A stretch of 46,233 nt of DNA from contig JAFLEF010000059.1 in the NCBI GenBank assembly GCA_017309115.1, positions 1 through 46,233 of the forward strand. Reading direction: 5' to 3'. Position 1 is the first letter of the stretch. Every line of letters begins with the position of its first letter. Below the pieces are notes generated by a model. That model had not been told where the DNA came from. It searched no databases and saw nothing but the letters and a program-made list of their open reading frames with translations. This document shows positions 1 to 46,233 of the stretch, piece after piece. Origin of the DNA: Verrucomicrobiota bacterium (lineage in GTDB: Bacteria > Verrucomicrobiota > Verrucomicrobiia > Limisphaerales > UBA9464). The position numbers and the translations under genes were made by a program.

Positions 1-118
1 CCCGAAGTGCCACCTGTCTGTTTAGCAAAGACCGACAGGCCCTAAGGTGTACCCGTCTCCGTCCATCCTGCAATTGCTGCCCGAGTGCTCCCGGGACCGC
101 ACGCAAACCTCATACCCT

Positions 119-262
119 CGCAGATTTAACGCAGATTTTGGGGATCGTTTTCAAAGCCAGAAAAAGGGCCGAGCCAAGCACCGTGGACCGCCCAAAAGCA
201 CGCCGGCACCCGAAGTCCCTCCTCAAAAGAAATCTGCGTTAATCTGTGCCTAATCTGCGGTT
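119..262. repeat. Inverted ATCTGCG-type repeat pair
   Basis: A copy of CGCAGATTTAACGCAGATTT lies at about 119-138, and the opposite orientation (AAATCTGCGTTAATCTG and a following AATCTGCGG) lies at about 229-260. The arms can pair over roughly 16-18 bases across a ~90-base spacer. It sits just downstream of the minus-strand glycosidase-like gene, and a related motif recurs near 37.83 kb. I see no gene in bases 1-299. Its role is unknown; it could act as a weak transcription end or simply be a dispersed repeat. Confidence 0.6.
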
Positions 263-299
263 ACCCCGCCCCCGTTCAGCAAGATCCGGAGCGCCGGCG

Positions 300-2786
300 T
301 CACTTCCCGGTCGGCTCGAGGCGGATCACTTCACCTGCCCGGGTGGAGAGGGTCAAGCGGTCGCCCGTGAGAACTTCGGATCCGCGGTCGCGGACCACCC
401 GAACCGAGCGGTCGGGCCAAGGATTCAGCAACACTGCGGTCCGGCCGCGCTCGCTTTCGAGGGTCACCGAAACCACGTCGCCCTGTCTCAGCTCGCTGCT
501 CACCAGGAAGGCACCGTGCGTGCGCAAGCGGCCAAAGCGGGCCGGACGGTCCCGCGGCCACACCGGGAAGACCCGCATCACGCCGTCATGCGTCTGCAAC
601 AGCATTTCGTTAATCGTGGCCGGGACCGCGGAGCAGTTCTCGATGCCGCCCCCACCCCGGAACACCAGCAGATTGGGAAACCCTCCCTCGGTCAGTTGCT
701 GACGCAACTTCGCCAGGATGTCCGTCGGATCATGCCCCACCCGCACCGCCCCGGGGAACGTCTGGCTGAAGCCGTTGAAGTGATTGATCCACTCGCGCTC
801 CGGCCAGTCCCGCACGTCATCCTGCAGTACCTTCAGCAACTCGGGATCCGACCCCAACCCTACCACACCCGTGGGCCAGACCATGCCCATGAACTCGATG
901 CGCGAGTTCTCCCGCTTGGGTCCGATCCGCTTCGACGCCGGTCCCGATTCCGCCCCGGCAATCCGCCGCACCCCCTCCACCGTGACTGTTGGGAACGCGC
1001 TCAAATGCGTCAGAATGTGGCGCCACTTTTCCTGCCGATCCGCATTCACTCCGAGTTCGCTCGTGAGCTCCAGCATCCCGGTGAAAAACATCCGGACCAA
1101 CCCCAGGGAGAGACAGTTGTTCTGGTCACTGCCGCCATCGCCCACCTCGCCAGAAGCATCCTTGGTGATGACGTAGCGCTTGCCATCCCAGTGCAGGTAG
1201 TCCTCCCAGAAGTTGGCCACCTCGAGCAGGAACGGATGCACGCGTCGGGCGTAGTCGAGATCGTAGGTGTGGTAGAACCGCTGGAACATGTTGACCGACG
1301 CGAACGTGGCATTGCTCTTTTGACCCAGGAACATGCGATTGCCCTCCCCAGGAATCGAATGTCCCTCCGGCATGAACGCCGTCTCCAATGCCTGCGGCCC
1401 AATACCCACGTCGTAGTAAACACCACGCGTTCCGAGATACTTCCGGGCGTTGGTCCGGGCGATGTCCAGGTACTCGAGAATCGGCGTGTCGTAGGGATCG
1501 GCCAATTCCGGATGATTGGACGAATAGACCGCCCACCACGGCGCCTCGTGGTTGTAGTTGAGATGGTAATCCGCCTGCCACGCCGGGCCGTCCGCCGTGA
1601 TCCAATTTCCGAACAAGGAAGGTGGGAACCGCGGATTCCGGCTGCAGGACGCCAACAAATACTGAGAGCCGTAATAGAACCGTTCGATCAAGGGATCCCC
1701 GACTTCCACGAAGGAACGTGACCAAAAGTTTCGCCACCATTCCTGATGCGCCGTTTTCAGCTCGCCGACCCGATCGACGGTCAGGGCCGCCACGCGTTGT
1801 TGGGCCGTTTCCAGGGGCGTGGCGGATTCCTCGCTCGTGACCACGGCCGCCACCAACCAAACCGGTTGACCCGGCGCCACCATGAACCGGTCAGCCGACC
1901 AGCCGTCCCCCCGGCTCCAGGGCAATCCCGCCACCCGATGATGAAACAGCCGCAGCGCCACTGCCGCTTCGGTGGATTTCTGAAAGGTCGTTTGTTCGAT
2001 GGCTACGGAGTTGGTAGTCGGCGCAAACCGGCGAACCGCCCAGTAGCCGTCCGGTAGATTGCCCGTGGAGGTTTCGGCCTCATTGCCGGTCATGGCCCAC
2101 AGATTCACATCCACACCCACGAGATCGGTGTCGGTGAACGGACTCTGATTGGTCGGGGAACCGTCCACCGACAACTCGATCACCAACAGATTCTCCGTCG
2201 CCGCAACCCAGGACCGCAGATGAATTCGGGCACCGGCGCGGGTGAAGGGTGGCGGATCCTCCACCCGGGCGGCAGTCGTCAGCACCTGCTGCACCTCTGC
2301 TGTCGCCAGAATTTGTTCCGCCCGAAACTGACCATTCACCAGCGCGGGAATCGTGATATCGATTCCTCCGATGGGCGCCGGATGCGCATTCGGATAGATC
2401 GACTTGGTCTTCCAGAAATCGTTCTTGGAAATCCAGAAGCGCTGCCGTTCCGGACAATTCGTCGGCGAGATGGAACGCACCGTCACATTGGCGCCACCGG
2501 GTTCTCCCAAACCAAAGTACTTCAAACGTTCCACCACCCCACCAATCGCCACGCCCAGATCGCCATTCCCCAACAGCGGGCCGTCGGGAATCTTGCGCGT
2601 GGGCAGCAGGATCGGCGGCACGTTGAACACTCCGGTCTGGCGCGAAACGATCGACCACGCCGACTGGGCCACCGACTCGTCCAGGCTGGCAGCGCGACTG
2701 GGAATCCAAGCGATCAACCCCACCAGTAGGCCGACCCAAACCCCACCCCAGGGCCACGGCGCGGCGTCAGGTCTCATCGATCTCAT
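300..2786 (-). CDS. Secreted six-hairpin glycosidase-like protein
   Basis: About 828 residues. A signal peptide or N-terminal membrane segment (GVWVGLLVGLIAWIP) precedes a motif LLGNGDLGVAIGG, like the N-terminal domain of GH95-type glycosidases. A middle region rich in Trp, Tyr and acidic residues (WQADYHLNYNHEAPWW; MPEGHSIPGEGN) looks like an (alpha/alpha)6 barrel. I infer an exported enzyme that cleaves a plant or algal polysaccharide side chain, but the exact GH family and substrate are not settled. A longer ORF begins at 2810. I chose ATG 2786 (an ATG at 2777 is equally possible) because the acetyltransferase upstream ends at 2767; either start gives a short overlap suggesting translational coupling. 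Confidence 0.72.
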   Translation of the reverse strand: MRSMRPDAAPWPWGGVWVGLLVGLIAWIPSRAASLDESVAQSAWSIVSRQTGVFNVPPILLPTRKIPDGPLLGNGDLGVAIGGVVERLKYFGLGEPGGANVTVRSISPTNCPERQRFWISKNDFWKTKSIYPNAHPAPIGGIDITIPALVNGQFRAEQILATAEVQQVLTTAARVEDPPPFTRAGARIHLRSWVAATENLLVIELSVDGSPTNQSPFTDTDLVGVDVNLWAMTGNEAETSTGNLPDGYWAVRRFAPTTNSVAIEQTTFQKSTEAAVALRLFHHRVAGLPWSRGDGWSADRFMVAPGQPVWLVAAVVTSEESATPLETAQQRVAALTVDRVGELKTAHQEWWRNFWSRSFVEVGDPLIERFYYGSQYLLASCSRNPRFPPSLFGNWITADGPAWQADYHLNYNHEAPWWAVYSSNHPELADPYDTPILEYLDIARTNARKYLGTRGVYYDVGIGPQALETAFMPEGHSIPGEGNRMFLGQKSNATFASVNMFQRFYHTYDLDYARRVHPFLLEVANFWEDYLHWDGKRYVITKDASGEVGDGGSDQNNCLSLGLVRMFFTGMLELTSELGVNADRQEKWRHILTHLSAFPTVTVEGVRRIAGAESGPASKRIGPKRENSRIEFMGMVWPTGVVGLGSDPELLKVLQDDVRDWPEREWINHFNGFSQTFPGAVRVGHDPTDILAKLRQQLTEGGFPNLLVFRGGGGIENCSAVPATINEMLLQTHDGVMRVFPVWPRDRPARFGRLRTHGAFLVSSELRQGDVVSVTLESERGRTAVLLNPWPDRSVRVVRDRGSEVLTGDRLTLSTRAGEVIRLEPTGK

Positions 2787-3210
2787 CCGCGAATTCCTGA
2801 ACCAGGACATACTTGCGGATGCCGGGGGCGAACCCGCTCAACTCCAACCGGACTTCGTAGCCCAACGCCCGATAAAAATCCGGCGCCTGAAAGCTGAAGG
2901 TCTCGAGGTAAATGGTCCGGCATCCCCGCGCCAAGGCCTGCTCCTCGAACGCTTCCATGAGATAGGTGCCCCAGCCCTGGCGCCGGTACGCCGTCTCCAC
3001 CCACACCTGTTGGACCTCGGCGCAGCGACCCCACGTCCGGCCCACCACCCCGCCCACCCACTGGTTGTCCTCGGTATGGAGCATCGCCACCAGCGGCCGC
3101 ACCTCGTCCAGCGGAGCAGCGGCCGTATTGAAGGCATCCAATCCCTGGTCCACCCGAGCCGCCTCGGGTGGCACCTCGTCGTAAACCGTTAATTGGACTT
3201 CCGATCGCAT
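2767..3210 (-). CDS. GNAT family N-acetyltransferase
   Basis: 147 residues, the normal length for a single-domain GNAT enzyme. The central stretch has the acetyl-CoA-binding signature Q/R-x-x-G-x-G/A as RRQGWGTYL, followed by the helix MEAFEEQALARGCRTIYLET and then FYRALGYEVR, the usual end of the fold. It would transfer an acetyl group from acetyl-CoA to a small amine or a protein N-terminus; the substrate cannot be told. Its stop overlaps the start of the glycosidase-like gene, so the two are probably co-transcribed although no functional link is obvious. Confidence 0.85.
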   Translation of the reverse strand: MRSEVQLTVYDEVPPEAARVDQGLDAFNTAAAPLDEVRPLVAMLHTEDNQWVGGVVGRTWGRCAEVQQVWVETAYRRQGWGTYLMEAFEEQALARGCRTIYLETFSFQAPDFYRALGYEVRLELSGFAPGIRKYVLVQEFADEIDET

Positions 3211-3325
3211 TCGCCAAGGACCGCAACGCTGGAGGCCGTCAACGAGGTCAAGATCTGAGCCGGAACGATTCAGTCCGGAACACCCAACGTTCCATCGGGT
3301 CGACTCGCGGTTAGGGAATTGCGGT

Positions 3326-4801
<1,476 letters not shown>

Positions 4802-4804
4802 GGT

Positions 4805-7800
4805 TCAGTTCCGGGTCACGGTTTCGTCGAGATTCAGCAGCAGGTTGGCGGCTAGCGTGTAGGCAGCCAGTTCGGAGGTGGCCAGCGACTCGGGCGGCCG
4901 GGAATCACCAAAGGTCACCACCTGCTTGGCCGCTTCCGCATCGGCCGAATAGCGGGCCAGATGCTGGTCGAGGGCCTTCTTCACAAGGGTCAGTTCCGTC
5001 GCTGTGGGCGGCCGGGACAACACGGTGCGATACCCAAACAGCAGTCGCTCGTCCGCCGTCTTTCCGCCTTCGAGCAACATCCGCTCGGCCAACCCGCGCG
5101 CCGCTTCGAAGTGTTGGACGTCATTCATCAACTGCAACGCCTGCAACGGGGTGTTGCTGCGCTCGCGGCGGGTGCAGGACTGCTCCCGGTTCGGCGCATC
5201 AAACGTGCTTAGGAACGGAGCCGGCGCGGTCCGCTTGAGGAAGGTGTACAGGCTCCGTCGATACAACGAACCGCCGGTGTCCTGCTTGTACTCCCGGGTG
5301 TTGGACCCGGAATAGGCGACGGGCTCCCAGATGTTGGGCGGCTGATACGGCTTCACGCCCTTGCCGCCAAACGTCGGATCCATCAGGCCCGACACGAAGA
5401 GCACGTTGTCCCGCAATTGCTCGGCATCGAGCCGGAAGCGCGGCCCCCGCTCGTAGTACCGATTCTGCGGATCGCGCGCGACCATCTCCGGCGTGACCCG
5501 GGAAGACTGACGGTAGGTGGCTGAAGTGACCATCAGCCGCACCAAGTCCTTCACGTCCCACCCTGAGCCCTGGAAGGTGGCCGCCAGCCAGTCGAGCAAT
5601 TCGGGATGACTGGGGGGCTGACCTTGGGATCCAAAGTCGTCGGTGGTCATCACCAGACCCGTGCCAAAGAACTGCTGCCAGAAACGGTTGACCGTCACCC
5701 GGGCGGTTAGCGGGTTCTCCGGCGCAACCAGCCAGCGAGCCAAGTCTAGCCGGGTGGCCCGGGGCGCCACCAGTTCGGCATTGCCCGGTTTGTCGCTGCC
5801 GGACGCCGGTGCCGCTGTCGAAACCGCCAGTTTCCCGGGTCCCAGGGCCAGCGGGGGCAGTACCGCCGGAACGCCGGGCTCCACCTTCTCGCCGGGCTTG
5901 TCGTACGCGCCCCGCATCATCACGAAGGCATCCCGAGGTTTCTCGAGATCCTTGAACACGAAGGTCTGCGGAATGGCGTCGTTGTAGGCGTCACGTTGCC
6001 GACGAACGTCCGCGACCGCCTGGTTCAACGGATCGAAGGTGGGCTTGGTCACCGCACAGATCTTGGAAAGATAGTGTTCCCGCAACTGGACGGTTTGATC
6101 GGAAGTGCGGTTGGTCGAGGACGTGTCCTTCAACACCTTGCGCAGGGCTTCGGGCAGTTCCTTGAGCTCCTTCCCTTCATTTTGCTTCGTCCAAACCGCG
6201 AAGGAATACAGCGGGTCATTGGCCGGATCGACCTTGCCCACGGCGCCCGCCTTGTCCCAGTAAACCGTCCCGCCGAATTGGGTGTAGGCCACTCCCCGCA
6301 GCTTATCGCCGCCCTTCAGCCCCACCTTCTCCGCCGGCACTTCCAAGCGAACCCATTCACCCGCCTTCGGCAGGTCCCCGACATGGATCCGGCTGGGTTT
6401 GCCCTTTTCGCCCCAGCCAATGGCGTCGGGATCACCCCACACCGCCCGATGCTCCCAATTGTCGCGGTTGAATTGCAGCATCACCGACTTCGGCGGATTG
6501 GCCGGATCCAAATAAACGTAGGCGTACAACTGGGCATTGGCGGGTACGGCCAGGGTGGGAGATCCCGCCTCGAAAACATCCTGGCTGACGACCGTGTCCT
6601 GACGTTTGAGCGCCACCTTGCCGGCAAAGACTGGTCCCTGATCCGCCGTCACCAACGTTGGCGTGCCCTGGGCCTTGAATCCCGCCGGGAGTTCGTCATC
6701 GAACCACACCACGTCCTCCACCTTCACCTCGGGCGGCGGCGTCTGGGTGGCTGGATCGACGTAAGCCACGTTCAACAGGGCCGCCGTCACCTGGGCCTCG
6801 GCGTCCTTGATCTGGCTTTCGAATTCCGCCAAACGCCGTTCGTTCTCGGGCGTCTTGAGCTGAATCACCGGCATGGTCCGAAGCGCGTTGCCGTCCATGG
6901 CCGGATCGGCCGAGCTGTAGAAGAACGCGTACAGCTGATAAAACTCCTTCTGCGAAAGCGGATCGAACTTGTGATCGTGGCAGACCGCGCACCCGGCGGT
7001 CAGACCCAGCCACGCTTGAGCCGTCGTGGAAGCCCGGTCCACGGCGTAGCGGAACAACCATTCGGCATCAATGGATCCCCCTTCCCCGGTGGTCACGTTG
7101 CACCGGTTAAAGCCGGTGGCCACCAACTGATCCTGCGTCGGTGACGGCAACTGGTCTCCGGCCAACTGCTCGATGGTGAATTGGTCGAACGGCAGGTTCC
7201 GGTTGAAAGCGTTCACCACCCAGTCGCGGTACGCCCACATCTGCCGCTCGTTGTCGAGGTGCATGCCGTGGGTGTCGGCATAGCGGGCGACATCCAACCA
7301 ATGCTTGGCCATGTGCTCGCCGTATTGCGGTGACACCAGGAACCGCTCCACCAACCGCTCATAGGCCCCGGGCTGGGTGTCCGCCAGAAACGCATCAACT
7401 TCCGCCACTGTGGGCGGCAACCCGCGCAAATCGAAGCTGAGCCGGCGAATCAACACCGTGCGATCGGCTTCGGGGGACAGTTTGGATCCGCGCTGGGCCA
7501 GATTAGCGGAAATGAACCGGTCGATCGGATTCTGCACCGACCGAACCTCAGTGGTCGGCACCGCCGGAGGGGCAATCGGCTCAAACGCCCAGTGTTTTTG
7601 GTACGCCGCACCTTCCTCGATCCACCGCTTGATGAGCTGCTTTTGTTCCGCGGTAAGCGTTTTGTGCGTCTCCGGCGGCGGCATCACGTCATCGGCATCG
7701 GACGTTTCCAACCGCTTCCACACTTCGCTCGCCTTCAGATCCCCGGGCTTGATGGCTACCACGCCCTCCTTGTTCGGCAAAAAGGCCCCTTCCGGTACGT

Positions 7801-7990
7801 CCAGACGCAGTCCCGCCTTGCGATGTTTGGCGTCGAATCCATGGCACGAGAAACAGTTGTCCGACAGGATGGGTCGGATGTCCCGATTGAACTGAACCGT
7901 CCCGGCGGCCTCGGCCACCCCCAGGGTGGCGAGCAGCAAACTCGGCAACCATCCGCGTCGATAGCTCTGGTGTCGTGTCATCATGAACAT
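4805..7990 (-). CDS. PSD1/PSCyt1 protein (DUF1549 + DUF1553, cytochrome-type)
   Basis: 1061 residues with a signal peptide (cleavage likely after VAEAAG). The N-terminal planctomycete-type cytochrome C domain has a haem motif CFSCH at residues 46-50 ([19 protein letters not shown]). DUF1549 follows (about 150-360) with a second CxxCH in [16 protein letters not shown] middle insert (about 400-600) resembles a carbohydrate-binding beta-sandwich ([12 protein letters not shown]...). DUF1553 occupies the C-terminal third ([46 protein letters not shown]). Such proteins are predicted periplasmic, haem-binding partners of DUF1501 proteins; their biochemistry is unknown. The start MFMM could also be the fourth residue. 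Confidence 0.9.
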
Positions 7991-8125
7991 GTTCCCACCA
8001 ACCCGGAGTAATTCAAACCCGGATCGGTGAAGGCCCCCGTTGGACGGAACAATTCGGGAGAAATTCGCCCCGATTTGGGGGAGGCAGCTTCGAAGGTCCC
8101 CGCGTTTCTGCCCTTCTGGCGCCCG

Positions 8126-9019
8126 TCACGGCTGCTTCAACCACCCCGAATACCGCATCCAGTCCGTCGCCCGATCTGGCCAAAAAGTCGCCGGATTCTC
8201 CGTCCGGCGGAGTCCGTACCCGTGGCCACCCCGGGGATACACATGCAGTTCGTTGGGAACGCCCGCCTTTTTTAGGGCCAGACTGTAAAACAGGGCCGTC
8301 TCCGCCCGCACCGGATCATCCTGGGTGATGCTTTGGAACGTGGGCGGGGTCTTCGGCGACACCGGTACCTCCGGGCGCAGCGCATCCCCCTGGTCCTTGT
8401 CCGTGAGATAGGCGGGATACACCAAAATGGCGAAGTCCGGCCGGCAACTCAGGTCATCCGCGGCATCGACCCGGGGATACTTCCGGTCCGGCTGATTGCT
8501 CAAAATGGCGGCCAAGTTGCCCCCGGCGGAAAATCCGAGCGCGCCGACCCGTTGAGGATCGATCTGCAACTCCTTCGCTCGACTGCGAATCAGCCCCATG
8601 GCCCGCTGGGCGTCCTGCAAGGCAGGTTCGTGGTTCGGCCGACCGGCCCGCTTGGGCACCCGGTACTTGAGCAACACCCCGGTCACCCCGATGGAGTTCA
8701 ACCATTCGCACACTTCGGTGCCTTCCAGATCCCAGGCGAGTATGTGGTAACCGCCGCCCGGGCACACCAGCACGGCCGCCCCGGTGTTCTGCGCCGCCGG
8801 CGGGGAGTAAACCGTCAGGGTCGGTTGTGACACATTGCCCAGCCGAATGACCCGTCGACCAGCCACCAGATTATCGCCGTCTTTGGTGGTGTCCTTTTCC
8901 TCGCCCACCGGTTCCGACTCTCCGGGGGCTTTCCCGGGCCACAACGGCCAAACCGGAGATTGAGCCCGAACAACGACCTCAAGAAACAACAGTCCCAACA
9001 GGAGGAATCGGCGGTGCAT
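8126..9019 (-). CDS. Secreted alpha/beta-hydrolase (acetyl/feruloyl esterase-like)
   Basis: About 297 residues. I start at ATG 9019 (MHRRFLLLGLLFLEVVVRAQ), which gives a clear signal peptide; the longer frame to 9127 has no leader and overlaps the next gene. The fold is shown by VCPGGGYHILAWDLEG (oxyanion region), the nucleophile elbow GFSAGGNLA and the C-terminal HVYPRGGHGYG with the catalytic His. This is the BD-FAE/carbohydrate-esterase type of lipase-like hydrolase often found with polysaccharide-degrading genes. It likely removes acetyl or similar esters from a polysaccharide; the substrate is inferred. Confidence 0.85.
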   Translation of the reverse strand: MHRRFLLLGLLFLEVVVRAQSPVWPLWPGKAPGESEPVGEEKDTTKDGDNLVAGRRVIRLGNVSQPTLTVYSPPAAQNTGAAVLVCPGGGYHILAWDLEGTEVCEWLNSIGVTGVLLKYRVPKRAGRPNHEPALQDAQRAMGLIRSRAKELQIDPQRVGALGFSAGGNLAAILSNQPDRKYPRVDAADDLSCRPDFAILVYPAYLTDKDQGDALRPEVPVSPKTPPTFQSITQDDPVRAETALFYSLALKKAGVPNELHVYPRGGHGYGLRRTENPATFWPDRATDWMRYSGWLKQP

Positions 9020-9104
9020 GACGGAGGGTCGTAGAGTTTCCAATCGCGGGCGATCTCGAAGTGGATTCGGGCGCTCTTCCCCCGGGGTCCGACCCACCCG
9101 ACGA

Positions 9105-9773
9105 TCACCTCCGGAACTCGACGACATCGCGGCCGTCCGTCGAGGTGAATGTCAGGCTCCGGTCCACGACTTCAAACCGACTGGCGCGTTGCCAGGCCCG
9201 AATCATCTGCGTTTCCAAGTTCAGGAGGGCGTTAGTCTTGTCTGAAACCCGGGGAATAACGACAAATCGGACCGCTTGGCCCAATCGCTCTCGTTCCTCG
9301 GGAGTATAGAACCGTGCCAAAAACGTTTGGGGAAAGCCGCCCCAGATCTCCCCGTTGGACAGAACAACGATCTTCGAATTGGGTCCCGGGATCTTCAGTT
9401 TCACAGGTTTGCCCTGGTCCGGAATGGACAATTCATTGGGCGTGTCCGAAGGCAACCCGGAGAAACCAATCGGCTCGCCCGCTTCCAGAATCCGAACACA
9501 GGTCAACGGTTTGCCCACCCAGTCCTTCAGGGAATCCGGGAGTCCATGCCGGACGTTGTTCGTCCAATCCGGGTCCCCGCCGAATGACGAAGACATCAAC
9601 CTCAGCGCATCCAGGGTATCCATTCGCCCCACGTCCGTTTGGGGTTTCGCGTTGGAATCGGAACTTCCCCAGCGCTGACAACCCGCCCCAACCACCGCCA
9701 ACCCCACCAGTCCCCCGGCCAGGATCAGGGACGTCGCGAAGGATCTGAAATCTGAAGACATCGCGGAAATCAT
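9105..9773 (-). CDS. Putative lipoprotein of unknown function
   Basis: 222 residues. A hydrophobic leader (LILAGGLVGLAVVGAGC) ends in a lipobox-like AGC, so the mature protein is probably lipid-anchored at Cys. The rest (GKPVKLKIPGPNSKIVVLSNGEIWGGFPQTFLARFYTPEERE) matches no family I recognise. An alternative start is the fifth residue (ATG 9761). It is upstream of, and codirectional with, the esterase with an 85 bp gap, so the two may share a transcript. Confidence 0.65.
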   Translation of the reverse strand: MISAMSSDFRSFATSLILAGGLVGLAVVGAGCQRWGSSDSNAKPQTDVGRMDTLDALRLMSSSFGGDPDWTNNVRHGLPDSLKDWVGKPLTCVRILEAGEPIGFSGLPSDTPNELSIPDQGKPVKLKIPGPNSKIVVLSNGEIWGGFPQTFLARFYTPEERERLGQAVRFVVIPRVSDKTNALLNLETQMIRAWQRASRFEVVDRSLTFTSTDGRDVVEFRR

Positions 9774-9823
9774 TTACCTCGGCACACTGGAAGACAAATC
9801 CGAACCGAGCCGCCAATAGGTAC

Positions 9824-10345
9824 GGCGACGCTCTGCGAAGCCGTACGTGTGTGGACTCCTGACGCGTTATTTCGCCAAGACGCGAACGGCTCGGCAGAAG
9901 CCTCGCCCTACCACGCTGACCTCTCAGCTCTCAGCTCTCAGCTTCCCGCCCCGGTGGGGCGACGCTCTGCGAAGCCGTACGTGTGTGGACTCCTGACGCA
10001 TCATTTCGCCGAGACGCGAACGGCTCGGCAGAAGCCTTGCCCTACCATGCTGACCTCTCAGCTCTCAGCTTTCAGCTTCCCGCCCCGGTGGGGCGACGCT
10101 CCGCGGAGCCGTACGTGTGTGGACTCCTGACGCGTCATTTCGCCAAGACGCGAACGGCTCGGTGGAACCTCGCCCTACAATGCCGACTTCTCAGCTCTCA
10201 GCTTCCCGCCCCGGTGGGGCGACGCTCCGCGGAGCCGTTCGTGTGTGGACTCCTGACGCGTCATTTCGCCGAGACGCGACGGCTCGGCAGAAGCCTCGCC
10301 CTACCATGCCGACCTCTCAGCTCTCAGCTCTCAGCTCTCAGCTTT
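9824..10345. repeat. Four tandem copies of a ~134 bp repeat
   Basis: Copies begin at 9824, 9958, 10092 and 10218, each starting GGCGACGCT; periods are 134, 134 and 126 bp. Each carries GCCGTACGTGTGTGGACTCC (last copy slightly changed), then a TTTCGCC..GACGCGA stretch, and ends in a heptamer run of TCAGCTC before GCTTCCCGCCCCGGTGGGGC. Small differences between copies (GCGAAG or GCGGAG) show they are not a sequencing artefact. Short plus-strand ORFs across it shift frame at each copy because 134 is not a multiple of three, so I do not call a gene. The last copy abuts the RND gene stop at 10348. Confidence 0.9.
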
Positions 10346-10347
10346 CT

Positions 10348-13300
10348 TCAAGCCGACGTGGTCGCGAGCTGAGCCGGTGATTCCGCCGGGCGCGTACGCC
10401 GGAATGCCGCCGCGAAGTCGTCCAACCAGGAATACACCACCGGCGTCACCACCAGGGTCAGCAAGAGTGCCAGCGACTGACCGCCAATCACCACAATGGC
10501 AATGGAGCGCCGTTCATCTGCGCCCGGACCATTGCCCAAGGCGAGCGGCAGCATGCCGGCCACCAAAGCCAGGGTGGTCATGAGGATCGGTCGCAACCGA
10601 TCGCGATTTGCCTCCAGGATCGCCGTCGTCCGATCCCGTCCCAGGGAACGCAGATGATTCGTGTGATCGATCTGAAGAATGGCGTTCTTCTTCACGACGC
10701 CAAAGAGCACGAGCAATCCCAGGCCCGAATACAGGTTCAGCGTGCTGCCGGTCACCCACAGGGAAAATAACGCGAAGGGCACGGACAACGGCAGCGAAAG
10801 CAGAATGGTCAACGGATGGACCAAACTTTCGTACTGGGCGGCCAGGATCATGTACATGAACACCACCGACAGCGCGAACGCCCAGAGGAACTCCCGGAAC
10901 GTTCGCTCCAGTTCCCGGCCCCGTCCCGCCACCCGGGTCGAATAGCCCGGCGGAAGATCCATTCCCGCCGCCGCCTCCCGCAGCGCCTCCAACCGGTCGG
11001 CCAAAGCGTACCCTTGGGCGATGCCGGCGCGGAGGCTCACCTGACGCTGCCGATCCAACCGATCAATGCGCGACGCCGTGGTGGTCGGCACCAAGCGCAC
11101 CACGTTGTCCAACCGCACCAATTGACCGTCCCGATCGGGCACAAACAACCGCGCAATGGTGTCCGCGTCCCGTCGATCGTCCGTGTTGAGCCGCAGGGTC
11201 ACGTCGTAATCTTCGTTCATCTGCACGTCCCGGAACCGCGAGAGCCGATCATCTCCGCCCACCATCAACCGCAACGCATCAGCGATATCGGCCGTGGACA
11301 CATTCAACGCCGCCGCCCGATCCCGATCGATCTCCACCTGGAGTTCCGGCTTGTCGAGTTTCAAGGTCGTGTCGGCATCGATCAGACCCAGTTCCGGCGC
11401 CCGTTCGCGCAGGGCATTGGCGTAGGCCGACAACTTCTCCAATTCCGGCCCCAGGAAGACGAAATCGATATCCCAACGGGAACCTCCAAAATTAAAGGAG
11501 GCAATGTTGCTCACCCCCACCCGCAGTCCGTATCGGCGCAGCTTCGTCCGCACTTCGGCCATCACTTCCCGCTGGGATCGGTTTCCCACGAAGGCCTTCT
11601 GCGGCTGCAAGCGCATCAGTTCCCGGCCGAGTCGGCCCAAGGAAAAGCGTCGTTCCTCAAAGGGGGTCATCGTTACGTACGCCCGGCCGGAATTCACGCT
11701 GCCCATGAAACCGCCGCCAGTGGTGGCCAGGACTCGTTGGATGCCAGGAATCTTCAGCAGGTCCGCCTCAATGAGCTTCATGGCGGCATTCATCGACTCG
11801 ATGCTGGTCCCTTCCGGCGCGGTGATGTTGACCTCGAATTCGCCCTCATCAATGTCGGTCGGGATGTATTCCTGGCGGACCAGATGATAGAGCGGGATGG
11901 ACGTCGCCATTACACCCACCGCCACCAGCGCCACCCACCCGCGATACTTCAAGCACCTTTCCAGCAGCCACAGATACTTGTCCTGCATTGCTCCGTAGAA
12001 CCCGCCCCGGGTTTTCGGCGCGTGAGCGCCGGCATTTTCCCGACGCAGTAGCCGAGCACTCATCATCGGCGTGAGCGTGAACGACACCAGCAGGCTGACC
12101 AGCACTGCCACGGCAGCGGTGATGCCGAACTGGAACAGGAAGCGCCCCGAGATGCTCGACATGAACGAGACCGGAACAAAGATCACCACCAGACTGAACG
12201 TCGTCGCCATCACCGCCAGCGCGATTTCCGCCGTGGCTTCGCCGGCGGCCTGGAACGGGGTCAGCTTCTTCTCTTCCACGAACCGATAAATGTTCTCCAA
12301 CACCACAATGGCATCATCGATGACGATGCCCACCATCAGCACCAAGGCGAGCATGGTCACGCTGTTCAGCGTGAAATTGAGCGCCCACATCATGCCGAAG
12401 GTCGCAATCACCGACGTCGGAATGGCCACCGCAGCAATCACCGTGGAGCGCCAGTCCCGCATGAACACGAGCACCACCACACACGCAAGAAAGCTGCCCA
12501 GGACCAGGTGCACGTTGATCTCGTGCAAGGCCTGATAGATGTACTTCGACTGATCCCGAATGACCTCGAACCGCACGTCGGAAGGCAACTGCTCGCTCAA
12601 ACCCGGCAGACGTGACTTGACCGCCTCAATGACCGCCACCGTGTTGGCCCCGCTCTGGCGGCGAATCTCCAAAATTACCGCCGGCTCTCCGTTGAGGCGG
12701 GTGATCGAACGCTGCTCCTTAGTGCCGTCCTCGGAACGTCCGACGTCCTTGAGACGAATCGGTTCGCCTTCCCGGGTCGCGATCACCAGATCATCAAACT
12801 GCCGTGTTTCAGTAAACCGGCCGAGGGTTCGCAGGGATTGTTCCCGCACCGCCGCCGTCACATTGCCTCCGGGAATGTCCACGTTCTGCCGCTCCAGGGC
12901 ATCCCGCACCGCCGTTACCGGCAGCCCGTAGGCCGCCAGTCGATCGGCATCAATCCAGAGGTTGATCGCTCGTTCCGCCGCGCCTTCGATCTGCACCCCA
13001 CCCACACCGGCCGCCCGTTCGATCTGCACCTTGACGATCTTGTCCGCCAATTCGGTCAGTTCCCGCAACGACCGCGGACCCGACAGCGCCAGGGTCATCA
13101 CCGGCGCTTGATCGTTGTCGAACTTGGAAATCACCGGAGCCAGCGCTTCGCGGGGCAATCGCCGACCCAACGTGGCCACCCGGTCCCGGACATCTTGGGC
13201 CGCTGACTCGATGTCGCGGTCCAGTTCAAAGGTCACCAGCACCATAGAATTACCCGGCCCGGAAATCGACCGGAGTTCGCTGATGCCATTGACCGTGTTG

Positions 13301-13515
13301 ACCACCTCTTCGATGGGACGGGAAACCTGCGATTCCACTTCGGCCGGCGACGCCCCGGGCAGCGAAGTGCTGATGCGAACAGTCGGTAGATCCACCGACG
13401 GCAGGCGATCCACGCCCAACCGGAAGTAACTCGCCATCCCGACCACCACGAGCGCCATGATCAGCATGGCCGCGAAGACCGGTCGACGAATGCACGTATC
13501 GGCGAGTTTTTGCAT
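10348..13515 (-). CDS. RND multidrug efflux transporter (AcrB/HAE1 type)
   Basis: 1055 residues, full length for the HAE1 family. TM1 (PVFAAMLIMALVVVGMASYF) is followed by SLPGASPAEVESQVSRPIE and the family signature MVGIVIDDAIVVLENIYRF, whose Asp pair lies in TM4 and carries protons. The duplicated half repeats the layout up to VVIGGQSLALLLTLVVTPVVYSWLDD. It would be the inner-membrane, proton-driven pump of a tripartite efflux system. The adaptor gene ends 27 bp upstream on the same strand, forming an operon. No TolC-type outer-membrane partner is in the window. Confidence 0.95.
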   Translation of the reverse strand: MQKLADTCIRRPVFAAMLIMALVVVGMASYFRLGVDRLPSVDLPTVRISTSLPGASPAEVESQVSRPIEEVVNTVNGISELRSISGPGNSMVLVTFELDRDIESAAQDVRDRVATLGRRLPREALAPVISKFDNDQAPVMTLALSGPRSLRELTELADKIVKVQIERAAGVGGVQIEGAAERAINLWIDADRLAAYGLPVTAVRDALERQNVDIPGGNVTAAVREQSLRTLGRFTETRQFDDLVIATREGEPIRLKDVGRSEDGTKEQRSITRLNGEPAVILEIRRQSGANTVAVIEAVKSRLPGLSEQLPSDVRFEVIRDQSKYIYQALHEINVHLVLGSFLACVVVLVFMRDWRSTVIAAVAIPTSVIATFGMMWALNFTLNSVTMLALVLMVGIVIDDAIVVLENIYRFVEEKKLTPFQAAGEATAEIALAVMATTFSLVVIFVPVSFMSSISGRFLFQFGITAAVAVLVSLLVSFTLTPMMSARLLRRENAGAHAPKTRGGFYGAMQDKYLWLLERCLKYRGWVALVAVGVMATSIPLYHLVRQEYIPTDIDEGEFEVNITAPEGTSIESMNAAMKLIEADLLKIPGIQRVLATTGGGFMGSVNSGRAYVTMTPFEERRFSLGRLGRELMRLQPQKAFVGNRSQREVMAEVRTKLRRYGLRVGVSNIASFNFGGSRWDIDFVFLGPELEKLSAYANALRERAPELGLIDADTTLKLDKPELQVEIDRDRAAALNVSTADIADALRLMVGGDDRLSRFRDVQMNEDYDVTLRLNTDDRRDADTIARLFVPDRDGQLVRLDNVVRLVPTTTASRIDRLDRQRQVSLRAGIAQGYALADRLEALREAAAGMDLPPGYSTRVAGRGRELERTFREFLWAFALSVVFMYMILAAQYESLVHPLTILLSLPLSVPFALFSLWVTGSTLNLYSGLGLLVLFGVVKKNAILQIDHTNHLRSLGRDRTTAILEANRDRLRPILMTTLALVAGMLPLALGNGPGADERRSIAIVVIGGQSLALLLTLVVTPVVYSWLDDFAAAFRRTRPAESPAQLATTSA

Positions 13516-13542
13516 GACTCAGGAAGGATCGGACGGGCCCAA

Positions 13543-14808
13543 CTACGAAGCCGCGGCGGTCGCGGGAACGGGCGAAGGTCGCACCGGAGTGCCCCCCGGC
13601 AATCCGCCGGGATTACGAATGACCGCATCCCCAGCCCGCAGCCCCTGCAACACTTCGATCCAAGGTCCCTGACGTCGTCCCGTTACTAATCGACGTTCCA
13701 CCGCGGTATTGGTCAGTACCAACAACGCTTTCTCGGTGCCGGCAAAGGTGATCAACGCGTCGGCGGGAATGGCCAACCCCGGGATGGCTTCCGCCACCAC
13801 AATTTCGGCCCGGGCAAAGGCGCCGGGACGAAGATGTCCAGGATTCTTCAATTGACCTTCGACCCGCAGCAACCGGGTCCGTTGATCAAGGGCCGGGCTG
13901 ACCCGGGCGACGGTCCCGGTGTAATGATTGGTGTCGCCGTCAAAGCTAACCCGTATGGGCTGCCCCACCTGAACCGACATCGACTGACGCTCGGGAACGT
14001 CCAACCGCAGCCGAAGCGGATCCACCTGCACCACGGTCAGCACCGGACTGCCCGCCGGGAGAAACTCGCCCACATTGGTCAGGCGCGCCTGCACCACGCC
14101 ATCAAAGGGCGCGCGCAGAGAAGTATCCTGAACCGCCTGCCGGGCAATTTCGAACTCCGCCCGGCGCTGCGCGAGGATCGCCTTGCGCTCGCGCGCCTCC
14201 TGCAGAGCGTCGCTGTAGCGGTTCAGCATCACCTGATACTCGGCCGTAGCCCGTTCAAACTCGGCCTGCGAACTGATGTTCTGTTCCTGCAGCTTTTGAA
14301 TTCGTTCCAGGCCCTTCTTGGCTTCCTCCATCAACGCTCTGGCTTCCCGAACGGTGGACACCTTCTCCTCCTCCACCGAGTCGTCGGTCCCTTCCAACGG
14401 CAGTCCTACCCGGACCCGGGCCTGACCCAGCAGGGCAGCCGACTGGTTCAAGCGAAGTTCGTAATCTTTCGGTTCGACCTGGGCCAACACGTCACCGGCC
14501 TTGACCGGGCTGCCGACATCCACCAGCAACTGCTTGAGCCGGCCGGTGTTCTTGGTGCTCAGGGTCGCGCGATCCACGGCTTCCAAGGAACCCAGGACCG
14601 TCAGCACCTGCTCCCACGGCCGATTCTCCACCGAGCTCACCTTCACCTCGACCGTTTCGGTCGCTCCCCGGGCTTCGGTGGTCTTGGCGGGCTGACAGCC
14701 AGTGACGGCCAGCCCCAGCCCGAGACCGACCCCAGTCAGGGCCAGAAAACCTAGTCCCCGGGGGAACTTCGGCCGGGGCGCGTTACCGGGTGAAAGTGGA
14801 GAAACCAT
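13543..14808 (-). CDS. RND efflux periplasmic adaptor (MFP/HlyD family)
   Basis: 421 residues. A hydrophobic N-terminus ends in a lipobox (LGLAVTGC), so it is probably an inner-membrane-anchored lipoprotein. The biotinyl-lipoyl-like halves are seen at VDRATLSTKNTGRLKQLLVDVGSPVKAGDVLAQVEP and LRAPFDGVVQARLTNVGEFLPAGSPVLTVVQ, with a coiled-coil hairpin between (about residues 125-225). The beta-barrel and membrane-proximal domains follow (PIRVSFDGDTNHYTGTVARVSPALDQRTR). It links the RND pump downstream to an outer-membrane channel. Confidence 0.93.
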   Translation of the reverse strand: MVSPLSPGNAPRPKFPRGLGFLALTGVGLGLGLAVTGCQPAKTTEARGATETVEVKVSSVENRPWEQVLTVLGSLEAVDRATLSTKNTGRLKQLLVDVGSPVKAGDVLAQVEPKDYELRLNQSAALLGQARVRVGLPLEGTDDSVEEEKVSTVREARALMEEAKKGLERIQKLQEQNISSQAEFERATAEYQVMLNRYSDALQEARERKAILAQRRAEFEIARQAVQDTSLRAPFDGVVQARLTNVGEFLPAGSPVLTVVQVDPLRLRLDVPERQSMSVQVGQPIRVSFDGDTNHYTGTVARVSPALDQRTRLLRVEGQLKNPGHLRPGAFARAEIVVAEAIPGLAIPADALITFAGTEKALLVLTNTAVERRLVTGRRQGPWIEVLQGLRAGDAVIRNPGGLPGGTPVRPSPVPATAAAS

Positions 14809-15106
14809 GCAGAACAGTCTTCACGTTGAGGTTAAGAAGGACGCTCCCGACGTCGAGCGATTCATGCGAAGTTTTTTGGAGACGCGGCACTCCCCGAGAG
14901 ACCTGCCGTCGGGCGAGTTGGTTTCACGTCGGGCGAGTCCCCTTCCATATCCGCCGAGGGGACGCGGCGCTGACAGTCCCAGAACAACCTCACACGCCCC
15001 TTGGCAACTCATGCCCCAGGATCTGAAAGGCGCCTCCTTCCGTAGCCGGCTCCAGCGTTGACCCGCGCAAACAAGCCGCGCTTACTTCGCCGGAGGCCTT
15101 TCTCAG

Positions 15107-15721
15107 ATGATTCCCCCGTCCCACCAACCCGGGTCGGTCCACCACCGCGCTGGCTTCAGCCTGATCGAACTGGTGGCCGTCCTTTTCATTCTGGGCGTCC
15201 TTACCGCCCTTTACATCTCCGGAGCACCGGCCCGACGGCAGCGCGGGCAGATGAATAACTGCCGGCAAAATCTCCTGTTCATCCATCAGGCCCTGAACAC
15301 CTACGCCGCCGACCACAATGGTCGCTATCCGGCCACCAACGCCACCACTTCCGCCGTCGTTCTCAGTCTCCTGGTGCCGCAACACACCGTCCGTTCCTCC
15401 ATCTTTATCTGCCCAGGCTCGACCGACCGGCGCCTGCCCGACGCGCAGCCCTTCGCCAACCGCCGCATCAGCTACAGCTATGCCATGGGCCTGACCCGCG
15501 AAGCCGGCGCGGATCAATGGATTGTCTCAGACGCCCAGGTGAACGCGCAGGCCAAGTTTGCCGGTCAGCCGTTGTTCTCCGCCGATGGCCGGCCGCCCGG
15601 CAACAATCACGGGCCCTTCGGAGGAAATCTGCTCTTTGCCGACGGCCACGCAGAATCGAGTCCGACCAACTCTGCCTTCGAAATCCGCCTGCCCCCCGGG
15701 GTCCGACTGGTGAATCCGTGA
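15107..15721 (+). CDS. Type II secretion/pilin-like pseudopilin
   Basis: 204 residues. A short basic leader precedes the prepilin peptidase site and hydrophobic helix AGFSLIELVAVLFILGVL. The C-terminal half is the Verrucomicrobia/Planctomycetes type, with a His followed by GGNLLFADGHAES, related to the H-X9-DG domain. A GGAGG ribosome-binding site lies at 15092-15096, 10 bp before the ATG. Such proteins are numerous in these phyla and may form pseudopili or surface filaments; no T2SS machinery genes are nearby. Confidence 0.88.
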   Translation: MIPPSHQPGSVHHRAGFSLIELVAVLFILGVLTALYISGAPARRQRGQMNNCRQNLLFIHQALNTYAADHNGRYPATNATTSAVVLSLLVPQHTVRSSIFICPGSTDRRLPDAQPFANRRISYSYAMGLTREAGADQWIVSDAQVNAQAKFAGQPLFSADGRPPGNNHGPFGGNLLFADGHAESSPTNSAFEIRLPPGVRLVNP

Positions 15722-15800
15722 GCCACCCCGTCCAACCAGCCAACCTGCGGGCGTTGCGCGCACCTCCAGTTTCCCAGAACCCGCTCTCCCACCTGACCCC

Positions 15801-17648
15801 ATGACCATCAAGATCGAATGCCCCTGCGGAACCAAAGTGGCCTTTGACGTCGAACCTGAGGACGGCCGGATGCCCGTACCGGTCGCCTGCCCCGGCTGCG
15901 AAGCCGATGTGACCGAACTGGCCAATCGATACATTGCCGTCAGCGAAGCCCCCACCCGCACCCTGCGCGTCGCCCGGGAAGCGGAACCGGCCGCCGAAGG
16001 TTCCAGCAAGGAAGCCGCGTTGCAGCGGTTCCAGGCGGTTGCCCAACAACGGGCACCAATCCAGGAAGAACGGGCCACCGCGCGCGACGTGGCCGAACTC
16101 CAGCGCTGGCGTGGCCCCTTCCGCCTCGCCTTGGCTGCCTTGGTGGTGCTCTTCGGCGTGTGGATCTGGTACTCGTTCTTCGGTTCGCGTCCTCGAGCCA
16201 CCTTCGTTCTCACCGCCAGCAAGGAAGCCCCCTTCCGATTCACCCAAATGCTCGGCAAGGATCGCGTGTTCGTCCTACGCGATGACAAGGCCGCCGTGTA
16301 TGCCGCCGACACCGGCAACGAAGTCTGGTCGGCCCCCTTTGCTCCCGCCGAACGGTCCCAGAGCCGGGCGGATTCGCTCTTCCTGGATGTCTCAGAACCC
16401 ATCGTCCGTCGAATCGGCAACGCCCTGTGGGTCGGAGCCAATGGCAAGCTGATCCAACTGGATGCTGCCACCGGACGTCGCCTCAGCGAAGTGGCCCTCC
16501 CGCAGCCGAACAGTACCGTGGAGGCCGGGGAGACGTCCGTTGTTGCCGTAGTGGAGACCGCGCCCTTCCAACGCGCCCTGACCCGGATTGACCTGACCAC
16601 CGGCAAGGCCACCACCGAACTGTTCACCATTCCCGCCCTCCCCGGAGCCGGAGTCCGCAACACGCCGAACGATCGTGCCGACGTGGATAACGAGTTTCGC
16701 CCGCTGGGAAGTCAGGTCGCCGTGCTCTCTTCCCGACTGCTGGAGGAACGCTTTATCACGCGCGATGGTCCTTCCACCGAAAGCCGACAGGCCCGGGAGG
16801 AGAAGCCGCTCTTGGAACGGGAGAATCTGCGGGCCGCCGATAGCACCGAAGCCGCCGTGCAGTTCCTGAATGCCGGTAAAGGAGGTCCGGTGGAGTATGA
16901 CGAAAGCCGATATCAGGTGATGCTGCAGCGGTTGTTCGTGGGCTCCACGCCCTGGACCGCTGAAGTGGTCGGCCCACCGGCCCTGCATTCCGCCGGCGGT
17001 TTCGAATTCCTATCGTCCGGAACCGATCTCCGCGCGTTCGATTCCGGCAACAAGCTCGTCTGGTCGGCCAAATTGTCGTATCCGCTCAACCGGCGCTTTA
17101 ACGGGGACGAACTTTCCCCGTTCCTGGCGAACGGCTCCCGACTCTACGTCGCCGATCTCGGAACCCTCACTGCCTTCGAACTCCGAACCGGCAAAGTGGC
17201 CTGGCGTCTGCCCACCGTCGGCATTTCCCAGACCGTGGCGGCCGGAGATGCGCTCTACGTCTCCACGACTTCGGCCGGACCGGAAACCATCCAACCCACC
17301 GGAAATCTCCGTGATACCGGGCGCACCTTTCCCATTCTGATGAAAGTGGAGGCCGCAACGGGCAAGATCCTGTGGCAGATGGAACGTCTCGCCGACCGCG
17401 CCTGGCCCAGCGGGAAGTTCCTTTACCTCTCCCGGGCCGCAGTCGCCGCCTTGGACGAGATGAGCGCGGCCATGAATGGCACCGATGCCGCGGTAAAATT
17501 CCATCTCCGCCGAGTCGAACCCAGCACCGGCAAGGTCCTCTGGGAATGGCATCAGGACGGCCGCCCCACGGTGGTGGATCCCGTCGGCAACCAGATCCTG
17601 GTCGCCGGCCCCACGAAGGTTCAGGTCCTCAGATTCCTATCGTGGTGA
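15801..17648 (+). CDS. Membrane-anchored PQQ-like beta-propeller protein with zinc ribbon
   Basis: 615 residues. A short N-terminal zinc-ribbon has Cys 7, 9, 30 and 33 (CPCG..CPGC). One transmembrane segment lies at about 107-127 (RLALAALVVLFGVWIWYSFF). The large C-terminal part has repeated blades of PQQ-like type (AADTGNEVWSAPF, LDAATGRRLSEV, FELRTGKVAWRLP, EAATGKILWQME, EPSTGKVLWEW). I see no catalytic residues of quinoprotein dehydrogenases, so a binding or scaffold role in the periplasm is more likely. It is 79 bp downstream of the pseudopilin on the same strand. Its stop lies 7 bp from that of the convergent metallohydrolase. Confidence 0.8.
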   Translation: MTIKIECPCGTKVAFDVEPEDGRMPVPVACPGCEADVTELANRYIAVSEAPTRTLRVAREAEPAAEGSSKEAALQRFQAVAQQRAPIQEERATARDVAELQRWRGPFRLALAALVVLFGVWIWYSFFGSRPRATFVLTASKEAPFRFTQMLGKDRVFVLRDDKAAVYAADTGNEVWSAPFAPAERSQSRADSLFLDVSEPIVRRIGNALWVGANGKLIQLDAATGRRLSEVALPQPNSTVEAGETSVVAVVETAPFQRALTRIDLTTGKATTELFTIPALPGAGVRNTPNDRADVDNEFRPLGSQVAVLSSRLLEERFITRDGPSTESRQAREEKPLLERENLRAADSTEAAVQFLNAGKGGPVEYDESRYQVMLQRLFVGSTPWTAEVVGPPALHSAGGFEFLSSGTDLRAFDSGNKLVWSAKLSYPLNRRFNGDELSPFLANGSRLYVADLGTLTAFELRTGKVAWRLPTVGISQTVAAGDALYVSTTSAGPETIQPTGNLRDTGRTFPILMKVEAATGKILWQMERLADRAWPSGKFLYLSRAAVAALDEMSAAMNGTDAAVKFHLRRVEPSTGKVLWEWHQDGRPTVVDPVGNQILVAGPTKVQVLRFLSW

Positions 17649-17655
17649 GTCCGGC

Positions 17656-19923
17656 TCATTCCGCCACCGCCTCAGCCAACCGTTCCCGATACACCTGACG
17701 GGCGTGTTCGTAGGCCGCGACGGCTTGGGTGTGCTCCTCGCCCTTCATGAACTGCTCCTTCTGTTTCCAGCACTGGTCCACGCTCTTCAGACACCACTCG
17801 AGGCTGCGGCGGGAGGAACGGATGGGCTTCCCGTCCACCACCACGAAAATCGGATTGGTGTGCGAACTCGGGAGAATGCGGACGGCATACCAGCCGGAGT
17901 GCTTCACCGGAACCGTGAACGACACGGACTGAACCGAGCCGTCGGCCACCAGATTCGTTCGCGCCACGGGAAACCCATTGGCGATGAGTTCCACCGGGAC
18001 GGTACGGGAACCCTTGAGCCGCGCCCGTTCCAAATGCCAATACGGATGCTCGGTGAATTTGCGTTCCTGGATGTTGCTCTGCGGCGTTTCGTCCAAGCGA
18101 GCCGCCACTTCGACGGAGAACGTCACGTCCGTCGCAGCCGTCAGCCGTAGTTCGCTCCCGGCTTCGCCCATGCGAACCGATCCCTGATTCGCCCGCGCCT
18201 GAAACTCCGGCAGGTGACTGAAGCCGTCGCTGACGTAATTCCGGCCCACGCGAATCCCTTCGCACCAGTCTTCGTACGTCCATTTCTCCGGAAGCTTCAC
18301 GTAACTCCGACCCAACCCCACACGCTCGCTGTAGATGCAGGGAAAGTCCGTCTCGCCGCTGATCCGCGTGCGGAACCCGGCGTTCAGCGTGTGGTACCAA
18401 ATGTTGAGCTCCCACGGATACGGCGTGTCCACCGTGGACAGAAAATCCACCGCCGGCACCAAGGTCCCGTCCGGACCAGGCACCTCGTGCGTGACATCCA
18501 CAATGTACTCGTTGGCTCCAATGCCGGAGAAGGGCGGAACGGTGAAGTTCGGCAACTCCGTGGAATCCATGTCCAGGCCCCAGCCACTGTGCGCCGGCCC
18601 CACCAGCCCGCCCTGACGCTTGGCCCACTTCAGGGTGTTGAGTCCCAACTTCGGCCAGTGGTCCTTCGAATCTCCACCCGGATACATCTGCTCCCGCAGG
18701 CGCAGCAAACAAAGATGCCCGGACTCGTGGGAACCAAAGCCGCTCACTTCGACGTCGTAGCGGAGAATCCACGGCCAGCGGGACACCGGGTCATCCGTGC
18801 CCCGGAAGAATTGCTTCTGATAATCGAAGCACGGTCCCCAGGTGAGATTGGCGCCAACCTTCAAGTCTTCACCCAGCACGTGCCGCATCATGTCCGGCGC
18901 ATGCACACCTTCGGTCGGCTTGGAGTAATGCGCACAACCGGCCGCGTGAATGTGGTGATCCCCGGAAATCCAGCCCCGCTGAGCCAGATCGATCCAGCGC
19001 TGCACCTGGAAACGCCACGCATTCGCGCCGGGCTTTACCTCCACCTGACGCGTCTCGATCAGGGACTCCGGTCCGCGAGCGAACTGCACCGTGTAGTTGC
19101 CGGCGCGCAAGCGCAGGGATTCGCCATCGGCCCGATACACCTGCGGATGAAAGAAGAAGTCCGGAGCCAGGCGCTTCGATTGGGCGGGGAACACGTGTCC
19201 CTGCGAATCGGTCACCAACAAACTCGCCGTCGTGGGCTGACCGTGTTCGTCCAGAATCTTCAGCGAGACTTCGTAGGCTGGGGCGCAGCGGAACAGGACA
19301 TCGGCTTCACTGCGGAATCCCAGGTCCTGGGTTCCCTGCCCCACGTTGAAGGACAACTTGGCTTCCCGTTGTCCGGCATCCCGCGAGTACAGCTGGATCA
19401 AGCGGTACTCCAGCGACAGCCCGCTCAGTTCCTTTCGCAACGGCGGTGCGTCCGGCAGGCTGAGTTCCAGCCACAGATCGCGCCCCTGCGCCGCGGGAGC
19501 ATTCGCCACCCGTTTCGCCTGCGGGCTCTCGACCTTCAGAGGTGACGTGGTTCCCGCTTCATTGGCGACCCGCACCAGGAAGGTGGTCCAACCGGCTTCC
19601 ACCAAGTCCGGTGGCGCGTCGCCCACCGCCACCTTGACCCGCATCTCCGGATTGATGGAAACGCGGAACAGAGTTCGGGCCGAAAGAACCGCATCCAGCT
19701 TGGCCACGGCCAAGGCCGGCACGGTCTCGGCCAGCGCGGAATCCACACCCGCGCGCTGCTCGGGTGTCAGCGGCGATCCGATCGCGTCCAGCGCCTCCAC
19801 CACCCTTCGGATCTGCGCCGCCAGCGGCTGCAACTCCGGCAACGGCGCTTCGGCGGCCGACAGGGGCCTCCACATCCCGGCCCAAAGCCCGGCCAAGGAC
19901 AAAACGGTCCAAAACCTTTTCAT
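17656..19923 (-). CDS. Secreted CehA/McbA-family metallohydrolase
   Basis: 755 residues with a signal peptide (VLSLAGLWAGMWRPLSAAEA). A beta-sandwich-rich first 300 residues precede a PHP-like catalytic domain that begins with the metal motif SGDHHIHAAGCAHYS near residues 317-330. Further His/Asp motifs (GLVGPAHSGWGLDMDS, ISGETDFPCIYSER) complete a PHP-type site. CehA and McbA hydrolyse carbamate esters such as carbaryl; relatives in this phylum are exported and of unknown substrate. Codirectional neighbours are absent. It is convergent with the beta-propeller gene and divergent from the unknown gene at 20.0 kb. Confidence 0.82.
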   Translation of the reverse strand: MKRFWTVLSLAGLWAGMWRPLSAAEAPLPELQPLAAQIRRVVEALDAIGSPLTPEQRAGVDSALAETVPALAVAKLDAVLSARTLFRVSINPEMRVKVAVGDAPPDLVEAGWTTFLVRVANEAGTTSPLKVESPQAKRVANAPAAQGRDLWLELSLPDAPPLRKELSGLSLEYRLIQLYSRDAGQREAKLSFNVGQGTQDLGFRSEADVLFRCAPAYEVSLKILDEHGQPTTASLLVTDSQGHVFPAQSKRLAPDFFFHPQVYRADGESLRLRAGNYTVQFARGPESLIETRQVEVKPGANAWRFQVQRWIDLAQRGWISGDHHIHAAGCAHYSKPTEGVHAPDMMRHVLGEDLKVGANLTWGPCFDYQKQFFRGTDDPVSRWPWILRYDVEVSGFGSHESGHLCLLRLREQMYPGGDSKDHWPKLGLNTLKWAKRQGGLVGPAHSGWGLDMDSTELPNFTVPPFSGIGANEYIVDVTHEVPGPDGTLVPAVDFLSTVDTPYPWELNIWYHTLNAGFRTRISGETDFPCIYSERVGLGRSYVKLPEKWTYEDWCEGIRVGRNYVSDGFSHLPEFQARANQGSVRMGEAGSELRLTAATDVTFSVEVAARLDETPQSNIQERKFTEHPYWHLERARLKGSRTVPVELIANGFPVARTNLVADGSVQSVSFTVPVKHSGWYAVRILPSSHTNPIFVVVDGKPIRSSRRSLEWCLKSVDQCWKQKEQFMKGEEHTQAVAAYEHARQVYRERLAEAVAE

Positions 19924-20036
19924 GAGAAGGACGACAGATTGTCCTGCCCCTTTCAGCCTGACCAGTCAGGAGATTCCAGGATGGAACAGAATTCTCTGCG
20001 TCCTGCTTACCTCTCCGCTCGTTTGCGAACTCGCCA

Positions 20037-20882
20037 TTGACCAAACTCCTTCCCCAAGCTGCCCGCATGCAAGCGGTGTTTGACCAACTCGTGCTGGAAT
20101 TGGAAAAGCCCCGTCCCCTGACGGCGCAAAGTCTCAAGTATCTGGCTGGAACCTATGGACTGGGACGCGATGAGGTCGGTTCCTTTCTCGACCGGGAGCT
20201 GGCCCAACTCGCCGACGACGAAATCGATCTCGCCCTCTCTTCCCAATTCACTCCCAAGCTGGCCGACCAGGCGGTCTTCGCCGCTATCCTCGGCGCGCAG
20301 TCAGTAGATCGGTCCGAATGGCCCCACTGGATCGAGCGCTTGCATCAGCGCCCTACCCTGGCCTGTCTGGTCACCGAGGCCGGAACCTCCCACCGCAGTC
20401 CGCTCCGAACCGTCACATTGGAACGTTACCTCCACCGACTGCGCCTGGAAGCCACCGTCCCGACGACCTTGTTTCGTTTGATTGGATCGCTCCCGCCCAT
20501 CGCTGACCGGCCGTTGTTGCTGGCAATCGCTCGACGCGCCATTTGGGACACTCCCGGCCGACAAGACATTCTCCTAAAGTTCCTGGCTGGGAGCTGCGCT
20601 GCCGACACCTATCAACTTGCGGATGTGGAAGCGTTGCTCGGGCTGATGGAATCCGCGAGCCCTCTGGATCTGGCCGAATTGCAGCAGCGACTACCGGATT
20701 GGGAGCAGATCCTTCGAAGTCAGCTCGCCACCGCCGCCATGCCGCGCCCGTTCTTCAATCTTCAAGTCGAGGAAATGCACGGCGGCGGGCGGGATCGACG
20801 TCCGGCCGACGCCGGCGGCAAGGACCGCAAGCAGGCCGAATTGGCCTTTCTGGGACGGCTCGGTCAAACCCTGTTCCCCTGA
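20037..20882 (+). CDS. Uncharacterised helical protein
   Basis: 281 residues if read from TTG 20037; an ATG at 20067 (MQAVFDQLVLEL) is an alternative. No family recognised. It is predicted mostly alpha-helical, with a region RLHQRPTLACLVTEAGTSHRS and a charged glycine-rich C-terminus (HGGGRDRRPADAGGKDRKQ). No signal peptide or membrane segment, so probably cytoplasmic. Its TGA overlaps the ATG of the DUF1415 gene by one base (TGATG), which indicates coupled translation and perhaps a shared process. Confidence 0.7.
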   Translation: MTKLLPQAARMQAVFDQLVLELEKPRPLTAQSLKYLAGTYGLGRDEVGSFLDRELAQLADDEIDLALSSQFTPKLADQAVFAAILGAQSVDRSEWPHWIERLHQRPTLACLVTEAGTSHRSPLRTVTLERYLHRLRLEATVPTTLFRLIGSLPPIADRPLLLAIARRAIWDTPGRQDILLKFLAGSCAADTYQLADVEALLGLMESASPLDLAELQQRLPDWEQILRSQLATAAMPRPFFNLQVEEMHGGGRDRRPADAGGKDRKQAELAFLGRLGQTLFP

Positions 20883-21469
20883 TGTCGCCTTCCTTCGTTT
20901 CCCCTGAGGTGGATCCACCCGACCTGGTGTTGTCACGCACCCGCCAGTGGATCGAACGGGCCGTAATCGGGCTCAATCTCTGTCCCTTTGCCCGGGCGGT
21001 GTATGTGCGAAATCAAATTCGCATGGTCGTGAGCGCGGCCCGCACCGAGGAGCAGCTTCTGGTCGAACTCCAGACCGAATTATTCCGGCTGCAGGACACC
21101 CCGCCGGAACAGACCGACACCACCCTCCTGATCCACCCGGAAGTCCTCACCCAGTTCGAGGACTTCAATGAGTTTCTGGGTCCTGCGGAAAAGGCCCTCC
21201 GCCTGAGTGGACTGGCCGGCGAGATTCAAATCGCCAGCTTTCATCCGCAGTATCGGTTCGCCGGCACCGATCCAGAGGACATCACGAACTACACCAACCG
21301 CGCCCCCTATCCGATTCTGCACCTACTCCGGGAAGCCAGCGTCAGCCGGGCCGTGAACTCGGTCTCCGATCCCGGAGCCATTGTGGAGGCCAATTTGGAG
21401 ACCCTGCGCAACCTGGGTCATCGGGGTTGGCAGCGACTGGGATTGTCGTCCGGACCGGCGGCGTCCTGA
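20882..21469 (+). CDS. DUF1415 family protein
   Basis: 195 residues from ATG 20882; the frame is open further upstream but that part overlaps the preceding gene. The match to DUF1415 is clear from WIERAVIGLNLCPFARAV, TTLLIHPEVLTQFEDFNEFL, IASFHPQYRFAGT and the signature NYTNRAPYPILHLLREASV. The family is widespread, cytoplasmic and uncharacterised; the conserved NLCPFA Cys and the FHPQY His hint at a metal or redox site, but that is inference. Confidence 0.88.
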   Translation: MSPSFVSPEVDPPDLVLSRTRQWIERAVIGLNLCPFARAVYVRNQIRMVVSAARTEEQLLVELQTELFRLQDTPPEQTDTTLLIHPEVLTQFEDFNEFLGPAEKALRLSGLAGEIQIASFHPQYRFAGTDPEDITNYTNRAPYPILHLLREASVSRAVNSVSDPGAIVEANLETLRNLGHRGWQRLGLSSGPAAS

Positions 21470-21544
21470 TTCAGGAAACGCCGACCAAGGGATTTTAGCT
21501 CTGGCCGATGCGGTGCGACTCCGTCATTGGTTGCCCGTTGATTT

Positions 21545-24160
21545 GTGGATAACCCTCCCTCACCTAGCCGACCTCGTTCGCCCACCAAACTGGGCGATTT
21601 CGAGGTTATTCGCGAAGTGGGTCGCGGCGGCATGGGCATTGTCTACGAGGCGAAACAGATTTCTCTCAATCGCCGGGTGGCGCTCAAGGTATTGAGCGGC
21701 GCGGTGCTTTCGAGCTCCCGAGCCGTCACCCGTTTTCGCCGGGAGGCAGCCGCGGCCGCGCGACTGCACCACACCAACATCGTCCCCATTTACTCCATTG
21801 GCGAAGACGAAGGCACACACTTCTACGCGATGGAATTCATCGAGGGACCGTCCCTCGACTTCGTCATCCGCCAGTGGCAGGTCCAGATTTCCGTCGACCA
21901 ATCCACCCGCGCCCACACCCCGTTCGGCAGCCGAAAGAGCAACCCCATCCCCAAAGTTCCCTCCAGCGGGCCCGATGACCGGATTCATGCGGCCGAAACG
22001 GTCGCCGGCCCGTCTGATCCATTGCCGCTGACGCCCATCATCCCGCGGGTCGTTCCGGGCAATGTCTTTCTCAAGCCCAATTCCTTCGATGAAATTGCCC
22101 AGTTGATTGCCGGGGTGGCAGATGGATTGGAACACGCCCATCGACATGGAATCATCCACCGGGATGTCAAACCCTCCAACCTGCTCCTCTCACCGGAGGG
22201 AATTCTTAGCATCAATGATTTTGGTCTGGCCCGGGTGTTGGAGGAACCTTCCGTCACGTTGTCCGGCGAATTTCTCGGTTCACCGCTGTACGCGTCACCC
22301 GAGCAAATCACGGGCAATCCCGACCAACTCGATCACCGGACGGATGTCTATTCCCTGGGCGCCACGCTGTATGAACTGCTGACCTTGCGTCCGCCCTTCC
22401 CCGGCGAAGGTCGGGAACAGGTGCTGGCCCAGGTTCTACGCGACGAACCTACGCCGCTGCGAAAGATCAATCCCAAGGTTCCGCTGGACCTCGAGACCAT
22501 CTGCCTCAAGGCCATCGAAAAGGATCCGAACCGGCGGTATCAGCACGCTCGCGATCTGGCCGAGGATCTGCGCCGATACGTCAACCGCTATGCCATCACC
22601 GCCCGCCGGACCCATCCGCTCCAGCGGCTCGTCAAGTGGAGCAAACGACATCCCGCCCTTGCCGCGTCAATCAGCCTCCTCCTGCTCTCCGGAATCATCG
22701 CGTTCATTGGTGTTCGCCAGCATCGGCTGCTAAACGAACAGCGTTTGGCCGAGAAGCGGGTGCTGGAACAGCGTCTGCTCAAGGAAACCGAGGAACGAAC
22801 CCTGATTTACACGCTTAGTGGCGACTTGGGTTCAGCGGAGGCGTTGCTGCCCGACGCCGAACGTCTGGGAGCGGCACCAGCGTGGCTGGCCCTGCGGCGG
22901 GGTCAGATTGCCTATCAGCGTGGTGATTACGATCGGGCGCTGAAGTTCCTTCAGGAGGCTGCGTCCCGGGGAGCGGGAGGCCCGGACCTTTCCACCCGCG
23001 GCCTTCTCTCTGCCACCTATGCGGCCACCTACGAATGGGAGCTTTCGAAAAAGCTGGCCGAAGAGGTGATGAAGGAACAGCCCACCACAGCTGAGGAATT
23101 CCTTTTCAAAGGCCTTGCTGAGTCGCTTTACGACCCGGTCCAAGGACTGAAGGATCTGGATGAAGCCGTACTCCGCCGGGACTCGGTCATGGCCCGGGTG
23201 GTCCGGGCGGAAACCAAAGCCCGCTACGCCATCATTCGGACGGATCTCAAGAAGGCCGAAGAAGCCGTCAAGGACGCCACCGTGGCCGAGGGCATGTGGC
23301 CGGGAAATCCCAACGCCCTGGCTGCCCGCCTATTCACCTGCCTGTGCGCTGCCACGCTGTTTCAGATTGAACAACAGCCGCAGAAACGGGCCGCCGTTCT
23401 GGAACAAGCCGACGCCGACGCGCGCGCTCTGGAAGCGTTTCCGGGACTGCCGCTGGGATTGTGGCCACGAGCCATGTACTACCGAACCACCGGTCAGGAA
23501 GATAAGGCGCTCAAGCTACTCCGCCGGGAAGGAGCCACCCTGAGGGATTTTCGCATTCGTTCGGTGTACGTCGAGTTGTTGGTGTGGAATCGCGAATTCA
23601 CCGAGGCACTGGCCGCCTTGGAGTCGTTCTACCCGCCCGCCCGCCTCCAGAACCGTGAACTCATGCGGGCCCTGATTTTGGCGATGATACCCGATCGGCA
23701 CGCGGACGCTCTAAACGCCTTCAACGACCTGACCACCCACTGGGGCCAGGGCGATCTCCCAGCCTGGCGCCAAACCATCCTGTTGCTGCTGGGTCGGAAT
23801 CAACAGGCCGTGGAAGATAGCGCCCGGGTTTTGCAGAATCCCGAGTCGCTCCCCGGCCTCTCTCGGGAATGGTACCTCCAACTGCTGGCGTACTACGCCG
23901 ACCGAATCACCCCGGAGCAGTTGCTCGCCGCCGCGGGAAAGTCCCAGCTGCGCATCTGCGATGCCGAGTTCTTCATCGGCTTGAAGGAACTGGCCCAAGG
24001 ACGCCGCGAAGAGGCCCGCCGACATCTCTCCAACGCCGTCAACTCCGGGGTCTTTTTCCTGTTCGCGCATCAGATGAGCCACGGAATCCTGGCCCAATTG
24101 GACCACGATCCCACCTGGCCCCCCTGGATTCCTGCGAACCCGCCACCGGCAAATCGTTGA
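21545..24160 (+). CDS. Transmembrane Ser/Thr protein kinase with TPR-like C-terminal domain
   Basis: 871 residues from GTG 21545. The kinase domain has the Gly loop GRGGMGIVYEAK, catalytic Lys at about 48 (VALKVL), HRDVKPSN with HRD at 205-207, DFG at 225-227, and SPLYASPEQITG in the activation segment. About 65 extra residues rich in Ser and Pro lie between the hinge and the C-lobe helix (roughly 115-180). One transmembrane segment at about 371-391 (AASISLLLLSGIIAFIGV) is followed by a long helical region with TPR-like units. This is the Hanks-type receptor kinase common in Planctomycetes and Verrucomicrobia. The input signal and substrates are unknown. Confidence 0.93.
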   Translation: MDNPPSPSRPRSPTKLGDFEVIREVGRGGMGIVYEAKQISLNRRVALKVLSGAVLSSSRAVTRFRREAAAAARLHHTNIVPIYSIGEDEGTHFYAMEFIEGPSLDFVIRQWQVQISVDQSTRAHTPFGSRKSNPIPKVPSSGPDDRIHAAETVAGPSDPLPLTPIIPRVVPGNVFLKPNSFDEIAQLIAGVADGLEHAHRHGIIHRDVKPSNLLLSPEGILSINDFGLARVLEEPSVTLSGEFLGSPLYASPEQITGNPDQLDHRTDVYSLGATLYELLTLRPPFPGEGREQVLAQVLRDEPTPLRKINPKVPLDLETICLKAIEKDPNRRYQHARDLAEDLRRYVNRYAITARRTHPLQRLVKWSKRHPALAASISLLLLSGIIAFIGVRQHRLLNEQRLAEKRVLEQRLLKETEERTLIYTLSGDLGSAEALLPDAERLGAAPAWLALRRGQIAYQRGDYDRALKFLQEAASRGAGGPDLSTRGLLSATYAATYEWELSKKLAEEVMKEQPTTAEEFLFKGLAESLYDPVQGLKDLDEAVLRRDSVMARVVRAETKARYAIIRTDLKKAEEAVKDATVAEGMWPGNPNALAARLFTCLCAATLFQIEQQPQKRAAVLEQADADARALEAFPGLPLGLWPRAMYYRTTGQEDKALKLLRREGATLRDFRIRSVYVELLVWNREFTEALAALESFYPPARLQNRELMRALILAMIPDRHADALNAFNDLTTHWGQGDLPAWRQTILLLLGRNQQAVEDSARVLQNPESLPGLSREWYLQLLAYYADRITPEQLLAAAGKSQLRICDAEFFIGLKELAQGRREEARRHLSNAVNSGVFFLFAHQMSHGILAQLDHDPTWPPWIPANPPPANR

Positions 24161-24255
24161 CTGGTCGACCGGGTCAATCCCGCCCAGCCCGCCACAGGAC
24201 TGCTCCGGCGTGCGGAGTTGAACGGGGTTTGCTCTTGACCTCACCTCCCTCTCCG

Positions 24256-24271
24256 CCGCTTTGATAAGCGG
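24256..24271 (+). promoter_or_regulatory. Perfect 6-bp hairpin between kinase and borosin locus
   Basis: CCGCTT-TGAT-AAGCGG forms a 6-bp stem with a four-base loop, 69 bp before the repeat-protein ATG. A TTGACC at 24235-24240 could be a -35 box, but no -10 stands at 17 bp. The hairpin has no T run, so it is more likely an operator or a leader element than a terminator. The 179 bp between the kinase stop and ATG 24340 otherwise contain nothing I recognise. Confidence 0.3.
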
Positions 24272-24339
24272 TAAGCCCGCTGAAAGCCTGCTGCAGGTTT
24301 CCGGGTGCTTCTTCCGAACCATCCCTCAACTTCATCTCC

Positions 24340-24705
24340 ATGGAATCCAACTCCGGAACCTCAAGCTCCAACACCACCGTCGTGGTCCATCATGTCGTTC
24401 ACCACGTCGTGCATTACGTCGCCACACCACAACCCTCCTACGCGCTCGCCCAGGGAATGCTGCTGCCACATCCGTCGGCCGGACAGCTGCATCCGGCCCC
24501 TGGCATGATCTTCCCCAGCCCGACGCCGGGCGCCCTGCTCCCCGGACCTGTCGCTGGTCAGATTCATCCCAGTCCCGTCCCCGGAATGATTCATCCGAGT
24601 CCCACTCCGGGAATGATCCTGCCCTCACCAACGGCCACTCCCGGCATGCTCCACGCGGGACCTTCCGCTGGACAATTGGATCCCGGACCTGCCGGCAAAA
24701 ACTGA
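24340..24705 (+). CDS. Gly/Pro nonapeptide-repeat protein with Val/His N-terminal run
   Basis: 121 residues, no family recognised. Residues 1-12 are Ser/Thr/Asn-rich. Residues 13-27 are a Val/His run (TTVVVHHVVHHVVHYV). From residue 39 on there are about nine repeats of consensus G-[MQA]-[IL]-[LHF]-P-[SG]-P-x-[PA] (for example GMIFPSPTP, GQIHPSPVP, GMIHPSPTP, GMILPSPTATP), ending PAGKN. No signal peptide or membrane span is evident. It is 64 bp upstream of the borosin precursor gene on the same strand. It lacks the helical borosin-binding domain. It might be an additional substrate, a scaffold, or unrelated. The reading frame keeps regular amino-acid repeats, which supports real translation. 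Confidence 0.6.
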   Translation: MESNSGTSSSNTTVVVHHVVHHVVHYVATPQPSYALAQGMLLPHPSAGQLHPAPGMIFPSPTPGALLPGPVAGQIHPSPVPGMIHPSPTPGMILPSPTATPGMLHAGPSAGQLDPGPAGKN

Positions 24706-24736
24706 CCGTCTGCGCATCCCGCTCCGTGCTCCCGTT

Positions 24737-24764
24737 CCGGCCCTCATCGGCCGGGCTTTCCCTT
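24737..24764 (+). terminator. Terminator- or attenuator-like hairpin before the borosin precursor
   Basis: CCGGCC-CTCATC-GGCCGG gives a perfect 6-bp GC stem at 24737-24754, followed by a pyrimidine tract (GCTTTCCCTTTTC) that runs up to the precursor ATG at 24770. It could attenuate transcription between the repeat protein and the precursor/methyltransferase pair, or hide the precursor start. No Shine-Dalgarno is visible before 24770. Confidence 0.45.
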
Positions 24765-24769
24765 TTCTC

Positions 24770-25111
24770 ATGACCGGACGCCTCACCCCCTTCCTCGTGG
24801 CCCTCGCTCGCGATCCCGAACTCTACGCTGCCTGGATCCGCCAACCCGAGGCCGTCATGGTCTGGGCCGGGTTGGATGCCGAGGAGCGGGCGGTCCTCCA
24901 TTCGCGGGATCAGGACCGGATCTATCAAGCGCTCTTTCGCCCGCCTTCAGCAGCCGCCGCCCCACCATGGTCGATTGATGGCGGCGTTCCTTCGTCCGCC
25001 TCGGCGGCGGGAACGGCGGTTTACTGGGGCTCGTACGCCTATCCTCCCGTGACCGTGACTCTCCCCGTGACCCCCGCGCCTCCGTCGAGTCCCTCCGCTC
25101 CCTTTGCATGA
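24770..25111 (+). CDS. Split-borosin precursor peptide
   Basis: 113 residues. Residues 5-56 (LTPFLVALARDPELYAAWIR, then QPEAVMVWAGLDAEERAVLH) form a small helical domain. It resembles the SonA borosin-binding domain (the -PEAVM- and -GLxxEE/Q- motifs) and the C-terminal helical segment of OphMA before its core. An Ala/Pro/Ser linker (57-80) leads to a hydrophobic C-terminus, residues 81-105 (GTAVYWGSYAYPPVTVTLPV, then TPAPP), the likely core whose backbone amides would be N-methylated. The tail is Ser/Pro-rich. The stop overlaps the methyltransferase ATG as ATGA. The assignment rests on recalled sequence likeness to the two families; the exact core limits are inferred. Confidence 0.85.
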   Translation: MTGRLTPFLVALARDPELYAAWIRQPEAVMVWAGLDAEERAVLHSRDQDRIYQALFRPPSAAAAPPWSIDGGVPSSASAAGTAVYWGSYAYPPVTVTLPVTPAPPSSPSAPFA

Positions 25112-25899
25112 ACCTCACCTTTGACGAACGACTGGTCGCGGTCGGCACCGGAATCCGCACGGTGGGTCAGCTTACCGGTGAAGCCCTCGCGTGGATCAAA
25201 CGCGCCGACAAGGTCCTTTACGTGCTCAGCGATCCCGTAAGTGAACGGCTCATCCATGACCTGAACCCAACCGGAGCTGAATCCCTCCAACACTTCTATG
25301 TGGAGAACAAAGTTCGCCGGGAGATTTACGAGCAGATGATTCAGTTGACCCTCGGATACGTCCGGTCGGGCCGGGTCGTTTGTTTGGCGGTTTACGGTCA
25401 TCCCGGGGTCTTCGCGTTTCCCACGCACGAGTCCATTCGCCGGGCCCGGGCGGAAGGCTACCAGGCTCGCATGCTGCCGGGTGTTTCGGCCGAAGACTGC
25501 TTGTTTGCTGACTTCAATATCGATCCCGGGTCCGCTGGCTGTCAGTCCTATGAAGCCACCGATTTCCTGGTCAACCGACGAATCACCGACCCGTCGAGTC
25601 ATTTGATCCTCTGGCAAATGATTGTGCTGGGCGACAGCACGTATCGATGGCAGGTGGATTCCCCTCCAGCGATGCGACAGTTCATCGCCCGACTGACCCA
25701 GCAGTATCCCCCGGACCACGTCGTGTATGTGTACGAAGCTTCCATCTTCCCCGGAGTCGAAGCGCGCATCGAACCGGTGACCATCGCCCAACTGGGCCAG
25801 GTGCGGTACACCACCATGTCGACACTCTACGTACCACCATGCGTGGCGCCGCGGGCCGATCTGCAGTTGTACCAATCCCTGGGAATTCCTCTCGGTTAG
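25108..25899 (+). CDS. Borosin alpha-N-methyltransferase (split type)
   Basis: 263 residues, tetrapyrrole-methylase fold. It opens with VAVGTGIRTVGQLTGEAL (SAM-binding loop), has GHPGVFAFPTHESI near residue 98, and ARMLPGVSAEDCLFADFNID at about 120-139, nearly the same words as in OphMA. Tyr64, Arg70 and Tyr74 line up with the OphMA catalytic-pocket residues Tyr66, Arg72 and Tyr76; OphMA Tyr63 is replaced by Gln61. Unlike OphMA it ends right after the catalytic domain (YVPPCVAPRADLQLYQSLGI) and carries no core, so it must act in trans on the overlapping precursor, as SonM does on SonA. It would use SAM to methylate backbone amide nitrogens. No protease, cyclase or exporter gene is adjacent. 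Confidence 0.9.
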   Translation: MNLTFDERLVAVGTGIRTVGQLTGEALAWIKRADKVLYVLSDPVSERLIHDLNPTGAESLQHFYVENKVRREIYEQMIQLTLGYVRSGRVVCLAVYGHPGVFAFPTHESIRRARAEGYQARMLPGVSAEDCLFADFNIDPGSAGCQSYEATDFLVNRRITDPSSHLILWQMIVLGDSTYRWQVDSPPAMRQFIARLTQQYPPDHVVYVYEASIFPGVEARIEPVTIAQLGQVRYTTMSTLYVPPCVAPRADLQLYQSLGIPLG

Positions 25900-26110
25900 G
25901 ACGTCTGGCCGGACCTGGAACCGAGGCCCTCATCGCCTGCGGCTCCGGTCCTTTCCAGAGTGCCGCGCCGAGACGCGCTGGAGCCTCGCTGTTGCTCGCC
26001 ATTGCCAGAGGCTTGCCAAACGGTTGGCTCATCCCTATTCCACAGGCACCCAAACTCACCGGGCAGTCACCTGTCTCGGTCAGCCATTCCAAACTTTCTC
26101 TTGCCGTCCG

Positions 26111-26947
26111 ATGAACCGTTTTCTCAAACCGTTGCCCTGGGTCTCCGCCGCCCTGCTCACCGTCAGTGGATCCGCCGCCATTGTGATTGATCCGCTCAGT
26201 TGGGGATTACCCGTGGGAGCCACGTTTCGGTTGGTGGTGCTGACGACCGGCACCACCGCCGCCACCAGCAGTTCCATCGGCACTTACGACACCTTCGTCA
26301 ACACCCAGGGACTCTCCGGAATCACTTACAACGGCTCTTCGCTAACTTGGCAGGCACTGGGTCAAACCGCGGGTTCCGATCCAACGACGGATGCCACGCG
26401 GTTTAGTTCCCAAGCCAACTCCGTCGCCACTTACAACCTCAACGGCGCCCAGGTCTCCAACACCTCAAGCAATCCGTTCTGGGTCACCGGCGGCTTCAGC
26501 TCCCACCTGGCCCCCATCGACTGGACCATCAACGGTTCCGGTAATCTCGAGCAGGTGTCGGGATCGACTCGGGTCTGGACCGGATTTGATTTCCGGGGAG
26601 ATGCCGTGACTGCCAGCAACTACGACGACGATGGCAATCAGATCGGAACAGTGACCGCCACGTTGGGATCCTCCGCCACGTATCAGGACTACGACTTCGA
26701 CTCCTTCACTCCGATTCCCAACCAAACGCTTTACCCGTATTACGGCCGCGCGGGCGCGAGCGCCAACGGATGGGCTGCGATTGGCGAAGACAGCCCGCTC
26801 AGCACTCAATATCGGATGTACGCGATTTCCGGACCCATCACCGTCACCGCGGTACCGGAAGTGGAAGTGGTCTTCGCCGCCGCCGCACTCGCCCTTGGGG
26901 GCTTCACGTATCGGTTACGCCGAAGCCGAGCAGACCGGGTTGCCTAA
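26111..26947 (+). CDS. PEP-CTERM anchored secreted protein
   Basis: 278 residues from ATG 26111 (the longer frame upstream lacks a leader). A signal peptide ([14 protein letters not shown]) precedes a Ser/Thr/Gly/Asn-rich domain with no recognised fold. The C-terminus has the PEP-CTERM layout: VPEVEVV, then a hydrophobic helix [12 protein letters not shown], then a basic end RLRRSR. Such proteins are exported and processed by an exosortase. None is in the window. The 211 bp upstream of the ATG hold no gene I can support. The stop overlaps that of the convergent DUF1501 gene. Confidence 0.82.
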
Positions 26948-28437
26948 ACGAGCACACTCCGGATCACGTGCCCGTGAACATCGGTCAACCGCCGCGATAC
27001 TCCGTTGTGTTCGTAGGTCAACTGCTCGTGGTCGAGTCCCAGTAGATGCAGCAGTGTGGCGTTGAGGTCATGGATGGACAGCACGTTCTCCACCGCCTTT
27101 CGGCCCAGCTCATCCGTCGCCCCGTAACTCACCCCGGACTGCACACCCGCCCCGGTCAACCAACAGGTAAATCCATCAGGATTGTGATCCCGACCCTGGG
27201 CGCCCTTCTGGAACATCGGCATCCGCCCAAACTCCGTGCACCACACCACCACGGTGTCTTCCAGCAACCCACGCTGACGCAAATCGCGGATCAGGGCCGC
27301 CACCGGCTGATCCATGATCTGCGCGTGAACATCGTACTGTTCCTTCAGCTTGTTGTGGCCGTCCCAATTGAGCGCGCCCCCGCTGGCATAGGCACCGTTG
27401 AACAACTGGACGAACCGGACGCCGCGTTCAATCAGACGCCGAGCCAAGATGCAGTTGCGGGCGAAGGACGCCTTGTTGGGATGGGCCGTGTCATCCGCCC
27501 CATAACTGCGCAGCACATAGGCGGGCTCGGAGGATAGATCACCGATTTCCGGAACGCTCAACTGCATCCGCGCCGCCAATTCGTAACTGGAAATGCGCGC
27601 AGCCAGGCTGCCGTCGTCGGGATTCCGTTCCAGATGGCGCCGGTTGATTTCCTGCAACAGGGCCCGCGCCGCCCGATCGCTGGCGGGGGTGACGGAATCC
27701 GGCGGCAGCAGATTGCGAATCGGATCCTTGGCGCTGAAAGAGGTCCCCTGGAACTCCGCCGGGAGGAAACCCGGACCCCAGTTGTTGATGCTGGCCTGGG
27801 GCACACCCCGAGGATCGGGAATAGCCACGAAGGCCGGCAGATCCTGGTTCTCACTGCCCAGCGCATAACTCACCCACGCCCCTAGGCTGGGGAACCCGTC
27901 GGGAACAAAGCCGGTGGACAGAAAGTTCTCCGCCGGTCCGTGGGTGTTGGTCTTGCTGGTCAACGAGTGGAGGAAGGCGAAGTCGTCAACTTGCTCTGCC
28001 AAATGGGGAACAAGATCCGAAATCATCTTCCCCGACTGTCCTCTCGGCCGAAACTCGTACTGGGGTCGGGCCAGATTTCCCGCGGGCCCCTGGAACGTAA
28101 CCGCCGGACCGCCCACCAGCGGTTGACCATCCTGGCGAATCAGCTCGGGCTTGTAGTCCCACGTCTCCAACTGGCTCACCGCTCCCGCGCAAAAGATCAC
28201 CAGAATCCGCCGGGCTCGCGGCTCATAGTGCGGCGACCGAGGCCGATAAGGATGCCCCGGATCGATCACCGGCGGGGTCGCCCCGAGAAGTCCTTCGGCG
28301 CCCAGCAGAGACGTCAGCGCCACTCCGCCCAGACCGGTGGCCGTCCGGGCCAAAAACTGACGTCGATCCAGCAAATGTCGGCCCGTGACCGACAGGGCTT
28401 CCGGGCGATGGAGGGTGCTGGAAAACGAAGGAGTCAC
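26944..28437 (-). CDS. DUF1501 family (sulfatase-fold) secreted protein, second copy
   Basis: 497 residues. A Tat-like leader ([24 protein letters not shown]) is followed by the family landmarks [57 protein letters not shown] and [17 protein letters not shown]. It differs in several motifs from the copy at 3.3-4.8 kb, so the two are diverged paralogues. The ATG overlaps the stop of the PSD1 gene by 4 bp, so they form an operon. Confidence 0.9.
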
Positions 28438-31412
28438 GGGAGCACAAGAAACTCACTGCTGTTGTACAGCGCCCGACACAGCGGGGCCAATCCTTGTTCC
28501 TTCACTACCGGCAAAATCGCCCGCGCTTCGACGGCCTCCGGTTCCCGCCCCAGGGCCAATTGATACGCCCGGCGGACCTGAGCCTCCGGAGCGTCACCTA
28601 CGTCCGCCCGAACCCGCGCCGCGAAAACCTCCGATTCCTCGAGGGTGAACCGGCTGTTGAACAGATTCAGCGCCTGCAAGGGCGTCGTGGACTGCCGCCG
28701 GCGTCCGGTGATCTGCCCGGCGTCGGGACAGTCGAAAGCCGCGAACACGGCGTCGCGTTCCATGCGGACCTTGTGGGAATAGATGAGCCGCCGCAGCCCG
28801 TCACCGGTGAACGTTTCGAGGGGAGGGAATCCATCAAGGCCACCGCGGGACCGGAACAGATTGAACCCGGGGCCACCCATCTTCAAATCCAGCCGGCCAT
28901 TCACGGCCAGTATCGAATCCCGTATGGTCTCCGCCTCCAGTCGCCGCGAGGGAAACCGCCACAGCAACCGGTCCGACGCGTCCACCGCCACCGCCTGCGG
29001 ATCGATGCGGCTGGACTGACGATACGTGGCGGAGAGAACCAGAAGCCGGTGCAGATGTTTCAGGGACCCTCCCGCCCGTTGAAACTCTCCAGCCAACCAT
29101 TCCAGCAATTCGGGATGAGAGGGTGCAGCCCCCTTCAAACCGAAATCATTCGCGGTCTCGACCAAACCCAGGCCGAAATGTCCCTGCCACACCCGGTTCA
29201 CCCACACACGTGCGGACAGCGGGCTCTGCACAATCCACTGGGCCAACGCTCGACGTCGCTCCGGATCCGACGCCTCGGCCGTCAAGGGTTCGGCGCCGAG
29301 GACGGTTAAACGAGAGGGAACCACTGTGTCCCCTGGCTGTTCCGGATCACCCCGCCGCAAAACCCGAATGACTTCCGGAGCCTTAAAAATTCCGCCAAAC
29401 ACCTGCGGTCCCTGCGCCAGTTCCTTCAGACGTCGTTGAAGGTCCCGACGGTGATTCAAGAGACGTTCGGCCTCCGATCGCTCCGCCGACTCCAATCCCA
29501 CCAAGGCCGGAGGTGGCGGGGACTTGTCCTCAGCCTCGTACGCCCGTCGGTCCGTCGATCCCGCCACTTCTCGCCAGCGCCCCGCTTCATCCTGGACCTC
29601 GATTCGATACGTTGTCGGCAAGCGATCGGCAAACTGGCCGGTGCGGTCCCGTCCCCAGATCACCCGGTCCACGAGGGTTGGTTCGGGAAACTCCAGTTCC
29701 ACCCAGCCCCGTCCAACCTCATGGGAAATCCAGCTGCGATCATTGCCGTACTGGCCGTCATTCAGATGTTCCAAACGATGCTCGGTGGACTCCGGAAAGG
29801 TGCCGGAAGCAGTCACCCGGACCCCGGGCAGGCGCGCCACGTTGGTGGGATTCGAGCCGACAGTGAAGACCTCCAACTCATCCAGGCACGGCTCCAGGGT
29901 CGTGCACGCCATAATGGTCATCCGTAGGCGACGCGTGGTCACCGGCACAAAGCGATCCGTGTTACGTCGGGCCGACACTGCGGATCTCAGCGGAGGCACA
30001 AACGCCACCGTCGTCAGCGCCCCGCCCGGCAATCCGACCTCCAAGGAGTACGCCGTGGTCAACCGGTCGTTAAACTGACCCTCGCGGTCGCGACCCCAGA
30101 CGACTCGATCAATGGACCGTGCTTCGGGCAGTTCAATTTGCACCCAGCCTCGGCCCGCTTCGTCGGACATCCAGCTGTGATCATTGCCATACCGTCCGTC
30201 CGTGAGGTGCTCGGGACGATGTTTATCGGAGACCTTACTACCGGAGACCGAGACCTTCGCCCCGGCGGACGCCAACGCGAGATTCGTAGCCGACGGGCCC
30301 GCACTAAACACTTCGAACTCGTCCAGACACGGTTCGATAACGCCGAGATTGGGATGGCGATTTGCCTCGTGAATGGTGAAGCGAATCACGCGCGCAGACT
30401 GGGCCGCGAAGGTGATTTCGTTGCGGCGCGGATCAGATTCCCGACGCGGCTCGGAGTTTAGCCGGGCCAACGGCTCGAACTGGGTCAGCGCCGATTCCAC
30501 CTCCGCCAACTGGGGCTTCAATGACTCTGCTTCCTGACGTCGGGCCTCGGCTTCGGGCGTGCGAATCGGCCGATCCCCATACTCCACGCCCGCGAAAAAT
30601 GCCTGGGTGGCGAAGAAGTCCCGCTGCGAAATGGGATCGAACTTGTGATCATGACATCGCGCACAGCCGATGCTCAGTCCCAGAAAGGCTTCGCCCACGT
30701 TGTGCACGATCTCAGTTAGCTCATCCTGCCGCGCCAACCGCTTGGAAGCATCGTCCTGTCCAATCTGACCCGGCAGCAGGGCCGCCGCAGTTACGAGGAA
30801 TCCGGTAGCGGCGTCTTCGCCCAGGGAATCGCCGACCAACTGCTCGGTCACAAAGCGGTCAAACGGACGATCTTCATTCAGTGCGCGAATGACATAGTCC
30901 CGATAGGGCCAGGCGTGGGGTCGCTCTGTATTGACCTCAAATCCATGGGTATCGGCGTAACGGACCAGATCCAGCCAGTACTGCGCCCAACGTTCACCGT
31001 ACCGGGGCGACGCCAGCAAAAACTCAACCCAGCGCGCCTCAGCATCGGAACCCTCGTCGCGCAAAAAAGCCTCCTGCTGTTCCGGCGTCGGAGGAAGTCC
31101 GATCAGGTCCAAGCTCACCCGACGCATCCAGGTTCGGCGATCCGTCGGAGGTGCCGGCGACAGGCCCACGGATTCCAAACGGGTCAGAATGAAGGAATCC
31201 ACCGGAGTGCACGCCCAGGTGAGGTCACGAGGCGTCGGCACCCGGACCGCCGCCAGCGGACGAAATGCCCAATGATCTGAGGCGGCAGAACCGTCAGCCA
31301 CGGCGGCCACGGCGAACCATACTGCACCCACCAACAGTCCCCACCCCCTCCAAATCCAACGCTCCACGCGGCCCCCCGCGCGGCGAAAACGATTTGGACC
31401 CGGCATCAACAC
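28434..31412 (-). CDS. PSD1 protein (DUF1549 + DUF1553) lacking the cytochrome domain, with two discoidin-like inserts
   Basis: 992 residues. The leader ([20 protein letters not shown]) runs straight into [18 protein letters not shown], the linker that normally comes after the cytochrome domain; the usual CxxCH module of the 4.8-8.0 kb paralogue is absent. DUF1549 is present with [15 protein letters not shown]. Two tandem ~140-residue domains follow (about 338-487 and 488-622), each with [20 protein letters not shown], a [20 protein letters not shown]-type motif and DRVVWGRDR, like F5/8 type C (discoidin) carbohydrate-binding modules. DUF1553 forms the C-terminus ([36 protein letters not shown]). 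Confidence 0.88.
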
Positions 31413-31490
31413 CGTCTGGGTTTAATCCGTTCGCCCAATTCTGTCGAAGAATCTCCCGCCGAACCGCTGAAGCTCGGTGAGGTGTCCGGG

Positions 31491-31674
31491 CTAGCCCGGA
31501 TGTTTCACAGGCTTTCGTCGCGAGGCGCAGCGAAAGCCCGTCTGGCAAGGCGGCCGAGGCGATTCCGAACCGGGCTGTATGGGGACATACTGTCCGGCGA
31601 GGAATGCGAGGCCAACGCCGCCAGACGGGCTTGCAGCCAGCCGCAGCAGAAAGAGTGTGAAATATCCGGGCTAG
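31491..31674. mobile_element. MITE-like element with 19-bp terminal inverted repeats
   Basis: The left end CTAGCCCGGATGTTTCACA (31491-31509) is the reverse complement of the right end TGTGAAATATCCGGGCTAG (31656-31674) at 18 of 19 positions. A second, inner inverted pair (GCCCGTCTGG... and ...CCAGACGGGC) lies inside. At ~184 bp it is too short for a transposase and has no convincing gene; the ORFs across it are its palindromes read in frame. It lies between the PSD1 gene and the sulfatase. A non-autonomous transposon derivative is the best reading; the parent family (possibly IS1380-like) is a guess. The rest of 31675-31983 holds no gene. Confidence 0.7.
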
Positions 31675-31983
31675 GAGGCCTCCGCGACCCACGGTACGGC
31701 ATGGCGGGCGCCCAGAGAGCAATGGTTTCGACATGGACATCGCTTCAGATGTATTTGAGACTTACCTCCTGGCATGACGATTCCGTACCCCATCATCGAC
31801 TATTCGATCGACGGACCGATTCGTCGCTCCGCATGTTGGCGGGATCGCACTCCGTCTTGGAGAAAATCACCCCACATTGGACCAGTTTAACAGCCACACC
31901 AGCGTTACACGATCCTCGCACTCCCATCTGCTCCAGAACTCTCCCGGCCCATAAACCGAAGACGGAACAAAAACAAAGTGATC

Positions 31984-33573
31984 ATGAAACCAACACTAAG
32001 CATCTGGCGAGCCTGGCTCACGGTCACCCTGGCTCTTGCAGTCAGCACCGGGGCCGCGCTTGCCCAGTCCAAGAAGCCAAACATCCTCGTGATCTGGGGA
32101 GACGACATCGGCATTTGGAACATCAGCTACAACAACCGCGGAATGATGGGCTACAAGACGCCCAACATTGACCGCATCGCGAAGGAGGGCCTCGCCTTCA
32201 CCGACTATTATGCGCAACAGAGTTGCACAGCGGGACGTGCGGCCTTCATCAGTGGAGCCGCTCCGGTGCGCAGCGGCATGACCAAGGTGGGCCTGCCGGG
32301 GGCAAAGGAAGGCTGGCAAAAGACCGACTGCACCATGGCCACAGTGCTGAAAAGCCAGGGCTACGCCACCGGTCAGTTTGGCAAGAACCACCAGGGAGAC
32401 CGCGACGAGCATCTTCCGACGATGCATGGCTTCGACGAATTTCTCGGCAGCCTCTATCACCTCAACGCGGAAGAAGAGCCGGAGAACCGTGACTATCCGA
32501 ATGACTTGAAGCTGCCGAACGGCAAAACGTTCCGGGAGCAATATGGCCCGCGCGGCATGATACACAGCAAAGCCGACGGTCAAGGCGGTCAGACCATTGA
32601 AAATCTCGGACCACTGACTCGAAAACGCATGGAAACGGTGGACGACGAATCCATCGCGGCTGCGAAGGATTTCATCAAACGCCAAAACGCCGCCGGGAAG
32701 CCTTTCTTCTGCTGGTGGAACGGCACGCGCATGCACTTCCGCACGCACGTCCGGGAAGCCAACAAGGGCATCAGCGGTCCCAGTGGCGATGAATACCATG
32801 ACGGCATGGTGGAACACGATCGTCATGTGGGCGAACTGCTCAAACTGATCGACGAGCTCGGCCTCGCGGACAACACCATCATTCAGTATTCGACCGACAA
32901 CGGCCCGCATTACAACACGTGGCCCGACGCGGGGACCACCCCCTTTCGGGGCGAGAAGAATTCCAACTGGGAAGGTGCCTTCCGCGTGCCCTGCTTTGTT
33001 AAGTGGCCCGGCAAGTTTCCCGCGGGCGTGACCCTGAACGGCATTGTCTCACATGAGGACTGGCTGCCCACCTTTGCCGCCATCGCCGGTGTTCCCGACA
33101 TCAAGGAAAAGCTCGCCAAGGGAGTGGAGCTAAACGGGCGCAGCTACAAGAACTACATCGATGGCTACAACCAACTCGACTACCTCAGCGGTAAAACCGA
33201 CAAGTCCCCGCGAAGCGAGTTCATCTACCTGAATGACGGGGCCGAAGTCGTGGCCATCCGGGTCGGCGATTGGAAGGCGACCTACCTCGAAAACCGCGCA
33301 CGTCAACTCGATGTGTGGCGCGAACCCTTCGTTCACTTGCGCCTACCTCTGCTTTTTAACCTCCGTCGCGATCCGTTTGAGAAATCCCAGGAGAACTCCA
33401 ATACGTATCACGACTGGATGATCGACCGCGCATTCGTACTCGTGCCGCTGCAGTCCGTCGCCAGCAAGTTCCTCCTCACGCTCAAGGATTATCCCCCCAG
33501 CCAGAAGCCAGGCGACTGGAGTCTCGATTCCCTGGAGAAGCAGATCAAAGGGATGACCAGTGCCGGGGAGTAG
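31984..33573 (+). CDS. Arylsulfatase (secreted, formylglycine type)
   Basis: 529 residues. I start at ATG 31984; a GTG two codons earlier is possible. A signal peptide (AWLTVTLALAVSTGAALAQ) is followed by NILVIWGDDIGIWN (metal-binding Asp pair) and the modification motif CTAGRAAF, a C-x-A-G-R variant of C-x-P-x-R in which Cys becomes formylglycine. Other landmarks are GKNHQGDRDEHLPT, TIIQYSTDNGPHYNTWPDAG and TPFRGEKNSNWEGAFRVP. It would remove sulfate esters in the periplasm or outside. A strong terminator follows at 33.6 kb, so it is probably transcribed alone. No sulfatase-maturation enzyme is in the window. Confidence 0.93.
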   Translation: MKPTLSIWRAWLTVTLALAVSTGAALAQSKKPNILVIWGDDIGIWNISYNNRGMMGYKTPNIDRIAKEGLAFTDYYAQQSCTAGRAAFISGAAPVRSGMTKVGLPGAKEGWQKTDCTMATVLKSQGYATGQFGKNHQGDRDEHLPTMHGFDEFLGSLYHLNAEEEPENRDYPNDLKLPNGKTFREQYGPRGMIHSKADGQGGQTIENLGPLTRKRMETVDDESIAAAKDFIKRQNAAGKPFFCWWNGTRMHFRTHVREANKGISGPSGDEYHDGMVEHDRHVGELLKLIDELGLADNTIIQYSTDNGPHYNTWPDAGTTPFRGEKNSNWEGAFRVPCFVKWPGKFPAGVTLNGIVSHEDWLPTFAAIAGVPDIKEKLAKGVELNGRSYKNYIDGYNQLDYLSGKTDKSPRSEFIYLNDGAEVVAIRVGDWKATYLENRARQLDVWREPFVHLRLPLLFNLRRDPFEKSQENSNTYHDWMIDRAFVLVPLQSVASKFLLTLKDYPPSQKPGDWSLDSLEKQIKGMTSAGE

Positions 33574-33603
33574 CAGCCCCTGGGTGTCTTAAGCCCAACC
33601 GCT

Positions 33604-33646
33604 CAGGCCGCGCCAGCACCATGCCGGCGCGGCCTGTCTTCTTCCC
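33604..33646 (+). terminator. Rho-independent terminator after the sulfatase
   Basis: A perfect 11-bp inverted repeat, CAGGCCGCGCC at 33604-33614 and GGCGCGGCCTG at 33626-33636, closes an 11-base loop. It is followed by TCTTCTTCCCC, a moderately T-rich tail. It lies 31 bp past the sulfatase stop. Confidence 0.8.
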
Positions 33647-33755
33647 CACTCGGTTGACCTGGAGTCCCGGAGACGTCTGACGGCCCCGCCAGCCTCCACA
33701 TTTCTCTCACACGATTTTTGACGGCTCTACTCCGGCAACTCACGTTTCCGCCCGC

Positions 33756-34277
33756 ATGAAGCCGTTGTTTCTCCTGTTGGCCATTCTCGCGTCCACCACG
33801 GCTCTGACCGTGTTCTCCGCCGAAACCCCCAAAGTCGGTGACTCCGCACCCCAGGTCGAAGCCATCGACCAAGATGGACACCCCTGGAAATTGTCCGACC
33901 AGATCAGCAAAGGCGTGGTTCTCCTCTACTTCTATCCCAAGGACGATACCCCGGGCTGCACCAAGCAGGCCTGCGGATTGCGGGATCAGATGGGCGATTT
34001 GCAGAAGGACGGCGTGTTGGTGGTGGGCGTCAGTCGCGACGACGCGGAAAGCCACAAGAAATTCCGCGCCAAACACAATCTAAACTTCCCGCTGCTTGTG
34101 GATGTGGACGGCAAGCTGACCGAGGCCTTTGCGGTGCCTATGGAAGGTCGTCCGATGTCGCGTCGGGTAAGCTTCCTTATCGGACGGGACGGCAAGATCC
34201 TCGCCGTAACTGACAATCGGGATGCCCAAGTGCATCTGACTGAGATGCAGGCGGCCATTGCGAAGCTAAAGAAGTAG
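33756..34277 (+). CDS. Exported peroxiredoxin, PrxQ/BCP type
   Basis: 173 residues. A signal peptide (LFLLLAILASTTALTVFSAE) suggests export, unusual for this normally cytoplasmic family. The active site YPKDDTPGCTKQACGLRD holds the peroxidatic Cys68 and a resolving Cys73 five residues on, the hallmark of atypical 2-Cys PrxQ. RRVSFLIGRDGKI completes the thioredoxin fold. It reduces peroxides using a thiol donor, likely in the periplasm. A terminator follows the gene. Confidence 0.93.
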   Translation: MKPLFLLLAILASTTALTVFSAETPKVGDSAPQVEAIDQDGHPWKLSDQISKGVVLLYFYPKDDTPGCTKQACGLRDQMGDLQKDGVLVVGVSRDDAESHKKFRAKHNLNFPLLVDVDGKLTEAFAVPMEGRPMSRRVSFLIGRDGKILAVTDNRDAQVHLTEMQAAIAKLKK

Positions 34278-34322
34278 CCGTCGCTTCCCAGAAGCGGCTC
34301 TGGGCAAACCACGGACCCATTC

Positions 34323-34354
34323 GGGCGAAGGCGATCCCTTCGCCCATTTTTTTT
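34323..34354 (+). terminator. Rho-independent terminator after the peroxiredoxin
   Basis: A perfect 9-bp stem, GGGCGAAGG (34323-34331) and CCTTCGCCC (34337-34345), with a 5-base loop is followed by A and eight Ts. It lies 46 bp past the peroxiredoxin stop and 48 bp before the PHP gene, so the latter must have its own promoter. Confidence 0.92.
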
Positions 34355-34401
34355 CACTCCGGCGTGGCCATCCGACGGTCGGCCGTGATAGCTACAACCG
34401 C

Positions 34402-35121
34402 GTGGGCTTGGCTGACCTTCATGTTCACACCACCGCGAGTGACGGGATGATGTCCCCGGCGATGGTCCTCAACTATGTCGCCGTCAATACGCCGCTCGAC
34501 ACCCTGGCCATCACCGACCACGACACCATGGACGGCTGGGAGCAGGCGCAGGAGTTCAAAAGCCGGCCCGAAAACGATCACTTAGCCGATTTGGATTTGA
34601 TTCCAGGGGTAGAGATCTCCAGTCGGGACGGGCATATCATCGGGTTGTGGCTTCACAAGCTGGTCCCCAAGGGTCTGGATACCTTGGAGACCATTGCTGC
34701 CATTCATGAACAAGGTGGCATCGCCATGGCGGCCCATCCCTTCGCGTGGTTACCCGGCCTCCAGCAATTCGCCGGCGTGGGCCTCAAGTTCATGTCGTCT
34801 CCCTTCGATGCCGTGGAAGTCCGCAACTCCACGCCCACCGAGTTCTTCAACAACATGCGCTGCCAACGCATGAACAAGAACCGGCCCCAACCCGCCGCCG
34901 AAGTGGGCAGCAGCGACTCGCATTTTCTGTGGGCGATCGCCCGCACCTGGACCGAGTTTCCGGGCAAAGGCGCCACCGGACTGCGCAAGGCCATTCAGGA
35001 CCGAACCACCCGCGCCGGTGGACTCACCTGGGGCCCCCTCAGCCTGCTGAACTACTACCGGGATCGCCGCCGTTGGAGGAAGTTCTGCACGGAGCACCAA
35101 GTCGAACTCCGCTACGTGTAG
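34402..35121 (+). CDS. PHP-domain metal-dependent phosphoesterase
   Basis: 239 residues from GTG 34402; no ATG stands upstream in frame. PHP motifs are LADLHVHTTASDG (His7, His9), DTLAITDHDTMDG, GVEISSRDGHIIGLWL, GGIAMAAHPFAW and GSSDSHFLWAIA. These match the single-domain PHP family related to RNase AM/YciV. A phosphoesterase acting on nucleotides or sugar phosphates in the cytoplasm is likely; the substrate is unknown. It ends 9 bp before the sialidase-like gene, so the two probably share a transcript. Confidence 0.85.
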   Translation: MGLADLHVHTTASDGMMSPAMVLNYVAVNTPLDTLAITDHDTMDGWEQAQEFKSRPENDHLADLDLIPGVEISSRDGHIIGLWLHKLVPKGLDTLETIAAIHEQGGIAMAAHPFAWLPGLQQFAGVGLKFMSSPFDAVEVRNSTPTEFFNNMRCQRMNKNRPQPAAEVGSSDSHFLWAIARTWTEFPGKGATGLRKAIQDRTTRAGGLTWGPLSLLNYYRDRRRWRKFCTEHQVELRYV

Positions 35122-35130
35122 TTGTCCGAC

Positions 35131-37569
35131 ATGCCACGCCGTCTCTTCCCTGTTTGGGCCTGTCTCATCATGTTGCTGGGATTGGCCCAGGCCGAATCCC
35201 CCCTCGATCTCGGATCGCGGCGGGAACTGTTCGTGGACCGGGCGCTGATCGATTCCCTGACCGGCGTCGAACTCCGCCTGCATTCGCCGCATCCCGCCGG
35301 AGTGGTCTTCCGTTTTGACCGACCGTGGGAAGGAATCGTCAGCGGCTACGTCACCGTCCTGAATGATCAGGGACGTTTCCGAATGTACTACCGGGGCCGG
35401 CCCTCAACCTCCCGCGGCGATGGCTCGGCCGATGCCCACGAGGTTTCCTGCGTGGCCGAAAGCACCGATGGCCTTCACTGGACCCGACCCAATCTCGGAC
35501 TCTTCGAGGTCAGCGGCACCCGGGACAACAACGTGTTCCTGGTCGAACCCAAAACCGTCACCCACAACTTCTGCCCCTTCCTCGATACCCGTCCGGGAGT
35601 TCTGCCCACGGAACGTTACAAAGCCGTCGGCGGCACCGGCGCGGGAGGTCTGTTCGGATACACGTCCGCCGATGGCCTGCACTGGAAGTCTGTCAGTGAT
35701 CAACCCCTGATTCTCAAGGGCCAGTTTGATTCCCAGAACGTCGTGTTCTGGTCCGACCACGAACAACTGTACCTCTGCTACTTCCGCACCTGGACCAATG
35801 ACGTCCGCTGGGTGGCCCGCGCGACGTCGCCGGATTTCCGGAATTGGAGCGAACCGGTGAACATGGAATTTGCCGGAGCCCCGCCCGAACACATCTACAT
35901 CAATCAAACCCAACCCTACTTCCGGGCTCCGCACCTGTATCTGGGTTGGGCGGCGCGCTTCAATCCGGGACGACGTGCTCTCACCGAGGATCAAATCCGC
36001 ACGCTGGAACTGAAGGACTCGCGCAACTACGCCGAACTGGATCTGGACGACTCCGACGCCGTCCTGCTTACCAGCCGCGGCGGCACCCGGTACGATCGGA
36101 CGTTTCTCGAAAGCTTCATCCGACCCGGCCCGAATCCGCGCAACTGGGTTGCCCGCGCCAACTATCCCGCCCTTGGACTTCTCCCCACCGGTCCGGAAGA
36201 ACTCTCGCTCTACGTCGTTCGCCATTACGGCCAGCCATCCATTCACCTCGAACGACTCACTTTGCGAACCGACGGTTTCGCGTCGATTCATGCGCCTTAC
36301 GCCGGAGGAGAGTTTCGCACCCGTCCTCTCCGGTTCTCAGGGGAGGAACTGGAATTGAACGTGGCCACCAGCGCCGCCGGTTCGGTGCGGGTGGAACTTC
36401 AGAATGAAGCCGGCCAAGCCTTTCCCGGATTCGCCCTCGCGGATTGCCCGGAACTCATCGGCGACTCCTTGGCGCGGATCGTCACCTGGCGCTCCGGCTC
36501 CAACGTGGCGGCATTGGCGGGACAGCCCGTTCGCCTCCGCTTCGCTTTAAAGGATGCCGACCTCTACGCGTTCCAGTTTCGCCCCTCCCTCCCCACGGTC
36601 GCAGACGGCGGACAGGACTTTGTCACCGTGTGCGCCGACGGCGGCGCTGGACGGTACGAAGCGTTCCCGGACGTCTGCCGTCTCGCCGATGGCCGCCTTC
36701 AGTGCATCTTCTACGCGTCGTACACCCACGTGGGGGTGCCCAATACCGATTGGCCTCGCGGCGGCCGGATCGGCGTCGCGTGGTCCAGCGACGAAGGTCG
36801 AACCTGGTCGAAACCAGAAACCCTCTTCGACAGTCCCGCCGATGACCGGGATCCCTCACTGACACAACTCAAGGACGGTCGGCTGATCGGCTCCTTCTTC
36901 ACAGAGGCCGGAACCCAGGTGATCGAAGCCCGTGAGCCCCGCGGTCCCTGGAGCGAACCCAAGTTGATCGGCCCCGGCGTCTATGTGAGCTCACCGGTTC
37001 GGGAACTCACCGACGGTACCCTCATCGTTGGAGTCTATTCCGAAACCAACGACACCGCCTCGGGCGGCACGATCCGCAGTCTCGACCGCGGCCAGTCCTG
37101 GGAACCGCCCGTGAAGATCCCATCCGGCGGGCAGTTCCTGGATGCCGAGACGGATGTCACTGAATTGCGCTCGGGAGAACTCCTGGCGGCGCTCCGCGGC
37201 GGCAAGGGCGCGCCGCTGAACTTCAGTCGCTCCACCGATCGCGGCGTTTCCTGGAGTCCAGCCCGCCCGGCGGGTTTTGTTGGCCATTGTCCGTATTTGC
37301 ATCGCACCGCCACGGGTGAGCTGATCCTGGCCTACCGTCAACCGGTGGCCGGCGCGACCCGCGGCACAGCGCTGCGCGTCAGTCGCGACGATGGGGAATC
37401 CTGGAGCGAGGCGTATTTGGTGGATTCAGTGATTGGCGCCTATCCCTCGCTGGTCAATCTCCGGGATGGCTCGGTCCTCGTGGTGTACTACGAAGAAGGC
37501 CCTCAATCCAACCTCCGAGCCCGCCGCTTCCGAATCGTGGAATCGGGCGTGGAATGGCTGAAGCTGTAG
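35131..37569 (+). CDS. Two-domain secreted sialidase-like/GH32-like protein
   Basis: 812 residues from ATG 35131 (a TTG 9 bp earlier is possible). The signal peptide ends near GLAQA. The N-terminal half (LGSRRELFVDRALIDSLTGV; ESTDGLHWTRPNL; TSADGLHWKSV) is a GH32/GH43-like five-bladed propeller type. The C-terminal half is a sialidase-type propeller with four Asp-boxes, SSDEGRTW, SLDRGQSW, STDRGVSW and SRDDGESW, near residues 551, 649, 700 and 750. It probably binds or cleaves acidic or neutral glycans outside the cell. The catalytic Arg triad of true sialidases is not clearly traceable by eye. Confidence 0.82.
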   Translation: MPRRLFPVWACLIMLLGLAQAESPLDLGSRRELFVDRALIDSLTGVELRLHSPHPAGVVFRFDRPWEGIVSGYVTVLNDQGRFRMYYRGRPSTSRGDGSADAHEVSCVAESTDGLHWTRPNLGLFEVSGTRDNNVFLVEPKTVTHNFCPFLDTRPGVLPTERYKAVGGTGAGGLFGYTSADGLHWKSVSDQPLILKGQFDSQNVVFWSDHEQLYLCYFRTWTNDVRWVARATSPDFRNWSEPVNMEFAGAPPEHIYINQTQPYFRAPHLYLGWAARFNPGRRALTEDQIRTLELKDSRNYAELDLDDSDAVLLTSRGGTRYDRTFLESFIRPGPNPRNWVARANYPALGLLPTGPEELSLYVVRHYGQPSIHLERLTLRTDGFASIHAPYAGGEFRTRPLRFSGEELELNVATSAAGSVRVELQNEAGQAFPGFALADCPELIGDSLARIVTWRSGSNVAALAGQPVRLRFALKDADLYAFQFRPSLPTVADGGQDFVTVCADGGAGRYEAFPDVCRLADGRLQCIFYASYTHVGVPNTDWPRGGRIGVAWSSDEGRTWSKPETLFDSPADDRDPSLTQLKDGRLIGSFFTEAGTQVIEAREPRGPWSEPKLIGPGVYVSSPVRELTDGTLIVGVYSETNDTASGGTIRSLDRGQSWEPPVKIPSGGQFLDAETDVTELRSGELLAALRGGKGAPLNFSRSTDRGVSWSPARPAGFVGHCPYLHRTATGELILAYRQPVAGATRGTALRVSRDDGESWSEAYLVDSVIGAYPSLVNLRDGSVLVVYYEEGPQSNLRARRFRIVESGVEWLKL

Positions 37570-37578
37570 GGGCCAGAA

Positions 37579-37800
37579 TAAGTTGAGAGTAGCGAAAACC
37601 GGTGAACCGGATCTGCATTGTGTCCACAAACCCATTGGCATCTCTAACGTGCTGGATTCGAGGTCTTTTCTCTCAACTCTCAACTTTCAACTCTCAACTG
37701 GTTTGTGGGTAGTTGAGAGCTGAGAGGAAAAGGCGAAAACCGGTCAGGTTACTGCTTACCGCTTACGCGCATTGTCTCTCAACGTTCAACTCTCCGGTCC
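37579..37800. repeat. Low-complexity CTCTCAA heptamer cluster
   Basis: AGTTGAGAG and its complement CTCTCAACT occur many times in both orientations, with two copies of GCGAAAACCGGT (near 37595 and 37734). The inverted heptamers can form many alternative hairpins after the sialidase-like gene stop. The heptamer is close to, but not the same as, the TCAGCTC unit in the 9.8-10.3 kb repeat. No gene is supported here. Confidence 0.7.
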
Positions 37801-37825
37801 CCTCCCGGCTCAGCAACCCTGAAAA

Positions 37826-37936
37826 AAATCTGCGAGAATCTGTGTTTAATCTGCGGTTAAACCTTCCCAAAAGAACCACTCTAAACTCGATTCCGCACCT
37901 GCCATTCGCGTGAATTCGCGTCTATTCGCGGTTTCA
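37826..37936. repeat. Dispersed ATCTGCG and ATTCGCG repeats
   Basis: Near 37826-37861 stands AATCTGCGAGAATCTGTG followed by TTTAATCTGCGGTTAAAC, related to the pair at 119-262. At about 37903-37933 follow three spaced ATTCGCG units (ATTCGCGTGAATTCGCGTC, then TATTCGCGG). Such strings recur between genes in environmental bacterial genomes; their function is not known to me. Confidence 0.7.
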
Positions 37937-37971
37937 AACCGCTTGGGTCCGGAGCAGAAACCGAGAGAGCG

Positions 37972-38322
37972 TTAGCAGGGGTCGGAATGGCACTTTTCAC
38001 AGAAGTGGTTCGTCACCGATGTACCCTCCTGGAGGACCGTGTGGTGGATCGTTGGATTCCCGGCGCCGCATCGCTCGCACGTCGGACCATCACCCGAATC
38101 CTGCCACGATTCCTGGATGATCGCCGTCGCTGCCTCCAAGCGTTCCCTCGCGGCCCACACCGTAAAACTCGAGTCCGTCGGCTCCCGCCGCCAACCCGGT
38201 GGCAACTCATCTCCAGGCGCTCGGAGCGTGCACTCGATGCCCGCAGCACGAAGAGCCTGCTGAGCTCGCTCAGCGTCGGAACGATCCAGGAAATTGGAGA
38301 TCGGGGTGGAGGTGGTACTCAT
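37972..38322 (-). CDS. DUF2007-like protein with C-terminal zinc ribbon
   Basis: 116 residues. The N-terminal half (FLDRSDAERAQQALRAAGIECTL...FTVWAARERLEAATAIIQE) has the layout of DUF2007 signal-transducing-type domains. The C-terminal half has paired cysteines CERCG and CEKCH that could bind zinc. Small and cytoplasmic, role unknown. It is minus strand, 10 bp downstream of the TIGR03067-like gene, so likely co-transcribed. Confidence 0.72.
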   Translation of the reverse strand: MSTTSTPISNFLDRSDAERAQQALRAAGIECTLRAPGDELPPGWRREPTDSSFTVWAARERLEAATAIIQESWQDSGDGPTCERCGAGNPTIHHTVLQEGTSVTNHFCEKCHSDPC

Positions 38323-38332
38323 ACTCAGCGGT

Positions 38333-38902
38333 TCACGGGACCGAAGACGGCGGGGAATTCTTGCTGGGCGGGACCAGTTTCCGGAGTTCGTAGCGCGTCC
38401 CCGAAGTCTCGAATCCCTTCGCGGTCTCGTCGTCCCCCAGCGTGGCCAGGGTCAAAGTCCCTTCCTCGATCTTGAAGAACGCCCGAACCACCTGGCCGAG
38501 ACTGTCCGCCTGCGACGGGGGACACTTCTGAATGGTGGCGTGCAACTGTTTCGGATTCTTGCCGGGCGGCAGGGTGAAAGTCGTCTCAAACCAAAAGTTC
38601 GTGTCCCGATGAAAATGAAGCGAGTCGCCGGTGATCGTGATGGTAATTCTAGGGCTCTTCGAATCGCCGACGAAGACTCCGTCCCAGACTCCCTGCAACG
38701 GTTGCAGTTCCGGAGAGGTAGCTGCCTCGACCACAGGTTTCAGGGTGACGGGCTCCTCCACGGCATTGGCGATGCGAGGTCCTATTAATGTTCCGACGAG
38801 CGCCAAGCCCAGGATGGCCAGCGGGTACGCCACAGGTCTGAGCCGCCTTCGAAAAGTTTCCGTCCCCGTCTCCGACGAGCCGCCGCTTGGTAAGTGGTCC
38901 AT
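38333..38902 (-). CDS. TIGR03067-type membrane-anchored protein
   Basis: 189 residues from ATG 38902 (MDHLPSGGSSE); the frame extends to 39097 but the added part has no coding character. One membrane segment (YPLAILGLALVGTLIGPRIA) precedes a lipocalin-like domain with LQGVWDGVF, ITITGDSLHF, TLPPGKNPKQLHATIQ and AFFKIEEGTLTLATLGDDETAKGFE. This matches the pattern of TIGR03067, a family of planctomycete/verrucomicrobial proteins of unknown function. The 245 bp upstream (38903-39147) hold nothing I recognise. Confidence 0.7.
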   Translation of the reverse strand: MDHLPSGGSSETGTETFRRRLRPVAYPLAILGLALVGTLIGPRIANAVEEPVTLKPVVEAATSPELQPLQGVWDGVFVGDSKSPRITITITGDSLHFHRDTNFWFETTFTLPPGKNPKQLHATIQKCPPSQADSLGQVVRAFFKIEEGTLTLATLGDDETAKGFETSGTRYELRKLVPPSKNSPPSSVP

Positions 38903-39147
38903 AATCAACTGAAAATCTATCCGATGAACGCCCACCTCACCGAATAACGAAAGCCCAAATTCCCGTATGGGCGGAGGTTCTCCTCTCCCGACCATATTCC
39001 TCCCCTCTTCCTCCTGCTTTCTTGTTTTCCAGATTCGCCCCTTCCCCGTCTCCGACCACGAATCACACCCAGAAACACGAATAGGAACGGGCCTCAAGAA
39101 TCATTCAAATGGGCATCGTGTCGCTTCCGTAGCGCCTGTTTGCCGAT

Positions 39148-39492
39148 CTAGCCTGCCATGTCCAGGTGCTCCCAAACCTGGTCGCTCTGGCGTGCTACCT
39201 GAAATAAATCTCGGCCCTCAAATGCAGCCCGAATCAAGCTCTCAGCAAAGTCAACATGCGCCTCGCACCTGTCCAATGCTGGTCTGGAAGTATCCAACAA
39301 CTCAACCTCGACACGGTCGTTTCGACGGCAAAACAACTGGAGACAAAGAGGAGACTCAAAGGTAACGCCCATAAAACCTCTACGAGCGTCGAGTCCGCGA
39401 AAAACCCCAAGTGCTATGTCCACTGTCGTCTCGATCGGCGCCTCCGACGACACATCGTCTCTGCCCTCAGAATGACCGTAGAAAATCTTCAT
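39148..39492 (-). CDS. Unknown small protein (first of the cassette region)
   Basis: 114 residues, no family recognised, no signal peptide or membrane span. It contains a Cys-rich stretch (PLCLQLFCRRNDRVEVELLD). It lies at the left edge of the cassette-like region, with the same strand and size as the others, but I find no clear attC-like palindrome immediately 3' of it, so its cassette origin is uncertain. Confidence 0.6.
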   Translation of the reverse strand: MKIFYGHSEGRDDVSSEAPIETTVDIALGVFRGLDARRGFMGVTFESPLCLQLFCRRNDRVEVELLDTSRPALDRCEAHVDFAESLIRAAFEGRDLFQVARQSDQVWEHLDMAG

Positions 39493-39514
39493 GGCGCGCG
39501 ATGTTTAAGGCGAA

Positions 39515-39596
39515 GGCAAAGGTCGACTTGTCCCTGGGCCAATCGATTTTTCTCTGAACAAATCGGCTGGCTCCCGTTCACAGGATCGTCTGTAAA
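39515..39596. repeat. Possible degenerate attC site
   Basis: CCAATCGATTT and AAATCGGCTGG form a stem around a ten-base loop near 39552-39583. Outside it, TTGTCCCTGGG and CCCGTTCACAGGA are partly complementary. It lies just 3' of the 39600-40055 gene, the expected attC place, but the outer core sites are poor. Confidence 0.3.
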
Positions 39597-39599
39597 CCC

Positions 39600-40055
39600 T
39601 CATGTCTTGGCCTTTTGGAAATGCGCCATGATTTGAGCGAAATCCTTGGCCGCTCCGTCGCCTGACTGCTGCTGCCAATGGACAAAACCATCTGCTCCTC
39701 GATGGATGATGCCGTAGAGATGTGATGTGCGGTCCGGCGCCGCTGTAATCACCGCCTCCGCCTTGGCTGCGGCATCCGCCGCGTCGAAGCCGAAGAACCT
39801 CGTGAACAGCGCCAGGCAAACGGCGTGTGCCTGTGGTGGACTCATCTTGTGCTGCATCGCAAGCGCGCTGATTCCACCAAAAGAGTAAACCGCAAGAATC
39901 TGTTTGGCCTGCGTGTCTCCGTGGAAATGCGCGTCTCCATAGTGCGACATGACGCCTAGCAAATACTCCTGCATCGTGGCGATGGACTCGGGGATACGCT
40001 CCGCTGGCGCTTCCAGAGGCGGCTTCTGTCCGAACAAACGATTGAGTAATCTCAT
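39600..40055 (-). CDS. Unknown cassette protein, possible immunity-type
   Basis: 151 residues, cytoplasmic. The text MSPPQAHAVCLALFTRFFGF and SHLYGIIHRGADGFVHWQQQ belongs to a recurring group of small proteins that I loosely associate with immunity-like proteins (Imm48-type), with low certainty. It is minus strand; the next attC-like site lies 18 bp beyond its start and belongs to the upstream cassette. Confidence 0.65.
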   Translation of the reverse strand: MRLLNRLFGQKPPLEAPAERIPESIATMQEYLLGVMSHYGDAHFHGDTQAKQILAVYSFGGISALAMQHKMSPPQAHAVCLALFTRFFGFDAADAAAKAEAVITAAPDRTSHLYGIIHRGADGFVHWQQQSGDGAAKDFAQIMAHFQKAKT

Positions 40056-40072
40056 AACGTGTAATGAGGGCT

Positions 40073-40163
40073 ACCAACGTGGCTGCTCAGTGACGCGCCA
40101 AAAATCGTGCCCGGAATGGAGCTGAGGCGCAATCGGCGCGTGCACTGTGCAGCCGCGTTAGGG
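40073..40163 (-). repeat. attC-like site 1
   Basis: The left arm AACGTGGCTGCTCAGTG plus ACGCGCC pairs with GGCGCGTGCACTGTGCAGCC plus GCGTT, with two mismatches and one unpaired extra base. The loop is ~35 bases and the outer ends are ACCAAC and GTTAGG. Extra unpaired bases in one arm are what orient attC recombination. It lies 3' of the 40169-40468 gene. Loop and inner arm are homologous to those at 41951-42040. Confidence 0.75.
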
Positions 40164-40168
40164 GGGCT

Positions 40169-40468
40169 TCAGGTGTGAACCGCCAAGATCCGCCCGGTGG
40201 CAATCACCCGAAATCCCTCCATCACGTCGAACGTGACGCCGACCTGCAAGCTGCTGTAGTCGCGCTGGGGGTGATACATCAGGGAGAAGACGAGCTCCGC
40301 CTCCTCGCCCGGCGCAACTGGTCCCGGACACTGGATTGCTCGGACCTGAAGCCGCTCGCTCTGACCCGAAACCACGAAGTCGGGGCAATAGTCTTCTGTG
40401 AAAGGTGCATTCCGTCCCCCGGCTCCGTAGGGCTTCATCTGAATGCGAGTAAGAACGGATGCCTTCAT
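40169..40468 (-). CDS. EF-Tu-barrel-like small protein
   Basis: 99 residues. YGAGGRNAPFTEDYCPDFVV, PGPVAPGEEAELVFSLMYHP and VTFDVMEGFRVIATGRIL follow the pattern of the C-terminal beta-barrel of EF-Tu as a stand-alone domain, a type often seen among small hypothetical proteins. No GTPase part. Its ATG overlaps the stop of the upstream gene by 4 bp (ATGA), so the cassette carries two coupled genes. Confidence 0.68.
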   Translation of the reverse strand: MKASVLTRIQMKPYGAGGRNAPFTEDYCPDFVVSGQSERLQVRAIQCPGPVAPGEEAELVFSLMYHPQRDYSSLQVGVTFDVMEGFRVIATGRILAVHT

Positions 40469-40854
40469 GGCGGTGCGACGTAAGCCTTCCGTGCCCAGAA
40501 CTCAAGATCAACCTCCGGCCAATCCTCTCGGAAAAGCGTGAACAAAACCCAATGGTCGCCGCCGTCGGGATACGCCGCCGCTCCACTGGCGAGCGCACGA
40601 GTCTTCATGCGCTCATCGAGGCGGAAACAGATCGTGTTCATCTCGACGGCGAATGCAACAATCACACCCTTTGTGGAGGCAACCACATAGAGATACTGCT
40701 GCGAATCCGGACAGAACACCTGAACATCTCCCAGCGGTTCAAACGCAGTGGTCAAGGCCTCGGCCACATCAGAATGAGCGGATAGGCCCTCAAGGCACTT
40801 CAGCACTTGCTCATTAATGCTCGTATCCAGCTCCGGTGGGATGTAGCGGCTCAT
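40465..40854 (-). CDS. Unknown protein, first gene of a two-gene cassette
   Basis: 129 residues from ATG 40854 (MSRYIPPELD); the longer frame runs back through the attC-like site and is not used. No family recognised; it has a region VQVFCPDSQQYLYVVASTKG and a Trp-rich end (HWVLFTLFREDWPEVDLEFW). Cytoplasmic. It is coupled to the EF-Tu-like gene downstream. Confidence 0.68.
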   Translation of the reverse strand: MSRYIPPELDTSINEQVLKCLEGLSAHSDVAEALTTAFEPLGDVQVFCPDSQQYLYVVASTKGVIVAFAVEMNTICFRLDERMKTRALASGAAAYPDGGDHWVLFTLFREDWPEVDLEFWARKAYVAPP

Positions 40855-41339
40855 GATTTGACGCCGAACGAATCGTTCACCGATGGCGGCCCGCCACCGG
40901 CACCCGGATTGCCAAGAGGCTCCGCCGGGCCATTCGGTGGAGCGCCGGGTTCGGAAGTCCGGATGTAACCTGTGATGCTGTCGATCCGGACACCCATGCA
41001 CTCCCCTCGAATGGCTGTTGTGTCCGAAAGAAAACTGAAACGAAGCCGATGTTCAGCGATGTGCTCCAGCGTGAACACGCCAACCATCTTCGTCGCCCAC
41101 CCTTCAACCGAAAGTGTGCGAATTCCCCAAAGAGCGAGATCAATCTCCGCAGCATTCGCACCCACTGGCCAACGCTTGCTGGGCATGTCCGGAAACGGTC
41201 TGAGGTAGGCCAACAAATGAAGGACCGGGCCATCGTCATAAAGCTTCACGCCATGAAGTTCCATGTGGTCAAGCGCGGGCCTGCCCGAGTAGTAACCCCC
41301 GACTACCTTTGGATTGATTGTCAGATCATACCACGGCAT
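40851..41339 (-). CDS. Unknown cassette protein with attC-encoded C-terminus
   Basis: 162 residues from ATG 41339 (MPWYDLTINPK). No family recognised; LHLLAYLRPFPDMPSK and GVFTLEHIAEHRLRFSFLS look like a compact alpha/beta domain. From about residue 130 on (EPGAPPNGPAEPL...), the frame runs through the attC-like palindrome and stops at 40851, so the tail is probably recombination-site sequence rather than functional protein. Confidence 0.62.
   Translation of the reverse strand: MPWYDLTINPKVVGGYYSGRPALDHMELHGVKLYDDGPVLHLLAYLRPFPDMPSKRWPVGANAAEIDLALWGIRTLSVEGWATKMVGVFTLEHIAEHRLRFSFLSDTTAIRGECMGVRIDSITGYIRTSEPGAPPNGPAEPLGNPGAGGGPPSVNDSFGVKS
40863..40955 (-). repeat. attC-like site 2
   Basis: Outer ends are GCCGAAC (40863-40869) and GTTCGGA (40949-40955). 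Inner arms CACCGATGGCGG and CCGGGCCATTCGGTGG pair with an extra unpaired base (CACCGA-TGGC against CACCGAATGGC). It lies inside the 3' end of the 40851-41339 gene. Confidence 0.72.
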
Positions 41340-41354
41340 ACGTCTGATCATTCG

Positions 41355-41410
41355 GCCGAACGCCAGAGGTGAGCAACCGCCGCCGACAAAGAAGGCGGAG
41401 CGCACGAGGC
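41355..41410 (-). repeat. Weak attC-like site 3
   Basis: A GCCGAAC at 41355-41361 begins a short palindrome in which ACCGCCGCC faces GGCGGAGCGC; the outer right core is not recognisable. It lies in the expected place, 3' of the 41416-41937 gene. Confidence 0.4.
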
Positions 41411-41415
41411 TCTCT

Positions 41416-41937
41416 TCAACTACCCCCCTTCATTGAGCGGAGTACCAGGGCGGCGGTTCGTCGCGCCCGGATCGTTGGGCTCTTTCGAAACCACGACACG
41501 ATCATATCCGAGAAGGACGATACCAACCAGTAAATGGAGAAGCCGCCAGTGAAAAAGGCGGCGAGAGCAAATGCGACGCCCATGTGAACAAAGGGTGGCG
41601 GCGGCACTCGCAGAAACAACGCCGAGAAAAACAAGAGACAGCCCGCGAAGAAAGGGAGCGGCGGAAGCCAAACCGGCATGCGCGAACGCCGACGCCAAAA
41701 CTCGAAGCCAAGACAAAGCGGGACATAAACAAGCAACGTGGTGGCGACACCAAGAAACACGGAAAGAACCGGAACGATAACGAAGTTGAGCGGGCCGCCC
41801 ATGTCTCCATAAAAGGCGACGCCAACAACGACCAGAACGCCATAGGCAATGACTGGACCTGCGGCAACAAACACGGCGCTACAAGCAGCAGCGAAAAGAT
41901 GCCGGCCTGTAAAGAATGCTGCCTCAGTAAACTTCAT
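41416..41937 (-). CDS. Small polytopic membrane protein
   Basis: 173 residues from ATG 41937 (MKFTEAAFFTG). Four hydrophobic segments are visible: AACSAVFVAAGPVIAYGVLV, FVIVPVLSVFLGVATTLLVY, LPFFAGCLLFFSALFL and VAFALAAFFTGGFSIYWLV. The C-terminus is basic (FRKSPTIRARRTA), suggesting it faces the cytoplasm. No family recognised. Confidence 0.65.
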   Translation of the reverse strand: MKFTEAAFFTGRHLFAAACSAVFVAAGPVIAYGVLVVVGVAFYGDMGGPLNFVIVPVLSVFLGVATTLLVYVPLCLGFEFWRRRSRMPVWLPPLPFFAGCLLFFSALFLRVPPPPFVHMGVAFALAAFFTGGFSIYWLVSSFSDMIVSWFRKSPTIRARRTAALVLRSMKGGS

Positions 41938-41950
41938 TGTCAGTCTTCCA

Positions 41951-42040
41951 CTCAACTTCGCTACTCAGTGACGCGCCGAGAATCGTGCCCAGAATGGAAC
42001 CGAGGCGCAATCGGCGCGTTCACTGGAGCAACCGGGTGGG
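41951..42040 (-). repeat. attC-like site 4
   Basis: CTACTCAGTG-ACGCGCC pairs with GGCGCGTTCACTGGAGCA with one extra unpaired base. The ~35-base loop is nearly the same as in site 1 (AATCGTGCCC-GAATGGA). It overlaps the 3' end of the 41961-42440 gene. Confidence 0.72.
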
Positions 42041-42440
42041 CATACGTCGTCCTCACTTTCTTCTTCTTGTCTGCTTCCAAAGCTCTCTGAAATCTCTCGG
42101 TCTGTCGCGTAGTCAACTGCGCGCGCTTCAACAGTCGAGTCAGCTTGGTGCGGATATACTGCGAACGAAAGAAATAGGGCCGAACCTCAAGAAAGGCCAC
42201 CGCGTCCTCAATAGCACGACTGTCTCCAGCCTGAATCTTCTTCAGAGCAGACGAGTAGCCGCCGGGAAAGGCCAGTGCATCATACTGGCCGTGGAACTCA
42301 GCACACGCCCTCGACCACTCTGAGCGGGCCTCGGGACTGCTGTCTCGCCGCTTGACAGTGTCATGGATACGCTCGTGCAACTCGGTAACGCGCTTGGCGT
42401 TCTCCTGAATGATGCTACGAGGCTCAAGCTTATGTTTCAC
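41961..42440 (-). CDS. Unknown helical cassette protein
   Basis: 159 residues from GTG 42440 (VKHKLEPRS, initiating Met); the longer ORF to 42530 is attC sequence. Strongly helical and charged (ENAKRVTELHERIHDTVKRR; KLTRLLKRAQLTTRQTERFQ). No family recognised. The last ~20 residues (APVNAPIAPRFHSGHDSRR) are encoded by the attC-like site. Confidence 0.62.
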   Translation of the reverse strand: MKHKLEPRSIIQENAKRVTELHERIHDTVKRRDSSPEARSEWSRACAEFHGQYDALAFPGGYSSALKKIQAGDSRAIEDAVAFLEVRPYFFRSQYIRTKLTRLLKRAQLTTRQTERFQRALEADKKKKVRTTYAHPVAPVNAPIAPRFHSGHDSRRVTE

Positions 42441-42454
42441 GGTGGTGCAAGTAT

Positions 42455-42575
42455 GCCTAGAGCTCGCCGACCGCCGCCGGACGCGGACGCCGGCAGCGAG
42501 TCCGGTGTCCGATGAACCAGTCCGACCCAAGTCAATACGGGCACCGGCGGTTCGGGTGGAGCGATCGTGTTATGA
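42455..42575 (-). repeat. attC-like site 5
   Basis: CTCGCCGACCGCCGCCGG faces CCGGCGGTTCGGGTGGAG with one unpaired base. The inner GCCGG and CCGGT can also pair. The outer right end is GTTATGA. This is the most common subtype here, also at sites 6, 7, 9, 10 and 11. Confidence 0.7.
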
Positions 42576-43031
42576 GACGTCGAAAACACTCAAAGTATCA
42601 AAAAACTTTCGGTTCTGGTCTGGAATAGAAACCAATTTCTTGCCCTTCAGCGACTCAGCAAGTCGTGCACCTTGCTTTAACGTTTCTTGAAACGTCCTGC
42701 GCACCCAATACGTCTCGAACGTGAAATTCAGCTGTGGGCTGGCATCCAAATCCCTGAAACTGAGCCGATCATTCAGATGTTCAACCCTGATGCCCTTGAA
42801 ACGCCCTGCACATCCGGGAGCGCCGCAGTCGCACGTCCAGATGAAAAACTCCCCGGGTGAATCCAATGCCTTCTCCAACTCTACCAGATCTGTAGGCAGG
42901 CCGACTCCAACACTTCCATTGATCAAAAGATCAACCTGCAAGCAGAAATAATCCTCGTCTTCCTCAGGAACGACGTAAACCCGCAGGTCAAAAGAGTCCG
43001 TTTGTCTCTTTGAGCTACGGAACAGTTTCAT
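42570..43031 (-). CDS. Unknown cassette protein
   Basis: 153 residues. No family recognised. A CDCGAPGCAGRF stretch with three Cys could bind metal; the text FFIWTCDCGAPGCAGRFKGI resembles a small-protein motif seen near acidic beta-rich domains. It starts next to attC-like site 6 and its stop overlaps site 5. Confidence 0.7.
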   Translation of the reverse strand: MKLFRSSKRQTDSFDLRVYVVPEEDEDYFCLQVDLLINGSVGVGLPTDLVELEKALDSPGEFFIWTCDCGAPGCAGRFKGIRVEHLNDRLSFRDLDASPQLNFTFETYWVRRTFQETLKQGARLAESLKGKKLVSIPDQNRKFFDTLSVFDVS

Positions 43032-43138
43032 AACGATACGGGTGACCGACCGCCGCTGACCTCACGGGGCCTCAAATCCTCTTCGGCGGTAACGAAACGG
43101 CGACGCCGGGCGGCGGTTCGGTCGAGTGGAGGTTCGGC
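43027..43138 (-). repeat. attC-like site 6
   Basis: GTGACCGACCGCCG faces CGGCGGTTCGGTC with an extra unpaired A (GACCGA-CCGCCG against GACCGAACCGCCG). The outer right end is GTTCGGC (43132-43138). It lies 3' of the metallophosphoesterase gene. Confidence 0.75.
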
Positions 43139-43144
43139 GAACAC

Positions 43145-43684
43145 TCACTGAATCTCCAATCGTTTCTGTCCATAAACTCCGATGACTCTCGTGGTGCCGA
43201 GTCGTGTCTCTTGGTCAACGTGCTGGTGTCCGTGGATGAACAAGCACGGTCGTGCTCGCTCGATGTAGCGCGTGAATGCCTCAAAGCCGAAGTGAACGTC
43301 GTCGTCCCGGTCATGGATGTGTCGTGGTGAGTTGTGGGCGACGAAGACATCGACGGCGGGAAAGGCAGACAGCGAACTCTCGACTTCTGACTGATCGTAG
43401 AGGTAGTGACCTCGTGGCTTGTATCGCCACGACCCGTGGAAGCCGCCGAAGCGCGTACCGCCAATGGCATATGTGGTAAGGTGCAGATCAACGATCGGCG
43501 GCGGAAACGGTCCCCCGCCGTCGTGATTGCCTTTGACGGCCAACACGTGAGCACAGCCGACTGTCCGCGCGGCGATCAATATGACGGCGTCGGAAATGTC
43601 GCCGCACGACACGAGAACGTCGGCAGGCACACTTTGGATTCGGTTTCGGACGGAATCGTCGTCAGATAGCACGAGGAGTGTCAT
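43145..43684 (-). CDS. Calcineurin-like metallophosphoesterase, intact copy
   Basis: 179 residues. Metal motifs are VSCGDISDA, VKGNHDGGGP, VFVAHNSPRHIHD and LFIHGHQH. The usual first motif D-x-H appears as LSDDDS, so the His is replaced by Asp. It would hydrolyse a phosphoester using two metals; the substrate is unknown. A 5'-truncated near-identical copy lies at 45581-45958. Confidence 0.85.
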   Translation of the reverse strand: MTLLVLSDDDSVRNRIQSVPADVLVSCGDISDAVILIAARTVGCAHVLAVKGNHDGGGPFPPPIVDLHLTTYAIGGTRFGGFHGSWRYKPRGHYLYDQSEVESSLSAFPAVDVFVAHNSPRHIHDRDDDVHFGFEAFTRYIERARPCLFIHGHQHVDQETRLGTTRVIGVYGQKRLEIQ

Positions 43685-43687
43685 GGC

Positions 43688-43806
43688 TGCCTAGCCGTCA
43701 AGGCCCACGGACCGCCGCTGGAATCGTGGACTGGCAGCGAATCCAGGTACCGATGAGCGGGCATTCCCGATCTCGAAACGGGAAGTGGTTTGCTGAAAAC
43801 GATCTT
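43688..43806 (-). repeat. attC-like site 7
   Basis: CACGGACCGCCGCTGGAATC, GGCAGCGAATCCAGG and a degenerate right arm. It is clearly a relative of sites 5 and 9, but the outer right core has decayed (TGGTTTGCTG). It lies 3' of the 43826-44266 gene. Confidence 0.6.
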
Positions 43807-43825
43807 GATCGAAGGGGTCGAAGAA

Positions 43826-44266
43826 CTATTTGGGTGCATAGTCAGCAAGGCGGATCCGATAAAGTTTGTCACGGTACTCGAACTGAATTGTTACTCCGGC
43901 AATCGAGGCCTCACCAACCCGGAGACGAACTCCACGAACCCACTCGACCTGTTTTGGAGTGCTCTCGCTATCCCGGGGAAAACGAGTAAGGCCCATGAAT
44001 GGGATTGAAAGACCCGTTGGAGCAGAGAAATCGTCTTGTGGGGAGAAAACGCTTATCGTCGTAAGACTTTCTAGGGTGCTATCAGATGGAATAACGAAAT
44101 CCACAATGAACGTCCGGTTGTGTTTTCTGACGGCAATCGAGAAATCGAGTCCCAGTTCCTTCTGGTTCTTTGGGGTAACGTTGATCGAATCCGTACGGGC
44201 AAAGCAGGGTAACGCGAGGAAGAGGAATAGACTCGAAATGACGAAGATCGAGTTAAACGATTTCAT
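43826..44266 (-). CDS. Unknown secreted cassette protein
   Basis: 146 residues from ATG 44266 (MKSFNSIFVIS); the longer frame to 44401 is attC sequence. A good signal peptide (FVISSLFLFLALPCFA) suggests export. The mature part is beta-rich (NRTFIVDFVIPSDSTLESLT; VTIQFEYRDKLYRIRLADY). No family recognised. Confidence 0.68.
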   Translation of the reverse strand: MKSFNSIFVISSLFLFLALPCFARTDSINVTPKNQKELGLDFSIAVRKHNRTFIVDFVIPSDSTLESLTTISVFSPQDDFSAPTGLSIPFMGLTRFPRDSESTPKQVEWVRGVRLRVGEASIAGVTIQFEYRDKLYRIRLADYAPK

Positions 44267-44282
44267 GGTCGCGAGGGGAGCT

Positions 44283-44387
44283 GTCGAACGCAAAGCCGAC
44301 CGATGAGGAAGAGCGCGCCAAGGATGGCCGAACTGGAGCGCGAGGCTGGCCGCGCTCCTCGTCATTCGGTCAAGCGTCTTGTTCGCC
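44283..44387 (-). repeat. attC-like site 8
   Basis: Outer ends are GTCGAAC (44283-44289) and GTTCGCC (44381-44387). Inner arms GACCGATGAGGAAGAGCGCG and CGCGCTCCTCGTCATTCGGTC pair with extra unpaired bases in the right arm. It differs in sequence from the other sites but has the same layout. It lies 3' of the 44398-44709 gene. Confidence 0.72.
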
Positions 44388-44397
44388 GTCCTCTGGC

Positions 44398-44709
44398 TCA
44401 TGAACTCTCCTTCGCCGCCTGCACAAATCTCTGGCGAAGATGCGGAAGCCGGTCATGCAACTCCATCGTCTCGGCAGCTCTCTCAAGATTCCGCCAAAGA
44501 CCTCCTCGACACGGCACCAGATCGCCGAGCTCCTGCAGCGTGTCCAGAGCAAGCTCAAGCTCGTTGTGACCGAGATAGGATCTGTAGTCGGTGAGCAGGC
44601 GCTCATACTCTGCCGCGACATCCGCCGGCGGTTCCGGGAGCAATCCACGAGCGTGCTCCAAGTGAGCCTCCGTAACCTTCCACCGCTTCCATAGCTCGGG
44701 GGGTGTCAT
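44398..44709 (-). CDS. Unknown helical cassette protein, immunity-like
   Basis: 103 residues from ATG 44709 (MTPPELWKRW); the frame reaches 44730 but that part lies in the attC-like site. All helical. The segment YRSYLGHNELELALDTLQEL resembles a recurrent small-protein type often found in polymorphic-toxin immunity settings, which is a weak inference. Confidence 0.65.
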   Translation of the reverse strand: MTPPELWKRWKVTEAHLEHARGLLPEPPADVAAEYERLLTDYRSYLGHNELELALDTLQELGDLVPCRGGLWRNLERAAETMELHDRLPHLRQRFVQAAKESS

Positions 44710-44716
44710 ACTTTCA

Positions 44717-44847
44717 GCGTCAAAGCTCACCGACCGCCGCTGGAACCGGGTGCTGGCAGCGAATCCAGCGTCCCACCGACCAGCGCGCCCGAAGTCGAAA
44801 CGGGGAGCGGTAGTTCGGGTGCACAGATCTTGTTCGGCGACGTTGGG
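44717..44847 (-). repeat. attC-like site 9
   Basis: GCTCACCGACCGCCGCTGG faces AGCGGTAGTTCGGGTGC. The inner GCTGG and CCAGC pair. The right end has GTTCGGC (44831-44837) and then GTTGGGT (44841-44847), the latter fitting the GTTRRRY core exactly. The stop of the next gene falls right at its edge. Confidence 0.78.
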
Positions 44848-45186
44848 TTAGAGTATGGCATCGCGAACCTCTGGTGACACGAAGACCTTGCTGCCAACCG
44901 GAACCTCATCGGCTGTCCTGTCCGTGAGCCAAACAGTGATCCGCCAGCGCTCGTCTATGGAGACGTTTGGATCGGGGATGTTCAGGTGCGTCATGCTGAT
45001 TTTCGCGGTGGCCTCTAATTCAGGTTTGTCAGGGCGGACAACAATCACAGGCTCAGTCCGCTCAGTCCAGGGTTGTCTGTTCCAGTCTCCCGGGATTGGA
45101 AACGCGGGATGGAGAACCAGCATTTGGGTTCCCGGTCGCGTGAGCCAGATGGTGTCTTCAACCGTGAGTATTAGGACACGCGTCAT
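44848..45186 (-). CDS. Unknown small cassette protein
   Basis: 112 residues, beta-rich, Trp-containing (PGDWNRQPWTERTEPVIVV; DERWRITVWLTDRTADEVP). No family recognised, no leader. It starts 6 bp from attC-like site 10 and ends one base past site 9, the tight packing typical of cassettes. Confidence 0.65.
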   Translation of the reverse strand: MTRVLILTVEDTIWLTRPGTQMLVLHPAFPIPGDWNRQPWTERTEPVIVVRPDKPELEATAKISMTHLNIPDPNVSIDERWRITVWLTDRTADEVPVGSKVFVSPEVRDAIL

Positions 45187-45191
45187 ATGTC

Positions 45192-45285
45192 GCCGAACGG
45201 GCAGAGCTCACCGACCACCGCCGGAATCGGGCGCAGGCAGCGAATCCGGCGTCCGATGAACCGGTGGGTGGTGGGTGCGAACTAA
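45192..45285 (-). repeat. attC-like site 10
   Basis: GCCGAAC at 45192-45198, then AGAGCTCACCGACCACCGCCGG, GGCAGCGAATCCGGC and a shortened right arm (GTGGGTGCGAAC). The inner GCCGG and CCGGC pair, a compensated change relative to GCTGG and CCAGC in site 9. Confidence 0.65.
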
Positions 45286-45442
45286 AAGGGAGCATTCGTC
45301 GGAGTGCAGCGGAGCTAACTCATCGAGCCAGGTGGACAGCCGTTTTCCAGCGTACCTTGGCTGGCCATCTCTGGAGGCCACCAATAGCACTCCACCGAGC
45401 AGAGTGATGAGCGCGACGCCGCCGGCGAGTTGCCATTTGTCA
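45208..45442 (-). pseudogene. Cassette gene without a proper start (membrane-anchored fragment)
   Basis: The open frame reads WQLAGGVALITLLGGVLLVA, a membrane helix, then QPRYAGKRLSTWLDELAPLH and an attC-encoded tail. I recall the helix followed by Y-x-GKxLSxWL as the opening of Verrucomicrobia HEAT-repeat proteins, so this looks like the N-terminal end only. The only ATG at the expected place (45443) is in another frame, and the coding frame has none until after the helix. Truncated or frameshifted is the best call. Confidence 0.5.
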
Positions 45443-45446
45443 TTGC

Positions 45447-45574
45447 GCCGAACGATCAGAGCTCACCGACCGCCGCCGGAGCCAGGCGCTGGCAGCGAAT
45501 CCAGCGTCCGATGAACTGCGGCGCCCGAACTTGAAACGCGCGGCGGAGGTTCGTGTGGAGTGATCTTGTTCGGC
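45447..45574 (-). repeat. attC-like site 11 (best preserved)
   Basis: Outer ends GCCGAAC (45447-45453) and GTTCGGC (45568-45574) are exact complements, and next to them GATCA (left) faces TGATC (right). Inner arms CACCGACCGCCGCC and GCGGCGGAGGTTCGTGTG pair imperfectly with extra bases. Total 128 bp, in the attC size range. It lies 3' of the truncated metallophosphoesterase copy. Confidence 0.8.
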
Positions 45575-45580
45575 GAGCAC

Positions 45581-45958
45581 TCACTGAATGTCCAATCGTC
45601 CCTGTCCATAAACTCCGATGACTCTCGTGGTGCCGAGTCGTGTCTCTTGGTCAACGTGCTGGTGTCCGTGGATGAACAAGCACGGTCGAGCTCGGTCAAT
45701 GTAGCGCGTGAATGCCTCAAAGCCAAAGTGAACGTCGTCGTCCCGGTCATGGATGTGTCGTGGCGAGTTGTGGGCGACGAAGACATCGACGGCGGGAAAG
45801 GCAGACAGCGAACTCTCGACTTCTGACTGATCGTAGAGGTAGAGACCTCGTGGCTTGTATCGCCACGACCCGTGGAAGCTGCCGAAGCGCGTACCGCCAA
45901 TGGCATAGGTGGTAAGGTGCAGATCAACGATCGGTGGCGGAAACGGTCCCCCGCCGTC
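45581..45958 (-). pseudogene. 5'-truncated copy of the metallophosphoesterase
   Basis: Bases 45568-45958 repeat 43132-43522 with a few substitutions (offset 2436). The frame keeps VFVAHNSPRHIHD and LFIHGHQH but identity stops abruptly at 45958, in the codons for DGGGP. The sequence beyond is unrelated, so the first ~55 residues (with GDIS and GNHD) are missing and an in-frame stop follows at 45989-45991 with no ATG. Hence no functional enzyme. Confidence 0.8.
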
Positions 45959-46233
45959 AGAGTGCCTTTCCAGTCCGTGCTCTCGGGCTTAAATAGTTGA
46001 TTCACCGAAAGGGCCTCTGCTGGCGAATTCTTCTTACCGCAGCTGCCATACGTTGTAAACGGTCGTTCTTGGGTATGAAGCATTCCTCACCCCCTCTTAC
46101 CGCTCACGCGCCCCAAAGCGGCAGAGGGCTGCCGCAGTCCGTGCGTTTGTGAAACTGATGAGACTAACCAGTGAAAGACTGAGTACGATGCCGACAGGGC
46201 GTCGTGTAGCTGAAGGCAACTGCGTCGCCGCAA
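45959..46233. other. Gene-free right edge with a GCGGCAG hairpin
   Basis: After the duplication junction I see no supported gene. A perfect hairpin GCGGCAG-AGGG-CTGCCGC lies at about 46121-46138, in the context CCCAAAGCGGCAGAGGGCTG that resembles a dispersed intergenic repeat of this phylum. Confidence 0.45.

Follow-up and report, generated by a model that had tools for sequence, protein, structure and literature searches.

Two overlapping genes in a Verrucomicrobiota contig raise the question of whether a backbone N-methyltransferase and the peptide that it would modify are encoded there as separate proteins, and whether any neighbouring gene takes part. The stretch of DNA analysed, referred to below as the window, makes up an entire contig (C67, 46,233 bases); the genome to which it belongs comprises 7.5 Mb in 111 contigs and is 95.3% complete. 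More than 1000 split borosin pathways have reportedly been predicted, and one borosin precursor is said to be a metalloprotease inhibitor. In a split borosin, the borosin binding domain (BBD) and the core lie in one protein and the methyltransferase is separate, an arrangement called 'class 3' in PMC11395268. According to PMC11285071, borosin clusters of type IV occur widely among bacteria, and further classes, V to X, have been defined. Split borosins are already known and widespread in bacteria, and the pair in the window very probably joins this known class. EreM, an enzyme outside the borosins, also N-methylates the backbone of a ribosomal peptide (PMC9259500), and such methylation can raise peptide stability and membrane permeability (PMC8429565).

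Organization of the locus

The two frames of the initial annotation, of 113 and 263 aa with an ATGA overlap, were found at 24770-25111 and 25108-25899. The features of the locus are as follows.

21545-24160, + strand: Ser/Thr protein kinase, upstream and in the same direction (Pkinase 1.2e-42; C-terminal part TPR-like by eye)
24340-24705, + strand: 121-aa repeat gene, possible second substrate (internal repeat, codon pattern)
24736-24755, + strand: weak terminator-like hairpin, T-rich tail, in the gap that separates the repeat gene from the precursor (site scan)
24770-25111, + strand: putative split-borosin precursor P0002, 113 aa (translation, binding-domain profile)
24770-24934, + strand: BBD, residues 1-55 of the precursor (profile matches)
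25010-25084, + strand: candidate core, residues 81-105, GTAVYWGSYAYPPVTVTLPVTPAPP (sequence only)
25108-25899, + strand: stand-alone borosin-type alpha-N-methyltransferase P0003, 263 aa (phmmer, pocket residues, tree)

The label 'Verrucomicrobiota-like' given to the stretch beforehand is consistent with the DUF1501 and PSCyt2/PSD1 genes nearby, which are typical of planctomycetes and Verrucomicrobiota. Four terminator-like sites lie in 24000-26300, compared to a mean of 1.5 in shuffles; the fold of the hairpin at 24736-24755 is no stronger than in shuffles (z -0.67). Among the frames inspected by family matches and by eye, no protease or exporter adjoining the pair was recognised. Genes of an RND-type efflux pump and a membrane-fusion protein were noticed by eye at 10348-14808 on the minus strand, about 10 kb from the pair.

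Identity of the methyltransferase

The motifs GHPGVF, ARMLPGVSAEDCLFAD and SYEATDFL, from which a catalytic domain like that of fungal OphMA had been recognised, are present in the 25108-25899 protein. In a phmmer search of PDB sequences, this protein matches SonM (2.4e-59), dbOphM (1.2e-56), OphMA (6.7e-52) and MroMA (4.6e-51), and entries of these enzymes make up all of the top 25 matches (E <=1.2e-50). The match after these 25 borosin entries, a cobalt-precorrin-4 methylase, is the best tetrapyrrole methylase and has an E value of 0.085. Pfam assigns TP_methylase (1.1e-18) and NCBIfam gives YabN at 4.2e-12, far below the YabN cut-off; the PDB names of SonM indicate that borosin enzymes, too, carry the TP-methylase family label.

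The SonM pocket residues Y58, R67, Y71 and Y93, which were mutated in PMC8429565, correspond to Y64, R70, Y74 and Y96 of the window enzyme, so that all four residues tested are kept. The first three are the Tyr64, Arg70 and Tyr74 that had been claimed by comparison with OphMA. In SonM, the exchange Y71F, at the position equivalent to Tyr74, lowered kcat/KM about 98-fold. The SonM pocket residues are absent from two further tetrapyrrole methylases of the same genome, save one aligned Arg in one of them. A midpoint-rooted tree of 18 rows groups the window enzyme with its sister, a partial enzyme from genome G707 (99/99), and places the two tetrapyrrole methylases of the own genome across a long branch (94/91, not starred) from the 16 borosin-type rows. 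Since only 2 of the 15 inner branches are starred, no finer placement of the window enzyme is claimed. Clustering with tetrapyrrole methylases instead of borosins, which the initial annotation had named as evidence against its reading, was seen neither in the PDB matches nor in the tree.

The alignment spans OphMA residues 11-263 and ends there, which bears out the statement that the enzyme stops where OphMA continues to its own core. Clasp and core are not fused to this 263-aa protein. A fused borosin of types I-III was rejected, as methyltransferase, clasp and core are not in one chain.

The putative precursor and its binding domain

The 24770-25111 protein consists of an N-terminal BBD, a Pro/Ala/Ser linker and a Val/Thr/Tyr/Pro tail; the tail previously noted, YWGSYAYPPVTVTLPV, is present. 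When compared to SonA sequences alone, P0002 gave only a weak match (E about 1), and family libraries do not name it: the best Pfam matches are DUF6232 (E 0.098) and LigA (0.19), and NCBIfam gives the IniB N-terminal domain (E 2.4e-4) with 21 bits versus a cut-off of 40. Therefore, a separate BBD profile was built from nine other domains, with P0002 excluded: SonA and the domains of eight loci examined alongside (L002, L003, L007, L008, L009, L010, L011 and L012). This profile, whose members were picked by adjacency or fusion to an enzyme and by motif and are biased to that extent, recognises P0002 with 39.5 bits (E 1.5e-10) in a search set of 673 window frames and 5000 shuffles of the first 60 residues of P0002, the best shuffle reaching 10.9 bits. 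This upholds the view that the PEAVM...GLDAEE domain is SonA-like. Among the matches listed, which extend down to about 5 bits, there is none to any other of the 673 window frames.

A second profile including P0002, in whose alignment one row is off by three residues, found one place at E<=0.5 in the own genome, P0002 itself, and one place each in genomes G315 and G379. It gave no BBD match in G707, and of the remaining ten relatives among the 14 genomes searched, 2 have weak matches (E 0.002 to 0.39). Among solved structures, it matches SonA by construction, the clasp region of dbOphM and OphMA at E 0.003-0.004 and gallate dioxygenase at 3e-4. The clasp and gallate dioxygenase matches agree with relations stated in PMC8429565. 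A plasmid search with P0002 gave no match. A BBD precursor immediately 5' of a methyltransferase is also found in L002, L007, L010 and L012.

A probable split borosin pair

Because both proteins have borosin homologs, the pocket residues are kept and the gene order is that of such systems, the two genes very probably constitute a split borosin pair. The division into a SonA-type precursor and a trans-acting methyltransferase, proposed from the outset, is supported by the PDB matches, the BBD profile, the pocket residues and the tree. In all likelihood, the locus represents a minimal split borosin, in which the BBD of the precursor would dock on a methyltransferase dimer, as in SonM/SonA, and the tail would be methylated. 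By analogy with the same complex, the tail would thread into the active site, where methyl groups from SAM would be placed iteratively on several backbone amides in N-to-C order. The upstream repeat gene may be co-expressed with the pair.

A close parallel is SonM-SonA of Shewanella oneidensis, a type IV system (PMC8429565), which likewise has a separate 263-aa methyltransferase and a short precursor with an N-terminal BBD, and shares the four pocket residues Y58, R67, Y71 and Y93 (SonM numbering). The window differs in its 113-aa precursor, compared to a SonA chain of 71 residues, in its long Pro/Ala/Ser linker and in the repeat gene upstream. In Shewanella electrodiphila (L003), unlike the window, the candidate precursor lies downstream of the enzyme. 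The pair on psymA of Sinorhizobium meliloti KH35c (L010) resembles that of the window in that a BBD precursor with an alternating Val/Thr/Ile tail lies directly 5' of the methyltransferase; however, the two methyltransferases are 36.6% identical, the S. meliloti linker is short and no repeat frame above z 6 occurs in the stretch examined there. The fused borosins OphMA and dbOphMA have a homologous methyltransferase domain (E 1.2e-56 to 1.2e-50) and a clasp that weakly matches the BBD profile, but their clasp and core are fused to the enzyme, whereas those of the window are separate.

The position of the core deserves separate consideration. SonA is methylated at residues 63 and 65, the tenth and twelfth after the BBD (residues 1-53; PMC8429565). 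The same register in P0002 falls on A64 and P66, within the Ala/Pro-rich AAAAPPWSIDGG (residues 61-72), and by analogy would put the first methylation sites near residues 64-66. The Val/Thr stretch VTVTLPV (residues 94-100) lies about 30 residues past this register. Such a long reach to the candidate core is not impossible: for the bacterial type III enzyme KchMA, as many as 11 modifications on residues 742-796 have been reported (PMC11395268). The candidate core had initially been described as different from known ones, with a product that would likely be new, and it is less unusual than claimed: VTVTLPV resembles, by eye, the tail GVSVNVTITLGISIP of the S. meliloti precursor. That precursor ends in this tail at a SonA-like distance, so that an alternation of Val and Thr is not in itself a novelty.

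The upstream repeat gene

The initial annotation was silent on the gene at 24340-24705, which lies 64 nt upstream of the precursor in the same direction. Its product has a Ser/Asn/Thr start and a Val/His tract, VVVHHVVHHVVHYV, followed by nine repeat units that resemble GM[IL]xPSPTP. Codon differences between units occur in 0.67 of comparisons at position 3, 0.45 at position 1 and 0.30 at position 2. This pattern is as expected of a translated repeat and suggests that the gene is translated. Its codon-use score is the best of six frames yet negative, and below that of the pair; its synonymous-only codon score is not the best of six. When 1161 frames from 11 borosin loci were scored for internal repeats, this gene reached z 14.5, at a lag of 9. 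In a wider scan of 2418 frames from 230 kb of loci, with eleven overlapping loci left out, z exceeds 6 in nine frames, and the three of these with fewer than 200 codons are this gene, a repeat frame of G707 and an antisense frame in the Azospirillum locus L009.

The repeat protein has no family match in Pfam or NCBIfam and no BBD match with either BBD profile. A search of 39 genomes gave two weak matches besides its own (L014 and L015), and that in L014 was judged by eye to be due to chance. The gene may also belong to the borosin pathway.

A sister locus and the distribution of the enzyme

The nearest relative of the methyltransferase found is in G707, a genome of the same order that is 82% complete, with 57% identity over residues 69-260; this enzyme lies at the end of a 6.5-kb contig (C124), and its start is cut by the contig end. 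At 131-5774 on this contig (L017), a frame of Gly-Trp decapeptide repeats, an APH-HopA1 enzyme, and genes weakly VioB-like and ferritin-like were observed. The APH-HopA1 protein matches APH at 3.6e-7 and HopA1 at 1.5e-26, and matches LxmK of class V lanthipeptides at 1.3e-14, below the cut-off; the VioB match, in a large protein, is weak (0.0042), and the ferritin-like match is at 1.1e-58. From these gene contents, the contig is a possible hybrid cluster of borosin and class-V-lanthipeptide-like type. The two loci have enzymes that are sisters in the tree and a short-repeat frame each, and differ in that G707 has the LxmK-related APH-HopA1 and the ferritin-like genes, and a BBD was not found there. 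A class V lanthipeptide hybrid was rejected for the window, as no match to a HopA1-type protein (PF17914) was found in its own genome (one genome, 95.3% complete), though the G707 contig has one.

The two repeat frames align with a BLASTP E value of 0.002, and the alignment scores above all 1000 residue shuffles and above 998 of 1000 controls in which the units were permuted. However, an unrelated window frame ties at its score of 63 and others come close (61 and 58) among 422 frames, so that the two repeat genes are not established as homologs. When the G707 repeat was searched across the order, with at most 13 candidates per genome scored among the matches listed, 3 of 321 genomes appeared, namely G707 itself and two weak matches in long frames. 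The presence of a short-repeat frame near both borosin loci found in the order is suggestive (n=2).

Relatives of the methyltransferase at E<=1e-10 are few. They occur in 1 of 59 relatives (the own genome only), and, with the own genome included, in 2 of 321 genomes of the order, 3 of 384 in the class sample and 2 of 387 in the phylum sample; the order of G379 yields 1 of 239. These genome sets overlap. As few genomes match across the relatives, order, class and phylum sets, the enzyme is rare and patchy in the group. A scan of named genomes, which finds none but close relatives, gave 3 loci, and 20 of 72,556 plasmid records match at E 1e-5, all with less than 60% identity. Apart from the own genome, 10 of 28 relatives have the DUF1415 gene that lies upstream of the pair. 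In these relatives, the 2.6 to 3.6 kb around that gene gave no match to any of 10 further window proteins, and an insertion of the locus is therefore neither shown nor dated.

Alternative interpretations

The family labels TP_methylase and YabN could be taken to indicate an ordinary tetrapyrrole methylase (CobA/CbiF/YabN) beside a small unrelated gene. Such labels are equally given to borosin enzymes, and the gap between the SonM match and the best tetrapyrrole methylase match, the kept pocket residues, the BBD partner and the tree all contradict this interpretation, which is regarded as extremely improbable. A locus that has decayed or is inactive, and is present by chance, would fit the patchy distribution within the order and the lack of recognised maturation genes adjoining the pair; it is nevertheless very unlikely, for both frames are intact, the codon use of each is the best of six frames (weakly so for P0002) and the pocket residues are kept.

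The repeat gene brings in a further interpretation, namely a system of three parts, in which the methyltransferase, docked by the 24770-25111 protein, would also or mainly methylate the repeat protein, either at the Val/His tract or in the repeats. The codon pattern of the repeat gene suggests translation, the gene is close to the pair in the same direction and has no family match, and the only other borosin enzyme found in the order shares its small contig with a short-repeat frame. Moreover, the Azospirillum enzyme, fused to a BBD-like stretch, adjoins a separate protein with long Val/Asp alternation, and a figure legend in PMC11395268 defines one class in which the enzyme carries the BBD and the core is separate, and a second in which no BBD is identified. 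On the other hand, the repeat protein lacks a BBD match, P0002 carries its own tail, the likeness to the G707 frame is tied by an unrelated frame, a terminator-like hairpin separates the repeat gene from the precursor and the codon-use score is lower than that of the pair. On balance, a three-part system is considered unlikely. A joint interpretation of both loci, in which the BBD protein would recruit the methyltransferase to the separate nonapeptide-repeat, Val/His-rich protein, and in the sister lineage the same kind of enzyme would act together with a class-V-lanthipeptide-like dehydrating enzyme on the Gly-Trp repeat peptide, is more doubtful still. If true, peptides of the sister lineage would be both N-methylated and dehydrated.

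The minimal split borosin remains the preferred interpretation. Enzymes that act in trans to N-methylate the backbone of ribosomal peptides are of interest as tools. The window pair contributes a precursor whose linker is long, from an order in which the enzyme is present in 2 of the 321 genomes searched, and it hints at a possible connection of borosins with repeat-built peptides.

Other borosin loci

Several of the loci examined alongside have arrangements of their own. In the Gemmatimonadota MAG (L002, 9962-11509), tandem methyltransferase domains follow a BBD precursor; in the second domain, SonM R67 and Y71 are replaced by Gly and Cys, so that it may be inactive. In G379 (L011, 7831-10272), a frame of 814 codons contains an internal BBD-like stretch and an Asn/Thr/Val/Asp-rich stretch followed by the methyltransferase, so that the frame is fused with the candidate core before the enzyme. 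The locus of G315 (L012, 6968-8937) has a BBD precursor with a poly-Thr stretch, a methyltransferase and an overlapping convergent frame with a HEAMH motif. In Azospirillum lipoferum AZO_p2 (L009, 1900-3798), a protein annotated as hypothetical, with long Val/Asp and Ile/Asp alternation, lies directly upstream of the methyltransferase with the fused BBD-like stretch and is possibly a separate substrate of this enzyme.

On a plasmid of Bradyrhizobium sp. 155 (L008, 3974-8762), two borosin-type methyltransferases, a BBD precursor with the tail VAFRVIRIRNIRIRFGV, a TauD-type dioxygenase and a prolyl oligopeptidase lie side by side. The oligopeptidase is reminiscent of OphP of omphalotin, and the second methyltransferase has Glu at the position of SonM Y93. 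Finally, kinase or GGDEF proteins with TPR-like parts were seen by eye beside four borosin loci: the window (21545-24160), L002 (5831-9637), L003 (11032-12909) and L004 (8218-9972).
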